Source: Saccharopolyspora elongata
GTDB lineage: Bacteria; Actinomycetota; Actinomycetes; Mycobacteriales; Pseudonocardiaceae
DNA length: 64,000 bases
Assembly: GCF_004348985.1 (NCBI RefSeq)
Contig: NZ_SMKW01000023.1
Location: 1 to 64,000, forward strand
Reading direction: 5' to 3'
The notes under the pieces are model-generated. The model ran no database searches and was not told where the DNA came from. It worked only from the letters and a program-made list of their open reading frames with translations. This document shows positions 1 through 64,000 of this stretch, in pieces. Every line of letters begins with the position of its first letter. The first letter of the stretch is position 1. The position numbers and the translations under genes were made by a program.

Positions 1-120
1 TCCAACCTGGACGTCATCACCTGGATCCGCTTCGGCGCCTGGCTGGTCCTCGGCCTGGCGATCTACTTCCTCTACGGCCACCGCCACGCCCGCCTGGCCA
101 ACCCGTCCCCTTCGAAGTGA
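1..120 (+). CDS. C-terminal end of an APC/CAT-family amino-acid permease (partial)
   Basis: The window opens inside a reading frame of 39 codons ending in TGA at 118-120. The visible residues form one hydrophobic membrane helix containing WIRFGAWLVLGLAIYFLYG, followed by a short basic cytosolic tail (HRHARLANPSPSK). A WxxFGxWLxxGLxIYFLYGxRH ending is typical of the last helix of cationic amino-acid transporter (CAT) type APC permeases. The full permease at 29.3-30.8 kb ends in a similar helix and tail. Substrate cannot be judged from this fragment; the start and most of the protein lie outside the window. Confidence 0.75.
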   Translation, partial: SNLDVITWIRFGAWLVLGLAIYFLYGHRHARLANPSPSK

Positions 121-170
121 AGGGCGCCTTCGACCGGAGAAGCCGGCCAAGATGCCCTTCACCACTTCGA
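112..170. terminator. Hairpin between convergent permease and 70-aa gene
   Basis: TCGAAGTG plus AAGGGC (112-125) can pair with GCCCTTC, a bulge, and CACTTCGA (154-170). The arm overlaps the permease stop codon and the hairpin ends nine bases before the stop of the convergent gene, so it fits a bidirectional intrinsic terminator without a U-tract. This is inference from position and pairing only. Confidence 0.4.
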
Positions 171-178
171 ATGGCGCT

Positions 179-391
179 TCAGGCCGCGGTGAGCTCCTCG
201 ATCGCCTTCGCGCCGAGGGAGATCAGCGCGGCGAGGTTCTCCCGGCCGATGCTGAGGACGTACTCGCTGTTCCGTCCACAGTAGAGGACCACGAGGTCGT
301 TGAGCCGATCGATCTCATACCGCATCGGCACCTCGTCCTCCATCTCCACGAACGAGTCGATGGATATCCCGGAGTAGTGCAACAGGGCCAT
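179..391 (-). CDS. Small conserved-looking hypothetical protein (70 aa)
   Basis: A 70-residue frame starts at ATG 391, preceded on the minus strand by a purine-rich GAGGAAGGTCGGGAG ribosome-binding region. An in-frame start further upstream exists but would run through the repeats upstream of the XRE gene and has no comparable RBS, so the short form is preferred. The protein has no signal peptide or membrane segment. It is acidic in the middle (VEMEDEVPMRYEID), then has a beta-rich core (DLVVLYCG, EYVLSIG) and a C-terminal alanine-rich helix. I do not recognise a family. It is convergent with the permease and divergent from the XRE/DUF397 pair, which often sits beside small orphan genes in actinomycetes. 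Confidence 0.55.
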   Translation of the reverse strand: MALLHYSGISIDSFVEMEDEVPMRYEIDRLNDLVVLYCGRNSEYVLSIGRENLAALISLGAKAIEELTAA

Positions 392-451
392 GCTCCCGAC
401 CTTCCTCAGTGGACGACTAGGGTGACTGCTTGCAACCAGACCGTCGCCAAG

Positions 452-493
452 CGCGACCGTCGCGTTTAAGGTTAGGGCGACTGTCGCGTTTAG
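452..493. promoter_or_regulatory. Tandem palindromic repeats upstream of the XRE gene (candidate operator)
   Basis: Two copies of GCGAC(C/T)GTCGCGTTTA lie at 453-468 and 477-492, a 24-bp period. Each contains a palindrome, CGCGAC-C-GTCGCG (452-464) and GCGAC-T-GTCGC (477-487). A shorter GACCGTCGC also occurs at 439-447. They sit 45-85 bases before the ATG of the XRE regulator and between it and the divergent small gene, so autoregulation is a reasonable guess. No direct proof is possible from sequence alone. Confidence 0.45.
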
Positions 494-536
494 GTCATGT
501 CCCTGATCGGGTATTTCGAGATCGTGGAGGTCGTCG

Positions 537-1403
537 ATGGCGCGAGCCCGCCAAACCCTGGAGCGACGGCAACTCGGCCTGGCACTACGCCGAATCCGCG
601 AAGAATCCGGCAAGACCCAGCAAGCGGCGGCCGAAGCGATCGGCCGAGTCCGCTCCCGCATCGTCGAGTTGGAAGACGGCAAGGGCACGCTGAGCCGAGA
701 AGATCTTGTCGACCTCCTGGACTTCTACGGCATATCCGGAGACGAGCGCGAAACGGTGCTCGCCCTCGGCGCGCAGGCACGCAAGCGCCAACGGGGCCGC
801 ACCTACACGGACTTGCTCCCCGGAGCCTTCCAACGCTTCGCCGACCTCGAAGCCAGCGCCACCGAGATCAGCAGCTACGAGTGCGGAATGGTGCCAGGGC
901 TGTTGCAAACACCCCGGTACGTCCGAGCCCTGATCAACGAAGGCGACGGGATCTGGTGGGATTCATCAGAAGCCGAACTCGAGCAACGCGTAGCGTTCCG
1001 CCTTGATCGTCAGCAACGAACGCTGAGCACGTCAACGGGCAAGAAGATGGCTTTCATACTCACCGAAGAGTCACTTCGAGCACGGGTCGGAGACCCGGGG
1101 GTCATGCGCGAGCAGCTAGCACACCTGCTCGCCCTGATTGACGAACGCGACGACTTGACCATCCAAATCCTGTCTCCCGAAAGCTATCTGAATCCGGCTC
1201 GCGGAGGCGGTTTCACGCTGTTCGAGTTCGCCGGTCAGGGCTCTCCGGTGGCGTTCGCGAACGTGGTTTACGGGCCCTCCACCTACTTCCACGACGAAGC
1301 CGATACTGCGACGATGTTTCGTGTCTTCCAGCGGCTCCACGAGCTCGCCTTGAGTCCGCAGGAGTCGCGACAACTGATCGACAGAATCATGAAGGATGGC
1401 TGA
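537..1403 (+). CDS. XRE-family helix-turn-helix regulator with DUF5753 domain
   Basis: The 288-aa protein has an N-terminal XRE helix-turn-helix at about residues 12-65 (LRRIREESGKTQQAAAEAIG, then SRIVELEDGKGTLS, then a DLLDFYGI helix). It continues into the long C-terminal region typical of actinobacterial DUF5753 proteins, with landmarks YECGMVPGLLQTPRYVRALI, RLDRQ and the late FTLFEF...VVYG segment. Start at ATG 537 is supported by GGAGG about seven bases upstream. A DUF397 gene begins two bases after its stop, the classic co-transcribed pair that in Streptomyces affects development and antibiotic production. The DNA target and ligand are unknown; the repeats just upstream are candidate binding sites. 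Confidence 0.9.
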   Translation: MARARQTLERRQLGLALRRIREESGKTQQAAAEAIGRVRSRIVELEDGKGTLSREDLVDLLDFYGISGDERETVLALGAQARKRQRGRTYTDLLPGAFQRFADLEASATEISSYECGMVPGLLQTPRYVRALINEGDGIWWDSSEAELEQRVAFRLDRQQRTLSTSTGKKMAFILTEESLRARVGDPGVMREQLAHLLALIDERDDLTIQILSPESYLNPARGGGFTLFEFAGQGSPVAFANVVYGPSTYFHDEADTATMFRVFQRLHELALSPQESRQLIDRIMKDG

Positions 1404-1405
1404 CC

Positions 1406-1594
1406 ATGCCACGGCTTGCGCGGGACACCGGTTGGTTCAAGAGCTCGAGGAGCGCCGCAGCAAGTGACAACTGCGTCGAAGTCCGGTTGCTCGCCGGCTC
1501 CGTGCGGGTTCGGGACTCAAAGGCTCCCGAGGACGGCGTGCTGAGCTTCGGCTCCGCCGCTTGGCGCACTTTCCTGGCGTCCTTAAAGGCGTAG
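1406..1594 (+). CDS. DUF397 protein, partner of the XRE regulator
   Basis: The 62-aa protein shows the DUF397 hallmark pattern: W-F-KSSRS near the N-terminus, a NCVEV core, a VRVRDSK strand and a terminal W..FL..LK helix. Start is ATG 1406, two bases after the stop of the XRE gene, so translation is probably coupled. DUF397 proteins nearly always pair with an XRE-DUF5753 regulator and are thought to modulate it, sometimes described as toxin-antitoxin-like. Molecular function is not established, and nothing here adds a catalytic motif. Confidence 0.85.
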   Translation: MPRLARDTGWFKSSRSAAASDNCVEVRLLAGSVRVRDSKAPEDGVLSFGSAAWRTFLASLKA

Positions 1595-1596
1595 CG

Positions 1597-1689
1597 TTTC
1601 AGCTGGTCACGGGCCGTGTGTACTTTTGGTCGTCATAGCAGCAGTCGTCATAGCAGCACAACGTGCACACGGGTCTCCAGCAGCTGAAA
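1597..1689. repeat. Imperfect inverted repeat enclosing a 15-bp tandem duplication
   Basis: TTTCAGCTG (1597-1605) pairs with CAGCTGAAA (1681-1689), and CCGTGTG about 1614-1620 pairs with CACACGG about 1665-1672. Between the arms GTCGTCATAGCAGCA is exactly duplicated head to tail (1629-1643 and 1644-1658). It fills the space between the DUF397 stop and the convergent SDR stop, so termination is one role; a relic of a small palindromic element is another. Confidence 0.5.
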
Positions 1690-1695
1690 TGGCGA

Positions 1696-2631
1696 TCATG
1701 TCCTGTACTGCTGGGTCCAGCTGTCCGGTTGGGTTCCGTCGGTGTCGGTGAAGCCGTACTCCCTGGCGAGTTCGGCGGAGGTGACCGAGCTTTGGTTCCA
1801 CCTCGCTCGGTTCGGGTCTGCGGCCAGTGCCGCGACCGCCCGGCCGACGTAGCGCGGTGATTCCGACGAGGCGAATCCATCCGGAGCAGTCGGGCGTCCA
1901 TCTGCGCGGTCGGGTTCCAATGCGGCGCGCCAGTTCGCTTCGGTGACCCCGTAGTTGTCGAGCATCATCTCCGAGCGCAGCCAGCCCGGCGTGATCGCGA
2001 CGGCCGTTGCGCCGTGCGGCGCGAGTTCGTGGCCCTGGGAGAACGCCAGGCGGTTCACCGCGACCTTGGCCAGGTCGTAGAACACCGAAATGCGGTACCT
2101 CGAAGCGTTGTAGGCGGCGGTGCCGTCGGTGACTTCGACGAGCAGGCCGCCGGGCTTGGTGATCAGCAGCGGCAACAGGTGGTGCGAGGTGATCAGGTGC
2201 GTCTCGACGCCGAGCTGGAGGATGCGCAGGCCGGCCGCCAGATCGTGCTCCCAGATCGGGGTGTTCCAGTCGGCGGGCCCGCCTTTGAGCCGCTCCGCGC
2301 CCCAGATGTCGTTGACCAGCACGTCGAGGTGGCCGTGCTCGGCCCGGACGCGTCCGCCCAGGCGGCGCACCTGCTCCGCGTCGAGATGATCGACCTGCAT
2401 CGCGATCCCGGCCCCGCCGAGGCGGGTTACGACCTCGGCGGTCTCCTCGATCGTCTCGGCCCGGTCGTAGTCCGACCCGCCACGGCCGGTCGAGCTGCTG
2501 CGCCCGGTGCAGATGACGGTCGCACCGGCTTCCCCCAGCGCAGCCGCGATACCCCGCCCGGCACCCCGGGTCGCCCCCGCGACGAGAGCGACGCGCCCGC
2601 GCAGCGCTTCTCGATCCGGCGCCCACCGCAT
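1696..2631 (-). CDS. Short-chain dehydrogenase/reductase
   Basis: The 311-aa protein has a classical SDR fold. A nucleotide-binding motif AGATRGAGRG lies about residues 18-27, then CTGRSS that may contact the cofactor phosphate, suggesting NADP(H). VLVND replaces the usual NNAG at about 104-108. The active-site Tyr-x-x-x-Lys is present as YDLAK about residue 186. The protein is longer than a minimal SDR because of a C-terminal extension (DPNRARWN...YGFTDTDG). It is close to the next MFS gene on the same strand (45 bp) and may share its transcript. The substrate cannot be inferred. Confidence 0.85.
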   Translation of the reverse strand: MRWAPDREALRGRVALVAGATRGAGRGIAAALGEAGATVICTGRSSSTGRGGSDYDRAETIEETAEVVTRLGGAGIAMQVDHLDAEQVRRLGGRVRAEHGHLDVLVNDIWGAERLKGGPADWNTPIWEHDLAAGLRILQLGVETHLITSHHLLPLLITKPGGLLVEVTDGTAAYNASRYRISVFYDLAKVAVNRLAFSQGHELAPHGATAVAITPGWLRSEMMLDNYGVTEANWRAALEPDRADGRPTAPDGFASSESPRYVGRAVAALAADPNRARWNQSSVTSAELAREYGFTDTDGTQPDSWTQQYRT

Positions 2632-2676
2632 CCCGCGATTCTGGCACGCTCGCCCGGGGATCGGCCGCTCTCGGCG

Positions 2677-4116
2677 TCAGCCCCCGGCCGACGGATCAGC
2701 GGGGCGGCGCAACAGGAAGACCTCGGCCAGGGCCACGACCAGGGCGGCCGTGACGAAGCCGACCGAGACGATCAGGCCGTCCGAGATCGCCGCGTCGAAG
2801 CCACTGGTCGTCAGCGTCCCGAAGAACAGGCCGGAGGCCGCCGCCGTGCCCACCGCCGAGCCGATGCGCTGGCCCGTCTGCTGGACGCCTGCCGCCGTTC
2901 CGCCGTGCGCCGCGTCGATTTCGCTGAGCGTCACCGTCTGGTTCGGCGAGATCACCAGGCCGCTCCCGATTCCGGCGACCAGCAGCGGCAGCGCCGTCAC
3001 CAGCCCCGCCGCCTCACCCGGGTGCATGGCCAGCAACAGATCCGTCGCCAGCAGGCCGAGCAGCGCCGCTGCCAGGCCGATGATCACCAGGCGGCGGCCC
3101 ATCCGGTATACGATCCGGCCGCCGAGCGCCGACGCCACCGCCGACCCCACTGCGAACGGCGTCAGCGCGAGTCCCACTTGCAGCGCCGAGTAGCCCAGCC
3201 CGCGCTGGAAGTACACCGCCAGCACGAAGAAGATGCTGGTGAACCCCGCGAAGTACAGCAGGCCCAGCGTCGCGCCGAACGAGTAGCTGCGAATCTTCAG
3301 CAGCCGCAGGTTCACCAGCGGCGAGTGACCCCGCACCCGGTACCAGTGCTCCCATGCCACGAACAGCGCCAGCAGCACGACGGCGACGATCAGCAGGAAC
3401 CACGGCGCACCGCCCTCCTGCTCGACCAGCGGCAGCAGCAGGCACAGCAGGCCACCGCCGAGCAGCAGCACCCCCACGAGGTCGAGGCTGCGGGACTGCT
3501 CGCGCGCGCCGTCGCGAGGCAGCACCTTCAGCCCGTAGAGCACCGCCGCGACACCGATCGGCAGGTTCACGAAGAACACCCAGCGCCAGCCGTTCTCCTG
3601 CCCCGCGAGCTGGATGATCAGGCCGCCCAGCAGCGGGCCGATCGCCGTCGAAATGCCCACCACCGCGCCGAACAGGCCGAACGCCTTGCCGCGCTCGCGG
3701 CCGTGGAACAGCTGCTGCATCAGGCCGAGCACCTGCGGGTTGAGCAGTCCGCCCGCGACGCCCTGCAGCAACCGGGCAATGACCAGCCACAGCGGCGTCA
3801 TGGCGAACCCGGCCAGCGCGCTGGCCACCGTGAACGCACCCAGCCCCAGCAGGAACATCCGGCTGCGGCCCCGGTCGTCGCCGAGCCTCCCGGCGGGCAC
3901 CAGGACCAGCCCGAAGGTCAGGGCGTAGCCGGAGACCACCCACGACAGCGCCGCCGCCGGCGCGTCCAGGCCCTGCTGGATCGACGGCAAGGCGACGTTG
4001 ACGATGCTGACGTCGAGCAGGGTCATGAACCCGGCGACCAGGCAGATGGCCAGCACCCGCCAGCGCCGCGCGCTCTCCCGCCGCTCCGTCGTCGTCGCCG
4101 GCTCGATGTGGTTCAC
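2677..4116 (-). CDS. MFS multidrug efflux transporter, DHA2 (EmrB/QacA) family
   Basis: The 479-aa protein has about 14 predicted transmembrane helices, as expected for the DHA2 drug:H+ antiporter family. Family signatures are visible: LLDVSIVNVALPSIQ in helix 1, motif A-like GRLGDDRGR between helices 2 and 3, and a motif C-like GPLLGGLI in helix 5. It probably exports a small toxic compound by proton exchange. It is transcribed ahead of the SDR gene and divergently from the XRE-TetR regulator across a 223-bp intergenic region, so that regulator might control it, although the downstream carnitine operon is an equally good target. Confidence 0.88.
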   Translation of the reverse strand: MNHIEPATTTERRESARRWRVLAICLVAGFMTLLDVSIVNVALPSIQQGLDAPAAALSWVVSGYALTFGLVLVPAGRLGDDRGRSRMFLLGLGAFTVASALAGFAMTPLWLVIARLLQGVAGGLLNPQVLGLMQQLFHGRERGKAFGLFGAVVGISTAIGPLLGGLIIQLAGQENGWRWVFFVNLPIGVAAVLYGLKVLPRDGAREQSRSLDLVGVLLLGGGLLCLLLPLVEQEGGAPWFLLIVAVVLLALFVAWEHWYRVRGHSPLVNLRLLKIRSYSFGATLGLLYFAGFTSIFFVLAVYFQRGLGYSALQVGLALTPFAVGSAVASALGGRIVYRMGRRLVIIGLAAALLGLLATDLLLAMHPGEAAGLVTALPLLVAGIGSGLVISPNQTVTLSEIDAAHGGTAAGVQQTGQRIGSAVGTAAASGLFFGTLTTSGFDAAISDGLIVSVGFVTAALVVALAEVFLLRRPADPSAGG

Positions 4117-4301
4117 GGGTCCAGCTCAGCACGTTCGTACTACCCTCGCACCATCCGGCCCGGCCCGACATTGCGACCTACTGACGTATCAATCACAGTC
4201 CGACTCCCCGCCGGTCGTCGCCGGGATCCCGATTCAGGCGATTGGCTAGGCACGTTGGCCCGATCGGCGGCAGCCCGACCGGATCGCAACACCACCGACT
4301 A

Positions 4302-4318
4302 ATTGCGATTCTCGCAAT
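4302..4318. promoter_or_regulatory. Inverted repeat in front of the XRE-TetR regulator (candidate operator)
   Basis: ATTGCGA-TTC-TCGCAAT is a perfect 7-bp inverted repeat with a 3-bp spacer, ending 21 bases before the GTG start at 4340. It overlaps a TTGCGA that could act as a -35 element with TAGCGT 17 bases on, which would make the mRNA nearly leaderless. TetR-type repressors commonly bind such sites in their own promoter. Inference. Confidence 0.45.
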
Positions 4319-4339
4319 GGACTGTTAGCGTTCCGTCCC

Positions 4340-5200
4340 GTGCAGGACACGACTGCGGCGTTGCGCCAGCGAGTGCGCGATGCGTTGCGCAAGTACCCGG
4401 GGAGCCAGCGTGCCTTCGCCGAGCAGATCGGGCTCGACCCGACCAAGCTGTCCAAGTCGCTGACCGGCACCCGCCGGTTCACGCCGATCGAGCTCACCCG
4501 CATCGCCGAGCTCACCGGCGTCACGGTGAACTGGCTGATCTACGGCGGCGCCGACGTCGAGGCGGTGGCCGCCGCGCCGCAGCGCACCGCGCGGCCCGAG
4601 CGCGAACCCGGCGACCTCCGCGAGGCGGGCCGGTACCAGCAGATCCTCGACGCCGCCTGGACGCTGGTCGCCGAGCGCGGCTACCACTCGGTGCGGATCG
4701 CGGATGTCGCCAAGGCCTGCGGCACCAGCGCCGCGACGATCCACTACTACTTCCCCGGCCGCAACGACCTGCTCACCGAGACCCTGCGGTACTCGGTGCG
4801 ACTGGCCTTCGACCGGCAGGTCGCCGAGCTGCACAGCATCGAGGACGCGCACGAACGCCTGCTGCGGCTGGTCGAACTCCAGCTGCCCACCCCGGGCCTG
4901 CTGCGCGCGGAGTGGTCGATCTGGCTCCAGGTGTGGACCGAGAGCGCCCTGAACCCGGATCTCCAGGTGCTGCACAACGATTCCTACACCCGCTGGCACG
5001 ACACGATCGCCCGCACCATCCGACAGGGCCAGCAGCAGGGCGTGTTCACCGACACCGACGCCGAAGAGCTCACCGTGACGCTCACCGCGCTCATCGACGG
5101 GCTGGGCATCCAGGTCCTCGCGGGGCGGCCCGGCCGGTCGGTGGAGCGGATGCGCCGCGTGCTGCGCGAGTTCGTCGAGCGCGAGATCGTCCGCCACTGA
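4340..5200 (+). CDS. Two-headed regulator: XRE-like HTH fused to a TetR/BetI-type repressor
   Basis: The 286-aa protein carries two different DNA-binding modules. Residues about 8-70 look like an XRE/Cro HTH (SQRAFAEQIGLDPTKLSKSL, then TPIELTRIAELTGVTVNWLIYGG). Residues about 96-145 are a typical TetR N-terminus (ILDAAWTLVAERGYHSVRI, then VAKACGTSAATIHYYFPGRNDLL). The C-terminal half matches the BetI-like ligand domain in length. The GTG start at 4340 follows the inverted repeat at 4302; a later start would cut the first HTH. The carnitine operon begins 75 bp downstream on the same strand, so carnitine or one of its catabolites is the likely effector. The tandem HTH arrangement is uncommon. 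Confidence 0.85.
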   Translation: MQDTTAALRQRVRDALRKYPGSQRAFAEQIGLDPTKLSKSLTGTRRFTPIELTRIAELTGVTVNWLIYGGADVEAVAAAPQRTARPEREPGDLREAGRYQQILDAAWTLVAERGYHSVRIADVAKACGTSAATIHYYFPGRNDLLTETLRYSVRLAFDRQVAELHSIEDAHERLLRLVELQLPTPGLLRAEWSIWLQVWTESALNPDLQVLHNDSYTRWHDTIARTIRQGQQQGVFTDTDAEELTVTLTALIDGLGIQVLAGRPGRSVERMRRVLREFVEREIVRH

Positions 5201-5275
5201 CACCCGAAGAACCCACCCGGGCGCGGATCACGGCGTGCCCGGGCGATCAGCCGCACCCATGGAAGGGAGAGCCCG

Positions 5276-6160
5276 ATGGGCAACGAAGTGATCATCACCG
5301 CCGCGCTCACCGGCGCCGGTGACACCACCGGCAAGAGCGAGTTCGTCCCGGTCACCCCGGAGCAGATCGCGAAGTCCGCGGTCGAGGCCGCCGAGGCCGG
5401 CGCGGCCGTGGTGCACATCCACGTCCGCAACATCGAGACCGGGCAGGGCTCCCGCGACGTCTCGCTCTACCGCGAGGTGGTGGAGCGGATCAAGGAAACC
5501 GGCATCGACGTGGTCATCAACCTGACCGCCGGGATGGGCGGCGACCTGGTCATCGACGCCGACGACCCGCTCAAGCCGGTGGACGGCACCGACCTGGTCA
5601 ACGGCCTGGAGCGGCTGCCGCACGTCGAGGAGCTGCTGCCGGACATCTGCACGCTGGACTGCGGTTCGCTGAACTTCGGCGAGGGCAGCCAGCTCTACAT
5701 CTCCACCCCGGACATGCTGCGCGCCGGCGCCAAGCGGATCCAGGAGCTGGGCGTCAAGCCTGAGCTGGAGATCTTCGACACCGGCAACCTGTGGTTCGCC
5801 ACCAAGCTGATCGAGGAAGGGCTGATCGACGCCCCGCCGCTGTTCCAGCTGTGCGCGGGCATCCCGTGGGGTGCCCCGCCGGACCCGGGCCTGCTGCAGG
5901 CGATGGTGAACATGCTGCCCGCCGGCGCGAACTGGGCGAGCTTCGCCATCGGCCGCGACCAGCTGCGCTGGGTCGGCCTCACCGCCGCGCTGGGCGGCAA
6001 CGTCCGAGTCGGCCTGGAGGACAACCTCTACCTGAGCCGGGGTGTGAAGGCCACCAACGGACAGCTGGTCGAGCGCGCGGTGACGATCGTCGAAGGCATG
6101 GGCATGAAGGTCGCCACCCCGGACCAGGCCCGAGAGCAGCTCGGCCTCCAGAAGCGTTGA
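5276..6160 (+). CDS. cdhC: Beta-keto acid cleavage enzyme, probable 3-dehydrocarnitine:acetyl-CoA trimethylamine transferase
   Basis: The 294-aa protein belongs to the BKACE (DUF849) family. The metal-binding HIHVRN motif lies about residues 47-52 and the late acidic ligand is in [11 protein letters not shown] about 244. Family members join a beta-keto acid with acetyl-CoA, giving acetoacetate and a new acyl-CoA. Because the next genes encode a carnitine dehydrogenase-like and a hotdog thioesterase protein, the likely reaction is 3-dehydrocarnitine plus acetyl-CoA to betainyl-CoA plus acetoacetate. Start ATG 5276 has AAGGGAGAG upstream. Specificity is inferred from context; other BKACE substrates share the fold. 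Confidence 0.85.
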
Positions 6161-6182
6161 CGTCGAACGTTCCGTAGGGCCT

Positions 6183-6204
6183 GGCGATTTCGCTCGAAAT
6201 CGCC
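6183..6204. repeat. Perfect hairpin inside the carnitine operon
   Basis: GGCGATTTCG-CT-CGAAATCGCC is a 10-bp perfect stem with a 2-base loop, 22 bases after the cdhC stop. It lies in the 108-bp gap before cdhA. It has no U-tract and might stabilise the upstream message or attenuate read-through. Its GATTTCG core resembles the hairpin at 61.9 kb. Confidence 0.5.
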
Positions 6205-6268
6205 CGTTCCACGACGTGAGCGGCTGCAGCCGCGCATCGAAGACGACCTCGAAAAGGAACTCCCCAAG

Positions 6269-7231
6269 TTGAACGAGAACACCCCCTCCCCCGCGGCGGT
6301 GCGGCGGGTCGCGTGCATCGGTGCCGGTGTCATCGGCGGCGGTTGGGTCGCGCACTTCCTGGCGCGCGGCTACCAGGTGACCGCGTGGGATCCCGCGTCC
6401 GGCTTCGAGGCCAAGCTGCGCCGCCTGGTCGACGCCGCGTGGCCCGCCCTCATGGAGCTCGGGCTCGCCGACCGCGCCTCCCGCGACAACCTCGTCATCG
6501 CCCCGACGCTGGAAGACGCCGTCGCCGAGGCCGAGTTCGTGCAGGAGAGCGCGCCGGAAGACCTTGCCCTCAAACGGGATCTGCTGGCCCGCATCGACGC
6601 CGCGACCCCGGCGGGCGTCGTGATCTCGTCGTCCACCTCCGGCTACGGCATGACCGAGATGCAGGTGGACTGCCCGACGCCGCAGCGGCTCGTGGTCGGG
6701 CACCCGTTCAACCCGCCCTACCTCATCCCGCTGGTCGAGGTCGTCGGCGGCGAGCGGACCGAGCCGTGGGCGGTGCAGTGGGCCGCTGAGTTCTTCGAGG
6801 TCGCAGGCAAGTCCGTGATCACCATGGACCGCGAGGTGCCGGGCTTCATCGCCAACCGGCTGCAGGAGGCGATCTGGCGCGAGGCGCTGCACATGGTCGC
6901 CAACGGCGAGGCCACGCCCGCGCAGATCGACGCGTCGATCACCGAGGGGCCCGGCCTGCGCTGGCCGCTGCTCGGTCCGTGCCTGACCTTCCACCTCGCC
7001 GGCGGCGAAGGCGGCATGGCGCACATGCTCGACCACTTCGGCCCGTCGCTGAAGTCGCCGTGGACCCGGCTGGAGGCACCGGAGCTCACCGACGAGCTGC
7101 GCGACGCCATGGTCCAGGGCTGCGAAGAAGCCGCCGACGGCCGCAGCATCGCCGAGCTCGTCGCCGACCGCGACCGGGCGGTGATCGCGGTGATGCGCGC
7201 GATCGACGGCGTGCGGAACGGCAAGCCGTGA
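6269..7231 (+). CDS. cdhA: L-carnitine 3-dehydrogenase
   Basis: The 320-aa protein is of the 3-hydroxyacyl-CoA dehydrogenase superfamily. An N-terminal NAD motif CIGAGVIGGGW starts near residue 15, and the catalytic His lies in VGHPFNPPYLIPLVEVV about residues 148-164. This HPFNPP context and the length of about 320 residues match carnitine dehydrogenases, which oxidise L-carnitine to 3-dehydrocarnitine with NAD. The start is taken as TTG 6269 because AAAAGGAA precedes it; GTG 6299 is an alternative that still keeps the Rossmann fold. Its stop overlaps the start of the thioesterase gene by four bases. Confidence 0.88.
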   Translation: MNENTPSPAAVRRVACIGAGVIGGGWVAHFLARGYQVTAWDPASGFEAKLRRLVDAAWPALMELGLADRASRDNLVIAPTLEDAVAEAEFVQESAPEDLALKRDLLARIDAATPAGVVISSSTSGYGMTEMQVDCPTPQRLVVGHPFNPPYLIPLVEVVGGERTEPWAVQWAAEFFEVAGKSVITMDREVPGFIANRLQEAIWREALHMVANGEATPAQIDASITEGPGLRWPLLGPCLTFHLAGGEGGMAHMLDHFGPSLKSPWTRLEAPELTDELRDAMVQGCEEAADGRSIAELVADRDRAVIAVMRAIDGVRNGKP

Positions 7232-7668
7232 CCGGGCTTCGGGAGCACCGGGAGCGCGTCCGTCCAGAGTGGATCGACTACAACGGTCACCTCAGCGAGG
7301 CGTACTACGTGCTGGTGTTCGGCTTCGCCACCGACGCGGTCATGGACCAGGTCGGGCTCGACGCGGCGTACCGCGCCGACACCGGGTGCTCGCTGTACAC
7401 GGTCGAGGCGCACGTGCGCTACCTGCGCGAGGTCGGGCCCGATTCGGAACTCGTGGTCACCAGCCGCATCGTGGGCACCGGCGCGAAGAAGGTGCGCATC
7501 TGTCACGAGATGGCGGTCGGCGGCACGGTGGTGGCGACCGAGGAGATCATGGCGCTGCACGTCGACGGCGGGCAGGGCGGCACCACGCCGTTCCCAGCGG
7601 CGATCGCCGAGCGGTTCGCCGCGCTGACCGAGCAGCCTCCGGAGTACGCGGGGCGGTCCATCGGTTGA
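7228..7668 (+). CDS. cdhB: Betainyl-CoA thioesterase (hotdog fold)
   Basis: The 146-aa protein has the size and motif of 4-hydroxybenzoyl-CoA-type hotdog thioesterases, PEWIDYNGHLSEAYY about residues 11-25, with the helix-capping Asp and the GH. It starts at GTG 7228 inside the cdhA stop (GTGA overlap), so translation is coupled. In this operon it would release glycine betaine and CoA from betainyl-CoA, completing carnitine to betaine conversion. In some bacteria this domain is fused to carnitine dehydrogenase, which supports the partnership. A general acyl-CoA thioesterase is the alternative. Confidence 0.82.
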   Translation: MTGLREHRERVRPEWIDYNGHLSEAYYVLVFGFATDAVMDQVGLDAAYRADTGCSLYTVEAHVRYLREVGPDSELVVTSRIVGTGAKKVRICHEMAVGGTVVATEEIMALHVDGGQGGTTPFPAAIAERFAALTEQPPEYAGRSIG

Positions 7669-7670
7669 GC

Positions 7671-7700
7671 GTGAGCGGGACTCCCCGGAGTCCCGCTCAC
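7671..7700. terminator. Bidirectional terminator between cdhB and a membrane-protein gene
   Basis: GTGAGCGGGACTCC (7671-7684) and GGAGTCCCGCTCAC (7687-7700) form a perfect 14-bp stem with a 2-base loop. It begins two bases after the cdhB stop and its right arm contains the stop codon of the convergent gene. Confidence 0.8.
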
Positions 7701-8830
7701 CTGGCGGCGACGACCCGGTCCAGCGCCGCGCACACCGCGATGGCCACGACGAAGAACGCGCCGGCGGCGGCGAGCAGCCGGGCCTCGGGATATCCGCCCG
7801 TGGCGAGGAATCCGGCGCACGCCGCCGCCGCGCCCACCGCCGCCGCCAAGACCAGCTCGACGGCCCGGACCCGCCACGACATCGCCGAGCCGCGAGCCGC
7901 TTCGTGCACGCCGCAGACCACCGCGGCGGCGATGGTGATCAAGCCGACCGTCGCCGACAACATCGGAGTGCCGAAGGAGATCCCGTAGCGGATCGGCAGT
8001 GCGGGCGCGAAGAAGAACACCAGGAACCAGCCGAGCGACGCGCTGACCGCCGTGATGCCCGGCCCGGCCTGCGCGGTCGGCAACCGGCGCGCGACCAGCC
8101 GCGCCACGACGAGCACGCCGGCCGCCGCAGCCATCACCGGCGCTGCTGCCGCGAGGTGCCCGAGGTTGTAGAGCAACGCGGTGTCGTAAACGGCCAGCAC
8201 CAGGACGCCCAGCGCCGCAGCCGAAACCACGAACGCGACCAGCTCCGCCACCGAGCCGACCCGCTCCCGGCGACCCGCGGTCAACCTCGCCAGGAGCCAC
8301 GGCGCCACCAGCCCGGACACGACGCGGAGCGCGATGTCCTCGGCCGTGTAGGGGTTGGCCAGCGACCACTCGATCAAGCAGAACGTCGCGGTGTAGGACG
8401 CCGCCACCGGCCACACCAGAACCCGCCGGAACACCTCGGCCCCGAACCACCGGCAGATCGTCAGGTACGCCAGCAGCACGAACGGCAGTTCCAGCAGCGC
8501 CGGCACCCGCAACAGGCTCCACGACAGCAGTTCCGGGCGCGGCCACACCCCGGCCAGCCAGGCGAGCACCGGGTTGTCGTCGGCCAGCGCGAACCAGCCG
8601 GCCGGCAGGTAGCGCGCGATGAACTCCGGGTCGCCGTGCCACACGCGCATCAGGTAGATCGTGCACAACACCTGGTTCAGGTAGATCGCGCCGGTGACCA
8701 CCAGCAGCCAGAAACCGGGGTGCCGCAACAGGGTTGGGTGCGAGTCGCGTTGCCGTCGCGGCCACCGCCAGCCGACCAGGGCGACCACCGCGGACAAGAC
8801 GATCAAGGCGCCGAGGACGACCGCCACCAT
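7697..8830 (-). CDS. Polytopic membrane protein of unknown function
   Basis: The 377-aa protein has roughly ten hydrophobic segments spread over its length. Examples are LGALIVLSAVVALVGW at the N-terminus, LPFVLLAYLTIC in the middle and FFVVAIAVCAALDRVV at the C-terminus, with short charged loops such as RWPRRQRDSH. I recognise no transporter or enzyme signature. The first loop contains a conserved-looking aromatic stretch (IYLMRVWHGDPEFIARYLPAGW) reminiscent of periplasmic loops of integral membrane enzymes, but that is not enough to name a function. It stands alone on the minus strand between two plus-strand genes. Confidence 0.7.
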   Translation of the reverse strand: MVAVVLGALIVLSAVVALVGWRWPRRQRDSHPTLLRHPGFWLLVVTGAIYLNQVLCTIYLMRVWHGDPEFIARYLPAGWFALADDNPVLAWLAGVWPRPELLSWSLLRVPALLELPFVLLAYLTICRWFGAEVFRRVLVWPVAASYTATFCLIEWSLANPYTAEDIALRVVSGLVAPWLLARLTAGRRERVGSVAELVAFVVSAAALGVLVLAVYDTALLYNLGHLAAAAPVMAAAAGVLVVARLVARRLPTAQAGPGITAVSASLGWFLVFFFAPALPIRYGISFGTPMLSATVGLITIAAAVVCGVHEAARGSAMSWRVRAVELVLAAAVGAAAACAGFLATGGYPEARLLAAAGAFFVVAIAVCAALDRVVAAR

Positions 8831-8968
8831 GAACTCCCGGGTTGAAAAGCGCTTTCGCGGCAGAGACTATCCGGCGGCCGCCGGTCGGCGGGCGAAGTTG
8901 ACCACGTTCGCCGACCCGCTCCGGGCGTACCGTTGACACCAACCGCCTGTGTTCTCGGGAGGCCCCGG

Positions 8969-9913
8969 GTGAACTCGACCGGTCCCCCGCCGGCGCACGA
9001 CCGCGCCCGCGGGCTGTTCACGGGAGTCGGGCTCGGCGACGCGATGGGGGCCGCGTTCGAAGGCCAACCGTCGGTCACCGAGCTGGCGCTGCTGGAGTTC
9101 GAACGCGCCCCCCACCAGCTGCGCTACACCGACGACACCGCGCTGACCATCGCCGTGGCCGAACACCTGCTGGAACGCGCCCGCCGAGGCGGGCACCTGC
9201 TCGACGAGGGCGAGCTGGCCGCCGCCCTGGCCTGCGCCTGGACCCGCGAGCCGTGGCGCGGGTTCGCCGACTCGGCGGCGGCGATGTTCGAGCGGCTCGA
9301 CTCCGGCATGCCGTGGCGGGACGCGGCAGTGTCGGTGTGCCACGGGCAGGGTTCCTTCGGCAACGGCGCGGCGATGCGCAGCGCTCCGGTGGCGCTGGCC
9401 TCGCAAAGCGCCCACCAAGCCGCGGAACTGGGCCGGCGCGCGGCGTCGGTGACCCACGCCCACCCGGACGGTCAGGAAGGAGCGGCGATGCAGGCGTGCA
9501 GCGCGTACCTGGCCCTGCACCACCACGGGCCGCTCGACCCGGAATCGTTCCTGGAGAAGCTGGCCCACGTGATCCACGAACCGGAATGGGTGCGGCGGCT
9601 GCATTCCGTCGCCGCGCAACTCGGGCACCGGGACCCGCACCGCGCCGCCGACGAACTCGGCAACGACGTGCGGGCGACGCACTCGGTGCCGCTGGCGCTG
9701 TGGGCGTTCCTAGCCCATGCCGAAGCCCCGGTCGACGTCGTGCGGCAGTGCATCCGCGCGGGCGGTGACACCGACACCATCGCCAGCATGGCGGCGGCGC
9801 TCGCCGGGGCGCTGCGCGGCGCCGCCGGGTGGCCACAATCGTGGCTGCGCCGGATCGAGGGGCTCACCCGGCTGCACGACCTGGGCGACCGGCTGGCCCG
9901 GTTGTCGGCGTGA
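8969..9913 (+). CDS. ADP-ribosylglycohydrolase family protein
   Basis: The 314-aa protein shows the metal-binding motifs of the DraG/ARH family. GVGLGDAMGAAFEG is near the N-terminus, YTDDTALTIAVAE about residues 51-63 (the DDT ligands), and AGGDTDTIASMAAALAGAL lies near the C-terminus. These enzymes use two Mg ions to remove ADP-ribose from proteins, nucleic acids or small molecules. The start is GTG 8969 because GGGAGG lies about seven bases upstream; a TTG 36 bases earlier lacks an RBS. No ADP-ribosyltransferase gene is visible nearby, so the target is unknown. Confidence 0.85.
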   Translation: MNSTGPPPAHDRARGLFTGVGLGDAMGAAFEGQPSVTELALLEFERAPHQLRYTDDTALTIAVAEHLLERARRGGHLLDEGELAAALACAWTREPWRGFADSAAAMFERLDSGMPWRDAAVSVCHGQGSFGNGAAMRSAPVALASQSAHQAAELGRRAASVTHAHPDGQEGAAMQACSAYLALHHHGPLDPESFLEKLAHVIHEPEWVRRLHSVAAQLGHRDPHRAADELGNDVRATHSVPLALWAFLAHAEAPVDVVRQCIRAGGDTDTIASMAAALAGALRGAAGWPQSWLRRIEGLTRLHDLGDRLARLSA

Positions 9914-9982
9914 GCCGCGCGCCGCGCGGCCGGGCTCGTTACCGTGGCGGTTGATCCGACCAGCTATCGACGGGAGGACTCG

Positions 9983-10153
9983 ATGAACGCGGAAACCCCG
10001 GAAGCCGACGCCGCCGAGCAGGCCCGGCAGGCCGAGGAGATCCCCGAAGAGGAGGAGCCGGAGCAGTTGGAGGTTCCGCTCGACGCCGACCCGGCCGACC
10101 TCGCCGACCAGCACCGCCCGGTCCCGGTCGACGACGCGTACGACCACGACTGA
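9983..10153 (+). CDS. Small, highly acidic hypothetical protein (56 aa)
   Basis: ATG 9983 follows a strong GGGAGGA. The 56 residues are dominated by Glu, Asp, Ala and Pro (for example EEIPEEEEPEQLEVPLDAD) with no hydrophobic core, so the protein is probably disordered. Codon use is consistent with a real gene. It lies 69 bp after the ADP-ribosylglycohydrolase gene on the same strand and could be co-transcribed. Function unknown; its composition resembles small acidic proteins that bind basic partners, which is only an analogy. Confidence 0.6.
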   Translation: MNAETPEADAAEQARQAEEIPEEEEPEQLEVPLDADPADLADQHRPVPVDDAYDHD

Positions 10154-10223
10154 CCTCCGTCCGGCCGAGACGCGAGTGACGTCTCCCAGCAGGAGGCGTG
10201 CGCTTCGCGTCGGGCCGGAGATG

Positions 10224-10288
10224 CGCCGTTTTCGCGCGAAACCGTCGCAGCCACGCCTGCCGAATGGCGGTTTCGCGCGAAAACGGCG
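10224..10288. repeat. Pair of GTTTTCGCGCGAAAAC-type palindromes
   Basis: GCCGTTTTCGCGCGAAACC (about 10224-10242) and its inverted counterpart GGTTTCGCGCGAAAACGGC (about 10269-10287) flank a GCCACGCCTGC spacer. Each is itself nearly palindromic, and the two together can form a larger hairpin. It abuts the stop of the GlcD-type gene at 10290. A homologous arrangement, with the same GCCACGCCTGC spacer, follows the other GlcD-type gene at 39.6 kb. Confidence 0.65.
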
Positions 10289-10289
10289 G

Positions 10290-11675
10290 TCACCCCGCGT
10301 CGGGGAGGACCCGGCCGGGGTTGAGGATGTGGCGGGGGTCCAGGGCGTTCTTGATCGCCTGCTGGGTCCACAGGCCCGCCTCGTCGAGTTCCTCGCCCAG
10401 CCAGCGCCGCTTCAGGTGGCCGACGCCGTGCTCGCCGGTGATGGTGCCGCCGAGCTCCAGGCCCAGGGCCATGATCGCGTCGAACGCCTGCTGGGCGCGG
10501 GCCGACTCCTCCGGGTCGCTGGAGTCGAAGGCCACCACCGGATGCATGTTGCCGTCCCCCGCGTGCCCGGCGCACAGCACCTGCACCCGGTACCGCTCGG
10601 CGATCGGGGTCAGCCCCTCGACCAGGTCCACCAGGCGCCGCCGGGGCACGCACACGTCGTCGACCAGCGTCGCCAGGCCGAGCTTCTCGTGCGCGTCCCC
10701 GACCAGCCGCCGGGCCTGCATCAGCAGTTCGCCCTCGGCCGGGTCATCGGCGACGACCACCTCGGTGGCGGCGAAGGACCGGGCCACCCGCTCGAAGGCC
10801 GCCAGGTCGCCAGGCGCGGCGTCGCCGCGATCTGACTGCACGAGCAGCATCCCCGCCACGCCGTCGGGGAAGCCGAGGTCGGCGATGCGCTGCACCGCGT
10901 GCACCGTCGGGGCGTCCATGAACTCCAGCACCGACGGCCGGTAGCCCTCCCCGAGGTACCCGGCCACGGTGCGTGCCGCGTCGGCGATGGTCGGGAAGAA
11001 CGCGACCGCGGTCAGCGGTTGCGCGGTGGCGGGCCGCAGCGCGACGGTGATCTCGGTGACCACGCCGAGGGTTCCCTCGGAGCCGACGAGCAGCCGCGTC
11101 AGGTCGTAGCCGGCGACGCCCTTGGCGGTGCGGCGGCCGGTGCGCATCACCCGGCCGTCGGCGAGCACCACCTCCAGGCCGCGCACGAAGTCGCCGGTCA
11201 CGCCGTACTTCACGCAGCACATGCCGCCGGCGTTGGTGGCCACGTTGCCGCCGATGGTCGAGATGCTGCGGGAGCCGGGGTCGGGCGGGTAGAACAGCCC
11301 GTGCTCGGCCGCCTTCGCCGCGAACACGCCGTTGACCACGCCGGGCTGCACGACCGCGATCTGCTCCCCGGTGTCGATCTCGAGGATGGCGTCCATCTTC
11401 TCCAGCGACAGCAGGATGCAGCCGTCGATGGCGTTGGCCGCGCCGGAGAGCCCGGAGCGGGCGCCCTGCGGCACCACCGGGACCCGGTTCTCGTGCGCCC
11501 ACCTCAAGGTCGTCGCAACGTCCTCAGTGGACCGGGCGCGGACCAGCACCGACGGCGTCCCGGCCGGGCAGAAGGTGGCCCGGTCCCTGCGGTGGGCCTC
11601 CAGCACGTCGGCGTCGTCGAAAACGCTGCCGTCGGGCAGCAGTTCTCGCAGCGGGTGCACGTCAGTGGCGGTCAT
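10290..11675 (-). CDS. FAD-linked oxidase, GlcD/D-lactate dehydrogenase type
   Basis: The 461-aa protein has an N-terminal PCMH-type FAD domain, with PQGARSGLSGAANAIDGC about residues 69-86 and STIGGNVATNAGGMCCVKYG about 138-157. Its C-terminal cap has AGHAGDGNMHPVVAF and TITGEHGVGHLKRRWL, the metal/substrate and flavin region of glycolate oxidase GlcD and D-lactate dehydrogenases. It probably oxidises a 2-hydroxy acid. No GlcE or GlcF partner is adjacent, which fits a single-subunit D-2-hydroxyacid dehydrogenase. It is clearly paralogous to the gene at 39.8-41.1 kb, and both carry similar palindromes at their 3' ends. Confidence 0.88.
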   Translation of the reverse strand: MTATDVHPLRELLPDGSVFDDADVLEAHRRDRATFCPAGTPSVLVRARSTEDVATTLRWAHENRVPVVPQGARSGLSGAANAIDGCILLSLEKMDAILEIDTGEQIAVVQPGVVNGVFAAKAAEHGLFYPPDPGSRSISTIGGNVATNAGGMCCVKYGVTGDFVRGLEVVLADGRVMRTGRRTAKGVAGYDLTRLLVGSEGTLGVVTEITVALRPATAQPLTAVAFFPTIADAARTVAGYLGEGYRPSVLEFMDAPTVHAVQRIADLGFPDGVAGMLLVQSDRGDAAPGDLAAFERVARSFAATEVVVADDPAEGELLMQARRLVGDAHEKLGLATLVDDVCVPRRRLVDLVEGLTPIAERYRVQVLCAGHAGDGNMHPVVAFDSSDPEESARAQQAFDAIMALGLELGGTITGEHGVGHLKRRWLGEELDEAGLWTQQAIKNALDPRHILNPGRVLPDAG

Positions 11676-11754
11676 CGGTTGCTCTCGTCTCCGACCTCGG
11701 GGGGCATGGTCTTACCTCTGAACCTAACCCGTGCCACCCCGGATCTCCCAGCCC

Positions 11755-11782
11755 CGCGACGCACATGAGTCGGGGATCCCAG
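11755..11782 (-). repeat. Possible partial copy of the 185-bp dispersed element
   Basis: ATGAGTCGGGGATCCC (11765-11780) matches, in reverse orientation, sixteen bases of the loop region of the element at 34.8 kb, and CAGCCCCGCG just before it matches the flank. The stem arms are not preserved. It lies between the oxidase start and the epimerase stop. A chance match of this length in a high-GC genome cannot be excluded. Confidence 0.3.
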
Positions 11783-11784
11783 TC

Positions 11785-12726
11785 TCAGCCCGCCCAGAGG
11801 CCGAACAACGAGGCGAAGCCCTCCCGCCAGCTCGGCCACGCCGGCCGCCAGCCCAGCGTCTCGCGCAACCGGAAGTTGGTGGCGCCGCGCTGCTCGGTCA
11901 GCTGGTGCACGGTCAGCCAGTCCAGCTGGGTCCGAGCCTGATCCATGGTCAGCGACACCGGGGCCGGGCCGCCGGCCATCCGCGCGTAGGCCGGGAGCCA
12001 TTCCGCCGATTCGGCCGGCTCGTTGTCCACCACGTTGTAGGTGCCGGGCTCGCCCTTGGTGAGCAGTTCGAGCACCGCCCCGGCCGCGTCGTCGACGTGG
12101 GTGAACGACGTCAGGCCCACGCCGTCGTCCACCAGCGGCAGTTCGCTGCCGCACACCCGCGCGTGGATCGCGCCGCCCGGCGCGTACTGGGTGTCCGGGC
12201 CGTAGAGCGCGCCGTAGCGCAGCGCGACGCCCTCGATGTCCGGGCGGGTCAGCACCGCTTCTTCCATCGCCGCAAAGGCGCGCACCGCGTCACCCCAGCA
12301 GCCCGGTGCTTCCGTCCACAGTGGAGATTCTTCGTCCAGCACGTCGTGCCCGTGCGGACGATAGGCGGCGGTCATGCTCTGCCCTATGATGCGCCGCGCA
12401 CCGACCGCCACGGCGGCGTCGACCAGGTTCCTCGATCCGTTCTCGCGCAGCAGCGCGGTCCGGCGCAGGCCCTCATCCGGGTCCGCACCACCGAAACCGG
12501 ACGTCTGGTCGATGACCACTTCCGGCTCCACGCGGGCCAGCTCCCGGCGCAATTGCGGCGGATCCAGCACATCGGCGACGGCGACGTCGTCGACCGCAAC
12601 CGCACCATCAAGTCGGTCCGCGTGCCGGACTAGCGCGGTCACATGATGACCGCGATCCCGCAACAACGGCAGCAGGGTTCTCCCGACAACGCCGGTCGCA
12701 CCGGCGACAACCACACGCAGGGGCAC
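11785..12726 (-). CDS. NAD-dependent epimerase/dehydratase family protein
   Basis: The 313-aa protein is an extended SDR. VVAGATGVVGRTLLPLL at residues 5-21 is the GxxGxxG cofactor loop, and VDDVAVADVLDPPQL resembles the Asp/loop that binds adenosine. The middle contains VAVGARRIIGQSMTAAY and the YG of GVALRYGALYGPD. The canonical Tyr-x-x-x-Lys is not evident at the usual position, so an atypical or non-catalytic member is possible. It is a single gene on the minus strand downstream of the cold-shock gene; the substrate is unknown. Confidence 0.78.
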   Translation of the reverse strand: MPLRVVVAGATGVVGRTLLPLLRDRGHHVTALVRHADRLDGAVAVDDVAVADVLDPPQLRRELARVEPEVVIDQTSGFGGADPDEGLRRTALLRENGSRNLVDAAVAVGARRIIGQSMTAAYRPHGHDVLDEESPLWTEAPGCWGDAVRAFAAMEEAVLTRPDIEGVALRYGALYGPDTQYAPGGAIHARVCGSELPLVDDGVGLTSFTHVDDAAGAVLELLTKGEPGTYNVVDNEPAESAEWLPAYARMAGGPAPVSLTMDQARTQLDWLTVHQLTEQRGATNFRLRETLGWRPAWPSWREGFASLFGLWAG

Positions 12727-12916
12727 ATCGACCTCGCACCGGGTTAAACGTCAGCGGGCTGGAAGCCTACCCCGGCGACGTACCCCTCAACGGGTGAAAA
12801 GGCCGTCCTCCTCGGCGGCAGACCGGCACCGCAGGCGGCCCGGTACTGCCGCCCCATCGGAGGCGGCATCAGAGCTATCTCCGATGCGTCGTCATGCCCG
12901 TAGGGCACGATCCCGT

Positions 12917-13120
12917 TCAGACCGCGCGGATGTCCGCGGCCTGCGGCCCCTTCGGCCCCTGAGCGATCTCGAACTCCACCCGCTGCTGTTCCTCCAGCGT
13001 GCGGAAACCGGTGGACTGGATCGCGGAGTAGTGGGCGAAGACGTCAGCGCCACCGCCGTCGGGGGTGATGAACCCGTAGCCCTTCTCCGCGTTGAACCAC
13101 TTCACCGTACCGGTAGCCAT
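12917..13120 (-). CDS. Cold-shock protein, CspA family
   Basis: The 67-aa protein begins [18 protein letters not shown] and carries both RNA-binding motifs, RNP1 (KGYGFI) and RNP2 (DVFAH), followed by the [19 protein letters not shown] segment typical of actinobacterial CspA/CspB. It binds single-stranded RNA or DNA and prevents secondary structure. ATG 13120 is preceded by CAGAATCAGGAGAAACAGGGA, which includes AGGAG. A TGCCGCC/GGCGGCA stem at 12847-12868 may terminate the message. A U-tract terminator about 100 bp upstream isolates it from the dehydrogenase gene. Confidence 0.95.
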
Positions 13121-13220
13121 TCCCTGTTTCTCCTGATTCTGCTGGCCAGGGTCCACACTTCGCAGACCCCCGGTCGCCGAGCTGATCACCCGGTGCCCGG
13201 CGCGGCCGGAACACCACGGC

Positions 13221-13252
13221 ACAAAAAAAGCGCCTGCGTTCTGGCAGGCACT
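13221..13252 (-). terminator. Rho-independent terminator with U-tract
   Basis: Read on the minus strand, AGTGCCTGC pairs with GCAGGCGCT around a 6-base loop and is followed by seven T. True U-tracts are rare in this window, so this is one of its clearest intrinsic terminators. It ends the dehydrogenase transcript about 135 bp after that stop codon and precedes the cold-shock gene. Confidence 0.75.
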
Positions 13253-13306
13253 TTTCCAGTACTGCTAGGACCAAAACTGCAACCATCGCAAACGCTAGCA
13301 CTCGGA

Positions 13307-13360
13307 CTGCGGGTTGTCACACATCGATCGCAGTGCGTGAACGACGTGTGCAACCCGCAG
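13307..13360. repeat. Long hairpin after the dehydrogenase stop
   Basis: CTGCGGGTTGTCACAC (13307-13322) pairs with GTGTGCAACCCGCAG (13346-13360) apart from one bulged base. It starts 26 bases past the dehydrogenase stop and precedes the U-tract terminator, so it may protect the 3' end of that message. Confidence 0.55.
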
Positions 13361-13386
13361 CCGCTGCGGGTCGAAAACCGCAGGTG

Positions 13387-14580
13387 TCAGGGGATGCTGA
13401 GCAAACCCTGCCCGCTCTCCTCGGCGGCGCGGTTCTGCTCGCTGCGGAGCTCCGCGAGCCGCAGCGCCGCGGCGCGCGGCGTGAGGCCTTCGGTCTCCCA
13501 AGCCGCCAGCAGCGGCGGGATCTTGGCCAGCATCTCCTCGCGCAACACCTGGAAGGACAGCACCGGGTCGGCGTCGACTCGGCCGAGCAGCAGCCACCAC
13601 GCCCAGGCCACGGCGCCGGCGTTGGCCACGAAGTCCGGGATCACCGGAATCCCGCGCGTAGCGAGCATTTCCTCGGCGTCCTCGGTGACCGGGGTGTTCG
13701 CCGCCTCGATGATCACCTTCGCGTTGACCTCCGGCACCTGCGGCGCCTTGATGGTGAACGAGACCGCCGCCGGGATCAGCACGTCGACCTCGGCGGAGAG
13801 GACGGCTTCGCGTGGCAGCTGCTCGACGTCCGGGGGCACCTGGGCCCGGTCGATCTCGCCGAATCGGTCGCGGGTTTCCAGCAATGCCGGGACATCGAGC
13901 CCGTCCGGGTGCCACAGCGTGCCCGCCGCGTCGGCCAGCGCGACGACCTTCAGCCCTGCCTCGTGCAGGTAGTAGGCCGCGCCGCCGCCCATCGTGCCGA
14001 CGCCCTGCACGGCCACAGTGGTCTCCGCCTCCGCCCAGCCGCGGGCGTGCACGACACCCAGGCAGCTCTGCGCGACGCCGTAGCCGCCGACCACGTCGCC
14101 GAGCAGAAGGCCGCCCGGCACCGGCGCGTTGAGCCCGGCGCGGACGCGGCGCAGCGTGCGCTCCGCGTCGGGCGACCGGCGGATCGCCGCGTGGTACGAC
14201 TGGTGCAGCCCGAGCTCGGCGAACACATCGTCGATCAGGTGCTGCGGCACCCCGAGGTCCTCGGCCGTCACCCAGTGCGCGTCCACCCACGGCCGCATCG
14301 CCTGCAGGAAGCGGCTCAGCACGCCGCGGGCGGCGGGATCCTTCGGATCGCAGTCGATCCCGCCCTTGGCGCCGCCGACCGGCAGGTCGAACACGGCTGT
14401 CTTGCGCGCCATGCCACGGGCCAACGCCTCCACCTCGGACAGCGTGCAACCGGCACGCATCCGAGTCCCGCCGGTGGCGAGACCGGACACGAGGCTGTGC
14501 ACGACCAGGTAACCGTTGCAGCCGGTTACCGAGTCCGTCCAGATCACCCTCATCAGCGGGTCGCGGTCGACGAATACCAC
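13387..14580 (-). CDS. Glu/Leu/Phe/Val dehydrogenase family protein
   Basis: The 397-aa protein has the amino-acid dehydrogenase signature LPVGGAKGGIDCDP about residues 67-80, containing the catalytic lysine, after GGTRM. The nucleotide-binding loop VQGVGTMGGGAAYYL is about 190-204, and the late PDFVANAGAVAWAWW segment is also typical. It reversibly deaminates an amino acid to a 2-oxo acid with NAD(P). Which amino acid cannot be read off; the length suits the Leu/Val/Phe group better than classical glutamate dehydrogenases of about 450 residues. GTG 14580 has GAGGAGG upstream. A 230-nt leader with a promoter and short ORF precedes it. A second family member lies at 35.1 kb. Confidence 0.85.
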   Translation of the reverse strand: MVFVDRDPLMRVIWTDSVTGCNGYLVVHSLVSGLATGGTRMRAGCTLSEVEALARGMARKTAVFDLPVGGAKGGIDCDPKDPAARGVLSRFLQAMRPWVDAHWVTAEDLGVPQHLIDDVFAELGLHQSYHAAIRRSPDAERTLRRVRAGLNAPVPGGLLLGDVVGGYGVAQSCLGVVHARGWAEAETTVAVQGVGTMGGGAAYYLHEAGLKVVALADAAGTLWHPDGLDVPALLETRDRFGEIDRAQVPPDVEQLPREAVLSAEVDVLIPAAVSFTIKAPQVPEVNAKVIIEAANTPVTEDAEEMLATRGIPVIPDFVANAGAVAWAWWLLLGRVDADPVLSFQVLREEMLAKIPPLLAAWETEGLTPRAAALRLAELRSEQNRAAEESGQGLLSIP

Positions 14581-14706
14581 GGGCCGAACCTCCTCTCAGA
14601 GCGCATACCTGACGCGGGCGCGCACGCCCGGATTTCATCGGGAAACGATGTTCAGGCGACCCGCGGGGCACCCGCGACGGTCACCGGCCACTGCCGAAGG
14701 AGTCGG

Positions 14707-14784
14707 TCAGTGATGTCGCAGCCAGAGCGAGGAAGAAGACAACCATCGGGCCGGGCGGGGGTTGCGGAAGGACTCGGTTCGCAT
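14707..14784 (-). CDS. Candidate 25-aa leader peptide upstream of the dehydrogenase
   Basis: An ATG at 14784 follows GGGAGGTGGGCT, one of the strongest ribosome-binding sequences nearby, and opens a 25-codon frame ending in TGA. The peptide begins MRTESFRNPRPARW and continues with a serine run, LWLR and two His. It sits about 30 bases after a promoter-like pair and about 125 bases before the dehydrogenase start. A regulatory uORF is plausible; no terminator/antiterminator pair was evident. It may equally be a chance ORF. Confidence 0.35.
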   Translation of the reverse strand: MRTESFRNPRPARWLSSSSLWLRHH

Positions 14785-14819
14785 AGCCCACCTCCCACAT
14801 ACGGCCGGAATGGCTCGAA

Positions 14820-14852
14820 ATTAAACGCCACGTCGTCGGATTGTCAACAATC
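14820..14852 (-). promoter_or_regulatory. Promoter with overlapping palindrome for the dehydrogenase leader
   Basis: On the minus strand TTGACA (14847-14842) is followed after 16 bases by TTTAAT (14825-14820), close to the vegetative sigma consensus in an otherwise GC-rich region. The palindrome GATTGT-CA-ACAATC (14839-14852) overlaps the -35 box and may be a repressor site. The predicted start lies about 30 bases before the 25-codon ORF. Confidence 0.6.
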
Positions 14853-15068
14853 TGCGGTTACGTCGCCGGAACGGGTGCGTATCTCCCGGTTACCTGCGGG
14901 TTCGGGGCGGCTCCATGAGGTGCGGAAACGTGATCAACTCGGCCGCGACCGCCCACCCGGTGGGGTTCTAAGCTTCCGGGCACGACGTACGACTGCGTCG
15001 CGCGAACCGGTGTGCGATCTTGGCCGAAACGACTCCCACGGTTCCCGCGCGACTGGGAGGATGCAGGA

Positions 15069-15890
15069 ATGAGCCAACCGGGACCCCATGACCGACCGGG
15101 ATCGCTGGACGAGGTCGCGCAGCAGCAGCTGATCCAGGAGATCGGCCGGGTTGTCGTGCGCGCCCTGCCTCCGGGCTGGCAGGAAGCCACCGTCGAATAC
15201 CGCGAACTCGGCGACCACCGCGAACTCGTCGCGCAGCTGCTCGCCCCCAACGGCACGGCCGTCCCGCTCGCCGTCCCCATCGACGTCGCCGAGCTGTTCC
15301 TGCGGCTGCGCAACGGCATGTACCAGCCCGACCGCGGCACCTGGGTCAGCGCGCTCTACCGGCTGCAGCGGCCCGGCAGCTACACCGTCGACTTCAACGG
15401 CGACTACCAGCCCAGCTGGCGCAACGCTCCCCCGCCGGAGGCCTTCGCCGAGGAGCTTCGCCGCTACCCGCGGCCCGCCGCCGCCACGCCGGACTGGCTG
15501 GCCCCGCCGAGCACCGGGCCGGCCGGCCTGCGCACCGCCGAGGTCTTCGACGACGGCGGGCGGCCGATCACCGAGCGGCCGGAGCTGGACCCGGCGGAGC
15601 GCGACCAGGTGGCCGAATACCTGGAGGGGGCGCCGATCGTGCTGGCCGCGCGCAGCTACGACACCGACCGGCTGGACCCGCACCGCAGCCCGGCGGTGCC
15701 GATGACCTTCCACACCGACGGCAGCTGGATCTGGCCCGGCGCGGTCGGCTACTACCTCCGCCAGCACGGCGTCGCCCCCGAGTCGGAGCTGGTGGCGCAC
15801 ATCCGCAGCCGTGGCTTCCAGGTCCCGGACGTCGGCGAGCCCGTCCGCGAGCAGGCGGTCGCGGTCATCACCGGAGAACAGCGCATCTGA
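15069..15890 (+). CDS. Hypothetical protein, possibly YezG/DUF600-like immunity type
   Basis: The 273-aa protein starts at ATG 15069 after GGGAGGATGCAGGA. It has no signal or membrane segment. The N-terminal part (IGRVVVRALPPGWQEATVEYREL, then a beta-rich stretch and FLRLRNGMYQPDRGTWVSALYRL) recalls YezG-type immunity proteins. The C-terminal half has the MTFHTDGSWIWPGAVGYYLRQHGV segment followed by ELVAHIRSRGF, found in several actinobacterial proteins encoded near secreted glycohydrolase (TNT) toxins. No toxin gene is adjacent here, so it would be an orphan. The family assignment is from memory of the pattern and is uncertain. Confidence 0.6.
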   Translation: MSQPGPHDRPGSLDEVAQQQLIQEIGRVVVRALPPGWQEATVEYRELGDHRELVAQLLAPNGTAVPLAVPIDVAELFLRLRNGMYQPDRGTWVSALYRLQRPGSYTVDFNGDYQPSWRNAPPPEAFAEELRRYPRPAAATPDWLAPPSTGPAGLRTAEVFDDGGRPITERPELDPAERDQVAEYLEGAPIVLAARSYDTDRLDPHRSPAVPMTFHTDGSWIWPGAVGYYLRQHGVAPESELVAHIRSRGFQVPDVGEPVREQAVAVITGEQRI

Positions 15891-15894
15891 CGAC

Positions 15895-15942
15895 GGTCGT
15901 GAGTGGCAACAGTCGCCATGGCGGCCAAAACCACTCACGACC
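15895..15942. terminator. Hairpin of the TCGTGAGTG family
   Basis: GGTCGTGAGTGG (15895-15906) and CCACTCACGACC (15931-15942) form a perfect 12-bp stem, and the loop contains a further CGCCATGGCG palindrome. It starts five bases after a stop codon. The same TCGTGAGTG/CACTCACGA ends recur at 37.3 and 63.0 kb, also just after stops. Confidence 0.7.
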
Positions 15943-15993
15943 TCCTCCGCCCGCTTCGGCCGCCCCGGGGCGCGGTCCTGCGACAATCCGGGC

Positions 15994-19954
<3,961 letters not shown>

Positions 19955-19960
19955 GCCGGG

Positions 19961-20074
19961 GTGAACGGACCGTTCACCGCGATAGGCGGGACGAACGGTC
20001 CATTCACCTCACCGCCAAGCCGGCGCGAACGGACCGTTCACCTCGATAGACGAGGCGAACGGTCCGTTCACCTC
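19961..20074. repeat. Array of four GAACGG-CCGTTC palindromes between convergent genes
   Basis: Four palindromes of 16-17 bp occur at 19961-19977, 19991-20008, 20025-20042 and 20055-20072. The first, GTGAACGG-A-CCGTTCAC, is perfect. They form two 50-bp units (19961-20010 and 20025-20074) that are direct repeats of each other, including the GATAG.CG spacer. Within each unit the two palindromes can also pair into a 15-bp stem. The array fills the space between geosmin synthase and the convergent amidohydrolase stop, so it probably insulates transcription. Confidence 0.75.
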
Positions 20075-21281
20075 AGACCAGGGCGCCGTGCTGGACGACG
20101 TGGCGGATGTGCTCGGGGTTCGCGAGGTTCGCAATGTCCTCCAGCGGGTCGCCGTCGAGGACCACCAGGTCCGCCAGGGCACCCACCCGCAGCGTGCCGA
20201 TCTCGCCGGTCATTCCGAGCAGGTCCGCCGCCGTGGTCGTCGCCGAGCGGATGACCTCCAGCGGCGGCAGGACCTCGCCGCGGATCCGGAACTCCTCGTT
20301 CTGGTGGCGGTGCATGCCGCCGAGCAGGTCGCTGCCGTAGACGATCTTGACGCCGCCGCGGTGCGCCATCTCCAGCGCCGCCAGCCCGGCGCCCAGCACG
20401 TCGTCGACCTTCCGCCAGCTGTCCTCCGGCAGCCCGAACTCGCGGCCCTCGGTCTTCAGCGCCCAGTACGTCACCAGCGTCGGCACCAGGAACGCGTCGT
20501 GTTCGAGGAATTCGGCCACGTTGGACTCGTCGATGAGGTTGCCGTGCTCGATCGACCGGATGCCCGCCCGCAGCGCCCGGCTGACCGAGCGCGCCGTGTA
20601 GGCGTGCGCGGCGACGTAGCGGTTGGCGGCGTCCGCCTCCTCGACGATGGCCCGCAGCTCTTCCATCGAGTACTGGGTGGAGTCGATGCGGTCGGTCGGC
20701 GAGGCCACGCCGCCGCCGGCCATCACCTTGATGTGGTGCGCGCCCTTGCGGAGCTCGTCGCGCGCCGCGGCGCGCACCGCGTCCACGCCGTCGGCGATCC
20801 GGCCGAGCCCGGCGCAGCACTGGTGCCCGTCGTGCACCCGGGTGCCGCGCGGACGGCTGTCCCCGTGCCCGCCGGTCTGGCTGAGCGCCTTGCCGCAGAA
20901 CCCCAGCCGCGGCCCGCGGATGAGCCCCTCGGCCTGCGCGTCGGCCAGCCCGAAGTCGGCGCCGGAGGCGTCGCGGACCGTGGTGAAGCCGCGGTCGAGC
21001 ATCTTCCCCATGATCTGCGCGGCGTGCGCGGTGGCGTAGGACGGTGACCACGTGGGCAGCGCACCGAGATCGGCGGTCGCGGCGGTGACGTGCACGTGCG
21101 CGTCGATCAGCCCGGGCAGGACGGTGGCGCCGGCCAGGTCCACGATCCGCGCGCCGTCCGGCGCGGTCAGGCCGGGTCCGGTCTCGGCGATCCGGCCGTC
21201 GACGCACAGCAGGTCGCCTTCGGCGTACTCGCCGGTCTCGACGTCGAGCAGCTTGCCGGAACGCAGCAGCAGGGCGGTCAC
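20073..21281 (-). CDS. Amidohydrolase family protein (imidazolonepropionase/prolidase-like)
   Basis: The 402-aa protein has the metal-binding DAHVHV at about residues 60-65. Other active-site landmarks are the carboxylated-lysine candidate in HHIKVMAGGGV, HAYTARSVSRALRAGIRSIEHG and YGSDLLGGMH. Its C-terminal ADLVVLDGDPLEDI closes the composite beta-sandwich domain. Relatives include Xaa-Pro dipeptidases and imidazolonepropionase-like hydrolases. It is the last gene of a three-gene minus-strand operon with a GAF protein and an MFS importer, each overlapping the next by four bases, so it probably breaks down the compound the transporter brings in. Confidence 0.85.
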   Translation of the reverse strand: MTALLLRSGKLLDVETGEYAEGDLLCVDGRIAETGPGLTAPDGARIVDLAGATVLPGLIDAHVHVTAATADLGALPTWSPSYATAHAAQIMGKMLDRGFTTVRDASGADFGLADAQAEGLIRGPRLGFCGKALSQTGGHGDSRPRGTRVHDGHQCCAGLGRIADGVDAVRAAARDELRKGAHHIKVMAGGGVASPTDRIDSTQYSMEELRAIVEEADAANRYVAAHAYTARSVSRALRAGIRSIEHGNLIDESNVAEFLEHDAFLVPTLVTYWALKTEGREFGLPEDSWRKVDDVLGAGLAALEMAHRGGVKIVYGSDLLGGMHRHQNEEFRIRGEVLPPLEVIRSATTTAADLLGMTGEIGTLRVGALADLVVLDGDPLEDIANLANPEHIRHVVQHGALV

Positions 21282-21739
21282 GAGTTCGACTCCTCCGTGG
21301 TGTTGTCGAGGCGCTGGACGAGTTCGGCCAGCGCGGGAACGGCCAGCGCCGCCAGCTCGGCGGCGCGGTCCACCTGGGCCTGGCCGTAGGCGTGCTCGGC
21401 GTCGAGCAGGGCGAGGGTGCCCAGGGTGGTGCCGTCGGTGCCGATGACCGGCACGTTGATCACCGAGCCGCAGCCGAGCTCCGCGATCAACGTGTGGTCG
21501 GCGAAGACCTGGCGGACCGACTCCGCATCGGGCCCGAAGAACGGCTTCTGCCGCCGGATGCAGCGGTCCAGCCAGTCTGCGGCGACCTCGACGGACTTCT
21601 CGCCGCCCACCGGGTACTGCTCGGGGTGGCTGGTGTGCGCCCGGTGCAGCACGCGGCGGCCGGGCAGCCAGGCCAGCACGGTGAACAGCCGGACGCCGAT
21701 CTCCCGCCGGATTTCTTCTTCCACTGTGGACAAATTCAT
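21278..21739 (-). CDS. Single-domain GAF protein
   Basis: The 153-aa protein consists almost entirely of one GAF domain. It has FTVLAWLPGRRVLHRAH, then GGEKSVEVAADWLDRCIRRQKPFFG, then IAELGCGSVINVPVIGTDGTTLGTLALLD, the characteristic core strands. No catalytic or output domain is attached. It overlaps both neighbours by four bases (ATGA type), so it is translated in a fixed ratio with the amidohydrolase and transporter. It may sense the substrate or be a degenerate enzyme subunit. Stand-alone GAF proteins in catabolic operons are seen elsewhere but rarely explained. Confidence 0.8.
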   Translation of the reverse strand: MNLSTVEEEIRREIGVRLFTVLAWLPGRRVLHRAHTSHPEQYPVGGEKSVEVAADWLDRCIRRQKPFFGPDAESVRQVFADHTLIAELGCGSVINVPVIGTDGTTLGTLALLDAEHAYGQAQVDRAAELAALAVPALAELVQRLDNTTEESNS

Positions 21740-23115
21740 CGCACGCCCGCCCTCTCGGCGTCGGGTTCTGCCACGTCTTCCAGGGACCGGCCCGCGGTGG
21801 ACAGGCCGAACAGCAGCGTGCACACCACGCCGATCGCCAGCACCGCGGTGGTCATGCCGAACACGCCCCCGAAGCCCAGCGAGGCGGCGAACACGCCGAT
21901 CACCGACGGTGCGATGATGCTGCCGACGCGGCCGAACGCGCTGGCCAGCCCGGTGCCCGACGCGCGGATCCAGGTGGGGAACACCTCCGGGGTGTAGGAG
22001 TACACCGCCGCGTAGGTGCCGTTGAGGAAGAACGACAGCACCGCCGCCGCAACCGTGATCATCACCGGGTCGGTCATCTGCGACATCCAGAACGCGCTGG
22101 CCGCGGAGCCCGCCAGGTAGAGCGCGATGGTGTTCTTGCGGTCCAGGAACTCGCCCAGCCACGCCGCCGAGAAGTAACCCGGCACCTGCGCGAGGTAGAT
22201 GATGATCGAGAACTCGAAGCTCTTGGTGACGGTGATGCCCTGCTTCACCAGCAGCGTCGGGATCCAGGTGAAGAAGCCGTAGTAGGAGAAGGTGATCACG
22301 AACCAGATCAGCCAGGTGATCGCGGTGCGCCGCGCCATCCGGCCGCTCCACAGGTACTTCAGCGCGGAGAACAGGCCGACCTTGCGGGCCTCGGCGGGCT
22401 TTTCCACCGCGACCTCCGGCACCGGCGGGAGTTCGGCCCCGGTCGCCGCGCGAACCTTGCGCTCCAGGTCGACGACGATCGCTTCGGCTTCGGCGGTCCT
22501 GCCGTTGGCCAGCAGGTAGCGGGGCGATTCCGGCAGCGAACGCCGCCACCACAGCAGCATCAGGATCGGCAGTGCGGTGATCACCTGCGCCCAGCGCCAG
22601 CCCTCGGGCATCGGCTGCACCACGAACCGGCCGAGCAGCGCGGCACCGACGAAGCCGAAGGAGAAGAAGCCGGCCAGCGCGCCGACGAACCAGCCGCGCC
22701 GCGCGGCCGGGACGAACTCGGACAGGAACGGCGCGATGATCGCGCTTTCCGCGCCCGTCCCGAATCCGGCCAGCACCCGGGCGACGAGGAAGATCTCGTA
22801 GTTCGGGGCGACCGCGGCGACGACGGAGAACACCGCGTAGACCGCCAGCGCCCACATCATGACCTTGCGGCGGCCGATGCGGTCGCCGAGCAGCCCGGCG
22901 CAGGTGGCGCCGAACAGGAAGCCGAACGGGGCGGCCGAGCCGACGAGGCCGAGCTGTGCGTTGGTCAGGCCCCACACGTCCTGCACGCTCGGCATCAGGA
23001 AGGCCACGACGGCCGCGTCCATCCCGTCGAAGGTGTAGCCGAGCCCGCCGATCAACAACAAGAAGTAGTGCGGTCGGCTCAGCGGGAGCCGGTCCAACCG
23101 GGCTAGCAGGGACAA
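21736..23115 (-). CDS. MFS importer of the aromatic-acid/sugar porter type
   Basis: The 459-aa protein has twelve predicted helices. Signatures are GGLGYTFDGMDAAVVAFLMP in helix 1, GLLGDRIGRRKVM (motif A), LPESPRYLLANGR before the large central loop and YTPEVFPTWIRASGTG in helix 10, as in the AAHS and sugar porter families. The start is taken as TTG 23115, with CTGGAGG seven bases upstream, giving MSLLARLDRLPLSRPH. ATG 23163 is possible but overlaps the promoter -10 region and has no RBS. It leads the operon with the GAF and amidohydrolase genes and is divergent from the RpiR regulator. Confidence 0.85.
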   Translation of the reverse strand: MSLLARLDRLPLSRPHYFLLLIGGLGYTFDGMDAAVVAFLMPSVQDVWGLTNAQLGLVGSAAPFGFLFGATCAGLLGDRIGRRKVMMWALAVYAVFSVVAAVAPNYEIFLVARVLAGFGTGAESAIIAPFLSEFVPAARRGWFVGALAGFFSFGFVGAALLGRFVVQPMPEGWRWAQVITALPILMLLWWRRSLPESPRYLLANGRTAEAEAIVVDLERKVRAATGAELPPVPEVAVEKPAEARKVGLFSALKYLWSGRMARRTAITWLIWFVITFSYYGFFTWIPTLLVKQGITVTKSFEFSIIIYLAQVPGYFSAAWLGEFLDRKNTIALYLAGSAASAFWMSQMTDPVMITVAAAVLSFFLNGTYAAVYSYTPEVFPTWIRASGTGLASAFGRVGSIIAPSVIGVFAASLGFGGVFGMTTAVLAIGVVCTLLFGLSTAGRSLEDVAEPDAERAGVR

Positions 23116-23156
23116 GGGTGCCTCCAGGAGTTTCACAGCACCGGACGAAGTGACTG

Positions 23157-23198
23157 GCAACATATAGTGCAGTAATCTTGATTTGCAATACCTGTTGC
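23157..23198. promoter_or_regulatory. Divergent promoter with inverted repeat for MFS operon and RpiR gene
   Basis: On the minus strand TTGCAA is followed after 16 bases by TATATG, a plausible promoter for the MFS operon. GCAACA (23157-23162) and TGTTGC (23193-23198) form an inverted repeat around it, and TGCA occurs twice inside. It lies between the MFS start and the divergent RpiR gene, so it is a natural operator for that regulator. Confidence 0.45.
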
Positions 23199-23263
23199 GT
23201 TTTCGGCTCGTTACAGTGTGCTTCGAGAGGTGCCGACACCGAACGGCCGACGAGGGGAACACG

Positions 23264-24157
23264 ATGACCACCGACAGCGCCACCACCAGCGCGGCCGGGG
23301 AATCCGACGGATTCGAGACCTGGCTGCGCGGGCGCGTGCCCGAGCGCGGACTGCGCAGCAAGGGCGCGTCGGTGCTGGAGGTGCTGCTCACGCAGCCCCG
23401 GCGGGCGTCCTACAGCTCCGCCGCCGAGGCCGCCGAGCTGGCCGGCGTCAACGTCGCGACGGTCAGCCGCACCGCGCAGGCGCTAGGCTTCAGCGGCTGG
23501 TCGGACCTGCAGCAGGAGTTGCGCGCGCGTTTCCTGTCCTCGCTGAGCGCCCCTGAGGTCGCCGCGGCGCAGCACACCGAGGGCGAGCTCGGTGCCGCGT
23601 CGCTGCGCCGGGACCTGGAGTCGCTGGCCATGCTCGACCGGCGGTTCGACGAGCAGCAGATCCGCACCATCGCCGAGGCGATCGCGCAGGCGCGGCGAGT
23701 GCTGATCGTCGCCCACGGCAGCTACGCCTCGATCGGCGCGGCGCTGAGCCACAACGTGCGGCTGGCCGGGTACGACGCGACCCTGACGTACGACGCCGAC
23801 CTGGCCAACGCGGTGTCCCGGATCGAACCCGGCGACGTGCTGGTGGCGATCAGCTTCTGGCGGCTGTACCAGCACACCGTGACCGCGGCCGAGGAAGCGC
23901 ACAGCCGCGGCGCCCGGGTCTTCGTGCTCTCCGATGCGGCCAGCCCGGACCTGGCCGCCGCGGCGGAGGAGGTGCTGCTGATCCCCGCCGAAGGCGTGGC
24001 CTTCTTCCCGTCCCTCGCGCCAGGACTGGCGGTCGCGCAGGCCATCGTCGCCCAGCTATCCACAGTGGACCCCGAGCGAACCCGCAAGTCCATCGAAGCG
24101 GCCGAGACCCAGTGGTCCCGCTTCGGGCTGATGCACCGCCAGCCCCGGCGCGGCTGA
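23264..24157 (+). CDS. MurR/RpiR-family transcriptional regulator
   Basis: The 297-aa protein has an N-terminal RpiR HTH (SAAEAAELAGVNVATVSRTAQALGFSGWSDLQ, about residues 50-82) and a C-terminal SIS domain for phosphosugar-like ligands (VLIVAHGSYASIGAALSHNVRLAGY and GDVLVAISFWRLYQHT, about 145-220). ATG 23264 is preceded by GAGGGGA. It is divergent from the MFS-GAF-amidohydrolase operon and is the obvious candidate regulator. In several actinobacteria, RpiR members of this length control amino-acid or purine-derivative catabolism rather than sugars, which fits the amidohydrolase. Confidence 0.88.
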   Translation: MTTDSATTSAAGESDGFETWLRGRVPERGLRSKGASVLEVLLTQPRRASYSSAAEAAELAGVNVATVSRTAQALGFSGWSDLQQELRARFLSSLSAPEVAAAQHTEGELGAASLRRDLESLAMLDRRFDEQQIRTIAEAIAQARRVLIVAHGSYASIGAALSHNVRLAGYDATLTYDADLANAVSRIEPGDVLVAISFWRLYQHTVTAAEEAHSRGARVFVLSDAASPDLAAAAEEVLLIPAEGVAFFPSLAPGLAVAQAIVAQLSTVDPERTRKSIEAAETQWSRFGLMHRQPRRG

Positions 24158-24272
24158 AGCCGGGGACCGCGCCGTTCCCGCCGATTCACCGCGCCGAAAC
24201 GGCGAACCGGCGCGAAGCCGGGGCACAACCCTGGAAATCCGGGTCGCGCCCCGGCCGAGCGAGCGGTAGACG

Positions 24273-24986
24273 CTAGATGCCGCCCACCCGTGGGAGCGGA
24301 ATCTCCGGCACCAGCCTCGGCCGGACCCCCACCTCGCTCGACGCGGTCGACGGCGCCGACGCTCCCACCACCGCGGTCCAGTGCGCGAGGTACTTGGCCG
24401 CCTCGGCCGCCAGCAACGCGTCCAGCTCCACCCGGTTGGCGTTCTTGCGCAGCCGCAACGGCTTTCCGCGGCGAACGTCGAGCACCATCGGCGTCGCCTC
24501 CGGCCGCAGGGCCGGCATCGCATGCTCCAGGAGCCGCAGCGCCAGGCTCGCGGAGTCCGTGCCCAGCTCGGGTTCCTTCAGGTACGGCAGCACGACCTCG
24601 GTGCGGCCGTCCTGGCGCCGCAGCGCCAGCGAACTCCGGTCCGAGATGGTGACCGCGAGGCCGCCGATGTTCCACCGCGCGGAGGTCATCGGCACACCGA
24701 CCGCCTTCGCCCTGCCCCACCAGCGCTGGAATCCCGCGTGCAGCTCCTGGAAGTGGGGCTGCTGCACCGGACGCGCCTGCCGCACCGCCGCCGCGACGAT
24801 CTCCACCGCATCCGGCGAGGTCACCGCCCGCCGCAGCGCCAGCCGGAACGGCCCGTAGAACGCCCAGGCCATGCTCGTCTCATCGAGGTAGATATCCCGC
24901 TGGTCCCGCACGATGCCCGCGCAACCGCGCGGCGTGCTGCGCATGTAGTCGAGGAACGAACCGAGACTGATCTGCACACCGTCCAC
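24273..24986 (-). CDS. Hypothetical protein (237 aa)
   Basis: GTG 24986 follows GGAAGGGG, giving a start of VDGVQISLGSFLDYM. A longer in-frame extension exists but has no RBS. The protein is soluble, with a helical N-terminal half (AWAFYGPFRLALRRAVTS, FQELHAGFQRWWGRAKAVGV) and a strand-rich centre (WNIGGLAVTISDRSSLALR, TEVVLPYLKEPELG). A tail contains LRKNANRVELDALLAAEAAKYL. I do not recognise a family. It is convergent with the RpiR gene and 266 bp from the next MFS gene; a promoter-like TAGAAT and a GAACA-TT-TGTTC palindrome lie upstream of its start. Confidence 0.65.
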   Translation of the reverse strand: MDGVQISLGSFLDYMRSTPRGCAGIVRDQRDIYLDETSMAWAFYGPFRLALRRAVTSPDAVEIVAAAVRQARPVQQPHFQELHAGFQRWWGRAKAVGVPMTSARWNIGGLAVTISDRSSLALRRQDGRTEVVLPYLKEPELGTDSASLALRLLEHAMPALRPEATPMVLDVRRGKPLRLRKNANRVELDALLAAEAAKYLAHWTAVVGASAPSTASSEVGVRPRLVPEIPLPRVGGI

Positions 24987-25097
24987 GAGTGCCCCTTCCC
25001 GCGGTCGAGGGCAGCATTCAGCGCCACTGCGATCCGCCCCCGAAAGTGACGGTCCACAGTGGTCCAAATGTGCCCAATCCCCCTGCCCGACAACATC

Positions 25098-25135
25098 ATT
25101 CTAGCACCCCGGCGCCGGTTTTAGAACATTTGTTC
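25098..25135 (-). promoter_or_regulatory. Promoter-like region and palindrome before the 237-aa gene
   Basis: On the minus strand TAGAAT (25103-25098) is a good -10 box, with TTCTAA 17 bases upstream as a weak -35. GAACA-TT-TGTTC (25124-25135) is a perfect palindrome overlapping that -35. The half-site GAACA/TGTTC also forms TGTTCGAACA at 26462, on the far side of the intervening MFS gene. Confidence 0.35.
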
Positions 25136-25173
25136 GTCACCTTTTCGAGGGTTCGCGACGCCCGACCAGTCGC

Positions 25174-25209
25174 GATGCCGGCGGCACCACCGGGTGGTGC
25201 GCCGGCATC
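25174..25209 (-). terminator. Hairpin downstream of the MFS gene
   Basis: GATGCCGGCGGCACCACC (25174-25191) pairs with GGTGGTGCGCCGGCATC (25193-25209) with one bulge and a one-base loop on paper, in practice a small loop. It lies 43 bases after the MFS stop at 25253 and has no U-tract. Confidence 0.65.
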
Positions 25210-25252
25210 GCCAACCGGCTCGTCGGTGCTCGGGATGCGGCGGCTCCACCGA

Positions 25253-26434
25253 TCACCTCCGCCGTACCAGCAGCACTAACGGCAGCAGGGCCAGCACTCC
25301 ACCCACCACCCCCAGCGCCGCGAATCCACCTGCCGCGAGGATCGCCGTGGAGGCGAGGCTTGCGGCCGCGGCCGCGCCCCACACCGCCGCGTCCACGGCA
25401 CCCTCGATCTGCATCCGGTCCGCTGCCGGCAACTGCCGGGTGATCTGTCCGCTGCCACCGACGAAGCACAGGTTCCACCCGTAGCCCAGCAGGAACAGGG
25501 CCGCCATGCGCAGCGGATCGCCCTCGCCGAACGCGGCGACCGCACTGGACAGGACGAGCGTGGCCAGGCCGGACGCCATCACCGGCCGGGTGCCGAACCG
25601 GTCCACCAATCGCCCGGTGACCGGGGAGAGCACGAACATGCCGAGCGTGTGCGCTGACAACACCGCACCGACCATGCCCAACCCCGCACCGTGGTGGTGC
25701 ATGTCAAGCGGCGCCGCCGTCATGATCCCGACCATCACCACCTGCGCGCTCGCCATCACCAGCAGCGCACTGCGGGCCGCGGGCACCCGCAGCAGACGCC
25801 CGGGCCGCACTCCCGGCACCCCGCCCCCCGCGCCCGCTCCGGCAGGCGCGCCGAACCCAGCGGCCACACCCACCGCACAACAGGTCGCAGCGGCGAGGAA
25901 GGCGCAGGCCGGCCCGGGCCAGCCGAGCAGCCCGCCAAGCGCCGCAGCGGGCGCGATCAGCAGCGGCCCGCCCACGGCGCCGAGGGTGGCCGCCCAGACG
26001 ACCACGCCGATCGCCTGCCCTCGCCGGTGCGACGGGTACATCTCCGCGGCCGCGTACCGGGACAACTGCGCGCCGGCGTTGCCAATACCGAGCAACAGCA
26101 ATCCCACGCACAGTCCGACCGCATCCTGATGGATCGCGGCCAGGGTGGCGGCCGAACCACCCGCGGTGGCAAAGCCGTAACCGAGCAGCAGCCCGGCCCG
26201 CCGGCCCCACCGGTTCATCCCACGGCTGAGCAGCAATGCGCCCAGGCCGGTGCCGACGACACCGGCGGTGTTGGGCACCGCGGCCCACGCCGTGCCCAGC
26301 TGAGCTCCGGCGATGATCGTGCTCACCGCGCTCGCGATGCCCATCGCCGCGTTCATCACCACGGTGCCCGCGCACAGCGCTCGGGTCGCGCGTCGCCGCC
26401 GATCGATCGTCCCAGCTCGAAGCATGGTCATCAC
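25253..26434 (-). CDS. MFS transporter, divergent from an Lrp-type regulator
   Basis: The 393-aa protein has about twelve hydrophobic helices (for example VVWAATLGAVGGPLLIAPAAALGGL, ALLVMASAQVVMVGIMTAAPL) and loops with RGMNRWGRRAGLLLG and GRLVDRFGTRPVMASGL that resemble motif A. Length and composition fit a 12-helix small-molecule exporter or sensor-coupled permease. Three ATG codons within nine bases (26434, 26431, 26425) make the exact start uncertain; no RBS is visible. The divergent Lrp/AsnC gene suggests control by an amino acid, so the cargo could be an amino acid or related amine. Confidence 0.8.
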   Translation of the reverse strand: MMTMLRAGTIDRRRRATRALCAGTVVMNAAMGIASAVSTIIAGAQLGTAWAAVPNTAGVVGTGLGALLLSRGMNRWGRRAGLLLGYGFATAGGSAATLAAIHQDAVGLCVGLLLLGIGNAGAQLSRYAAAEMYPSHRRGQAIGVVVWAATLGAVGGPLLIAPAAALGGLLGWPGPACAFLAAATCCAVGVAAGFGAPAGAGAGGGVPGVRPGRLLRVPAARSALLVMASAQVVMVGIMTAAPLDMHHHGAGLGMVGAVLSAHTLGMFVLSPVTGRLVDRFGTRPVMASGLATLVLSSAVAAFGEGDPLRMAALFLLGYGWNLCFVGGSGQITRQLPAADRMQIEGAVDAAVWGAAAAASLASTAILAAGGFAALGVVGGVLALLPLVLLVRRR

Positions 26435-26461
26435 AGTAGAAAACCGGTTCGGCGACTTGAA

Positions 26462-26471
26462 TGTTCGAACA
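26462..26471. promoter_or_regulatory. TGTTCGAACA palindrome in the MFS/Lrp intergenic region
   Basis: A perfect 10-bp palindrome lies 27 bases upstream of the MFS start and 61 before the Lrp start. Lrp-type regulators often bind dyads in such divergent regions. Short length limits confidence. Confidence 0.35.
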
Positions 26472-26531
26472 GCGGTGATCGATGCCGCTCGGTTGTTGAT
26501 CGCAAAGCGACGATGCCCTGATACTTTCCGA

Positions 26532-27023
26532 ATGGAGAAGCCGCTCGATCAGACCGACTGGCGCATCCTCGCCGAACTCCAGGAGAACGGTCGGCTGTCG
26601 TACAACCAGCTGGGCCGCCGGGTCAACCTGTCATCGCCCGCAGTGGCCGAACGGGTGCGCAGGCTGGAGGAAGCCGGGGTGATCACCGGCTACCAGGCAC
26701 GGGTGGACCCGGCGAAGGCGGGCCTGCCGCTGACTGCGTTCGTGCAGATGCGCTGCCAACTCGGCCGCTGCCTGTTGAAGACCACCACCGCGGCCGACCT
26801 TCCCGAAGTGGTCGAGGTGCACAAGCTCAGCGGCAGCTCGTGCAGCATGCTCAAGGTCCGGGTGACGTCAATGCGGCACTTGGAGGGCCTGTTCGAGCGG
26901 CTCGGCGAGCACGGCGAGATGCACTCGTACGTCGTGCTGTCCACCCAGTACGAGGGGCGACCGGTCGAGCCCCCGCCAACCGACGCCCGCCCGGTTACCG
27001 ACCCGGCCGGCTGGAGTCGCTGA
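26532..27023 (+). CDS. Lrp/AsnC-family transcriptional regulator
   Basis: The 163-aa protein has the N-terminal winged HTH (DQTDWRILAELQENGRLSYN, then LGRRVNLSSPAVAERVRRLEEAGVITGY, residues about 5-52) and the C-terminal RAM effector-binding domain (LTAFVQMRC, LPEVVEVHKLSGSSCSMLKVRV). Length matches the family. ATG 26532 has no RBS, so a leaderless mRNA is likely. It probably controls the divergent MFS gene and itself in response to an amino acid. Confidence 0.92.
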   Translation: MEKPLDQTDWRILAELQENGRLSYNQLGRRVNLSSPAVAERVRRLEEAGVITGYQARVDPAKAGLPLTAFVQMRCQLGRCLLKTTTAADLPEVVEVHKLSGSSCSMLKVRVTSMRHLEGLFERLGEHGEMHSYVVLSTQYEGRPVEPPPTDARPVTDPAGWSR

Positions 27024-27087
27024 CGAGCGGCAACTGCGAAGATCTCGTCGCAGGATCAGTCGTTCCGCCGCTCCGGGTCGGCCGCGC

Positions 27088-27894
27088 TCAGCCGAGAGCG
27101 CGGTGCACGGACCGCCCGAGGCTCGCGATCGCATCGCAGGCCGGCCCGCCGCGGTAGCCGGCGGCGGAGCGCTCGTCGGTGAGCTCGTCGACCAGCACCG
27201 CCACCACCGCGCGCGGCCGGGCGTCGCCGATCAGCCCCACGTCGTGGCGCAGCCCGAGCAGCTCGCCGGTCTTGTTCCAGCACTGCGCGCCGTCCGGCAG
27301 CAGCGCGGGCAGCCGGTCCCGGACCTGCTGCCGCGACAGGACGTCGAGCGCGTGCTCGGTCAGTTCCGGCGGCAGCGCCGACCCCTCGGCCAGCGCGGCG
27401 AGCACGCGCGCCTGGTCCAGCGCCGTGGTCTCGTTGCGGCCCGGGGCGTTGACGTCCATCAGCCGCCGCTGGACCCGGGTCGCCGTGCAGCCCAGGTCGG
27501 CGGCGCAGGCCCGGATCGCCTCGAACCCGACCGCGTCGATCACCGCGTTCGTGGCGGCGTTGTCGCTGATCACGATCATCAGCGTGATCAGGTCGCGCAG
27601 CGAGATCGCCGTCACGCTGGGAAGTTCCCGCAGCACCCCGAAACCGCCGGCCCGCTCCGCGGGCAGCTCGACCTCGGCGTCCAGCCCGAGCCGACCCTCG
27701 TGCACGGCGCGCAGCGCGGTGATCATGATCAAGACCTTGATCGTGCTGGCGGCGTGCACGACCCGCTCGGCGTCGACCAGCACCGGTTCCCGCTCGTCGA
27801 GATCCCAGGCGGCGAACCCAATCCGCCCGGGCAGGCCCCCGAACGCCGCCTCGGCCCGCAACCGCTCCGCAAACCCCACCACGCGCCTCCCCAA
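27088..27894 (-). CDS. Class A beta-lactamase-like serine hydrolase, no signal peptide
   Basis: The 268-aa protein has all three penicillin-recognising motifs in the right order: Ser-x-x-Lys as STIK about residue 50, SDN about 108 and KTG about 207 (CWNKTGELLGL). The general-base region around NAPGRNETTALDQARVL resembles the omega loop. No signal peptide or lipobox is present, unlike secreted beta-lactamases, so a cytoplasmic esterase or amidase role is likely. It follows two permease genes on the same strand (28 bp gap), which suggests hydrolysis of an imported amide or peptide. Antibiotic resistance cannot be concluded. Confidence 0.8.
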   Translation of the reverse strand: MGRRVVGFAERLRAEAAFGGLPGRIGFAAWDLDEREPVLVDAERVVHAASTIKVLIMITALRAVHEGRLGLDAEVELPAERAGGFGVLRELPSVTAISLRDLITLMIVISDNAATNAVIDAVGFEAIRACAADLGCTATRVQRRLMDVNAPGRNETTALDQARVLAALAEGSALPPELTEHALDVLSRQQVRDRLPALLPDGAQCWNKTGELLGLRHDVGLIGDARPRAVVAVLVDELTDERSAAGYRGGPACDAIASLGRSVHRALG

Positions 27895-27922
27895 CTGATT
27901 CCTCGGGCGGGCCCTGCCCGGG

Positions 27923-29308
27923 TCAGATCAGGACGAGGAACAGGACCGCGAACAGGGCCAGGTTGGCGACCATGATGGCCCAGCCGTTGTACATCATCAT
28001 CCGCAAGTTCCGGGAGCGCGCGAGGCCCATCTGCCCGATCATGTCCGGCCCCGGGAACGGCCCGAACCAGTCGATCTGCGAGGAGCCCAGCAGCACCGCG
28101 GCCCACGCGCCGGGCGGAATGCCCAGCCCGGCCAGCGCCGGGCCGAACAGCTTCTGCAGCAGCACCACCTGCGCGACCGCCGCGCCGGAGACCCCGAGCC
28201 AGCCGACGACCAGCACGATCATGCAGAACAGCCACGGCCCGACATCGCCCAGCGTCGGCGCCACCAGCCGCTGCATCGCGTCGTAGGCGCCCGAGCGCTC
28301 CAGCAGCTCCAGCATCGGGTTGAGCAGCCAGAACAGCAGGAACAACCACAGCAGCGGCTGCGCGCCCCGGTACATCGCGTGCAGCGCCGCCGTCGGCGAC
28401 ATGCGGCCGCACAGGGCGGTGACCGCGGCGCTGACGGGCATCACGACCAGCACGTAGGTGTAGCTCGCCTGGAACGCGATGCCCAGCGCCACCAGGACCA
28501 CCATGCTGCCGAGGAAGCCGATGGTCGCCCGCCTGGCGGTCGCCGGGTCGTGCTCGGCCTCCTCGGCGACGTCGTCCGGATAGGAGTCGGTGCCCTCGGT
28601 GCGGCGCTGGATCCAGTGCGACATGCCCAGCCCGGTGAGCCAGACGGTGGCGGCCATCGGGATCCCGGCGTTGAGCAGGTACTCGCCGTAGCCGATCTGC
28701 GCGGTGCCCATGATCGTGACCACCGGCGGCGTGAACGGGCCGGTGACCAGGCCCGCGGCGGTGCCCGCGTGGAACATCGCGGCCATCGACGGCGGGGTCA
28801 GCCGCATCGCGGCGGCGATCGGCAGCACGATCGGCACCAGCAGGGCGCTCGCGCCCGACAGCGTGCCCAGCGCCGCGCCCAGCAGCGTCGCCGACAGCAT
28901 CACGCCGATCCGGAACCGCAGCCGGGTGCTGATCCCGATGCCGTGCAACACCATCCGCACCATTGTCGCGGCCGCGCCCGTCTCGGTGACGACCCGGCCG
29001 AGGCCGCCGCCGAGCAGGATGATCATGCCGACCACGGCGATGAACGAGCCCAGCGACTCGCCCATCAGCGTGCCCAGCTCCAGCGGCGCCGTGCCGGTCT
29101 CCAGCGCCGCGACGACCAGCGCGGCGAGGGTGGCGAGCACGACGTCCACGTCGAGCAGGACGAGGATCGCGTACACCACGATCGGCGTCAGGCCCCACAG
29201 GGTGCCCGCCCCGCCGGTGGCGAGGACCGCCGCGCCGGTGGCGATCGAGGCGCCGAAAACGCCTGCGGCGGCGCGTGGTTTCCAGGTCGAGACCGCTGCG
29301 GTGGTCAC
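27923..29308 (-). CDS. Polytopic permease of the ion-transporter type
   Basis: The 461-aa protein has about twelve transmembrane segments. It contains two internally similar regions with hairpin-like glycine-rich stretches (IILLGGGLGRVVTETGAA, GTAAGLVTGPFTPPVVTIMGTAQIGYGEYLL, and later WLGVSGAAVAQVVLLQ). This layout is typical of the IT superfamily, to which NhaC antiporters and C4-dicarboxylate carriers belong, but I cannot assign a member family. GTG 29308 overlaps the stop of the APC permease gene by four bases, so the two are co-translated. An organic acid or amino-acid substrate would fit the operon. Confidence 0.7.
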   Translation of the reverse strand: MTTAAVSTWKPRAAAGVFGASIATGAAVLATGGAGTLWGLTPIVVYAILVLLDVDVVLATLAALVVAALETGTAPLELGTLMGESLGSFIAVVGMIILLGGGLGRVVTETGAAATMVRMVLHGIGISTRLRFRIGVMLSATLLGAALGTLSGASALLVPIVLPIAAAMRLTPPSMAAMFHAGTAAGLVTGPFTPPVVTIMGTAQIGYGEYLLNAGIPMAATVWLTGLGMSHWIQRRTEGTDSYPDDVAEEAEHDPATARRATIGFLGSMVVLVALGIAFQASYTYVLVVMPVSAAVTALCGRMSPTAALHAMYRGAQPLLWLFLLFWLLNPMLELLERSGAYDAMQRLVAPTLGDVGPWLFCMIVLVVGWLGVSGAAVAQVVLLQKLFGPALAGLGIPPGAWAAVLLGSSQIDWFGPFPGPDMIGQMGLARSRNLRMMMYNGWAIMVANLALFAVLFLVLI

Positions 29309-30777
29309 TGCTTCTCCTCGTCCAGCGCGCTCAGGTCGACCGAGCCGCCCGGCATCACCCGCCGCGTGTTCCGGTAGCTGTAGAGGCCGTAGACGAGCAG
29401 GCCGACCACCAGCCAGCCGGCGAAGCGCAGCCAGGTCTCGCCGGCCAGGAACGACATCAGCCAGGCGGAGAACAGCACGCCGAGGACCGGCACCACCGGC
29501 ATGCCCGGGCAGCGGAAGCTGCGGGGCAGGTCGGGCCTGCGGTAGCGCAGCACCACGATCGCGGCGCAGACCAGGACGAACGCGAACAGCACGCCGATGT
29601 TGGTCAGCTCCGCGGCCTCCTGCACCGGCAGCAAACCGGCCAGCACCGCGGAGACGATGCCGAGGATCCACGTCGCGCGGTGCGGCACCCGGCGCACCGG
29701 GTGCAGTTCGCCGAACCACTTCGGCATCAGCCCGTCGCGGCTGAGCGCGTACCACAGCCGGGAGGCGCCCATCATGAACGAGAAACTCACCGTGACGATG
29801 CCGAGGATCGCGCCGACCGCGATCACGGTCGCCACGCCCGACATGCCGACGCTGGCGAACGCGCTGGAGAAACCGCTGTCCGGGTTGACCTCGTGGTAGG
29901 GCACCATGCCGGTGAGCACGATGCAGGCGCCGACGTAGAGCACCATCGAGATGGCCAGCGACCAGACCATCGCCTTCGGCATCAGCTTGCGGGCCTCCAC
30001 GGATTCCTCGGCGGCGGTGGACAGCGCGTCGTAGCCGAAGACCGCGAAGAACACCGTGGCCGCCCCGGTGACCGAGCCGCCCCAGCCGAAGGGCGCGAAC
30101 GGCGTCAGGTTCCCGAAGTCCACTTGGGACAATCCGACGACCACGACGAGCAGCACCACGGCGATCTTCACGACGGTGAGCGTCACGTCGACCTTCGCCG
30201 AGGTCTTCGTGCCGCGGTTGAGCAGCCAGGCCACGCCCAGGCAGATCAGCATCGCGATCAGGTCCACCCGGTGCCCCTCGCCGGTGCCGGGCGCGCCGAG
30301 CATCCACGCGGGTAGGTCGACGCCGATGGCGTCCAGCAGGAACCCGGCGTAGCCGGACATGCCGATGGAGACGGTCGCGACGATCGCGGTGTACTCCAGC
30401 AGCAGGTCCCAGCCGATGATCCAGCCGACGACCTCGCCGAGGACGGCGGCGGCGTAGGTGTAGGACGATCCGGCGCGCGGCACCATCCCGGCGAACTCGG
30501 CGTAGGCGAAGGCGGCGCACAGCGAAGCGGCGCCGGCGATGAGGAACGACACCAGCACGGCGGGACCGGCGACGTCGCGGGCGACGGCCCCGGCGAGGCT
30601 GAAGATCCCGGCGCCGATGATGGCGCCGACGCCGATCATGGTCAGCTGCGGCAACCCGAGCACGCGGAGCATCCGCCGGTCGCCCTGCGCCTCGGGTTTC
30701 GGCACGGTGCGGCGGAAGATCCCGTTCGGCCCGGTCCCGAACAGCGACCCACCGGTCGCGGCTGTCTCATCTCGCAC
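29305..30777 (-). CDS. APC-superfamily amino-acid permease (CAT type)
   Basis: The 490-aa protein has 12-14 helices. It starts the membrane region with the APC hallmark MIGVGAIIGAGIFSLAG and continues with GPAVLVSFLIAGAASLCAAFAYAEFAGMVPRAGSSYTYAA, then FFAVFGYDALSTAAEESVEARK, all diagnostic of CAT-type amino-acid transporters. The start is GTG 30777 with GGGAGG six bases upstream, adding an N-terminal cytosolic tail of about 40 residues before MLRVLGLPQLTMIG. It is followed by a second permease (4-bp overlap) and a serine hydrolase, and preceded by an ornithine cyclodeaminase-like gene. It probably imports the amino acid used by this locus. Confidence 0.9.
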   Translation of the reverse strand: MRDETAATGGSLFGTGPNGIFRRTVPKPEAQGDRRMLRVLGLPQLTMIGVGAIIGAGIFSLAGAVARDVAGPAVLVSFLIAGAASLCAAFAYAEFAGMVPRAGSSYTYAAAVLGEVVGWIIGWDLLLEYTAIVATVSIGMSGYAGFLLDAIGVDLPAWMLGAPGTGEGHRVDLIAMLICLGVAWLLNRGTKTSAKVDVTLTVVKIAVVLLVVVVGLSQVDFGNLTPFAPFGWGGSVTGAATVFFAVFGYDALSTAAEESVEARKLMPKAMVWSLAISMVLYVGACIVLTGMVPYHEVNPDSGFSSAFASVGMSGVATVIAVGAILGIVTVSFSFMMGASRLWYALSRDGLMPKWFGELHPVRRVPHRATWILGIVSAVLAGLLPVQEAAELTNIGVLFAFVLVCAAIVVLRYRRPDLPRSFRCPGMPVVPVLGVLFSAWLMSFLAGETWLRFAGWLVVGLLVYGLYSYRNTRRVMPGGSVDLSALDEEKQ

Positions 30778-30932
30778 CGAGTACCTCCCCGCTGGCAACG
30801 CCGGTTGGCGATCACGCGATGCGGGGATGTTCGTCGATGGGGACCATCCGGGAAAGACGGCGAAGCACGCGGATGCCTTCCCCTGACCCCAAGCAGCCCT
30901 TCGCCTTTCCACGCGACGGACCGGGATTCGCT

Positions 30933-31880
30933 TCAGAGGGAGCCGAGCACGGCGTGGGCCGCGGCGGCATCCTGCACGCCCAGGCCGACGCTGTTGTAGA
31001 ACACCACCTCCTCCGCGCTGACGCGCCCCGGGGCTTCGCCCAGCAGCACCGCGCCGAGCGCTCGCAGCTTCGCGCGCTCGATGTCGCCGCGCTCCAAGGC
31101 GCGCACGATCGGTCCCGCGTGCGTCGCGGCCGTGCCGACTTCGTCGACCACGACCGCTCCGGCGCGCCGGAGCAGCTCCGCGTCCACCTCGCACCGGTGG
31201 TGCTCGAAGCTTCCGACGCTGATCACCGTCGCTCCCGCCGCGACCGCGGCGGTCGGGACGACGGGTTCCGCGCTGAGGGTGCAGGCCGCGATCAGCGACG
31301 CTTCGCGGACCGCTTCTCCGGCGCTCGCCACGGCTCGCACCGCGATACCCAGCTCGCCGGCCAGTTCCGCGGCCGCGTCCTCGCGGCGCGCCGCGTCGCG
31401 GCTGTAGATCCGGATTTCGCGCAGTTCACGCACGCGCGCGATCGCGCGGGCGTGCGCCCTCGCCTGCACTCCGGAGCCGAGGATCGCGAGTTCGTCGGCG
31501 TCGGGCACCGCGAGCGCGTCGGCGGCGACGGCGCTGCCCGCGGCCGTGCGGATCTCGGTGAGCGCGGTGGCCTGCATGGTCGCCACCGGCCGGCCGGTGG
31601 CCGTGTCCAGGACCAGCACCGTCGCCGAGATCGCGGGCAGGTCCCGGTCGGCGTTGCCGGGGTGGACCGCGACCAGCTTGCTGACGGCTCCGTGCCTCGG
31701 CGACAGGCGGCTGAGGTAGCACAGCGTCGTGTCGTCGCCCGTTCGGATGGCGACCTTCTCGGCGAGCTGCGCCTCGCCCCGGCCGAGCGATTCGAACGCC
31801 AGTCGCTGCGAGGCGATGGCGGTGTCCAGGTCCAGCGCCGCGGCCACGTCGGCGTCGCTCCACACGTCCATGCGCGGCAC
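30933..31880 (-). CDS. Ornithine cyclodeaminase/mu-crystallin family protein
   Basis: The 315-aa protein has the N-terminal dimerisation region, a substrate region LVAVHPGNADRDLPAISATVLVLD and a Rossmann NAD(P) motif LAILGSGVQARAHARAI about residues 131-147. GTG 31880, nine bases after GGAGG, gives VPRMDVWSD; ATG 31871 is the alternative. The family includes ornithine cyclodeaminase, ketimine (piperideine-2-carboxylate) reductase and N-alkyl amino-acid dehydrogenases. Being divergent from an ALDH, an FAD amine oxidase and an amino-acid dehydrogenase, an imine reductase role in cyclic amino-acid metabolism is attractive but unproven. Confidence 0.82.
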   Translation of the reverse strand: MPRMDVWSDADVAAALDLDTAIASQRLAFESLGRGEAQLAEKVAIRTGDDTTLCYLSRLSPRHGAVSKLVAVHPGNADRDLPAISATVLVLDTATGRPVATMQATALTEIRTAAGSAVAADALAVPDADELAILGSGVQARAHARAIARVRELREIRIYSRDAARREDAAAELAGELGIAVRAVASAGEAVREASLIAACTLSAEPVVPTAAVAAGATVISVGSFEHHRCEVDAELLRRAGAVVVDEVGTAATHAGPIVRALERGDIERAKLRALGAVLLGEAPGRVSAEEVVFYNSVGLGVQDAAAAHAVLGSL

Positions 31881-31967
31881 GCTGCCACACCTCCGGCCGC
31901 AGCGGTAGAGATCGACATCTCGGCGCGTGGAGATCATCGCGAGCAGAAGCCGCGCTGTCGCTCAGGG

Positions 31968-31995
31968 GGAGAAGAAATCACTCTTCTGATTCTCC
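31968..31995. promoter_or_regulatory. Inverted repeat between the divergent amino-acid blocks
   Basis: GGAGAA (31968-31973) and TTCTCC (31990-31995) are inverted around a purine/pyrimidine-rich spacer with an internal AGAAG/CTTCT pair. It is centred in the 210-bp gap between the divergent OCD-like and ALDH genes, where a shared operator is expected. Confidence 0.3.
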
Positions 31996-32090
31996 GCGAA
32001 GACACCTCCGGGGATTTACGGTGATCCCGACGGCGGAGGTGTCCCGCGGCACACCTTCGCGCGAGTACCCCAACGAGCTGGAAGAGGTGC

Positions 32091-33674
32091 ATGTCGGTGC
32101 AGTCGACGTTGAGCTCCGTGATCGGTCCGGACGCCCCCGCCCGGGTCGACGGCGGAGGCGAGTACCTCTCGCGCAACCCGGCGAACCTGGAGGACGTCGT
32201 CGCCGAGGTCTCCCTCGGCGGACCCGAGACGCTGCTGGCCGCGACCGAACAGGCGCAGCGGGCGCAGCGCGAGTGGGCGCAGGTGCCCGCGCCGGTGCGC
32301 GGGCGGGTGGTGGCCGGGCTGGGCCGGCTGGTCGAGGCGAACAAGGAGTCGCTGGCGCGGCTCGTGACCCGGGAGATCGGCAAGCCCTACGCCGAGGCGC
32401 TCGGCGAGGTGCAGGAGATCATCGACACCTGCGACTTCTTCCTCGGCGAGGGCCGCAGGCTCTACGGGCAGACCGTGCCCTCGGAGATGCCGGACAAGCA
32501 GCTGTTCACCTTCCGCATGCCGGTAGGCGTCGCGGTGGTGATCACCGCGGGCAACTTCCCGGTCGCGGTGCCGTCCTGGTACATGGTTCCCGCGCTGCTG
32601 TGCGGCAACGCCGTGGTGTGGAAGCCCGCCGAGTACGCCTCGGGCGCGGCGCGGGCGCTGGCCGAGCTGGCCTGGCGCGCCGGGGTGCCCAAGGGCGTGC
32701 TCAACCTCGTCTACACCGACGGCGAGGCGACCTTCAAGGGCCTGGAGTCCGCGCTGGCGGCGGGCACCGTCAACAAGGTCGGCTTCACCGGTTCCAGCGC
32801 GGTCGGCGCGCGGGTCGGCGAGCTGTGCGGCCGCTACCTGCAGAGCCCGTGCCTGGAGCTGGGCGGCAAGAACCCGATGATCGTCACCCCGGACGCGGAG
32901 CTCGACCTGGCTGTGGAGGGCGCGTTGTTCTCCGGGTGGGGCACCGCCGGGCAGCGCTGCACCTCGCTGGGCAACCTGATCGTGCACCGCGACGTGCACG
33001 ACGAGTTCGTCGGGCGGCTGGACGCGGCGCTGCGCGCGGCCAGCATCGGCGACCCGGCGGGCGACGTGCTCTACGGCCCGCTGCTGGACCAGAAGTTCGC
33101 CGACAACTTCGAGTCCATCCTGGGCAACATCGCCGAGCACCACACCGTGCTCGGTTCGGAGTCGGTCGGCCGGATCACCGACTCGGCGCCGCGCAAGGGG
33201 TTCCGGGGCGATCCGTCGACCGGGCTGTACTACCACCCGGTGCTGCTGGACGGGCTGCGGCCGGACGACCACGTGTTCCGCAACGAGACCTTCGGCCCGA
33301 TCGTCGGCGTCACCACCTACGACACGCTGGACGAGGCCATCGAGCTGGGCAACGCCCCGGGCTACGGTCTGTCCGCGGCGATCTACACCACCAACCCGGC
33401 CACCGCGTTCCGGTTCCGGGAGGGCATCGGCGCGGGCATGGTCAGCGTGAACAACTCGACCTCCGGCGCGGAGGCGCACCTGCCCTTCGGCGGCAACGGC
33501 AAGTCCGGCAACGGCAGCCGCCAGTCCGGCGTCTGGGTGCTCGACCAGTTCACCCGCTGGCAGTCGTTGAACTGGGACTTCTCCGGCAAGTTGCAGAAGG
33601 CGCAGATGGACGTCGACACCGTCGAGCCGGAGCTGGACTTCCGGCTGCCACCGGAACTCGGCGGTGCGCGGTGA
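32091..33674 (+). CDS. Aldehyde dehydrogenase (ALDH7-like)
   Basis: The 527-aa protein is a full NAD(P)-dependent aldehyde dehydrogenase. Landmarks are AVVITAGNFPVAVPSWYMVPALLCGNAVVWKP, VGFTGSSAVG, LELGGKNP with the general-base Glu about residue 254 and GTAGQRCTS with the catalytic Cys about 290. GTAGQRCT is the form found in the alpha-aminoadipate semialdehyde (ALDH7) group. ATG 32091 follows GGAAGAGG. Its stop overlaps the start of the FAD oxidoreductase (TGATG). In context it may oxidise the semialdehyde produced by that enzyme; the substrate is inferred. Confidence 0.9.
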   Translation: MSVQSTLSSVIGPDAPARVDGGGEYLSRNPANLEDVVAEVSLGGPETLLAATEQAQRAQREWAQVPAPVRGRVVAGLGRLVEANKESLARLVTREIGKPYAEALGEVQEIIDTCDFFLGEGRRLYGQTVPSEMPDKQLFTFRMPVGVAVVITAGNFPVAVPSWYMVPALLCGNAVVWKPAEYASGAARALAELAWRAGVPKGVLNLVYTDGEATFKGLESALAAGTVNKVGFTGSSAVGARVGELCGRYLQSPCLELGGKNPMIVTPDAELDLAVEGALFSGWGTAGQRCTSLGNLIVHRDVHDEFVGRLDAALRAASIGDPAGDVLYGPLLDQKFADNFESILGNIAEHHTVLGSESVGRITDSAPRKGFRGDPSTGLYYHPVLLDGLRPDDHVFRNETFGPIVGVTTYDTLDEAIELGNAPGYGLSAAIYTTNPATAFRFREGIGAGMVSVNNSTSGAEAHLPFGGNGKSGNGSRQSGVWVLDQFTRWQSLNWDFSGKLQKAQMDVDTVEPELDFRLPPELGGAR

Positions 33675-34819
33675 TGCTGCCGCACCGGGCCGAGGTCGTC
33701 GTGATCGGCGGCGGGGTGGTGGGCGTCAGCACCGCCTTCCACCTCGCCGAGGCCGGCGTGGACGTGCTGCTGCTGGAGCGCGACGAGCTCGGCGCGGGTA
33801 GCACCAGCAAGGCCGCCGGCGGCGTGCGGGCGCAGTTCTCCGACCCGGTCAACATCGAGCTCGGGCAGCGCAGCCTGCGGGCGTTCGAGGACTTCGCACG
33901 GCGGCCCGGCGGCGAGATCGACCTCAAGCAGCACGGCTACCTGTTCCTGCTGTCCGATCACGCGGACGTCGCGGCCTTCGAGCGCGGCGTGCGGCTGCAG
34001 AACGAGTTCGGCGTGCCCAGCCGGATGCTGACCGTCCGGGAGGCCTGCGAGCTCTCCCCGTACGTCGTGCCGGACGGGCTGCGGGCGGCGGCCTTCTCCC
34101 CCACCGACGGGCACTGCACGCCCGAGGCGGTGGTGCAGGGGTACGCGCAGGGCGCCCGGCACCACGGCGCGCTGGTGCGGCGGAACTGCCCGGTCACCGG
34201 CATCGAGGTCAGCCGCGGCGAGATAACCGCGGTGCACACCGACTTCGGCTCCGTCGAAACGTCCACAGTGGTCTGCGCGGCGGGCGCCTGGTCGGCGGCC
34301 GTCGGCGAGTTCGCCGGCGTCGAGCTGCCCGTTCGCCCGCTGCGCCGGCAGATCCTGGTCACCGAGCCGGTGCCGGACCTGCCGCCGCGGCTGCCGTTCA
34401 CCATCGACTTCGGCACCAGCTTCTACTTCCACGACGAGGGTCCGGGCCTGCTCATCGGCATGTCCGACCCCGACGAGGAGTACGGCTTCCGGCTCAACAC
34501 CGACGACCGCTGGCTCGGGCGGCTCGCCGACGCGGTGGCGCGGCGCGCGCCGCGGCTGGCCGACATCGGCGTGGCGCACGGCTGGGCCGGGCTCTACGAG
34601 ATGACGCCCGACCACAACGCGCTGATCGGCGAGGCGGCGGGAGCGAGCCGGTTCCTGTACGCCACCGGCTTCTCCGGCCACGGCTTCCTGCAGGGGCCGG
34701 CGATCGGCGAGGTGATGCGCGACCTCGTGCTCGGCCGCCGGCCGGTCGTCGACGTCTCCGGCCTCGACGCCCGCCGCTTCGCCGGGGCCGATGTCCGCCC
34801 CGAGCACAACTGCGTCTGA
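33674..34819 (+). CDS. FAD-dependent amine/amino-acid oxidoreductase (DAO family)
   Basis: The 381-aa protein begins with the FAD-binding VVVIGGGVVGVSTAFHLAEAG (residues about 8-28). It has the STSKAAGGVRAQFSD flavin-pyrophosphate segment and ends with the second FAD contact YATGFSGHGFLQGPAIGEV. This matches glycine/sarcosine oxidase-like members of the DAO family, which oxidise secondary or cyclic amines. The length is usual for the family. It is coupled to ALDH by TGATG. With ALDH7-like and imine-reductase-like neighbours, pipecolate or a similar cyclic amino acid is a candidate substrate. The 185-bp dispersed element starts three bases after its stop. Confidence 0.87.
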   Translation: MLPHRAEVVVIGGGVVGVSTAFHLAEAGVDVLLLERDELGAGSTSKAAGGVRAQFSDPVNIELGQRSLRAFEDFARRPGGEIDLKQHGYLFLLSDHADVAAFERGVRLQNEFGVPSRMLTVREACELSPYVVPDGLRAAAFSPTDGHCTPEAVVQGYAQGARHHGALVRRNCPVTGIEVSRGEITAVHTDFGSVETSTVVCAAGAWSAAVGEFAGVELPVRPLRRQILVTEPVPDLPPRLPFTIDFGTSFYFHDEGPGLLIGMSDPDEEYGFRLNTDDRWLGRLADAVARRAPRLADIGVAHGWAGLYEMTPDHNALIGEAAGASRFLYATGFSGHGFLQGPAIGEVMRDLVLGRRPVVDVSGLDARRFAGADVRPEHNCV

Positions 34820-34821
34820 AA

Positions 34822-35005
34822 GGCTGTTTTTGGACTCTTTCTGCGTAGCTGTGCGGGTAGCGGAACCTCAGGCGCCGTCTCGGTCCGGGATCCCCGACTC
34901 ATGCATGTCCAATACACAGCGCTGGGGCTGTCCTCCCGAGACGACGCCTGAGGACCCGCGGCGGTGCCGGTTGCGAGGGTGGGCTAAGCGGCTTCACCGC
35001 TTCAA
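34822..35005. repeat. Dispersed structured element, copy A
   Basis: This segment of 184 bp aligns almost gaplessly with 55409-55593, with identical blocks such as GTAGCGGAACCTCA, CCGGGATCCCCGACT, CCAATACAC and GTGGGCTAAGCGGCT. It contains an 18-bp stem, 34866-34883 with 34936-34953, interrupted by one C.A that becomes G.U on the minus strand. Weak GTTTTTG sequences lie inverted at the ends. It occupies the gap between the FAD oxidoreductase stop and the next gene. A small ORF can be read on either strand but is not conserved in the other copy. Confidence 0.8.
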
Positions 35006-35064
35006 AAACGAGAACTGATTTCCCGACCGGGCTGCGCGGCGCAGCCGACGAAGGAGCGCGAACC

Positions 35065-36222
35065 GTGCGTGATCTGTTGCAGGAGATCGACGAGTGGGGC
35101 CCGGAGAAGGTCGTGTGCGTCTCCGACGCGCGCACCGGCATGCGGGGCGTGCTGGTCATCGACAACACCGCCCGCGGCACCGGCAAGGGCGGCACCCGGA
35201 TGAGCCCGACCGTCACCGTCGGCGAGGTCGCCCGGCTGGCCCGCGTGATGACCTGGAAGTGGGCCGCGGTCGACCTGTTCCACGGCGGCGCGAAGGCCGG
35301 CATCTTCGCCGACCCGGACTCGCCGGACAAGGAGCGGATCGTGCGGGCATTCGCGCGGCGGCTGGCCGACCAGATCCCGGCCAGCTACGTCGCCGGGCTG
35401 GACATGGGCATGACCGAGCACGACGCGGCGATCATCCAGGACGAGCTCGGCGATCGCGGCGCGGCCGTCGGGGTGCCCGAATCGCTGGGCGGCGTGCCCT
35501 ACGACCAGCTGGGCGTGACCGGCCACGGCGTCGCCGAGGCCGTGGACGCGGCGCTGGCCCGGCAGGGCCGCAGCGTGGCCGGCGCGCGGGTGGCCCTGCA
35601 GGGCTTCGGCGCCGTCGGGGCGGCCGCGGCGAAGCGGCTGCACGAGCTCGGCGCGCAACTGGTGGCGCTGTCCACGATCGACGGATCGGTGCACGACCCG
35701 GACGGGCTCGACGTGCCGCAGTGGCTGGACGCCCGCGCCGAGTTCGGCGACGCGTGCGTGGCCAAGGCCTCGGCGCAGCAGCGGATTCCGCGCGGCGAGG
35801 AACTGCTGGTGGACTGCGACGTGCTGATCCCGGCCGCCGGGCAGGACGTCATCGACGAAGCCGTCGCCGCCGGCATCCGGGCCGGGCTGGTCGTGGAGGG
35901 CGCGAACCTGCCGACCACGCCGGAGGCCCGCCGCTTGCTGGCCACCCGCGAGATCACCGTGGTGCCGGACTTCATCGCCAACGCCGGCGGCGCCATCGCG
36001 GCCGGTTTCGCGATGGATGCGCGGTATTCCGCTTTCCGGCCGGAGCCGACCGCGATCCTGCGGGCGGTCGCGGAGCGGACCCGCAGCAACACCGTGCTGG
36101 TGCTGGACACCGCGCAGTCCGACGGCGTGCTGCCGCACCAGGCGGCACTGGACCTGGCGAAGCAGCGGGTGCGGACGGCGATGCAGCTGCGCGGCCGGTT
36201 GCCCAGCACCGCCGCCGTGTGA
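35065..36222 (+). CDS. Leu/Val/Phe-type amino-acid dehydrogenase
   Basis: The 385-aa protein has GGTRM, then DLFHGGAKAGI about residues 71-81 with the catalytic lysine, the NAD loop LQGFGAVGAAAAKRL about 180-194 and PDFIANAGGAIAAGF. GTG 35065 is preceded by AAGGAG at nine bases. It would convert a hydrophobic or basic amino acid to its 2-oxo acid. The fused E1 gene two genes downstream could take over a branched 2-oxo acid; alternatively it could act on lysine in a pipecolate route. It is the second member of this family in the window but distinct from the one at 13.4 kb. Confidence 0.87.
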   Translation: MRDLLQEIDEWGPEKVVCVSDARTGMRGVLVIDNTARGTGKGGTRMSPTVTVGEVARLARVMTWKWAAVDLFHGGAKAGIFADPDSPDKERIVRAFARRLADQIPASYVAGLDMGMTEHDAAIIQDELGDRGAAVGVPESLGGVPYDQLGVTGHGVAEAVDAALARQGRSVAGARVALQGFGAVGAAAAKRLHELGAQLVALSTIDGSVHDPDGLDVPQWLDARAEFGDACVAKASAQQRIPRGEELLVDCDVLIPAAGQDVIDEAVAAGIRAGLVVEGANLPTTPEARRLLATREITVVPDFIANAGGAIAAGFAMDARYSAFRPEPTAILRAVAERTRSNTVLVLDTAQSDGVLPHQAALDLAKQRVRTAMQLRGRLPSTAAV

Positions 36223-36257
36223 GGGCCGCTTTGAACCTGAACCCACATCGCGTGGCT

Positions 36258-36305
36258 CCGCAATTTCCATTGAGATCGAACCTTCGATTTCAATGGAAAT
36301 TGCGG
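36258..36305. repeat. 48-bp near-perfect hairpin before the LysR gene
   Basis: Arms of 23 bp (36258-36280 and 36283-36305) differ at one position and are separated by CC. The arm begins CCGCAATTTCCATTGA, AT-rich for this genome. It lies 36 bases after the dehydrogenase stop and 65 before the LysR start. Terminator, or LysR operator with T-N11-A character, are both possible. Confidence 0.75.
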
Positions 36306-36369
36306 TCGACACCCGGGGCGAGCCGGCCTCTGGTGCGCGGTCTGGAAGACGAGAGTTGAGGGGGCAGGC

Positions 36370-37296
36370 GTGCTCAACCCGATCCACCTGAGAACCCTGC
36401 AGGAATGCGTCCGCACCGGCTCGTTCGCCGAGGCCGGCAGGGTGCTCGGCTACACCGCATCGGCGGTGTCGCAGCAGATGGTGCTGCTGGAACGCGCGGT
36501 CGGCGCGCCGCTGTTCGAACGCTCCGCCCGCTCCGCCCGCAGCACCGCGCTGGCGGTCCGGCTCGCCGACCGCAGCCGCGACGCGCTCGGCGCGCTCGAC
36601 TCGCTGGAACGCGAGGTGCGGGCGATGGTCGCCGGCGAGGAAGGCAGCCTGCGGCTGGCCAGCTTCGCCACCGCCAACGCGCGGGTGCTGCCCGACGTGC
36701 TGGCCGCCGTGGTCGCCGAGCGGCCCAGCGCCGAGGTGCAGCTCGACGAGGGCGAACCGGACGAGGTGCTCGGCGACGTGCTCGAAGGCGTCCTGGACGC
36801 GGCGGTCGTCTTCGAGTACGACCTCGATCCTCGGCAGTGGCCGATCGAGCTGTGCGTGGAGGAGCTGATGGCCGAGCCGCTGCGGCTGGCACTGCCCGAG
36901 ACGCACCGGCTGGCCGGCGCCCCGGAGGTGGAGCTGCGCGAGCTCGCCGACGACGCCTGGATCTGCACCCGGCAGGACACCGCGGGCGCGCGGGCGCTGG
37001 TGCGGCTGGCCGCCGCCGCCGGGTTCGTGCCACGGATCACCTTCCGCAGCAACGACTACTCGGTGATCCGGGACCTGGTGGCCCGCGACCTCGGGGTCGC
37101 GGTGCTGCCCGGGCTGGCGATCCCCGACGACCACGTGCGGATCTCCCGGATCTCCGGCTGGCAGCCGCACCGCAGGGTGAAGGCCCTGTACCGGAAGCAG
37201 AACACCAACCCGCTGCTGCCGATCGCGCTGGAGTGCCTGGCCAAGTCCTGCGCCCAGGTGGCCAACGGCTGGCACGCGGAACCGCGCGAGCCGTGA
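36370..37296 (+). CDS. LysR-family transcriptional regulator
   Basis: The 308-aa protein has the LysR winged HTH at the N-terminus (LRTLQECVRTGSFAEAGRVLGYTASAVSQQMVLLERAVGAPLFER). It then has a type-2 periplasmic-binding-like effector domain, including LRLASFATANARVLPDVLAAV and the late RDLVARDLGVAVLPGLAI. GTG 36370 is used because it gives the standard N-terminal HLRTLQ. It lies between the amino-acid dehydrogenase and E1 genes on the same strand and could regulate either side through the hairpin at 36258. Confidence 0.92.
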   Translation: MLNPIHLRTLQECVRTGSFAEAGRVLGYTASAVSQQMVLLERAVGAPLFERSARSARSTALAVRLADRSRDALGALDSLEREVRAMVAGEEGSLRLASFATANARVLPDVLAAVVAERPSAEVQLDEGEPDEVLGDVLEGVLDAAVVFEYDLDPRQWPIELCVEELMAEPLRLALPETHRLAGAPEVELRELADDAWICTRQDTAGARALVRLAAAAGFVPRITFRSNDYSVIRDLVARDLGVAVLPGLAIPDDHVRISRISGWQPHRRVKALYRKQNTNPLLPIALECLAKSCAQVANGWHAEPREP

Positions 37297-37306
37297 CCGC
37301 ATCGGC

Positions 37307-37350
37307 TCGTGAGTGCTTTGTGTCGCTGTAGCGGCACAAAGCACTCACGA
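37307..37350. terminator. Perfect hairpin of the TCGTGAGTG family
   Basis: TCGTGAGTGCTTTGTG (37307-37322) and CACAAAGCACTCACGA (37335-37350) pair perfectly for 16 bp. The loop adds CGCT-GT-AGCG, extending the stem to about 20 bp. It starts 10 bases after the LysR stop, and 20 bases separate it from the RBS of the next gene. Confidence 0.8.
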
Positions 37351-37379
37351 CCCCCGCTCACTTGCAACACGGAGGATCA

Positions 37380-39563
37380 ATGAGCGACAAGACCGAGCCC
37401 GTTGACGAGTTCTTCCGGGCCGCCGTGGCCGGTTGGTCCGCACGGCCGTCGACCGGGTCGGGGCCGGGCGACGAGTTGCTGGCGCTGTTCGACTCGCAGG
37501 CCGGCAGCCGGCACCTGGACTTCCAGGCGCGGCAACTGGGCTCGCAGGGCAAGGGCTTCTACAGCATCGGCTCGTCCGGGCACGAGTCCAACGCCGCGGT
37601 CGCCGCCGCGCTGCGGCCGACCGATCCGGCGCTGCTGCACTACCGCTCCGGTGGCTTCTACGTCCACCGCGGCCGGCAGGTGCCGGGGCAGCAACCGCTG
37701 CGCGACGTGCTGCTGGGCATCGTCGCCTCGGCCGACGAACCGATCTCCGGCGGGCGGCACAAGGTGTTCGGCAACGCCGAGCTGTCCGTCATCCCGCAGA
37801 CCTCGACCATCGCCTCGCACCTGCCCCGCGCGGTCGGCCTGGCGTTCTCCCTGGGACGGGCGGCGAAACTGGACGTCCCGACCGCGTGGCCGGCGGATTC
37901 GGTGGTGGTGTGCAGCTTCGGCGACGCCTCGGCGAACCACTCGACCGCGACCGGCGCGATCAACTCGGCGCTGCACTGCGCCTTCCAGGGCCTTCCGATG
38001 CCGCTGCTGCTGGTGTGCGAGGACAACGGCATCGGGATCAGCGTGCGCACTCCGCAGGGCTGGATCGAGTCCACCTATGGCAACCGCGCCGGCCTGCGGT
38101 ACTTCACGGTCGACGGCGCCGACCCGGTGCAGTGCCTGGCGGTCGCGCGGGAGGCCGCCGACTGGGTTCGCGAGCACCGCGCCCCGGCGTTCCTGCACCT
38201 GCGGACGGTGCGGTTGATGGGTCACGCCGGGTCCGACGTGGAGTCCGGATACCGATCGCGCACCGAGATCACCACCGACTACCAGCGCGACCCGCTGCTC
38301 TGCACGGCGAAAGCACTGGTGGACAACGGGATCCTGGAGCCAGGCGAGGTGCTCGCGCGTTACGAGGACAAACGGGCCGAGGTCGCGCGCATCGCGGAGG
38401 ATGCGCTCGGCCGCCGCAAGCTGGACAGCGCCGCCGAGGTGATGGCGTCGATCTACCAGGACCGGCCCGACGCCGTTGCGCGCCGGGCGGGCGAGGTCCC
38501 GCCGCGACGCGCGGAGGTCTTCGCCGATCAGCTGCCCGAAGCCGAGGGGCCGCTGACCCTGGCGCAGGCGATCAACCGGTCGCTGACCGAGGAGCTGGGC
38601 CGCGACCCGGGCGTCGTGGTCTTCGGCGAGGACGTCGCGCGCAAGGGCGGCGTGTACGGGGTGACGCGCGGGCTGCGCAAGAAGTTCGGCGGCACCAAGG
38701 TGTTCGACACACTGCTGGACGAGCAGAGCATCCTGGGCACCGCGCTCGGTGCGGGGCTCGCCGGGCTGCTGCCGATCCCCGAGATCCAGTACCTCGCGTA
38801 CGTGCACAACGCGGCTGACCAGTTGCGCGGTGAGGGCAGCACGCTGAGCTTCTTCTCCAACGGCCAGTACCGGAATCCGATGGTCGTGCGCATCGCCGGT
38901 TACGGTTACCAGAAGGGGTTCGGCGGCCACTTCCACAACGACGACAGCGTCGCCGCGCTGCGCGACCTGCCGGGCGTCGTGGTCGCCTCGCCGTCGCGGC
39001 CCGACGATGCCGCCGCGATGCTGCGCACCTGCGTCGCCGCCGCGCACGAGGACGGCCGGGTGTGCGTGTTCCTGGAGCCCATCGCGCTCTACCACACGCG
39101 CGACCTGCACGAACCCGGCGACGGCGAGTGGCTGGCGCGGTATCCCGCGCCCGGTGAGCACCACGTGCCGATCGGGCGGGCCCGCGAGTACGGCGACGGC
39201 GACGACCTGACGCTGGTCAGCTTCGGCAACGGCGTGCCGATGAGCCTGCGGGTCGCGAAGCGGTTGCGGGAGCGCGGCCTCGGGGCACGAGTGCTGGACC
39301 TGCGCTGGCTGGCGCCGCTGCCGGTCGAGGACCTGCTGGCCGCGGCGCGCGCGACCGGCCGGGTGCTGGTGGTGGACGAAACCCGCCGCAGCGGCGGCGT
39401 TTCCGAGCCGGTGGTGACGGCGCTCGTCGACGGCGGCTTCGCCGGGCCGATCGCCCGGGTCACCAGCGAGGACAGCTTCATCCCGCTCGGCGCGGCGGCC
39501 TACCACGTCCTGCTCGACGAGGACACCACCGAAACGGCGGCCCTGGAACTCGCGAAGCGCTGA
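37380..39563 (+). CDS. 2-oxoacid dehydrogenase E1, alpha and beta subunits fused
   Basis: The 727-aa thiamine-diphosphate enzyme joins E1-alpha and E1-beta in one chain. Residues about 1-375 are alpha, with the TPP motif from CSFGDAS about residue 180 to CEDNG about 216 (GDG is replaced by GDA). Residues about 395-727 are beta, from TLAQAINRSLTEEL through GEDVARKGGVYG, EIQYLAYVHNAADQLRGEG and RVLVVDETRRSGG. It starts at ATG 37380 with GGAGG five bases away. It decarboxylates a 2-oxo acid and passes the acyl group to a lipoyl E2. No E2 or E3 gene is in the window. Branched-chain 2-oxo acids are the most likely substrates given the upstream dehydrogenase. Confidence 0.88.
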   Translation: MSDKTEPVDEFFRAAVAGWSARPSTGSGPGDELLALFDSQAGSRHLDFQARQLGSQGKGFYSIGSSGHESNAAVAAALRPTDPALLHYRSGGFYVHRGRQVPGQQPLRDVLLGIVASADEPISGGRHKVFGNAELSVIPQTSTIASHLPRAVGLAFSLGRAAKLDVPTAWPADSVVVCSFGDASANHSTATGAINSALHCAFQGLPMPLLLVCEDNGIGISVRTPQGWIESTYGNRAGLRYFTVDGADPVQCLAVAREAADWVREHRAPAFLHLRTVRLMGHAGSDVESGYRSRTEITTDYQRDPLLCTAKALVDNGILEPGEVLARYEDKRAEVARIAEDALGRRKLDSAAEVMASIYQDRPDAVARRAGEVPPRRAEVFADQLPEAEGPLTLAQAINRSLTEELGRDPGVVVFGEDVARKGGVYGVTRGLRKKFGGTKVFDTLLDEQSILGTALGAGLAGLLPIPEIQYLAYVHNAADQLRGEGSTLSFFSNGQYRNPMVVRIAGYGYQKGFGGHFHNDDSVAALRDLPGVVVASPSRPDDAAAMLRTCVAAAHEDGRVCVFLEPIALYHTRDLHEPGDGEWLARYPAPGEHHVPIGRAREYGDGDDLTLVSFGNGVPMSLRVAKRLRERGLGARVLDLRWLAPLPVEDLLAAARATGRVLVVDETRRSGGVSEPVVTALVDGGFAGPIARVTSEDSFIPLGAAAYHVLLDEDTTETAALELAKR

Positions 39564-39633
39564 CGGCGCTCCGCCGCTCACGGGCCATGGGTGCATTGAC
39601 GGCGACAAGGCTGCTCGGGAACTTGCTCTGCAC

Positions 39634-39694
39634 GCCGTTTTCGCGCGAAAACGGCATTCGCCACGCCTGCGAACGCCGTTTTCGCGCGAAAACG
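39634..39694. repeat. Two GTTTTCGCGCGAAAAC palindromes with GCCACGCCTGC spacer
   Basis: GCCGTTTTCGCGCGAAAACG plus GC (39634-39655) is a perfect 22-bp palindrome. A second (39677-39694) shares the 18-bp core. The spacer ATTCGCCACGCCTGCGAA resembles that of the 10.2-kb pair. It lies between the E1 stop and the convergent GlcD-type oxidase stop, in a 241-bp gap with no other feature. Confidence 0.75.
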
Positions 39695-39804
39695 CCGCTT
39701 CCCAGGGCCGAGGCGAGGCACCGATTCGCGCAGCCTCCAAGCGCGGCTTTCCCGCAGCAATTGGGAAACGGGCCTCACCCGGGTGGTCCCCGACGTGCGG
39801 GATC

Positions 39805-41148
39805 TCAGCTGTCCGGGTCGCCGAAGACCTTGCCTGGGTTGAAGATCCCGGCCGGGTCGAGGGCGTTCTTGACCGCGTGGTGCATCCCGATCACCGCCGG
39901 GCTGAGCTCCGCGTGCAGGCCCTTGCGCTTGAGCAGGCCCACGCCGTGCTCGCCGGTCACCGTGCCGCCCATCGCGATGGCGTCGGCGACGATGTCGTCG
40001 AAGGCCCGCTGCGCGCGCAGCCGCGACGCGTCGTCACCGGGCGGCGTGATGATCAGCGGGTGCAGGTTGCCGTCGCCGGCGTGCGCGATGTTGGCGATCT
40101 GCGTGTCGTGCCGCTGCGCCGCCGCCTCGATGCGGCCCAGCATCTCCGGCACCTTCGCCCGCGGCACGCAGACGTCCTCGGTCAGCACCGGGCCAAGCCG
40201 CTCCAGCGCCGGATACGCCAGCCGGCGCGCGGCGAACAACGCGTCCGCCTCGTGCTCGTCGGTGGAACGGGCACTCCAGGTCGCGCCGGCCTCGTCGAAG
40301 CAGCGCAGCAGCCCGTCGACCTCCTGCTCCCCCGCCGCGCCCGGCGTGTCGGAACGGCCGAGCAGCAGCACGTTCGCCTCGGCGCTGAGGCCCATGTTCT
40401 TCCACTCGTCGACGGCCTTCAGGCAGTGCTGGTCGAGCAGCTCCAGCGCCGACGGCACGATCCCGGCCGCGGCGACCGCGGCCACCGCTTCGCCCGCCGC
40501 CACGAGGGAATCGAAGTACCCGACGACGGTGCGCTCGGGGGCTCGCAGGCCGGGCAGCAGCTTGACGGTGATCTCGGTGATCACGCCGAGCGTGCCTTCC
40601 GAGCCGACGAACAGCCCGCACAGGTCGTAGCCGGCGACGCCCTTGGCGGTGCGCCGCCCCAGCCGCACCACCTCGCCGTTGCCGACGACGGCTTCCAGGC
40701 CCAGCACGTAGTCGCGGGTCACGCCGTACTTCACGCAGCACACACCGCCCGCGTTGGTGGCGACGTTGCCGCCGATGGTCGACCACGGCGAGCTGGCCGG
40801 GTCCGGCGGGTACCAGGCGCCCTGCTCGCGGCAGGCGGCGCGCAGATCGTCGTTGACCACGCCGGGCTGCACCACGGCGAGCTGCTCGCGCGGGTTGATC
40901 TCCAGGATCTCGTTCATGCCCTCGAAGGAGATCAGCACGCAGCCGTCGATGGCGTTCGCGCCGCCCGACAGGCCGGTCCCGGCGCCTCGTGGCACCACCG
41001 GAACGCCCAGCTCGGCGCAGATCCGCACCGCGGCGACGACGTCATCGGTGCTGGTCGCGCGCACCACCGCCAGCGGTTCGCCGTGCGGGGCCCACTCGGC
41101 CTCGTCGTGGGCGAAGCGGGCGACGGAATCGGGGTCGGTCAGCAGCAC
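39805..41148 (-). CDS. FAD-linked oxidase, GlcD type, with apparent N-terminal frameshift
   Basis: From GTG 41148 the frame gives 447 aa with the full FAD domain (PRGAGTGLSGGANAIDGC, STIGGNVATNAGGVCCVKYG) and cap (AHAGDGNLHPLIIT, TVTGEHGVGLLKRKGL). GTG 41148 has no RBS. Upstream, ATG 41204 has GGAGG at five bases and encodes MSGTAEKALAALRA, the expected N-terminus, but that frame reaches a stop shortly after. The two frames join smoothly to ALRA-GLREPVLLTD if one G is restored near 41161-41164. Either a real 1-nt deletion or a sequencing error is likely. It is a paralogue of the 10.3-kb gene, probably a D-2-hydroxyacid dehydrogenase. Confidence 0.82.
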   Translation of the reverse strand: MLLTDPDSVARFAHDEAEWAPHGEPLAVVRATSTDDVVAAVRICAELGVPVVPRGAGTGLSGGANAIDGCVLISFEGMNEILEINPREQLAVVQPGVVNDDLRAACREQGAWYPPDPASSPWSTIGGNVATNAGGVCCVKYGVTRDYVLGLEAVVGNGEVVRLGRRTAKGVAGYDLCGLFVGSEGTLGVITEITVKLLPGLRAPERTVVGYFDSLVAAGEAVAAVAAAGIVPSALELLDQHCLKAVDEWKNMGLSAEANVLLLGRSDTPGAAGEQEVDGLLRCFDEAGATWSARSTDEHEADALFAARRLAYPALERLGPVLTEDVCVPRAKVPEMLGRIEAAAQRHDTQIANIAHAGDGNLHPLIITPPGDDASRLRAQRAFDDIVADAIAMGGTVTGEHGVGLLKRKGLHAELSPAVIGMHHAVKNALDPAGIFNPGKVFGDPDS

Positions 41149-41271
41149 CGGCTCGCGCAGTCCGCGCGCAGCGCCGCGAGCGCCTTCTCCGCCGTGCCTG
41201 ACATGCCGTCCTCCGTCCGCCGCGATACTTACTCACGTTAACCAACGCGGGCATCAACCCCCGCAGTGAGG

Positions 41272-42072
41272 TCAGCGCGCCAGGGCGTCCAGGGTGAACT
41301 TCTCGGGGAAGGGCGAGCGCTCCACCGCCTGCTCCGCGGTGAGCTCCCCCGCCCCCACCGCCCGGCACAGCTCGGCCACGGTCGCCAGCTCGGCGCGCTG
41401 GTGCCGCACGAACTCCCGGTCCACCGGCTCGCCGTGCCCGGGCAGCACCACCGGCGCGTCCAGCGCGAGGATGCCGTCCAGCGCGGCGGGCCACCCCTGC
41501 GGATACGCGTCACCGAACTGCGGCGGCGCACCCTGCTCGACCAGATCGCCGGCGAACACGACACCCGCATCCGGCACGTGCACGACCAGGTCGTGGTCGG
41601 AGTGTGCCGGTCCGAAGTGGAGCAGCGCCACGTCGCGCCCGCCGAGGTCGAGCACCTGCCGGTCGCCGACCAGGTTGTCGGGCAACGCGATCCGGACCGC
41701 CTCGATGCGATCGGCGACCTCGTGCTCGCCCCGCTCCCGGTAGTGCCGAGCCCACTTCTCGCGCTGATCCGCCCCCGTGGCCACGAGCTGGGCGCGGCAC
41801 CGGTCGTGCGCCCATACCTGGCACGGCAGGAACGCCTCGGTGCCGAAGCTGTGGTCGAAGTGCGCGTGGGTCAGGACCACCGACCAGGGCAGCGGCGTGA
41901 CCTCGCGGACCGCCGCGGCGAGCTCGGCACCCTGCCCGGCATCGCCGCCGGTATCGATGACGAGACAGCGCTCACCGCCCACGACGAGGCCGACCGAGAG
42001 GTCCAGCTCCTCGTAGCGACGAACCAGCACGCCATCGGCGACGTCGATCCAGCGTCCCAACTTCCCACTCAC
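41272..42072 (-). CDS. Metallo-beta-lactamase-fold hydrolase
   Basis: The 266-aa protein has the zinc motif THAHFDHS about residue 67 (HxHxDH), then HFGPAHSDHDLVVHVPDAGVVFAGDLVEQG with the second His and Asp, and VLPGHGEPVD with the last His. It belongs to the broad MBL hydrolase group with glyoxalase II and quorum-quenching lactonases; nothing specifies the substrate. GTG 42072 is used, with GGTGAG six bases upstream. Upstream lies the AATTTTGCCTAAAATT tandem array, so its promoter is probably within or beyond that array. Confidence 0.85.
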   Translation of the reverse strand: MSGKLGRWIDVADGVLVRRYEELDLSVGLVVGGERCLVIDTGGDAGQGAELAAAVREVTPLPWSVVLTHAHFDHSFGTEAFLPCQVWAHDRCRAQLVATGADQREKWARHYRERGEHEVADRIEAVRIALPDNLVGDRQVLDLGGRDVALLHFGPAHSDHDLVVHVPDAGVVFAGDLVEQGAPPQFGDAYPQGWPAALDGILALDAPVVLPGHGEPVDREFVRHQRAELATVAELCRAVGAGELTAEQAVERSPFPEKFTLDALAR

Positions 42073-42240
42073 CTCGAACTCACCACGATCCCCGACGACA
42101 AGCCGCCCCTGCCCAGATGACGGAGCGTCTCCGCCGCCCCGGAGGACAGGTCTTCCGCCGCGATTCTCCCTTCCGCCCGACCGATGCGCCCCAACGCCGC
42201 CCAAAACCGCCCCGATGACGCCCAAGCACCCGAGGGAACG

Positions 42241-42433
42241 CCCAATTTTGCCTAAAATTGGAACACTCAGAGCCCCCACGCCCCGCAGAGGAGAGCTCCC
42301 AATTTTGCCTAAAATTGGGCACATCAGAGCCCGCGCTCCCGCAGAGGAGGACTCCCAATTTTGCCTAAAATTGGGATTTTCCGAGGCGGGCGTAGTTCGG
42401 TGTGTGTGGTGGTTCCGATTTTGCCTGAAATCG
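42241..42433. repeat. Tandem array of AATTTTGCCTAAAATT palindromes
   Basis: CCCAATTTTGCCTAAAATTG plus G occurs at 42241-42261, 42298-42319 and 42354-42375, and a decayed copy (CCGATTTTGCCTGAAATCG) lies at 42414-42433. The spacing is 56-60 bp. The intervening segments are also related (TCAGAGCCC..., CCGCAGAGGAG), so the unit is a roughly 57-bp tandem duplication rather than CRISPR repeats with unique spacers. The AT-rich palindromes stand out in this GC-rich genome. It lies between the MBL hydrolase start and the PI-PLC stop. Confidence 0.85.
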
Positions 42434-42449
42434 CGAACTTCCGGGCCGG

Positions 42450-43430
42450 TCAGCGGTTGGCCGCGATGATGGCGTTCACCAGGTCCGCTCCCGGGAAGTC
42501 CATCATGACCACCCCGGTCCTCGGCAGGTCGTTGCCGTTGAGGTGCTCCAGGGCGTAGTCGTTGACTCCGCGGAAGCCGGACGCGCCGCAGGCGACCGCG
42601 TCCGGGAACGCCGCCGGGCTGGAACCGCTGGAGAAGTTCAGGAACATCCGGCCGGCGTCGGCGGCCGCCGTCTTGTCCAGGTGGTCGCGGACCTTGAACC
42701 ACTTGTCGTCGATGTCGAACAGCGTCGGCACGTCGTAGGCGTCCTGGACGTACTCGCCCCAGGTGTCGTTGTTGAACTGGCCGAGCCCGCGCCCCTCGTA
42801 GAGCCCGCCACCCGCGCCCTGCAGGGTGGCCAGCACGATCTTGCCGCGCGCCTGCCCCAGAGTCGGCACGTCACCGCCCGCCGGGTCGAGCAGGTACCCG
42901 CCGTTGGGATCGTTGTCCCGGTACCAGTCGAGGATCTGCGCGGTGTCGAGCTGGCTGTTCTCGTCGGTGCACGAGGTCATCTCGCCGGTGCACTCGGCCT
43001 TCAGCCGCATGAGCACCGCTTCGCCGGGGTGCGCGGCCAGGAACTCGCCCGCCTCGCGCAGCACGTCGGAGAAGTTGGCGTTCTGGTAGAACGGCCCGTG
43101 GTGCAGGGTGAAAAGGTCGTCGTAGCGCCGCACCCGGATGTCGATGGCCCGGATGCCCGACTGCAGCTGCACGCCCAGCGTTTCCGCGCTGTCGCCGTGG
43201 TTCTCCTGCGTCTGCGTCAAGGAACCGCCGTGCAGCGACAGGGTTTGGTGGGTGCCCGGGATCGACAGCTTCGCGAGGCTGGCGTCGTCCGGTAGGCCCG
43301 CCATCCAGTCCGAGTTCGAGGTCTCCGTGATGCTCTGGCAGTACGGTGCAGCGGCCGCGGTCGCCGGTAGGACCGCGACGGCCAGCGCCATCGTGAGAAC
43401 CGCTGCCGCACGAGCCGATCTTCCGGGCAT
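42450..43430 (-). CDS. Secreted phosphatidylinositol-specific phospholipase C
   Basis: The 326-aa protein has a classical signal peptide (MPGRSARAAAVLTMALAVAVLP, then ATAAAA cleavage region). It has the PLC X-box, with one catalytic His in KLSIPGTHQTLSLHG about residue 56 and the other in RYDDLFTLHHGPFYQN about 107, plus the DIRVRRY strand. It would cleave phosphatidylinositol outside the cell by the metal-independent two-histidine mechanism. ATG 43430 is chosen because it begins a normal signal peptide; ATG 43487 would add 19 basic residues. It is next to a carboxylesterase and a WS/DGAT gene, a lipid-related neighbourhood. Confidence 0.9.
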   Translation of the reverse strand: MPGRSARAAAVLTMALAVAVLPATAAAAPYCQSITETSNSDWMAGLPDDASLAKLSIPGTHQTLSLHGGSLTQTQENHGDSAETLGVQLQSGIRAIDIRVRRYDDLFTLHHGPFYQNANFSDVLREAGEFLAAHPGEAVLMRLKAECTGEMTSCTDENSQLDTAQILDWYRDNDPNGGYLLDPAGGDVPTLGQARGKIVLATLQGAGGGLYEGRGLGQFNNDTWGEYVQDAYDVPTLFDIDDKWFKVRDHLDKTAAADAGRMFLNFSSGSSPAAFPDAVACGASGFRGVNDYALEHLNGNDLPRTGVVMMDFPGADLVNAIIAANR

Positions 43431-43502
43431 GCGCAAGAGAATCCCGTGCCTGCTGCGCCGTCGGCCGGAATGGCGGGAAGTCGCCATCCCGGCCGGCGGC
43501 GA

Positions 43503-44960
43503 TCACGCCGGGAAGCGGTGCCGCCAGATCTCGCGGGACGGCTTGATCGGGTCGGCCACCACCGTCGGCGGCACGTTCCAGATCCGGGCCGAGCGGTCCG
43601 CGGCGGTGTAGGCGGGCCAGCCCGGGTCGCCGGTGGTGGCGAAGGAGACCCACGCCCCGCGCAGCTCTCCGGAGAGGTCCTCGAAGTCCGGCGGAACCGT
43701 GCCCTCGAACCACACCGCGGTGAGCTCGCTTTCCGAGACGCCGAAGGTGAACGGCACGTCCAGCCCGTGGCAGGCACCGAGCGCACCGCCGAGCCCCGGG
43801 AGGGGCCAGGAGAACTCGTACAGGTAGCTCCGCCCGCCACCGGCGGCATGGCCCTCGGCGAGCCACGTCGACGGCATGCGGAACAGCTGGTCGCTGAGCA
43901 TCACGGTGTACAGTTCCGCGTCGTCGACGCCCGGGTACCCGGCGCGGTACTCGTCGACCACCGACGGCGCCAGCCGCAAGCCCTGCGCCATCGCGGCCGG
44001 GTCCTTGGCCTCCGCGGGGAGCCCGACCGTGAACATCTTGGTCTCGTCGGTGTTGTAGCCGCTGATCAGGTCCACGCCGCGGGCCGCACCGGAGCGCAGC
44101 GCCTCCCACGGCAGCTCCGACAGCACCTCCCCGTCCAGGACCACCGCGTACGCCGTGGAGTTCGTCCAGGCCGCGCGGTCGGCGTTCATCTCCTGCATCA
44201 CCGGGGACTGGGCCGCGTGGATCGCCTCCGACGGCACCGAGCCCAGCGCCTCGGCGGTGGCCGGCACGTCCAGCCGGCCGGCGATCAGCTCGCCGATCTT
44301 GCGGGCCTCGTCCTCGTCGGAGTAGAGGTTGCCCAGGCTCTGCGCGATGGCGCGGTGAAAGAGGCCCTGCCCGGCCGAACCGGCGATCAGCGCCGCCACC
44401 GAGGTCGCCCCGGCCGACTCGCCGAAGATCGTCACGTTGCCCGGATCGCCGCCGAACGCCGCGATGTTCTCCCGCACCCAGCGCAGTGCTGCGAGCTGGT
44501 CCAGGATGCCGCGGTTGGCGGGAGCATCAGCGACCCAGCCGAAGCCCTCGTAGCCCACGCGGTAGTTCACCGTCACCACGACCACGCCGTCGCTCGCCAG
44601 CCGCGCCGCGTCGTACGCCGGGCTGTCGGTCGCGCCGCCCAGGAACGCGCCGCCGTGGATCCAGACCATCACCGGCAACCCGCCGCCGAGGTCCGGGGTC
44701 CAGACGTTCAGGCTGAGGGAATCGGTGCGGTCGCCGGGATTCCACAGCAGTGGCACGCCCGGCATGATCGCGGGCTGCGGCACCGATGCGCTGAACGCCG
44801 AGGCGTCGCGCACGCCGCCCCAGCGCTCGGGCGCGACCGGGGCCTGGAACCGGCGCGGGCCGTCCAGCGGCGCCGCGTACGGGATTCCCTTGAACGCGCT
44901 GATCTCACCATTTACGGTGCCGCGCACCGCTCCGTGCTCGGTCCGCACCACAAGATCCAT
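43503..44960 (-). CDS. Type B carboxylesterase
   Basis: The 485-aa protein is an alpha/beta hydrolase of the carboxylesterase/para-nitrobenzyl esterase family. It has FKGIPYAAP near the N-terminus, the oxyanion-hole HGGAF about residue 102, the nucleophile elbow FGESAGATS about 178 and a late CHGLDVPFTFG carrying the catalytic His. No signal peptide is evident, so it is probably intracellular. ATG 44960 gives the typical MDLVVRTEHGAVRG start. Its stop is 72 bp from the PI-PLC start on the same strand; co-transcription is possible. Confidence 0.92.
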   Translation of the reverse strand: MDLVVRTEHGAVRGTVNGEISAFKGIPYAAPLDGPRRFQAPVAPERWGGVRDASAFSASVPQPAIMPGVPLLWNPGDRTDSLSLNVWTPDLGGGLPVMVWIHGGAFLGGATDSPAYDAARLASDGVVVVTVNYRVGYEGFGWVADAPANRGILDQLAALRWVRENIAAFGGDPGNVTIFGESAGATSVAALIAGSAGQGLFHRAIAQSLGNLYSDEDEARKIGELIAGRLDVPATAEALGSVPSEAIHAAQSPVMQEMNADRAAWTNSTAYAVVLDGEVLSELPWEALRSGAARGVDLISGYNTDETKMFTVGLPAEAKDPAAMAQGLRLAPSVVDEYRAGYPGVDDAELYTVMLSDQLFRMPSTWLAEGHAAGGGRSYLYEFSWPLPGLGGALGACHGLDVPFTFGVSESELTAVWFEGTVPPDFEDLSGELRGAWVSFATTGDPGWPAYTAADRSARIWNVPPTVVADPIKPSREIWRHRFPA

Positions 44961-45004
44961 ACCACCATATAACCAGGAAAACCGTGGCGGCGCGGGCGAA
45001 TCGG

Positions 45005-46327
45005 TCACGACAGGTCGCCGAGTTCGGCAACCGCGAGCGGCAGCGCGCCGCTGAACTTCTCCAGGTCCGGCAGCGCGGCGCGGTTGGCGTGCACGCCGAC
45101 GTGCACGGTGTCGCGGTACTGCGAAACCGCGATGGCCAGCGCCTGCCCTGCCGCCAGCGGGGCCACCGGGTACAGCTCCGCCAACGCCGCCCCGCCCAGG
45201 GTCGCCGGGAAGTCGGGCAGCGGCACGTTGGTGATCACGGTGTCGAACAGCAGCGCAGCGCTCTGCCCGGCCAGCGGGGCGGCCACCTGGTGCACGATCT
45301 GCGGCACCCGCCCGGCCAGCACCGGGAACGCGCCCGGCCCGCGCAGCGGACCTGCGCTCTTGTTGCGCCTCATCGCGGCCCGGATCGCCTGCAGCCTCGC
45401 CACCGGATCCGGCTCGTCCACCGGCAGATCGCACAGGTAACCGGAGAGCCGGTTGTTGCCGCTCACGTCGTCGCCGCGCCGACGGCAGACCGGGATCAGC
45501 GCCCGCACCGGCAGCTCACCGACCGGATGCCCGCGCGTGGCCAGCCACCGGCGGAACGCCCCGGCGAGCACCGCGAGCACCACGTCGTTGGTGGTGCCGC
45601 CGTGCTTCGCGCGGATGCGCCGCAGGTCGGCGAGGTCGATCGGGACCAGCGCCACCCGCCGCGCCGTCGAGGACGAGGCGCGCAACGGCGAATCCGGGAC
45701 CGGCATCCGCATGTTGCGCACCACCGACGAGGCGATGCCCAGCGTCTCGCCGGATTTCGACAGGGTTCCGCGCACCGCCCCGATCAGCTTCCCCGGGCGC
45801 CGGAGGAACTGCAGCGGACCGCCGCCGGGGCAGGCCGGTTCCTGCTCGGCGGGCGCGAAGCCGTCCAGCAGCGCCAGGCCCGTTTCGACGGCCTCGCGGC
45901 CATCGGCCAGAGCGTGGTGGAACTTCACCAGCACCGCGAACCGGTCCCCGTCCAGGCCGGTGATCAAGTGCAGTTCCCACAGCGGACGGCGCCGGTCCAG
46001 CGGATCCGCGAGGAGCTCCGCGGCCAGCCCGGCCAGCTCCGCCCGCCCGCCGGGGGTGGGCAGCTGGTGGCTGTGCACGTGTTCGGACGCATCGAACCCC
46101 GGGGCTTCCGCCCAGTGGGCCTGGCCGGGCAGCCAGGACTGGCCGATCCGCAGCCGCAGCCGCGCGATCCGCTGCGCCCGCTCCGCGAGCAGCGCCAGCA
46201 AGCGCAACCGGTCCGCCGGCTCCGGCGGCCGGAACACCGCGACCGCGCCGAGGTGCATCGGCGTTGTTTCCTGCTCCAGGCAGAGGAACGCCCAGTCCAG
46301 CGCGCTGACCTCGCTCGTCGTCATCAT
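45005..46327 (-). CDS. Wax ester synthase/diacylglycerol acyltransferase (WS/DGAT)
   Basis: The 440-aa protein has the catalytic HHxxxDG motif as KFHHALADGREAV about residues 132-144. The conserved N-terminus is SALDWAFLCLEQETTPMHLGAVAVF, and the C-terminal landmarks are NDVVLAVLAGAFRRWL and FDTVITNVPLPDFP. These enzymes make triacylglycerols or wax esters from acyl-CoA and are widespread in lipid-storing actinomycetes. Two adjacent ATG codons mark the start at 46327. It is 44 bp from the carboxylesterase gene, which might hydrolyse the same class of esters. Confidence 0.93.
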   Translation of the reverse strand: MMTTSEVSALDWAFLCLEQETTPMHLGAVAVFRPPEPADRLRLLALLAERAQRIARLRLRIGQSWLPGQAHWAEAPGFDASEHVHSHQLPTPGGRAELAGLAAELLADPLDRRRPLWELHLITGLDGDRFAVLVKFHHALADGREAVETGLALLDGFAPAEQEPACPGGGPLQFLRRPGKLIGAVRGTLSKSGETLGIASSVVRNMRMPVPDSPLRASSSTARRVALVPIDLADLRRIRAKHGGTTNDVVLAVLAGAFRRWLATRGHPVGELPVRALIPVCRRRGDDVSGNNRLSGYLCDLPVDEPDPVARLQAIRAAMRRNKSAGPLRGPGAFPVLAGRVPQIVHQVAAPLAGQSAALLFDTVITNVPLPDFPATLGGAALAELYPVAPLAAGQALAIAVSQYRDTVHVGVHANRAALPDLEKFSGALPLAVAELGDLS

Positions 46328-46944
46328 CGCCGCACCTCACCGCGCAATTCGAGAAGTCGTTTCCGCGAACCATTCGAACTCGGCAAATCGACCGGCCGGG
46401 TTACCGGACCGTTTCCGTTCCCGAAACACCGGGCGGCGAAACCACTAGGCGGGCCGATCCGCGGCAATTGATCTTTCGGAATTCCCGGAGAAGATTCGCC
46501 CTCGAACGGTTCGGGACCGCGACGCGAGCACACCGGCGACAACGGCACTGACCTGCTCCTCCCCGCCCCGCGACAGCACTCGACGAACCCCGCTCCCGAA
46601 CCCAGTTCCGGGACACCGCTTCCAGCGCACCATTGCGCTTCTGCCCGATTTGGACTGATCGATTTCCGGTCGCGGCCGAATTCGGCCGAGCGGACCGCGA
46701 ATGCGTCAACTCTAGCGAAGCGCGGGACCGGATCAAAAAGGAAACCACCGGGTCCGGTGCCCCCGCACCACCGTTGATCGCTCCGCTGCGTGCCGAGCAC
46801 CCGCCGCCGGTCACCCGAATGCGGCCACGGCGACCGCGCGCGACGGCCGTCCGACGGGCTTCGATGACACCACGCACCGGGTCGGCCCGGATTCGCACCC
46901 CGGGGCCGTGACCGACCTCACCCGGAATCCCGCCCCGACGAGCA
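46328..46944. other. Intergenic region, no gene recognised
   Basis: About 620 bp between the WS/DGAT start and the metF terminator. Open frames exist on both strands, but their codon use lacks the strong third-position G/C bias of neighbouring genes and none has a convincing RBS and homology-like motif. It presumably holds the WS/DGAT promoter near 46330-46450, where the sequence is richer in A/T. I see no tRNA, riboswitch or repeat of the families found elsewhere. Confidence 0.5.
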
Positions 46945-46977
46945 GAAGCCCGCCGCCCCGGAGGGACGGCGGGCTTC
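46945..46977 (-). terminator. Terminator of the methyl-cycle cluster
   Basis: GAAGCCCGCCG (46945-46955) and CGGCGGGCTTC (46967-46977) form a perfect 11-bp stem with an 11-base loop, 13 bases past the metF stop on the minus strand. Confidence 0.75.
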
Positions 46978-46990
46978 GACGGCTCGGACG

Positions 46991-47884
46991 TCAGGCGGCT
47001 TTCAGCACGCCGTCGGCCAGTCCGAGGTTGGCCACCACCTCGCGGGTGGCCTTGGCCCGGTTGAGGCTGTAGAAGTGCAGCGCCGGCACGCCTTCGGCGA
47101 TCAGCTTCTCGCACAGCCGGGTGGTGATCTCCAGCCCGGCCGCCCGGAAGCCGGCCGCGTCGTCGCGCAGCGGGTCCAGCGCCGCCGACACCTCGTCCGG
47201 GATCGTCATGTTGCTCAGCTGCGTGGTCATGCCCAGCACCCGCGGCGTGGTGATCGGCATGATCCCCGGCAGCAGCGGCTGGTCGCAGCCGTGCTGCGCC
47301 AGCCGGTCCCGCAGCCGCAGGAAGTACTCCGGCTCCAGGAACATCTGCGCCACCGAGAAGTCCGCCCCGGCCCGCAGCTTGTTGACCATGTGCCGGGTGT
47401 CGGACTCCAGGTCCACCGAGCGCGGGTGCAGGTGCGGGAACGCCGCGACGCCCACGCTGAAGTCACCGCACTCGCGCACCAGCCGCACGAGCTCGTCGGC
47501 GTAGGTGATGCCCTCCGGGTGCGGGATCCACTCGCCCATCGGGTCGCCCGGCGGGTCGCCGCGGATCGCCAGCACGTTGGTGATGCCCTCGGCCGCGTAC
47601 GAGCCGATGACGTGCCGCAGTTCGGCGATCGAGTGGTTCACGCCGGTCAGGTGCGCCACCGGCAGCAGGGTGGTGTCGCCCGCGATCCGGCCGGTGGTGC
47701 GCACGGTGCGGTCCCGGCTGGACCCGCCGGCCCCGTAGGTCACCGACACGTACGCGGGGTCCAGCGGCTCCAGTTCCCGGATGGCCCGCCACAGCTGGCG
47801 TTCCTCCTCGTCGGTCTTCGCGGGGAAGAACTCCACCGAGAACACCGTCTTGCCGGGGCGCAGCCGGTCTATGACCCGAGTCAT
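46991..47884 (-). CDS. metF: Methylenetetrahydrofolate reductase
   Basis: The 297-aa protein has the MetF TIM-barrel pattern: SVEFFPAKTDEEE near the N-terminus, PAYVSVTYGAGGSSRDRT, NVLAIRGDPPGDP, GADFSVAQMFLEPEYF and PGIMPITTPRVL, then LHFYSLNRA at the C-terminus. It reduces 5,10-methylene-THF to 5-methyl-THF, the methyl donor for MetH two genes upstream in the same run. It is the last gene of the cluster, 31 bp after ahcY, with a terminator following. The reductant is NADH or reduced flavin; the bacterial single-domain form is as expected. Confidence 0.95.
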   Translation of the reverse strand: MTRVIDRLRPGKTVFSVEFFPAKTDEEERQLWRAIRELEPLDPAYVSVTYGAGGSSRDRTVRTTGRIAGDTTLLPVAHLTGVNHSIAELRHVIGSYAAEGITNVLAIRGDPPGDPMGEWIPHPEGITYADELVRLVRECGDFSVGVAAFPHLHPRSVDLESDTRHMVNKLRAGADFSVAQMFLEPEYFLRLRDRLAQHGCDQPLLPGIMPITTPRVLGMTTQLSNMTIPDEVSAALDPLRDDAAGFRAAGLEITTRLCEKLIAEGVPALHFYSLNRAKATREVVANLGLADGVLKAA

Positions 47885-47915
47885 GGCCTGGTCTCCTTCT
47901 CAGCCGAGAAATCGA

Positions 47916-49376
47916 TCAGTAGCGGTAGTGGTCGGGCTTGTACGGGCCGTTGACGTCGACGCCGATGTAGGCGGCCTGCTCCTTGGTGAGCTTGGTCAGC
48001 TTCACGCCCAGCGCATCCAGGTGCAGCCGCGCGACCTTCTCGTCCAGGTGCTTCGGCAGCACGTACACCTGCTTCTCGTACTCGCCCGGCTTGGTGAACA
48101 GCTCGATCTGGGCGATCGTCTGGTTGGTGAAGGAGTTCGACATCACGAAGCTCGGGTGCCCGGTCGCGTTGCCCAGGTTCAGCAGACGGCCCTCCGACAG
48201 CACGATGATCGAGTGCCCATCCTCGAACACGTACTCGTGGACCTGCGGCTTGATCTCCTGCTTGCGGACGCCCGGCACCTTCTCCAGGCCCGCCATGTCG
48301 ATCTCGTTGTCGAAGTGACCGATGTTGCCCACGATCGCCTGGTGCTTCATCCGCGTCATGTGCTCGGCGGTGATGATGTTGAAGTTGCCGGTGGTGGTGA
48401 CGAAGATGTCCGCGGTCTCCACGACGTCTTCCAGGGTGGTGACCTGGTAGCCGTCCATCGCCGCCTGCAGCGCGCAGATCGGGTCGACCTCGGTGACGAT
48501 CACCCGGGCGCCCTGGCCGCGCAGCGATTCCGCCGAGCCCTTGCCGACGTCGCCGTAGCCGCAGACGACCGCGACCTTGCCGCCGATGAGCACGTCGGTG
48601 GCCCGGTTGATGCCGTCGATCAACGAGTGCCGGCAACCGTACTTGTTGTCGAACTTCGACTTGGTGACCGAGTCGTTGACGTTGATCGCGGGGAACAGCA
48701 GGTCCCCGGTCTTGGCCAGCTCGTACAGGCGGTGCACGCCGGTGGTGGTCTCCTCGGTGACGCCCTTGATCTCACCGGCGATCTTGGTGAACCGCTGGCC
48801 GTTCCGGGCGATGCTGGCGCGCAGGGTCTCCAGGATGACCTTGTACTCCTCCGGGTCGTCCTCGCCCGGCTGCGGCACCGCGCCCGCGGCCTCGAACTCG
48901 ACGCCCTTGTGCACCAACAACGTGGCGTCGCCACCATCGTCGAGGATCATGTTCGGACCCTGGCCATCACCGAACTGGAACAACTGGTCGGTGCACCACC
49001 AGTACTCCTCCAGCGACTCACCCTTCCACGCGAACACCGGCACACCCGCAGGCGCCTCCGGCGTCCCGTTCGGGCCCACCACGACCGCCGCCGCAGCCTC
49101 ATCCTGCGTCGAGAAAATGTTGCACGACACCCACCGGACCTCCGCGCCCAACGCGACCAAGGTCTCGATCAACACAGCCGTCTGCACCGTCATGTGCAAC
49201 GAACCCGCAACCCGCGCACCCTTCAACGGCTGCGAATCCGCGTACTCCTCGCGAGTCGCCATCAGGCCCGGCATCTCGTGCTCGGCCAACCGGATCTGAT
49301 GCCGCCCGGCCTCGGCCAACGACAAATCCCGGACAGCGAACTCAAGGCCGCCTGCCTTCTGCAACTTGACGCTCAT
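47916..49376 (-). CDS. ahcY: S-adenosylhomocysteine hydrolase
   Basis: The 486-aa protein has the NAD loop [23 protein letters not shown] about residues 266-288, [13 protein letters not shown], the [16 protein letters not shown] segment and the C-terminal YKPDHYRY that reaches into the partner's NAD site. It splits SAH to adenosine and homocysteine, relieving product inhibition of methyltransferases. Its length and inserts match the long actinobacterial form. The first 150 or so codons prefer TTG for leucine and G/T-ending codons (nine or more TTG), while the rest uses CTG/CTC, a visible break in codon use within one gene. It is 48 bp downstream of metH. Confidence 0.97.
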
Positions 49377-49424
49377 GGTTTCCCTTCTCGATTTCCCATG
49401 CGGTTGCGGTGTCTTGCGGGTGGA

Positions 49425-52400
49425 TCAGGTGTTGAAGTACTTCGCCTCGGGGTGGTGGGCGATGATCGCGTCGGTGGACTGCTCGGGGTGCAGCTGGAAC
49501 TCCTCCGAGAGCACCACGCCGATGCGCTCGGCCTCCAGCAGGTCGACGATCTTGGCCCGGTCCTCGATGTCCGGGCAGGCGCCGTAGCCGAAGGAGTACC
49601 GCGCGCCGCGGTAGCCGAGCTTGAAGAACTCCTGCACGTCGGCCGGGTCCTCCTCGGCCACCGAACCGCCGGCGGCCCAGAGGAGCTCCCGCCGGACGCG
49701 GCGGTGCCAGTACTCGGCCAGCGCCTCGGTGAGCTGCACGCCCATGCCGTGCACCTCCAGGTAGTCCCGGTAGGCGTTCTTGGCGAACAGCTCGTTGGCG
49801 TAGTCGGCGATCGGCTGGCCCATGGTGACCAGCTGCACCGGCAGCACGTCCACCTGGCCGGTCCTCTCGGCCTGCTCGCGCGTCCGGAAGAAGTCCGCCA
49901 GGCACAGCCGCCGGTCGCGCTTCTGCCGCGGGAAGAAGAACCGGTGCCGCTCCTGGGCGTCCGGCTCGTCCTTGTCCAGCACCACGAGGTGGTTTCCCTC
50001 GGTCACGCAAGGGAAGTAGCCGTAGACGACGGCGGCGTGCTGCAGGATGCCCGCGGTGGAAAGCTCGTCGATCCAGTGGCGCAGCCGCGGCCGGCCCTCG
50101 GATTCGACGAGTTCCTCGTAGGACGGCCCCTCGCCCTTCTTCGCGCCGCGCAGGCCCCACTGGCCGAAGAACGTGGCCCGCTCGTCCAGCAGCGCCAGGT
50201 AGTCGGCGACCGCGACGCCCTTGACCACCTTCGAGCCCCAGAACGGCGGCGTCGGCACCGGCGCTTCGGCGTCCACATCGGACCGCGTGGTGTCGGTGTA
50301 CTCCGGCTCGGGTCCCTGCTCCGCCTTGCGCTTCTCGGCGATGCGCATCGACCGCTCGCGGCGAGCCTTGCGCTCGGCTTTCTTCGCCTGCTCGGCCGCG
50401 TCTTCGGCAGGCGCGTCACCGCGCTTGACGGACATGATGCGGTCCATCAGGTGCAGGCCTTCGAAGGCGTCCTTCGCATAACGCACATCGCCCTGGTAGA
50501 CCTCGTCCAGGTCGTTCTCCACATAGGACCTGGTGAGCGCCGCCCCACCCAGCATCACCGGGTACTTCTCGGACATTCCCCTGGAGTTGAGCTCCTCCAG
50601 GTTCTCCTTCATGATCACGGTCGACTTCACCAGCAGGCCGGACATGCCGATGGCGTCGACCTTGTGCTCCTCGGCAGCGTCCAGGATGGCGTTGATCGGC
50701 TGTTTGATGCCGATGTTGACCACGTCGTAGCCGTTGTTGGACACGATGATGTCGACGAGGTTCTTGCCGATGTCGTGCACATCGCCCTTGACCGTGGCCA
50801 GCAGCAGCTTGCCCTTGCCGCCGGAGTCGTCCTTCTCCATGTGCGGTTCGAGGCAGGCGACAGCGGCCTTCATGACCTCGGCGGACTGCAGCACGAACGG
50901 CAGCTGCATCTGCCCGGAGCCGAACAGCTCACCGACGACCTTCATGCCGGCCAGCAGGTTCTCGTTGACGATGTCGAGCGGCTTCTTCTCCTTCATCGCC
51001 TCGTCGAGGTCCGCCTCCAGGCCGTTGCGCTCGCCATCGACGATCCGCCGCTCCAGCCGCTCGAACAGCGGCAGCTTCGCCAGTTCCTCGGCACGCGAAG
51101 CGCTGCTGGACTTCGCGGTCTTGCCTTCGAAGAGCTCCATCAGCTTCTGCAGCGGGTCGTAGCCCTCGCGGCGCCGGTCGTAGACCAGGTCGAGCGCGAC
51201 CTCCCGCTGCTCGTCCTGGATCTTGTTCATCGGCAGGATCTTCGAAGCGTTCAGGATCGCGGTGTCCAGGCCCGCTTCCCGGCATTCGTTGAGGAACACC
51301 GAGTTCAGCACCTGCCGTGCCGCCGGGTTGAGCCCGAACGAGACGTTGGACAGGCCGAGCGTGGTCTGGACGTCCGGATGGCGCTTCTTGAGCTCCCGGA
51401 TCGCGTTGATCGTCTCGATGGCGTCCTTGCGGACCTCTTCCTGGCCGGTGGTGATCGGGAAGACCAGGCAGTCGATGATGATCGCGGACTTCTCCAGACC
51501 CCAGTTGGTGGTCATGTCCTCGATCAGCCGTTCGGCGACCCGCAGCTTCCACTCGGCGGTGCGCGCCTGGCCTTCCTCGTCGATGCAGGTCACCACCACG
51601 GTGGCACCGTGTTCGACGACGAGCTTCATCACGCGCTCGTACCGCGAGCCCGGTTCGTGACCGTCCTCGTAGTTCACCGAGTTGACCGCGCACCGGCCGC
51701 CCAGGTGATCCAGGCCGGCCTCGATCACGTCCGGCTCCGTGGAGTCCACCATGATCGGCAGGGTCGAGGAGGTGGCCAGGCGCGACGCCAGCTCCCGCAT
51801 GTCGACCGTGCCGTCGCGGCCGACGTAGTCCACGCACAGGTCCAGCATGTGGGCGCCTTCGCGCGTCTGGGACTTGGCGATCTCCACGCAGTCGTCGTAA
51901 CGGCCTTCCAGCATCGCCTCGCGGAACGCCTTGGAACCGTTGGTGTTCGTGCGCTCGCCGATGTTGAGGATCGACGCGTCCTGTTCGAACGGCACCGCCT
52001 GGTACACCGACGAGATCGACGGGATGTGCTCCGGCTCGCGCACCTTCGGCGCCAGCGGCGCGACCGCCTCGGCCACGGCGCGCACGTGCTCGGTGGTGGT
52101 GCCGCAGCAGCCGCCGACCAGCCGGGCGCCGAAGTCGTTGACGAACCCGACCAGCGCCTCGGCCAGCTCGTCGGGCTGCAGCGGGTACACCGCGCCGTTG
52201 GGGCCGAGCTGGGGCAGACCAGCGTTGGGCATCACCGAGATCGGGATCCGGGAGTTCTGCGCCAGCACCCGCAGGTGCTCGCTCATCTCCGCCGGGCCGG
52301 TCGCGCAGTTCATCCCGATCAGGTCGATGCCCAGCGGCTCCAGCGCGGTCAGCGCTGCGCCGATCTCCGAGCCGACCAGCATCGTGCCGGTGGTCTCCAC

Positions 52401-52991
52401 CGTGACCTGCGCGATGATCGGCAGCCACCGGCCGGTCTGGGCCATCGCCCGCTTCGCCGCCACGATCGCGGCCTTGGTCTGCAACAGGTCCTGGGAGGTC
52501 TCCACCAGCACCACGTCGATGCCGCCGTCGAGCATGCCCAGCACCTGCTCGACGTAGGCGTCGCGCAGCACGGAGTAAGGCGCGTGGCCCAGCGTCGGCA
52601 GCTTCGTGCCCGGGCCGACCGAACCGAGCACGAACCGCGGCCGTTCCGGCGTCGAGTACTCGTCGGCGGCTTCGCGGGCCAGCGCCGAGCCCGTCTCCGC
52701 CAGCTCCCGGATCCGCTCCGGGATGTCGTACTCGCCGAGGTTCGCCAGGTTCGCGCCGAAGGTGTTGGTCTCGATCGCGTCCGAGCCCGCCTCCAGGTAG
52801 CCCCGGTAGATCGAGGACACCACGTCGGGCCGCGTGACGTTCAGGATCTCGTTGCAGCCCTCCAGGTTGGCGAAGTCGTCCAACGTCAGGTCGAACGCCT
52901 GCAGCGCGGTACCCATGCCGCCATCGGCGACGAGGACCCGCTCGCCGAGGGCGGTCAGGAACCCGCTCGGATCGTTCTGCCGGTCTGCCAT
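49425..52991 (-). CDS. metH: Cobalamin-dependent methionine synthase
   Basis: The 1188-aa protein has all four modules in order. Homocysteine-binding domain, about 10-320, with zinc ligands in GGCCGTTTEHV. Pterin-binding domain, about 340-600, from NIGERTNTNGSKAF. Cobalamin domain, about 640-890, with the B12 His in VKGDVHDIGKNLV about 737-745 and IGMSGLLVKST. C-terminal SAM-reactivation domain ending in FGYGACPDIEDRAKIV and HHPEAKYF. It transfers the methyl of 5-methyl-THF to homocysteine. It starts 19 bp after adoK. No cobalamin riboswitch is visible in that short gap, consistent with transcription from further upstream. Confidence 0.97.
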   Translation of the reverse strand: MADRQNDPSGFLTALGERVLVADGGMGTALQAFDLTLDDFANLEGCNEILNVTRPDVVSSIYRGYLEAGSDAIETNTFGANLANLGEYDIPERIRELAETGSALAREAADEYSTPERPRFVLGSVGPGTKLPTLGHAPYSVLRDAYVEQVLGMLDGGIDVVLVETSQDLLQTKAAIVAAKRAMAQTGRWLPIIAQVTVETTGTMLVGSEIGAALTALEPLGIDLIGMNCATGPAEMSEHLRVLAQNSRIPISVMPNAGLPQLGPNGAVYPLQPDELAEALVGFVNDFGARLVGGCCGTTTEHVRAVAEAVAPLAPKVREPEHIPSISSVYQAVPFEQDASILNIGERTNTNGSKAFREAMLEGRYDDCVEIAKSQTREGAHMLDLCVDYVGRDGTVDMRELASRLATSSTLPIMVDSTEPDVIEAGLDHLGGRCAVNSVNYEDGHEPGSRYERVMKLVVEHGATVVVTCIDEEGQARTAEWKLRVAERLIEDMTTNWGLEKSAIIIDCLVFPITTGQEEVRKDAIETINAIRELKKRHPDVQTTLGLSNVSFGLNPAARQVLNSVFLNECREAGLDTAILNASKILPMNKIQDEQREVALDLVYDRRREGYDPLQKLMELFEGKTAKSSSASRAEELAKLPLFERLERRIVDGERNGLEADLDEAMKEKKPLDIVNENLLAGMKVVGELFGSGQMQLPFVLQSAEVMKAAVACLEPHMEKDDSGGKGKLLLATVKGDVHDIGKNLVDIIVSNNGYDVVNIGIKQPINAILDAAEEHKVDAIGMSGLLVKSTVIMKENLEELNSRGMSEKYPVMLGGAALTRSYVENDLDEVYQGDVRYAKDAFEGLHLMDRIMSVKRGDAPAEDAAEQAKKAERKARRERSMRIAEKRKAEQGPEPEYTDTTRSDVDAEAPVPTPPFWGSKVVKGVAVADYLALLDERATFFGQWGLRGAKKGEGPSYEELVESEGRPRLRHWIDELSTAGILQHAAVVYGYFPCVTEGNHLVVLDKDEPDAQERHRFFFPRQKRDRRLCLADFFRTREQAERTGQVDVLPVQLVTMGQPIADYANELFAKNAYRDYLEVHGMGVQLTEALAEYWHRRVRRELLWAAGGSVAEEDPADVQEFFKLGYRGARYSFGYGACPDIEDRAKIVDLLEAERIGVVLSEEFQLHPEQSTDAIIAHHPEAKYFNT

Positions 52992-53010
52992 CCCCTGCTA
53001 CTCCCCGTTC

Positions 53011-53985
53011 TCAGCCGAGCTTCGACTGGACCTCGGCCGCGGCGGCGTCACCGTACGCCTCGGCGATGCGCGCGACGAACGAGTCGCGCTCCACCTGGTA
53101 CTCCTGCGGACCGTCGGTCTCCAGCGAGACGGTCGCCAACGTGCAGCCCAGCTGCAGCGAACGCTCCAGGTCGAGGTCGTGGTACAGCCCCGCGAGGAAC
53201 CCGCTGCGCAGCGCGTCGCCGACGCCGGTCGGGTCGCCCTTCTGCTTCTCCTTCGGCGGCGCGACCTCGATGGTCGGCTCCGACTTGGACTCCACCTGCA
53301 CGCCCTTCGGGCCCAGCGAGGTCGCCCAGAGGCCGACGCGTTCCAGCACGTCGGCGTGCGTCCAGCCGGTGCTCTGCAGCAGCAGGCCGTGCTCGTACTC
53401 GTTGGTGAAGAGGTATTCCGCGCCCTCGACGAGCCGGCGGATCTCCTCGCCCTCCATCCGGGCCAGCTGCTGGCCCGGGTCGGCGACGAACCGGTAGCCG
53501 CGGTCCCGGCACTCCTCGGTGTGCCGCACCATCGCCGCCGGGTCGTTGGGCGAGATCACCACCACGTCGAGGCCGCCCAGCCGGTCGGCGACCGGCTTGA
53601 GCTCGATCTCGCGGGCCTCGGCCATCGCCCCGGCGTAGAAGGACGCGATCTGGTTGTGGTCGGTGTCGGTGGTGCAGATGAACCGCGCGGTGTGCTTGGT
53701 GTCGGAGACGTACACCGACGAGGTGTCCACCCCGTGGCGCTCCAGCCACCCGCGGTACTCGTCGAAGTCCTGGCCGACGGCGCCGACGAGGGCCGAGCCG
53801 ACGCCCAGCTGGCCGAGGCCGAAGGTGATGTTGGCCGCGATGCCGCCGCGCCGCACCTCCAGGTCGTCGACCAGGAACGACAACGACACCTGGTGGAGCC
53901 GATCCGCGACGAGCTGATCGGTGAACCTACCGGGATAGGACATCAGGTGGTCGGTGGCGATCGAACCGGTCACCGCAATCCGCAC
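53011..53985 (-). CDS. adoK: Adenosine kinase, actinobacterial PfkB type
   Basis: The 324-aa PfkB-family kinase begins MRIAVTGSIATDHLMSYPGRF and continues with HQVSLSFLVDDLEVRRGG, closely following the mycobacterial adenosine kinase pattern. The catalytic Asp and anion hole are in GDPTGVGDALRSGFLAG about residues 253-269. TDTDHNQIASFYAGAM is the typical substrate-lid region. It phosphorylates adenosine to AMP, pulling the reversible AhcY reaction forward. Its position between metK and metH supports that role and argues against ribokinase or other PfkB specificities. Confidence 0.9.
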   Translation of the reverse strand: MRIAVTGSIATDHLMSYPGRFTDQLVADRLHQVSLSFLVDDLEVRRGGIAANITFGLGQLGVGSALVGAVGQDFDEYRGWLERHGVDTSSVYVSDTKHTARFICTTDTDHNQIASFYAGAMAEAREIELKPVADRLGGLDVVVISPNDPAAMVRHTEECRDRGYRFVADPGQQLARMEGEEIRRLVEGAEYLFTNEYEHGLLLQSTGWTHADVLERVGLWATSLGPKGVQVESKSEPTIEVAPPKEKQKGDPTGVGDALRSGFLAGLYHDLDLERSLQLGCTLATVSLETDGPQEYQVERDSFVARIAEAYGDAAAAEVQSKLG

Positions 53986-54127
53986 TGCTCTACTCCTTCA
54001 CCAGGGCCGGCCGCCGCTGCGGCGCCGACCTTTGAAGCTCCATTGGACCCCGTCGCCGCTCACACCGGACCGCGGGGCGCGATCGGCGCGCCCCGCAGTC
54101 TGCCGCCACGACTCTCGAAGGTCGACG

Positions 54128-55330
54128 TCAGATACCGGCGGCGCTCTTCAGCGCCTCAGCCCGGTCGGTGCGCTCCCAGGGCAGGTCGACGTCACTGCGC
54201 CCGAAGTGACCGTACGCTGCCGTCTGGGCGTAGATCGGCCGCAAGAGGTCCAGGTCACGCACGATGGCGGCGGGCCGCAGGTCGAAGACCTCGTTGATCG
54301 CGGCCTGGATCTTCACCGGGTCGACGTTCTCGGTGCCGAAGGTCTCGACGAACAGGCCCACCGGCGCGGCCTTGCCGATCGCGTAGGCGACCTGCACCTC
54401 GATGCGGCTGGCCAGGCCCGCGGCGATGGCGTTCTTGGCCACCCAGCGCATCGCGTAGGCAGCCGAGCGGTCCACCTTCGACGGGTCCTTGCCGGAGAAG
54501 GCGCCGCCGCCGTGGCGGGCCATGCCGCCGTAGGTGTCGACGATGATCTTCCGGCCGGTCAGGCCCGCGTCGCCCATCGGGCCACCCACCACGAACCGGC
54601 CGGTCGGGTTCACCAGCAGCCGGGTGTCGCCGGAGTCCAGGCCGACCCGCTCGATCTCCGGGTCGATGACCTTCGCCTTGATGTCGCCCGCCAGCATGCC
54701 CTCGAGGTCGATGTCGGCGGCGTGCTGCGTGGACAGCACCACGGTGTCCAGGCGCACCGGCTGGTCACCGGCGTACTCGATGGTCACCTGCGTCTTGCCG
54801 TCCGGCCGCAGGTACGGCAACACCCCGTCCTTGCGGACCCGGGTCAGCCGCCGCGACAACCGGTGCGCCAGCGCGATCGGCAGCGGCATCAGCTCGTCGG
54901 TGTCGGTGCAGGCGTAGCCGAACATCAGGCCCTGGTCGCCGGCGCCCTGCTTGGCGATCTCGTCGATGACGCCCTCGACGCGGGACTCGTGCGCGTCGTC
55001 GACGCCCTGCGCGATGTCCGGCGACTGGGAGCCGATGGCGACGTTCACACCGCAGGAGGCACCGTCGAAGCCCTTGGCGGAGGAGTCGTAGCCGATCTCC
55101 AGGATCTTCTCCCGCACGATCGTCGGGATGTCCGCGTAAGCGTCGGTGGTCACCTCACCGGCCACGTGCACCTGGCCGGTGGTCACCAGCGTCTCCACCG
55201 CCACCCGCGACCGCGGGTCCTGGGACAACAACGCGTCCAACACAGCGTCGCTGATCGCATCGCAGATCTTGTCCGGGTGCCCCTCGGTCACCGACTCACT
55301 GGTGAACAACCTGCGGTTGATCTCACTCAC
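54128..55330 (-). CDS. metK: S-adenosylmethionine synthetase
   Basis: The 400-aa protein contains [25 protein letters not shown] at the N-terminus, the ATP/methionine motif [12 protein letters not shown] about residues 127-138 and [20 protein letters not shown] about 275-294, all diagnostic of MetK. It makes SAM from methionine and ATP. GTG or ATG context at 55330 with GAGGTGAGGAG upstream gives a good RBS. It is 142 bp before adoK and 296 bp after the betaine methyltransferase, the gap being occupied by the 185-bp dispersed element. Several leucines near the start use TTG, as in the ahcY N-terminus. Confidence 0.97.
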
Positions 55331-55408
55331 GACTGCTCCTCACCTCACAGCTGATGCAGCACTGATCCTTGCGTACGGTAGTGACGTTTTCCAGAGGGGG
55401 TCTCAGCT

Positions 55409-55593
55409 GACTGTTTCCAGACTCGTCTTGCGTGGCGGTGCCGGTAGCGGAACCTCACACGCCGCCTGGACTCCGGGATCCCCGACTTGTGTATGACCAA
55501 TACACGGCGTCCGGGCTGTCCTCGCCAGACGACGTCTGAGAACCCGCGGCGGTGCCAGTGGCGTGCGTGGGCTAAGCGGCTGCGCCGCTTCAA
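55409..55593. repeat. Dispersed structured element, copy B
   Basis: 185 bp aligned with 34822-35005 in the same absolute orientation, about three quarters identical by eye. It lies between the methyltransferase stop and metK, beginning 33 bases after that stop when read on the minus strand. The 17-bp stem pairs 55454-55469 with 55525-55540. Two stem positions differ from copy A on both sides so that pairing is kept (C-G to G-C, and G-C to A-T), and two C.A pairs become G.U in minus-strand RNA. Confidence 0.8.
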
Positions 55594-55626
55594 GGACAAC
55601 GACCAATCCCATCTCCGGCATCGTTC

Positions 55627-57330
55627 TCAGGCGCGGGCGTGGATGATGCCCCAGGAGAGGTTGCCCGCCTTGCCACCTGCGACCCAGTTCTTCAGACCCG
55701 TCTTCATCTTGGCGCGGTATTCGTCGCTGATCCGGTCCGCCAGCTCCGCTTCCCGGCTCTCGAGTACGTCTAGAACGCGCCCATAGTGCACGGCTAGGAA
55801 CTCGGTCAGGTCCTCGAAGTCGAAGTTCTGCAGGCCGAGGCGGGCCAGCTCGCGGCGGTAGAAGCCGGGCGAGCCCATCGTCTCCAGGTTCAGCCGGTCC
55901 AGGATCGGCCCGAGGTCCTTCGACTTTGCGCCGTCCGCGGCCATCGGGTCGGTGAAGATGAAGGAGCCGCCGCCCTTGAGCACCCGGGACACCTCCTCCA
56001 GGACCCGCTCCCGGTCGCCGCTGTGCAGGATCGCGTCCTGCGACCAGACGATGTCGAAGGCGTTGTCCTGGAACGGGATGTCCTCGAAGGAACCGTCCTT
56101 GACCTCGATCAGCTCGTCCAGCCCCGCGGCCCGGGTGAACTCGAGGTTCCGGGCGTTCTCGACCTCGCTGAGGTTCAGGCAGGACACCTTGCAGCCGTAG
56201 GTCTCGGCGAGGTGGCGGGCCGCGCCGCCGTAGCCGGAGCCGATGTCCAGGATGCGGGTGTCCGGGGTGATCTCGACCTTGTCGGCCATCCGCTCCACGG
56301 TGCGGCGTGAGGCGCTGTCGATGTCCTCGTCCGGGGTCTGGTAGATGCCGACGTGAATGTCGTTGCCGCCCCAGACGTGGTAGTAGAAGTTGTCCGCGTC
56401 CTCGGAATTGTAGTAATCCCGCGCGGTGTGCACCGCGGTCGAGTACACGTCGGAGAGCTCTTCGTCCGGCCGGTACTTCTTCTCCGCCACGTGGATGAAG
56501 AAGTCGGGTTCGGCGTCGTGGTAGGTCTCCTGGAAATCGCCGTAGGTGTCGATCCGCTGGAAGCCGACTTCGCGCATGAGCCGCCGCGTGTAGTTCTTCC
56601 GCAGCGGGTACATGTTCAAGAAGAATTCAGATTTGTCCGGGAACGTGTACTTGAAGCGCGCCAGGCCCTCGTCGACGTAATCGGGCTCCGCGGAAACGTC
56701 CTCGCCGGCGTAGTAGTAGGTGTGCTTCGACGAGAATCCGTTGTCCAGAATCGAGTCGTAATTTCGTTGATCGATGATCAGCACGCCGTCGTGCTTGAGC
56801 ATCGCGTAGAACTCGGCGAGGGCTTTGCGCCGATCTCGTTCGGAGAACAGGTGCGTGAAGGAGTTGCCGAGGCAGATGATCGCGTCGTACTCGCCGTGGA
56901 CGTCACGATTCAGCCAGCGCCAGTCGGCGTGCACCACGCGGAGGATGTGGCCGCCGTAGGTCAGTCCGTTGCTGAACGCCTTGGCCAGCATCTGCGGGCT
57001 GCCGTCGGCGCTGACCGCGTCGAAGCCCTCCTCCAGCAGCCGCACGGAGTGGAAGCCGGTGCCGGTGGCGACGTCGAGCACCGAGCGGACGCCACGGGCC
57101 TTGAGCTGGTCGATGAAGAACGAGCCCTCGCTCTGGTAGCGCTTCTTCCAGTCGATCAGCTCGTCCCACTTCTCGACGAAACCGCCGACGTACTCGTACG
57201 TGTAGTGGTCAGATTCGCGCACTTCCAACGGGTTCTCGCCGAACACCTGCTCCTCGCGCGCCACCAGACCAGCGGTGTCCTGAGATCCGGGCTGCTCACT
57301 CGAAGCAAGATCGTCCACGCTCTTCGCCAT
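55627..57330 (-). CDS. Fused glycine-sarcosine / sarcosine-dimethylglycine N-methyltransferase (glycine betaine synthesis)
   Basis: The 567-aa protein has two SAM methyltransferase halves. Residues about 1-290 form the GSMT half, with motif I SVLDVATGTGFHS about 83-95 and the VHADWRWLNRDVHGEYDAIICLGNSFTHLF segment. Residues about 291-567 form the SDMT half, with motif I RILDIGSGYGGAARHL about 359-374 and WSQDAILHSGDRERVLEEVSRVLKGGG. Together they methylate glycine three times to glycine betaine, an osmolyte. Most organisms with this pathway use two genes; the fused form and its length match the halophilic actinomycete enzyme. ATG 57330 starts MAKSVDD. It heads the run of SAM-cycle genes. The protein is acid-rich, consistent with salt adaptation. 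Confidence 0.95.
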   Translation of the reverse strand: MAKSVDDLASSEQPGSQDTAGLVAREEQVFGENPLEVRESDHYTYEYVGGFVEKWDELIDWKKRYQSEGSFFIDQLKARGVRSVLDVATGTGFHSVRLLEEGFDAVSADGSPQMLAKAFSNGLTYGGHILRVVHADWRWLNRDVHGEYDAIICLGNSFTHLFSERDRRKALAEFYAMLKHDGVLIIDQRNYDSILDNGFSSKHTYYYAGEDVSAEPDYVDEGLARFKYTFPDKSEFFLNMYPLRKNYTRRLMREVGFQRIDTYGDFQETYHDAEPDFFIHVAEKKYRPDEELSDVYSTAVHTARDYYNSEDADNFYYHVWGGNDIHVGIYQTPDEDIDSASRRTVERMADKVEITPDTRILDIGSGYGGAARHLAETYGCKVSCLNLSEVENARNLEFTRAAGLDELIEVKDGSFEDIPFQDNAFDIVWSQDAILHSGDRERVLEEVSRVLKGGGSFIFTDPMAADGAKSKDLGPILDRLNLETMGSPGFYRRELARLGLQNFDFEDLTEFLAVHYGRVLDVLESREAELADRISDEYRAKMKTGLKNWVAGGKAGNLSWGIIHARA

Positions 57331-57451
57331 TCTTCACTCCCACCACTCACGTTGGTCATGCGCCACCGCAGAACTCGGGGCCGCGCAAATCCGTGCCCCG
57401 AGCTCGTCTCGTGGCCGTGTCGGGTCGCCACTGCGAAAAAAGGCAACGCCC

Positions 57452-57476
57452 GTACCGGCGTGGGCAGCCGAGAAAC
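57452..57476 (-). promoter_or_regulatory. Stress-sigma (SigB-like) promoter candidate for the betaine cluster
   Basis: On the minus strand GTTT (57476-57473) is followed after 15 bases by CGGTAC (57457-57452). Actinobacterial SigB/SigF-type promoters, used under osmotic stress, have GTTT then 14-16 bases then GGGTA(T/C). One mismatch is present. It would give a 5' leader of about 115 nt. Inference only. Confidence 0.35.
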
Positions 57477-57508
57477 GCTCAAGGCCGCAACACCTACGCC
57501 GATCACTT

Positions 57509-57532
57509 CCGGTCGGCACCCTCGCCGACCGG
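57509..57532 (-). promoter_or_regulatory. Hairpin upstream of the betaine methyltransferase
   Basis: CCGGTCGGC (57509-57517) and GCCGACCGG (57524-57532) form a perfect 9-bp stem with a 6-base loop. Further upstream GGTTA-AC-TAACC (57556-57567) is a palindrome of operator size. Both lie 180-240 bases before the start codon and may take part in osmotic control. No SAM or SAH riboswitch fold was recognised here. Confidence 0.4.
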
Positions 57533-57569
57533 CCCTGACGCGATATTCCTGCGTCGGTTAACTAACCTA

Positions 57570-58073
57570 GGCGAAGGAGATCGCAAAGCAAGCGTACGAA
57601 CGTGTGACGCTAATCACCGGAATACGATGAATGCGTGATTTCCACTGTCACCCTGGGTGAATAAATGCGCTGCCACCTGCGCCGATTCGGCGCATTTCGA
57701 GGGACGCAACGATCACGCGAGTGCAGAATGTCAGCGATCTGTGTATACTGACGCCCGCTTTGCCTTACCACAACAACTGCAAATTACACAACCGCGATTC
57801 CCGTCAAAATTATGAAGACTGGGCAGCGTGGCGGTTGACTTTTTCTCTTTTCATTGAGTTCATCGCGGCGCGGAGCACAGATGTTACGGTGCCCACCTCA
57901 CGCATGCGAGCCATTTTTCCGCGCCGGACCCGGCCCCCGGCCGCCGCCCTCCCCCATCAGGCATGCTTCACGCTCCCCCCGCCCGGGACGATCGGCGGAA
58001 GGTTCCTCGCCGCATCGGCCCTGGGGAAGTGTGGCACGCGCCCCCGAGGCGTGCCACCGCAGCAACGCCCGGC
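57570..58073. other. A/T-richer intergenic region, no gene recognised
   Basis: About 500 bp between the upstream region of the betaine methyltransferase and the acyl-CoA synthetase stop. The part from 57640 to 57900 is markedly richer in A/T than its surroundings and contains promoter-like words (TATACT near 57747, TTGACT near 57836). A plus-strand frame runs through it, but with poor codon bias and no RBS. It may contain the distal control region of the betaine cluster or a decayed gene. Confidence 0.45.
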
Positions 58074-59816
58074 TCAGCCCTTCAGCTCGGGGAAGTCCTC
58101 TTCGCGGAATTCGCGGTTCTCACCGCCGGGTCCGTCACCGGACCCACCGCCGGACCGGTGCAGTTCATCCTCCCGGCCGCGCAGTTCGACGCGGCGGATC
58201 TTGCCGGAGATCGTCTTCGGCAGCTCGTAGAACTCCAGCCGCCGCACCCGCTTGTAAGGGGCCAGGTGCTCGCGCGCGAAGCGCAGGATCGACAGCGCCG
58301 TCTCCCGCGTCGGCTCGTGCTGCCCGGCCAGCACCACGTACGCCTTCGGCACCGCGAGCCGGATCGGGTCCGGCGACGGCACCACCGCCGCCTCGGCCAC
58401 CGCCTCGTGCTCCAGCAGGACGCTCTCCAGCTCGAACGGCGAGATCCGGTAGTCGGAGGCCTTGAACACGTCGTCGGTGCGCCCGACGTAGGTGATGTAG
58501 CCGTCAGCGTCCCGCGATCCGACGTCACCGGTGTGGTAGTGCCCGCCGCGGGTCACCTCGGCGGTGCGCTCGGTGTCGTCGGCGTAGCCGGTCATCAGCC
58601 CGACCGGGCGCGGCTGCAGCGCCAGGCAGATCTCGCCCTCCTCGGCGGGTTCCCCGGTGACCGGGTCGAGCAGCGTCACCTCGAAGCCGGGCAGCGGGCG
58701 GCCCATCGAGCCCGGCCGGACCGGCTGCCCGGGCGTGTTGGCGACCTGCACGCTGGTCTCGGTCTGGCCGAAGCCGTCCCGGATGGTCACCGACCAGGCG
58801 CGCCGCACCTGCTCGATGATCTCCGGGTTCAGCGGCTCGCCTGCACCGACCACTTTGGACGGTGGCGTAGTCAGGGTGCCGAGGTCGGCCTGGATGAGCA
58901 TCCGCCAGACCGTCGGCGGCGCGCAGAAGCTGGTGACGCCGCAGCGCTGCATCTGCGCCATCAGCCCGGCCGCGTCGAACCGGGTGTAGTTGTAGATGAA
59001 CACCGTCGCCTCGGCGTTCCACGGCGCGAAGACGTTGCTCCACGCGTGCTTCGCCCACCCCGGCGAGGAGATGTTCAGGTGCACGTCGCCCGGCTCCAGC
59101 CCGATCCAGTACATGGTCGAGAGGTGGCCGATCGGGTAGGACACGTGGGTGTGCTCGACCAGCTTCGGCTTCGCCGTGGTGCCGGAGGTGAAGTAGAGCA
59201 GCATCGGGTCCTCGGCGCGGGTGGGGCCGTCCGGGGCGAACTCCGCGTCGGCCGCCGAACTGTCCGCATAGGACTCCCAGCCCGGCACCGGGTCGCCGAC
59301 CGCGATGCGGGTGTAGTCGCCGGGCACGTCGGCGAACTTCGCCGCGTCGGCCGCGGTGGTGACCACGTGCCGGGCCCGGCCGCGGTCGATCCGGTCGCGC
59401 AGGTCGGCCGGCCCGAGCAGCGGGGTCGCCGGGATGATCACCGCGCCCAGCTTCATCGCGGCCAGGATCGTCTCCCACAGCTCGACCTGGTTGCCCAGCA
59501 TCAGCACCAGCCGGTCGCCGCGGGACACACCGAGCCCGCGCAGCCAGTTGGCGACCTGGTTCGAACGGCGCGTCATGGCGCGGAAGGTCACCTGGTGCTC
59601 GCTGCCGTCGGCGTCGACGATCCACAGCGCGATGCCGTCGCGGCGCTCGCCGATCGTGTCGAACCAGTCCAGCGCCCAGTTGAACTCGGCCGGCTTCGGC
59701 CACTCGAAATCGCGGCGAGCGGTGTCGTAGTCCTCGCGGTGCCGCAGCAAGAAGTCCCGGGCGGTGCGGAACACCTCCGTCGCGGTGCCTTGCTGGGCTG
59801 AGGAATGACCGGTCAC
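58074..59816 (-). CDS. AMP-dependent acyl-CoA synthetase
   Basis: The 580-aa adenylate-forming enzyme has the P-loop-like LLYFTSGTTAKPKLVEHTH about residues 213-231, RDGFGQTETSV about 350 and the C-terminal hinge GRTDDVFKASDYRISPFELE. The catalytic lysine is in PKTISGKIRRVELR. It activates a carboxylic acid to acyl-CoA via acyl-AMP; the size and motifs fit the medium-chain or aryl ACSM-like group. GTG 59816 is chosen for its 8-base spacing from AGGAGG; a GTG two codons earlier is too close. It stands alone on this strand. Confidence 0.88.
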   Translation of the reverse strand: MTGHSSAQQGTATEVFRTARDFLLRHREDYDTARRDFEWPKPAEFNWALDWFDTIGERRDGIALWIVDADGSEHQVTFRAMTRRSNQVANWLRGLGVSRGDRLVLMLGNQVELWETILAAMKLGAVIIPATPLLGPADLRDRIDRGRARHVVTTAADAAKFADVPGDYTRIAVGDPVPGWESYADSSAADAEFAPDGPTRAEDPMLLYFTSGTTAKPKLVEHTHVSYPIGHLSTMYWIGLEPGDVHLNISSPGWAKHAWSNVFAPWNAEATVFIYNYTRFDAAGLMAQMQRCGVTSFCAPPTVWRMLIQADLGTLTTPPSKVVGAGEPLNPEIIEQVRRAWSVTIRDGFGQTETSVQVANTPGQPVRPGSMGRPLPGFEVTLLDPVTGEPAEEGEICLALQPRPVGLMTGYADDTERTAEVTRGGHYHTGDVGSRDADGYITYVGRTDDVFKASDYRISPFELESVLLEHEAVAEAAVVPSPDPIRLAVPKAYVVLAGQHEPTRETALSILRFAREHLAPYKRVRRLEFYELPKTISGKIRRVELRGREDELHRSGGGSGDGPGGENREFREEDFPELKG

Positions 59817-60023
59817 GTGCACACCCTCCTGGACTCGGCTGATTCACCCGATCACTTGAGCGGGCCAACAACGTAACCTCATGCGCCCTACCGATCCACG
59901 GCGCTTGCGCCGATTTGCGGGCGCTCTTTCGGCCGCGTTGACTGTGCGTGCGTTCATGGTCATTGTTGTCGGTTAATGGTGATTGCTTTTCGCCTTCTTC
60001 GGCAAGTCGGTCTGGAGGCAATC

Positions 60024-61841
60024 GTGCTGCTGCGCGCCCTGCTGCTCACCACGCTGTTGGCCACCGCCTCCGGGATTCCCGCGACCGCCGCCGTGGCCGC
60101 CGATCCCTGGCGCCCGAAACCGCCACCGCTGGCCACGCCGTGGACCGACGAGGTCGGCCCGGACAACGCCCTCCCCGAGTACCCGCGCCCGCAGCTGACC
60201 CGCGAGCGCTGGCTGAACCTCAACGGATTGTGGTCCTACGGCGGCGGATCGACCCCGCCGGCCGCGGCGACCGAGCAGATCCTGGTGCCCTTCCCTCCGG
60301 AGTCCGGGCTCTCCGGCATCCAGCGCCACGACGACCACATGCTGTACCGGCGGACCTTCGAGGTGCCGCCGGACTGGTCGGGGCACCGGCTGCTGCTGCA
60401 CTTCGGCGCGGTGGACCAGAAGGCCGAGGTGTCGGTCAACGGCCGGACCGTCGCGGTGCACGAGGGCGGCTACACCGGGTTCAGCGCCGACATCACCGAC
60501 GCGCTGCGCCCCGGCGCGAAGCAGGAACTCGCGGTGGCCGTCGAGGACCGAAACGACGCCAACCCGTACCCGGTGGGCAAGCAGCGCAACAAGGCGGGCG
60601 GGATCCTCTACACCGGCGCGTCCGGGATCTGGCAGACCGTCTGGCTCGAACCGGTGCCCGAGGCGCACATCGCCAAGCTCGACATCACCCCGGATCTGCG
60701 CGGTTTCGACCTGACCGCGCGCACCTCCGCGCGCGCCGGGCAACGGATCGAGGCGGTCGCCTTCGACGCCGAGGGCCGCGAGGTGGGGCGCGCCGACGGA
60801 CCTGCCGACACGGCTCTGCGGCTGGCGATGGCCGATCCGCACCTGTGGACACCCGACGACCCCTACCTCTACGGCCTCACGGTCCGGCTGGTCGGCGCCG
60901 ACGGGCGCACCGTCGACGAGGTCGGCAGCTACGCCGGGTTGCGCACCATCGAGCTGGTCGACGACTCGCAGGGGCGGCCGCGGATGGCGCTCAACGGCCG
61001 GATCCTGTTCCAGCACGGTCCGCTGGACCAGGGCTACTGGCCGGACGGGATCTACACCGCGCCCACCGACGAGGCGCTGCGGTTCGACCTCGCCGAGACC
61101 AAGCGGCTCGGGTTCAACATGGTGCGCAAGCACGTGAAGGTCGAGCCGGCCCGCTGGTACTACTGGACGGACCGGCTGGGCCTGCTGGTGTGGCAGGACA
61201 TGCCGTCGCTGCCGATCGACCTCGCCGACCCGCCCGGCAGTAACCCGCCGCCCGGCGCGGAAGCCCGCGCGCACTTCCGCGACGAGCTCACCGCCATGAT
61301 CGACCAGCTGCGCAGCGTCCCGTCCATCGTGGCCTGGGTGCCGTTCAACGAGGGCTGGGGCGAGTTCGACACGGCCGAGATCGCCGAGCTGGTCCGGCGC
61401 ACCGACCCGACCCGGCTGGTCAACGCCAACAGCGGGGTGAACTGCTGTTACTCGCTGCCGGACAGCCGCGCGGGCGACATCTACGACGACCACACCTACG
61501 TCGGCCCCGGCAGCCCGGAGGTGCGCGGCGAGCGGGCGTCGGTGGACGGCGAGTACGGCGGGCTGGGGCTGGTCGAGGAGGGCCACCTGTGGCCCGGCGA
61601 GCCCGGCGCGTACGAGATGACCAACAGCCGCGCCGAGCTGACCGACCGCTACGCCGAGGTCAGCGGCGACCTGGCCCGCATCGTCTCGGCCAACGGCCTG
61701 TCCGCGGCGATCTACACCCAGACCACGGACGTGGAGAACGAGGTGAACGGCTTCTTCACCTACGACCGCCGGATCCTCAAGCCCAACCCGGACGTGGTCC
61801 GCGCCCGCAACCAGGCGGTGATCGACGCCGGCACGCCCTGA
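60024..61841 (+). CDS. Secreted glycoside hydrolase family 2 enzyme
   Basis: The 605-aa protein starts at GTG 60024, seven bases after GGAGG, giving a signal peptide (MLLRALLLTTLLATASGIPA). It then has the GH2 layout: a sugar-binding beta domain with LNLNGLWSYGG and MLYRRTFEVPPDWSGHRLLLHFGAVDQKAEVSVNG, an immunoglobulin-like domain and a TIM barrel. The acid/base Glu is in VPFNEGWGEFDTAEI about residue 440, and the likely nucleophile Glu is in VDGEYGGLGL about 507. It resembles beta-galactosidase/glucuronidase-type enzymes; the sugar is unknown. A secreted aldose epimerase follows 165 bp downstream, suggesting extracellular sugar processing. Confidence 0.88.
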   Translation: MLLRALLLTTLLATASGIPATAAVAADPWRPKPPPLATPWTDEVGPDNALPEYPRPQLTRERWLNLNGLWSYGGGSTPPAAATEQILVPFPPESGLSGIQRHDDHMLYRRTFEVPPDWSGHRLLLHFGAVDQKAEVSVNGRTVAVHEGGYTGFSADITDALRPGAKQELAVAVEDRNDANPYPVGKQRNKAGGILYTGASGIWQTVWLEPVPEAHIAKLDITPDLRGFDLTARTSARAGQRIEAVAFDAEGREVGRADGPADTALRLAMADPHLWTPDDPYLYGLTVRLVGADGRTVDEVGSYAGLRTIELVDDSQGRPRMALNGRILFQHGPLDQGYWPDGIYTAPTDEALRFDLAETKRLGFNMVRKHVKVEPARWYYWTDRLGLLVWQDMPSLPIDLADPPGSNPPPGAEARAHFRDELTAMIDQLRSVPSIVAWVPFNEGWGEFDTAEIAELVRRTDPTRLVNANSGVNCCYSLPDSRAGDIYDDHTYVGPGSPEVRGERASVDGEYGGLGLVEEGHLWPGEPGAYEMTNSRAELTDRYAEVSGDLARIVSANGLSAAIYTQTTDVENEVNGFFTYDRRILKPNPDVVRARNQAVIDAGTP

Positions 61842-61925
61842 CGACTGGCGACCCGGTCGGCCACCGGCCACAGTGGATGGCGATCACGACCGTTGATCGG
61901 AGCTCGGCCACATCACCCGGGACCG

Positions 61926-61987
61926 GCGCGATTTCGCGAGAAATCGACCGTCACCCGGGTGAACGTCGATTTCTCGCGGAATCGCGC
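61926..61987. repeat. Long hairpin between GH2 and epimerase genes
   Basis: Arms of 23 bp, 61926-61948 and 61965-61987, differ at one position. The left arm starts GCGCGATTTCGCGAGAAA. The loop contains the palindrome TCACCCGGGTGA. It ends seven bases before the AGGAGG of the epimerase gene, so it could terminate read-through or limit translation. The core resembles 6183-6204. Confidence 0.7.
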
Positions 61988-62006
61988 ACTCCCCAGGAGG
62001 TCCAGG

Positions 62007-63029
62007 ATGCGACGTTTCAGCCGGCGGGCCGCGCTCGCCACCGCTGCCGGTGCGACCACCGCCGCCGCGCTCGGCGGCAGCGCCACCGCGCAGTCGGCCG
62101 ATCCCGGCGGCGGCCGGTGGACGGCGAACGGGCGGCTGTACGAGATCCGCTCCGGGCGGCAGCGGGCCGTGATCGCCGGGGTGTCGGCGACGCTGCTGTC
62201 GTGGCAGGCCGACGGCGTCGAAATGCTGCTGACGCACCCGGCCGACGAAGTCGGCGAGGGCTACCAGGGCAAGACGATCCTGCCCTGGCCCAACCGGATC
62301 GACCACGGCCGCTACACCTTCGGCGGCGAGGAGCTGCAGGTCCCGATCAACGAGCCGGAGCGGGACACGGCGCTGCACGGGCTGATGAGCTTCGTGGAGT
62401 GGCAGCCCGTGCGGCACCGCGCCGACGGCGTCGTCCTGGAGTACGTGCTGCCGCCGGACTACGGCTACCCGTTCCGGCTGGCGTTCCGGATCGAGTACGA
62501 AGTGGACGCCACCGGAGTGCGAAGCACGTTGAGCGCCAAGAACATCGGCGACACCGCGGCCCCGTTCGGCACCGCCAACCACACCTACCTCGGCGCCGGC
62601 GGGGACCGCATCGACGACATCGTCTTCGAGCTGCCCGCCGACACCTACTACGTCGTCGACGACCGGCTGATCCCCACCGGCACCGCCCCGGTCGAGGGCA
62701 CCGACTACGACTTCCGGTCGCCGCGCCCGATCGGAGCGACCGAAATGGACACCGCGTTCACCGGGCTCAGCCGCGGCGCCGACGGCGGCGCGGTGGTGCG
62801 GTTCGCCCGCCCGGACGGCGTGACCGCCGAGCTCTGGGTCGACCGCACGCACGGCTACCTGCAGGTCTACACCGACGACAGCCCGGCGACCGACCGCCCG
62901 GGGCGGGCCGGGATCACCGTGGAGCCGATGACGTGCGCGCCGAACGCGTTCGTCACCGGCGACGGCCTGATCACCCTGCGGCCGGGCGCGATCCACCGCG
63001 GCACCTGGGGCTACCGCATCGCGGGCTGA
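62007..63029 (+). CDS. Tat-exported aldose 1-epimerase family protein
   Basis: The 340-aa protein starts at ATG 62007 (AGGAGG six bases upstream). Its N-terminus, MRRFSRRAALATAAGATTAA, is a twin-arginine signal. The mature part has the galactose mutarotase fold: ILPWPNRIDHGRYTFGG, LHGLMSFVEW with the first active-site His, FGTANHTYLG with the second, and VEPMTCAPNAF with the catalytic Glu. It interconverts anomers of aldoses outside the cell and pairs naturally with the secreted GH2 enzyme just upstream. Confidence 0.92.
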   Translation: MRRFSRRAALATAAGATTAAALGGSATAQSADPGGGRWTANGRLYEIRSGRQRAVIAGVSATLLSWQADGVEMLLTHPADEVGEGYQGKTILPWPNRIDHGRYTFGGEELQVPINEPERDTALHGLMSFVEWQPVRHRADGVVLEYVLPPDYGYPFRLAFRIEYEVDATGVRSTLSAKNIGDTAAPFGTANHTYLGAGGDRIDDIVFELPADTYYVVDDRLIPTGTAPVEGTDYDFRSPRPIGATEMDTAFTGLSRGADGGAVVRFARPDGVTAELWVDRTHGYLQVYTDDSPATDRPGRAGITVEPMTCAPNAFVTGDGLITLRPGAIHRGTWGYRIAG

Positions 63030-63033
63030 TCGG

Positions 63034-63079
63034 GTCGTGAGTGCGCAACCGGGCTGGAACCCGGTTGCGCACTCACGAC
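63034..63079. terminator. Perfect 20-bp hairpin of the TCGTGAGTG family
   Basis: GTCGTGAGTGCGCAACCGGG (63034-63053) and its complement (63060-63079) pair perfectly around CTGGAA. It lies five bases after the epimerase stop and nine before the convergent stop, so it serves both genes. Confidence 0.85.
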
Positions 63080-63087
63080 TCCTGCAC

Positions 63088-64000
63088 TCAGGCCGGAGCC
63101 ACGCCGTAGGCCCCGGCCAGGTCGTCGAGGACCAGGTTGGCGGCCTGCACGCCGATGCCCGACATCCAGGTCTCGTCGGGAACCGGGAACACCCGGTCGT
63201 TGCGGACCGCGTTCATCCGGGTCCACAGCGCGCTGGATTCCACGGCCTTCTGCTGGGTCTTCTCCGGCGACACCGCGGTGGTGACGAAAACGGTGTCCGC
63301 GTCGGCCATGTCGATGAGCTCGGGGCTGATCTCGTTGTCGAACTCGTCGGCGTTCTGCGACGGCGGCCGGGCCATCCCGGCGTCGGCGAGGACCACGCCC
63401 GAGAAGTTCGACTTCTGGTAGAGCCGGATCTTGCCCGCCATGAAGCGGGTCACCGACACCGTCGGGGCGGTGCCACCGTTCTTGGCGATGATCGCGTCGC
63501 CGATCCGCTTCGCCCGGGCCTCGTAGGCCTGCAGCGCGGCCTGCGCCTCGGCCTCCTTGCCGAGCGCCGCGGCGTGCATGGCGAGGTTCTGCTTCCAGGG
63601 GAAGCCGGTCGTCTCGGTCATCACCGTCGGCGCGATCCGGGCCAGCTGGTCGTAGAGGGCGTCGTGGCGGACCCTGCTGGTGAGGATCAGGTCCGGCTTG
63701 AGCGAGGCGATCAGCTCCAGCTTCGGCGAGTCCGACGGGCCGACCAGGGCGGTGTCGCCGAGCTTGTCCCGCAGGTAGGCCGGAAACGCCTCGCCGGTGG
63801 ACAGGTGCGGCGGGATCGCCGCGACCGGCGTGATCCCCAGCAGCGTCACCGAATCCAGTTCGGCGGTGTCGAGCACGACCACGCGCTCCGGCTTCTTCGG
63901 GATGGTCACCTCGCCCTTGGCGGTGGCTATGGTCCGCGGGAAGCCCGTTCCCGGTTCGGCGGCCGGGGCGGCACCGTTCGGCGCGGCACCGCCGCAGGCC
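63088..64000 (-). CDS. Siderophore-binding lipoprotein of an iron ABC transporter (partial)
   Basis: The gene runs off the right edge; about 304 codons are visible. Reading inward, the frame begins A-C-G-G-A, a lipobox cysteine at codon 63996-63994 followed by a flexible AAPNGAAPAAEPGTG linker, so the missing part is just the signal peptide. The body has TIPKKPERVVVLDTAELDSVTLLGITPVA, LKPDLILTSR and ARIAPTVMTET, the pattern of FepB/FhuD-type class III binding proteins. FVTTAVSPEKTQQ follows. It captures ferric siderophores for import. Its permease and ATPase partners are presumably outside the window. Confidence 0.9.
   Translation of the reverse strand, partial: ACGGAAPNGAAPAAEPGTGFPRTIATAKGEVTIPKKPERVVVLDTAELDSVTLLGITPVAAIPPHLSTGEAFPAYLRDKLGDTALVGPSDSPKLELIASLKPDLILTSRVRHDALYDQLARIAPTVMTETTGFPWKQNLAMHAAALGKEAEAQAALQAYEARAKRIGDAIIAKNGGTAPTVSVTRFMAGKIRLYQKSNFSGVVLADAGMARPPSQNADEFDNEISPELIDMADADTVFVTTAVSPEKTQQKAVESSALWTRMNAVRNDRVFPVPDETWMSGIGVQAANLVLDDLAGAYGVAPA

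Follow-up and report, generated by a model that had tools for sequence, protein, structure and literature searches.

The window is a 64,000-nucleotide stretch of Saccharopolyspora elongata DNA (contig NZ_SMKW01000023.1, positions 1 to 64,000). Between positions 46991 and 57330 the list of its open reading frames contains six genes on the minus strand, in the order GSMT-SDMT fusion, MetK, adenosine kinase, MetH, AhcY and MetF. The gaps along the cluster, calculated from the ORF coordinates, are 296, 142, 19, 48 and 31 bp.

55627..57330, minus strand: GSMT-SDMT fusion, N-terminal half glycine/sarcosine N-methyltransferase, C-terminal half sarcosine/dimethylglycine N-methyltransferase (profile and structure matches)
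54128..55330, minus strand: metK, SAM synthetase, cluster copy (profile match)
53011..53985, minus strand: adoK, adenosine kinase (profile and structure matches)
49425..52991, minus strand: metH, cobalamin-dependent methionine synthase (profile match)
47916..49376, minus strand: ahcY, S-adenosylhomocysteine hydrolase (profile match and tree)
46991..47884, minus strand: metF, methylenetetrahydrofolate reductase (profile match)

The identities of the genes were established by homology. The GSMT domain scored 487 bits with NF051855, above the curated cut-off of 350, and this half matched structures 5h02 and 5gwx at 411-412 bits. The C-terminal half gave a full-length domain match to the SDMT model NF041675 at 379 bits, under its 550-bit cut-off, and scored 245 bits against 2o57, a putative SDMT. 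MetK (TIGR01034, 549 bits, cut-off 309), MetH (TIGR02082, 1498 bits, cut-off 1011) and AhcY (TIGR00936, 642 bits, cut-off 498) were assigned by their profiles; MetF reached 295 bits with PF02219 (cut-off 24) and 283 bits with TIGR00676, slightly below the cut-off of 294. No NCBIfam model scored above its cut-off for the adoK product and Pfam returned only 'PfkB family'. Residues 1-321 gave a full-length match, at 381 bits, to the adenosine kinase structures 4o1g and 2pkf, which we take to be from Mycobacterium tuberculosis; the next structure group after the adenosine kinases followed at 172 bits. The six genes named in the first-pass annotation, with gaps of 19-296 bp and an adenosine kinase inside the cluster, were thus all recovered.

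By the established roles of these enzyme families, the GSMT-SDMT enzyme consumes three SAM per betaine and MetK makes SAM. AhcY splits SAH, a product inhibitor, and is pulled forward by AdoK and MetH, which take away adenosine and homocysteine; MetF gives methyl-tetrahydrofolate to MetH. Judged from its gene content, the cluster is almost certainly a metabolic module for the formation of glycine betaine from glycine.

Clusters of this type have been described. Table 4 of Imhoff et al. 2020 (PMC7824335) gives fusedMT-MAT-o-MS-SAHase-MTHFR for Actinopolyspora halophila, which is the same fused gene with the same neighbours, order and strand as found here. If the unnamed 'o' is read as another gene, it corresponds to the position of adoK. 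The A. halophila row names no adenosine kinase, and a leader RNA, an operator and an internal hairpin go unmentioned in the accessible part of that paper. Halorhodospira likewise carries betaine methyltransferases with SAM-cycle genes: the cluster GMT-DMT-MAT-SAHase-MTHFR, for which co-location was argued to supply methyl groups and remove SAH (PMC7824335), and gsmT, sdmT and metK2 in H. halochloris (PMC8092242). Unlike the present cluster, the Halorhodospira entry has two separate methyltransferase genes, a methionine synthase located elsewhere and no adenosine kinase listed (PMC7824335). A fused methyltransferase with four SAM-cycle enzymes also occurs in Roseivivax roseus and Roseovarius nitratireducens (fusedMT-MTHFR-MS-MAT-SAHase; PMC7824335), in another gene order and another phylum and, as tabulated, with no adenosine kinase listed. 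In Methanohalophilus portucalensis SAM synthetase and SAH hydrolase adjoin the betaine methyltransferases as well (sams-sahh-gsmt-sdmt; PMC3176816), but this cluster is archaeal, its methyltransferase genes are separate, and methionine synthase, MTHFR and adenosine kinase are absent from the 3.9-kb fragment reported. On the evidence of these sources the cluster and its metabolic rationale are already in print, and the gene cluster alone is a further member of a published kind.

Conservation of the gene order in relatives, on which the first-pass annotation had made its reading depend, was looked for and found. Among the best 80 of at least 561 confirmed GSMT loci in named genomes, metK lies next to GSMT in the same orientation at 36, and 26 have metK-adoK-metH-ahcY, 10 of these also with metF; several of the shorter clusters stop at a contig edge. 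The order recurs in relatives from Saccharopolyspora, Actinopolyspora, Prauserella, Saccharomonospora and Jiangella, whereas the ~10 kb seen at GSMT-SDMT in Streptomyces and Nocardiopsis lack these genes. Most cluster AhcYs of Pseudonocardiaceae and Actinopolyspora group together in a single clade (100/100), which is separate from the AhcYs of family members that lack GSMT. The cluster AhcYs of Tamaricihabitans, Haloechinothrix alba, Gandjariella and the Jiangellaceae fall outside it; the second AhcY of the present genome, encoded on contig C171, falls inside although it is not a cluster gene. The DNA of the two own ahcY copies is 95-100% identical over much of the gene but drops to about 80% in one part, and the flanks are unrelated, a pattern that might reflect gene conversion; the tree joins the two copies only weakly (90/57).

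The cluster could also be the housekeeping SAM cycle of the cell, merely joined by the betaine gene and not a dedicated module. This would agree with the gene counts in some relatives: the only strong ahcY, metH and metF are the cluster ones in four genomes of an Actinopolyspora-like genus (G062, G180, G196, G104) and in a Saccharomonospora (G174), the cluster adoK is the sole strong one in 8 of the 17 cluster-bearing genomes searched, the present one included, and metK-adoK-ahcY or metK-ahcY occurs without GSMT in G138 and G083. In this genome, on the other hand, strong matches number two for metK, four for ahcY, three for metH and two for metF, the second metK (G000:C248) encoding a protein 93% identical to the cluster MetK; the operator-like element and the leader described below, moreover, are located before GSMT-SDMT. 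We regard the housekeeping reading as somewhat unlikely and retain that of a dedicated betaine module.

Whether the six genes form one unit depends on three further features.

55411..55599, minus strand: copy of a ~190-bp dispersed repeat between GSMT-SDMT and metK (genome search)
54068..54100, minus strand: GC-rich 14-bp stem in the metK-adoK gap, resembling a terminator or processing site but lacking a U-run (fold prediction)
46945..46977, minus strand: GC-rich 15-bp hairpin after metF, terminator-like, no U-run (fold prediction)

The repeat has at least 40 matches in this genome, this copy included, and the same gap in the closest relative (G584) is 75 bp. A metK-adoK stem of −35 kcal/mol or lower was present at all 29 leader-bearing loci measured. 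In gaps at least 50 nt long, the most stable 50-nt segment reached −35 kcal/mol or lower in 36 of 48 metK-adoK gaps, as against 6 of 37 metH-ahcY and 6 of 54 SDMT-metK gaps, and was below −20 in 40 of 48, 18 of 37 and 16 of 54, respectively; the metK-adoK signal could be due in part to gap length and G+C. The eight metK-adoK gaps in which no stem fell below −20 all come from outside the leader-bearing group. Where the gap is long, as in a few loci that carry the leader (L177, L283, L284 and L290), the best stem differs in sequence. Because of the metK-adoK stem and the dispersed repeat, the cluster is probably not one uniform six-gene unit. The earlier proposal of a self-sufficient module in one unit is supported for the methylation module and only in part for the unit: a strong hairpin separates GSMT-SDMT-metK from adoK-metH-ahcY-metF, the repeat occupies the GSMT-SDMT-metK gap in this strain, and metK, metH, ahcY and metF each occur again elsewhere in the genome. 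After metF, where a terminator had been proposed, a hairpin is predicted, with −39.2 kcal/mol for a 56-nt stretch and none of 200 shuffles as low; it lacks a U-run, and the terminator scan of the window, which requires a T-run, did not list it.

Upstream of the fusion gene, comparison with relatives revealed conserved elements.

57633..57653, minus strand: operator-like element GGGTGA-N9-TCACGC, shared with relatives (upstream-region comparison)
57564..57591, minus strand: candidate promoter, TTGCTT (57586-57591), 16-nt spacer, TAGGTT (57564-57569) (read by eye from alignments)
57331..57556, minus strand: conserved structured leader RNA, ~225 nt, directly 5' of GSMT-SDMT (alignment of relatives)
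57551-57555/57537-57541, minus strand: leader helix P1
57524-57531/57510-57517, minus strand: leader helix P2
57496-57503/57454-57461, minus strand: leader helix P3, which encloses P4
57483-57488/57464-57469, minus strand: leader helix P4
57411-57417/57340-57346, minus strand: long-range leader helix adjoining and partly covering the putative Shine-Dalgarno region

The helices were taken from alignment columns, with coordinates assigned by hand. The operator-like element is common to two cluster-bearing groups. Where metK is present, 26 of 37 upstream regions contain it (the window included), and where metK is missing, 0 of 44 do, counts that are descriptive and not an independent test because the motif was picked by eye from those regions. 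Its three other exact occurrences in the genome all lie inside called ORFs, so no operator regulon was found. The promoter hexamers were judged against the general consensus, and a strict sigma-70 scan of the window returned no promoter; transcription would start directly before P1.

Of 390 family genomes, 43 contain strong matches to a model of the leader, R1 (57415-57556), at 44 places in total; these score at least 103 bits, and the next best match 32 bits. In its own genus 21 of 22 genomes were hit. Each of the 44 places immediately precedes a GSMT start, and SDMT was seen to follow except in one case that is cut off by the contig end. R1 had no match at the Prauserella, Saccharomonospora, Amycolatopsis and Jiangella loci, the best match elsewhere being at 19.7 bits (E 0.44), so the module as such does not require the leader.

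The evidence for RNA structure consists of cell counts in related sequences. In a MAFFT alignment of 38 distinct leaders, pairing was kept in 98.2% of 1589 cells and in 31-38% when the structure was slid, a difference owed in part to the fact that these alignments had also supplied the structure. Both sides were changed in 32 cells, compared with 10.9 ± 2.7 in shuffles; for the first 19 leaders pairing was 97.5% and the count 27, compared with 9.2 ± 2.2. Paired cells, double-changed cells and score were above all 500 shuffles. Counted by base pairs, double changes numbered 8 against 4.8 ± 1.2 in the first 19 leaders (4 of 500 shuffles as high) and 6 against 5.2 in all 38 (210 of 500 as high); pair types in the 38 did not exceed the shuffles (200 of 500 as high), and P4 was never changed on both sides. 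Compensatory change is thus suggestive rather than decisive. The single-strand fold of the window leader was mildly more stable than shuffles (z −2.07). In all 10 comparisons conservation was higher in the leader (59-88%) than at four-fold degenerate sites of the gene that follows (50-79%), and the stretch 250-450 nt further up was 31-69% conserved.

The 150 nt immediately upstream of the leader, where the operator-like element is located, are 55-87% conserved, about the level of the leader itself, and part of the conservation may therefore act at the DNA level. Together with the confinement of the leader to one lineage and the double changes by pairs on 38 rows, this would fit an ordinary betaine/SAM-cycle operon under a conserved promoter, its 5' region serving DNA-level control (regulator sites, promoter, strong ribosome-binding site) and RNA folding being incidental. 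The retained pairing, the excess of double-changed cells and conservation that runs for ~225 nt from the putative start to the ATG speak against such an operon, which we think rather improbable. The leader is instead probably a functional cis-acting RNA.

As to how this RNA might work, translational attenuation by an upstream ORF appears quite unlikely. Such an ORF (MTN(V/A)SGGSE..., with ATG or TTG) starts 26-29 nt before the gene and overlaps or abuts the GSMT-SDMT start. Its start codon and the beginning of its peptide occur in all 18 leaders checked, of 38 distinct ones; Actinopolyspora has a TTG and an early stop that leave a 7-residue ORF, and in one relative the start lies one codon later, in frame. 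The length (7 to over 130 codons) and the frame relation to the gene (1 or 2) vary among species, however, and the putative Shine-Dalgarno sequence lies in this stretch and could by itself account for its conservation. A terminator within the leader was also weighed and rejected as a shared mechanism: in the window only a weak 5-bp stem precedes the T-run, and Actinopolyspora and others have no such T-run. Since the U-run near the 3' part, present in most Saccharopolyspora leaders, is absent from the Actinopolyspora ones, transcription attenuation is not the shared mechanism. Action of the leader through the ribosome-binding site, as modeled from the long-range helix, is a tentative reading with a near-even prospect.

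No known riboswitch class accounts for the leader, as no described covariance model in Rfam fits at gathering or permissive thresholds. The SAM/SAH and other riboswitches of Rfam 15 would likewise be leaders before SAM-cycle genes; neither these nor any other Rfam family matches the window leader at E ≤ 10. Loci of seven relatives, searched up to E 5, returned matches to only five families (snoRNA, miRNA and the like), none of which reached the gathering score. A leader RNA of GSMT genes was not found among the listed titles and abstract starts of the open-licence literature, which does not imply its absence from print overall. The leader could not be matched to a described family, and leader and operator-like element are what appears new at this locus. 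It is conceivable, though on balance improbable, that in Saccharopolyspora, Actinopolyspora and close relatives the leader represents a new class of riboswitch or of ion- or osmotic-responsive RNA, which senses a pathway signal (the ratio of SAM to SAH, glycine, betaine or ionic strength) and thereby frees the ribosome-binding site of GSMT-SDMT.

Taken together, a betaine module controlled at its front by operator and leader and split after metK is the likely arrangement. Expression would most likely be set at the front, by the operator-like element and then the ~225-nt leader RNA. The leader would fold into its conserved helices and partly pair with the GSMT-SDMT ribosome-binding region, such that the committed methyltransferase is made only once the leader is released. 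The hairpin after metK would split output between a GSMT-SDMT-metK part and an adoK-metH-ahcY-metF part. In this scheme we infer osmotic induction, the promoter, the switching step and the role of the metK-adoK stem.

Assigning an adenosine kinase to the position left unnamed in the published cluster makes the branch for SAH removal complete. The published accounts, in their accessible parts, are silent on how actinobacteria set the output of a pathway that costs three SAM per betaine. A single-copy conserved leader before the committed enzyme and a shared operator-like element offer two testable handles on this control, and actinobacteria with the SAM-recycling cluster form a natural comparison with Streptomyces and Nocardiopsis, in which GSMT-SDMT stands apart. 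If the leader were indeed a riboswitch or osmotic-responsive RNA, osmolyte synthesis and methyl-donor regeneration would be switched together.

The six open reading frames of the cluster (46991-57330, minus strand) lie where the first-pass annotation had placed them, and their coordinates give intergenic gaps of 296, 142, 19, 48 and 31 bp, in agreement with its range of 19-296 bp. GSMT, MetK, MetH and AhcY each exceeded the cut-off of curated models. MetF gave a clear Pfam match and scored slightly below the NCBIfam cut-off, the SDMT half of the fusion matched an NCBIfam model without passing its cut-off, and AdoK passed no NCBIfam cut-off. The fourth gene was placed as an adenosine kinase by its full-length similarity to adenosine kinase structures. 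A hairpin is indeed present after metF, where a terminator had been proposed, but it lacks a U-run. An upstream AMP-binding gene and a GH2 gene are common to the window and Actinopolyspora mortivallis.

In a sample of 200 genomes from the order, GSMT exceeded its cut-off in 10, and every one of these belongs to the same family as the window. The gene order was surveyed in named genomes using the best 80 of at least 561 confirmed GSMT loci, a set outside which more distant GSMTs fall; here the window GSMT was closest to that of S. spinosa (95%). In this set metK followed GSMT in the same orientation at 36 loci. The run metK-adoK-metH-ahcY-metF was present at 10 of these 36, metK-adoK-metH-ahcY with metF absent from the available flank at 16, and a run reaching only metH at three, while at two (L163, L172) ahcY came straight after adoK without metH. 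The remaining five carried metK alone; in four the contig ends within about 3.2 kb, and in the fifth, S. kobensis, the other genes are on a separate contig that ends inside metK. SDMT without any SAM-cycle gene occurred at 40 of the 80 loci (the contig being too short in at least three, L168, L199 and L210), and neither SDMT nor SAM-cycle genes at three, including one truncated locus. The last locus has, on the opposite strand, a weak match resembling metH. On the GSMT tree the presence of metK required 7 changes, versus 27.0 in shuffles.

Several variant arrangements were observed. The metH slot in Haloechinothrix halophila (L191:14134-17709) holds a MetH only 31% identical, which suggests replacement in place. 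Five genomes of Nocardiopsis, Actinomadura, Streptomonospora and Murinocardiopsis (L228-L232), in which GSMT-SDMT is separate from the SAM-cycle genes, have two tandem ahcY genes, the second 37-40% identical to the window ahcY. Loci L138, L139 and L140 show a stand-alone second GSMT in genomes also carrying the fused gene.

The window is on contig 147 of a 10.3 Mb assembly of 277 contigs. This genome contains two strong matches for metK, four above the cut-off for ahcY, three for metH, and two full-length plus one weak match for metF, so the module is a second set there, with the exception of adoK (one strong match; two others below 36 bits). Among 17 cluster-bearing genomes searched, the cluster adoK is the sole strong copy in eight, including this genome and its close relative G584, and a second strong copy of 58-63% identity occurs in nine. 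In five genomes (G062, G180, G196, G104, G174) the sole strong ahcY, metH and metF are all in the cluster and metK also occurs elsewhere. The second ahcY of S. elongata (L133:6316-7773) has 95-100% DNA identity to the window gene (47916-49376) over much of its length, with a mid-gene dip to about 80% and unrelated flanks, a pattern that may reflect either recent duplication or gene conversion. Outside the window, G000:C253:14877-36670 holds five AhcY homologues in 22 kb, with similarity falling from 578 to 70 bits, arranged as in a biosynthetic cluster.

Features upstream of GSMT-SDMT and metK
57633-57653, minus strand: operator-like element, GGGTGA-N9-TCACGC
57331-57556, minus strand: candidate leader RNA; model R1 covers 57415-57556
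57411-57417 with 57340-57346: six-pair leader helix that adjoins and partly covers the GGUGGGAG ribosome site; 97.8% of its cells are paired
55411-55599: dispersed repeat of about 190 bp; 39 other listed places are 81-96% identical to this copy

Among 12 Saccharopolyspora the upstream regions show a close alignment. Leader model R1 was built from the first 142 leader positions. It was searched against 390 family genomes under stricter filtering, at the cost of some weak matches, and gave 44 strong places in 43 genomes, the next best scoring at most 32 bits. Counting the window, the positive genomes include 21 of the 22 in its own genus, with another 10 from genus g5 and 12 from five further genera; among 397 genomes sampled from the order, none outside the family exceeded 29 bits. 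All 44 strong places directly precede a GSMT start, and SDMT follows in every case except G581, where the contig ends. R1 was further applied to the window together with 78 other loci, of which 64 came from the 65 named loci that had not contributed to the model (L159 was omitted) and 14 were others; the window was the sole match, the next scoring 19.7 bits. In G569:C2:1382626-1387997 (L290) there are two copies of leader plus GSMT-SDMT, inverted relative to each other and separated by about 5 kb, which reflects either real duplication or assembly error.

The consensus fold of 19 leaders (Saccharopolyspora, Halosaccharopolyspora, Halopolyspora and five Actinopolyspora-group sequences) had an energy of -55.97 kcal/mol. 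Over the 43 pairs counted, 97.5% of cells were paired; 27 cells were double-changed versus 9.2 ± 2.2 in shuffles, and double changes fell in 8 pairs versus 4.8 ± 1.2. For an overlapping set of 38 distinct leaders aligned with MAFFT, 98.2% of cells were paired and 32 were double-changed versus 10.9 ± 2.7; the number of pairs with double changes was not above shuffles. Leader conservation exceeded that of four-fold sites in 10 of 10 comparisons. Because single-base insertions and deletions occur across the leader, its sequence argues against a coding stretch. The window had no Rfam match, and the loci of seven relatives, searched up to an E-value of 5, gave only five snoRNA, miRNA and similar families, all below threshold. 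We found no published description of this RNA; its function and any ligand it may have are matters that we infer.

The operator-like motif was picked by eye from these same GSMT upstream regions. In the 600 nt preceding GSMT, GGGTGA-N(8 to 11)-TCACGC is present at 26 of the 37 metK-carrying loci, the window among them, and at none of the 44 lacking metK; it turns up just two further times in the 3.07 Mb of both strands of the same loci. Carriers are Saccharopolyspora, Halosaccharopolyspora and the Prauserella/Saccharomonospora/Amycolatopsis group; the exact motif is missing at the Actinopolyspora, Halopolyspora, Jiangellaceae, Tamaricihabitans, Gandjariella and Haloechinothrix alba loci. The window holds a single exact match, and seven with at most one mismatch versus 0.96 expected. 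Two one-mismatch sites lie back to back in opposite orientation at 61936-61977, between a GH2 gene and an aldose-epimerase gene.

The cluster had been read as one six-gene unit for SAM regeneration and betaine synthesis. The 296-bp gap before metK contains the dispersed repeat (40 listed matches in this genome, window copy included); in G584, the closest relative, this gap is 75 bp. A metK-adoK stem of -35 to -49 kcal/mol was present at all 29 leader-bearing loci measured; these include the window, and a few are one genome counted under two handles. Among the other gaps of the cluster, stems of -35 kcal/mol or lower were found in 6 of 37 metH-ahcY gaps and 6 of 54 SDMT-metK gaps of at least 50 nt. 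The repeat before metK and the stem common to leader-bearing loci favour a cluster of two coupled parts over a single uniform unit, with the stem as only a putative terminator.

The gene cluster itself is confirmed as a further example of a published type. PMC7824335 lists the A. halophila cluster, in which MAT is followed by an unnamed 'o', and argues for Halorhodospira that such clustering supplies methyl groups and removes SAH. The arrangement sams-sahh-gsmt-sdmt is described in Methanohalophilus (PMC3176816), and H. halochloris gsmT, sdmT and metK2 were put to use (PMC8092242). The GSMT protein is described as subject to betaine feedback (PMC5146677), so enzyme-level control also exists. 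Three further papers (PMC8777070, PMC12143400 and PMC3149565) contributed no additional points. Apparently new beyond the published cluster are the candidate leader RNA and the shared operator-like element, which render regulation of the module testable.
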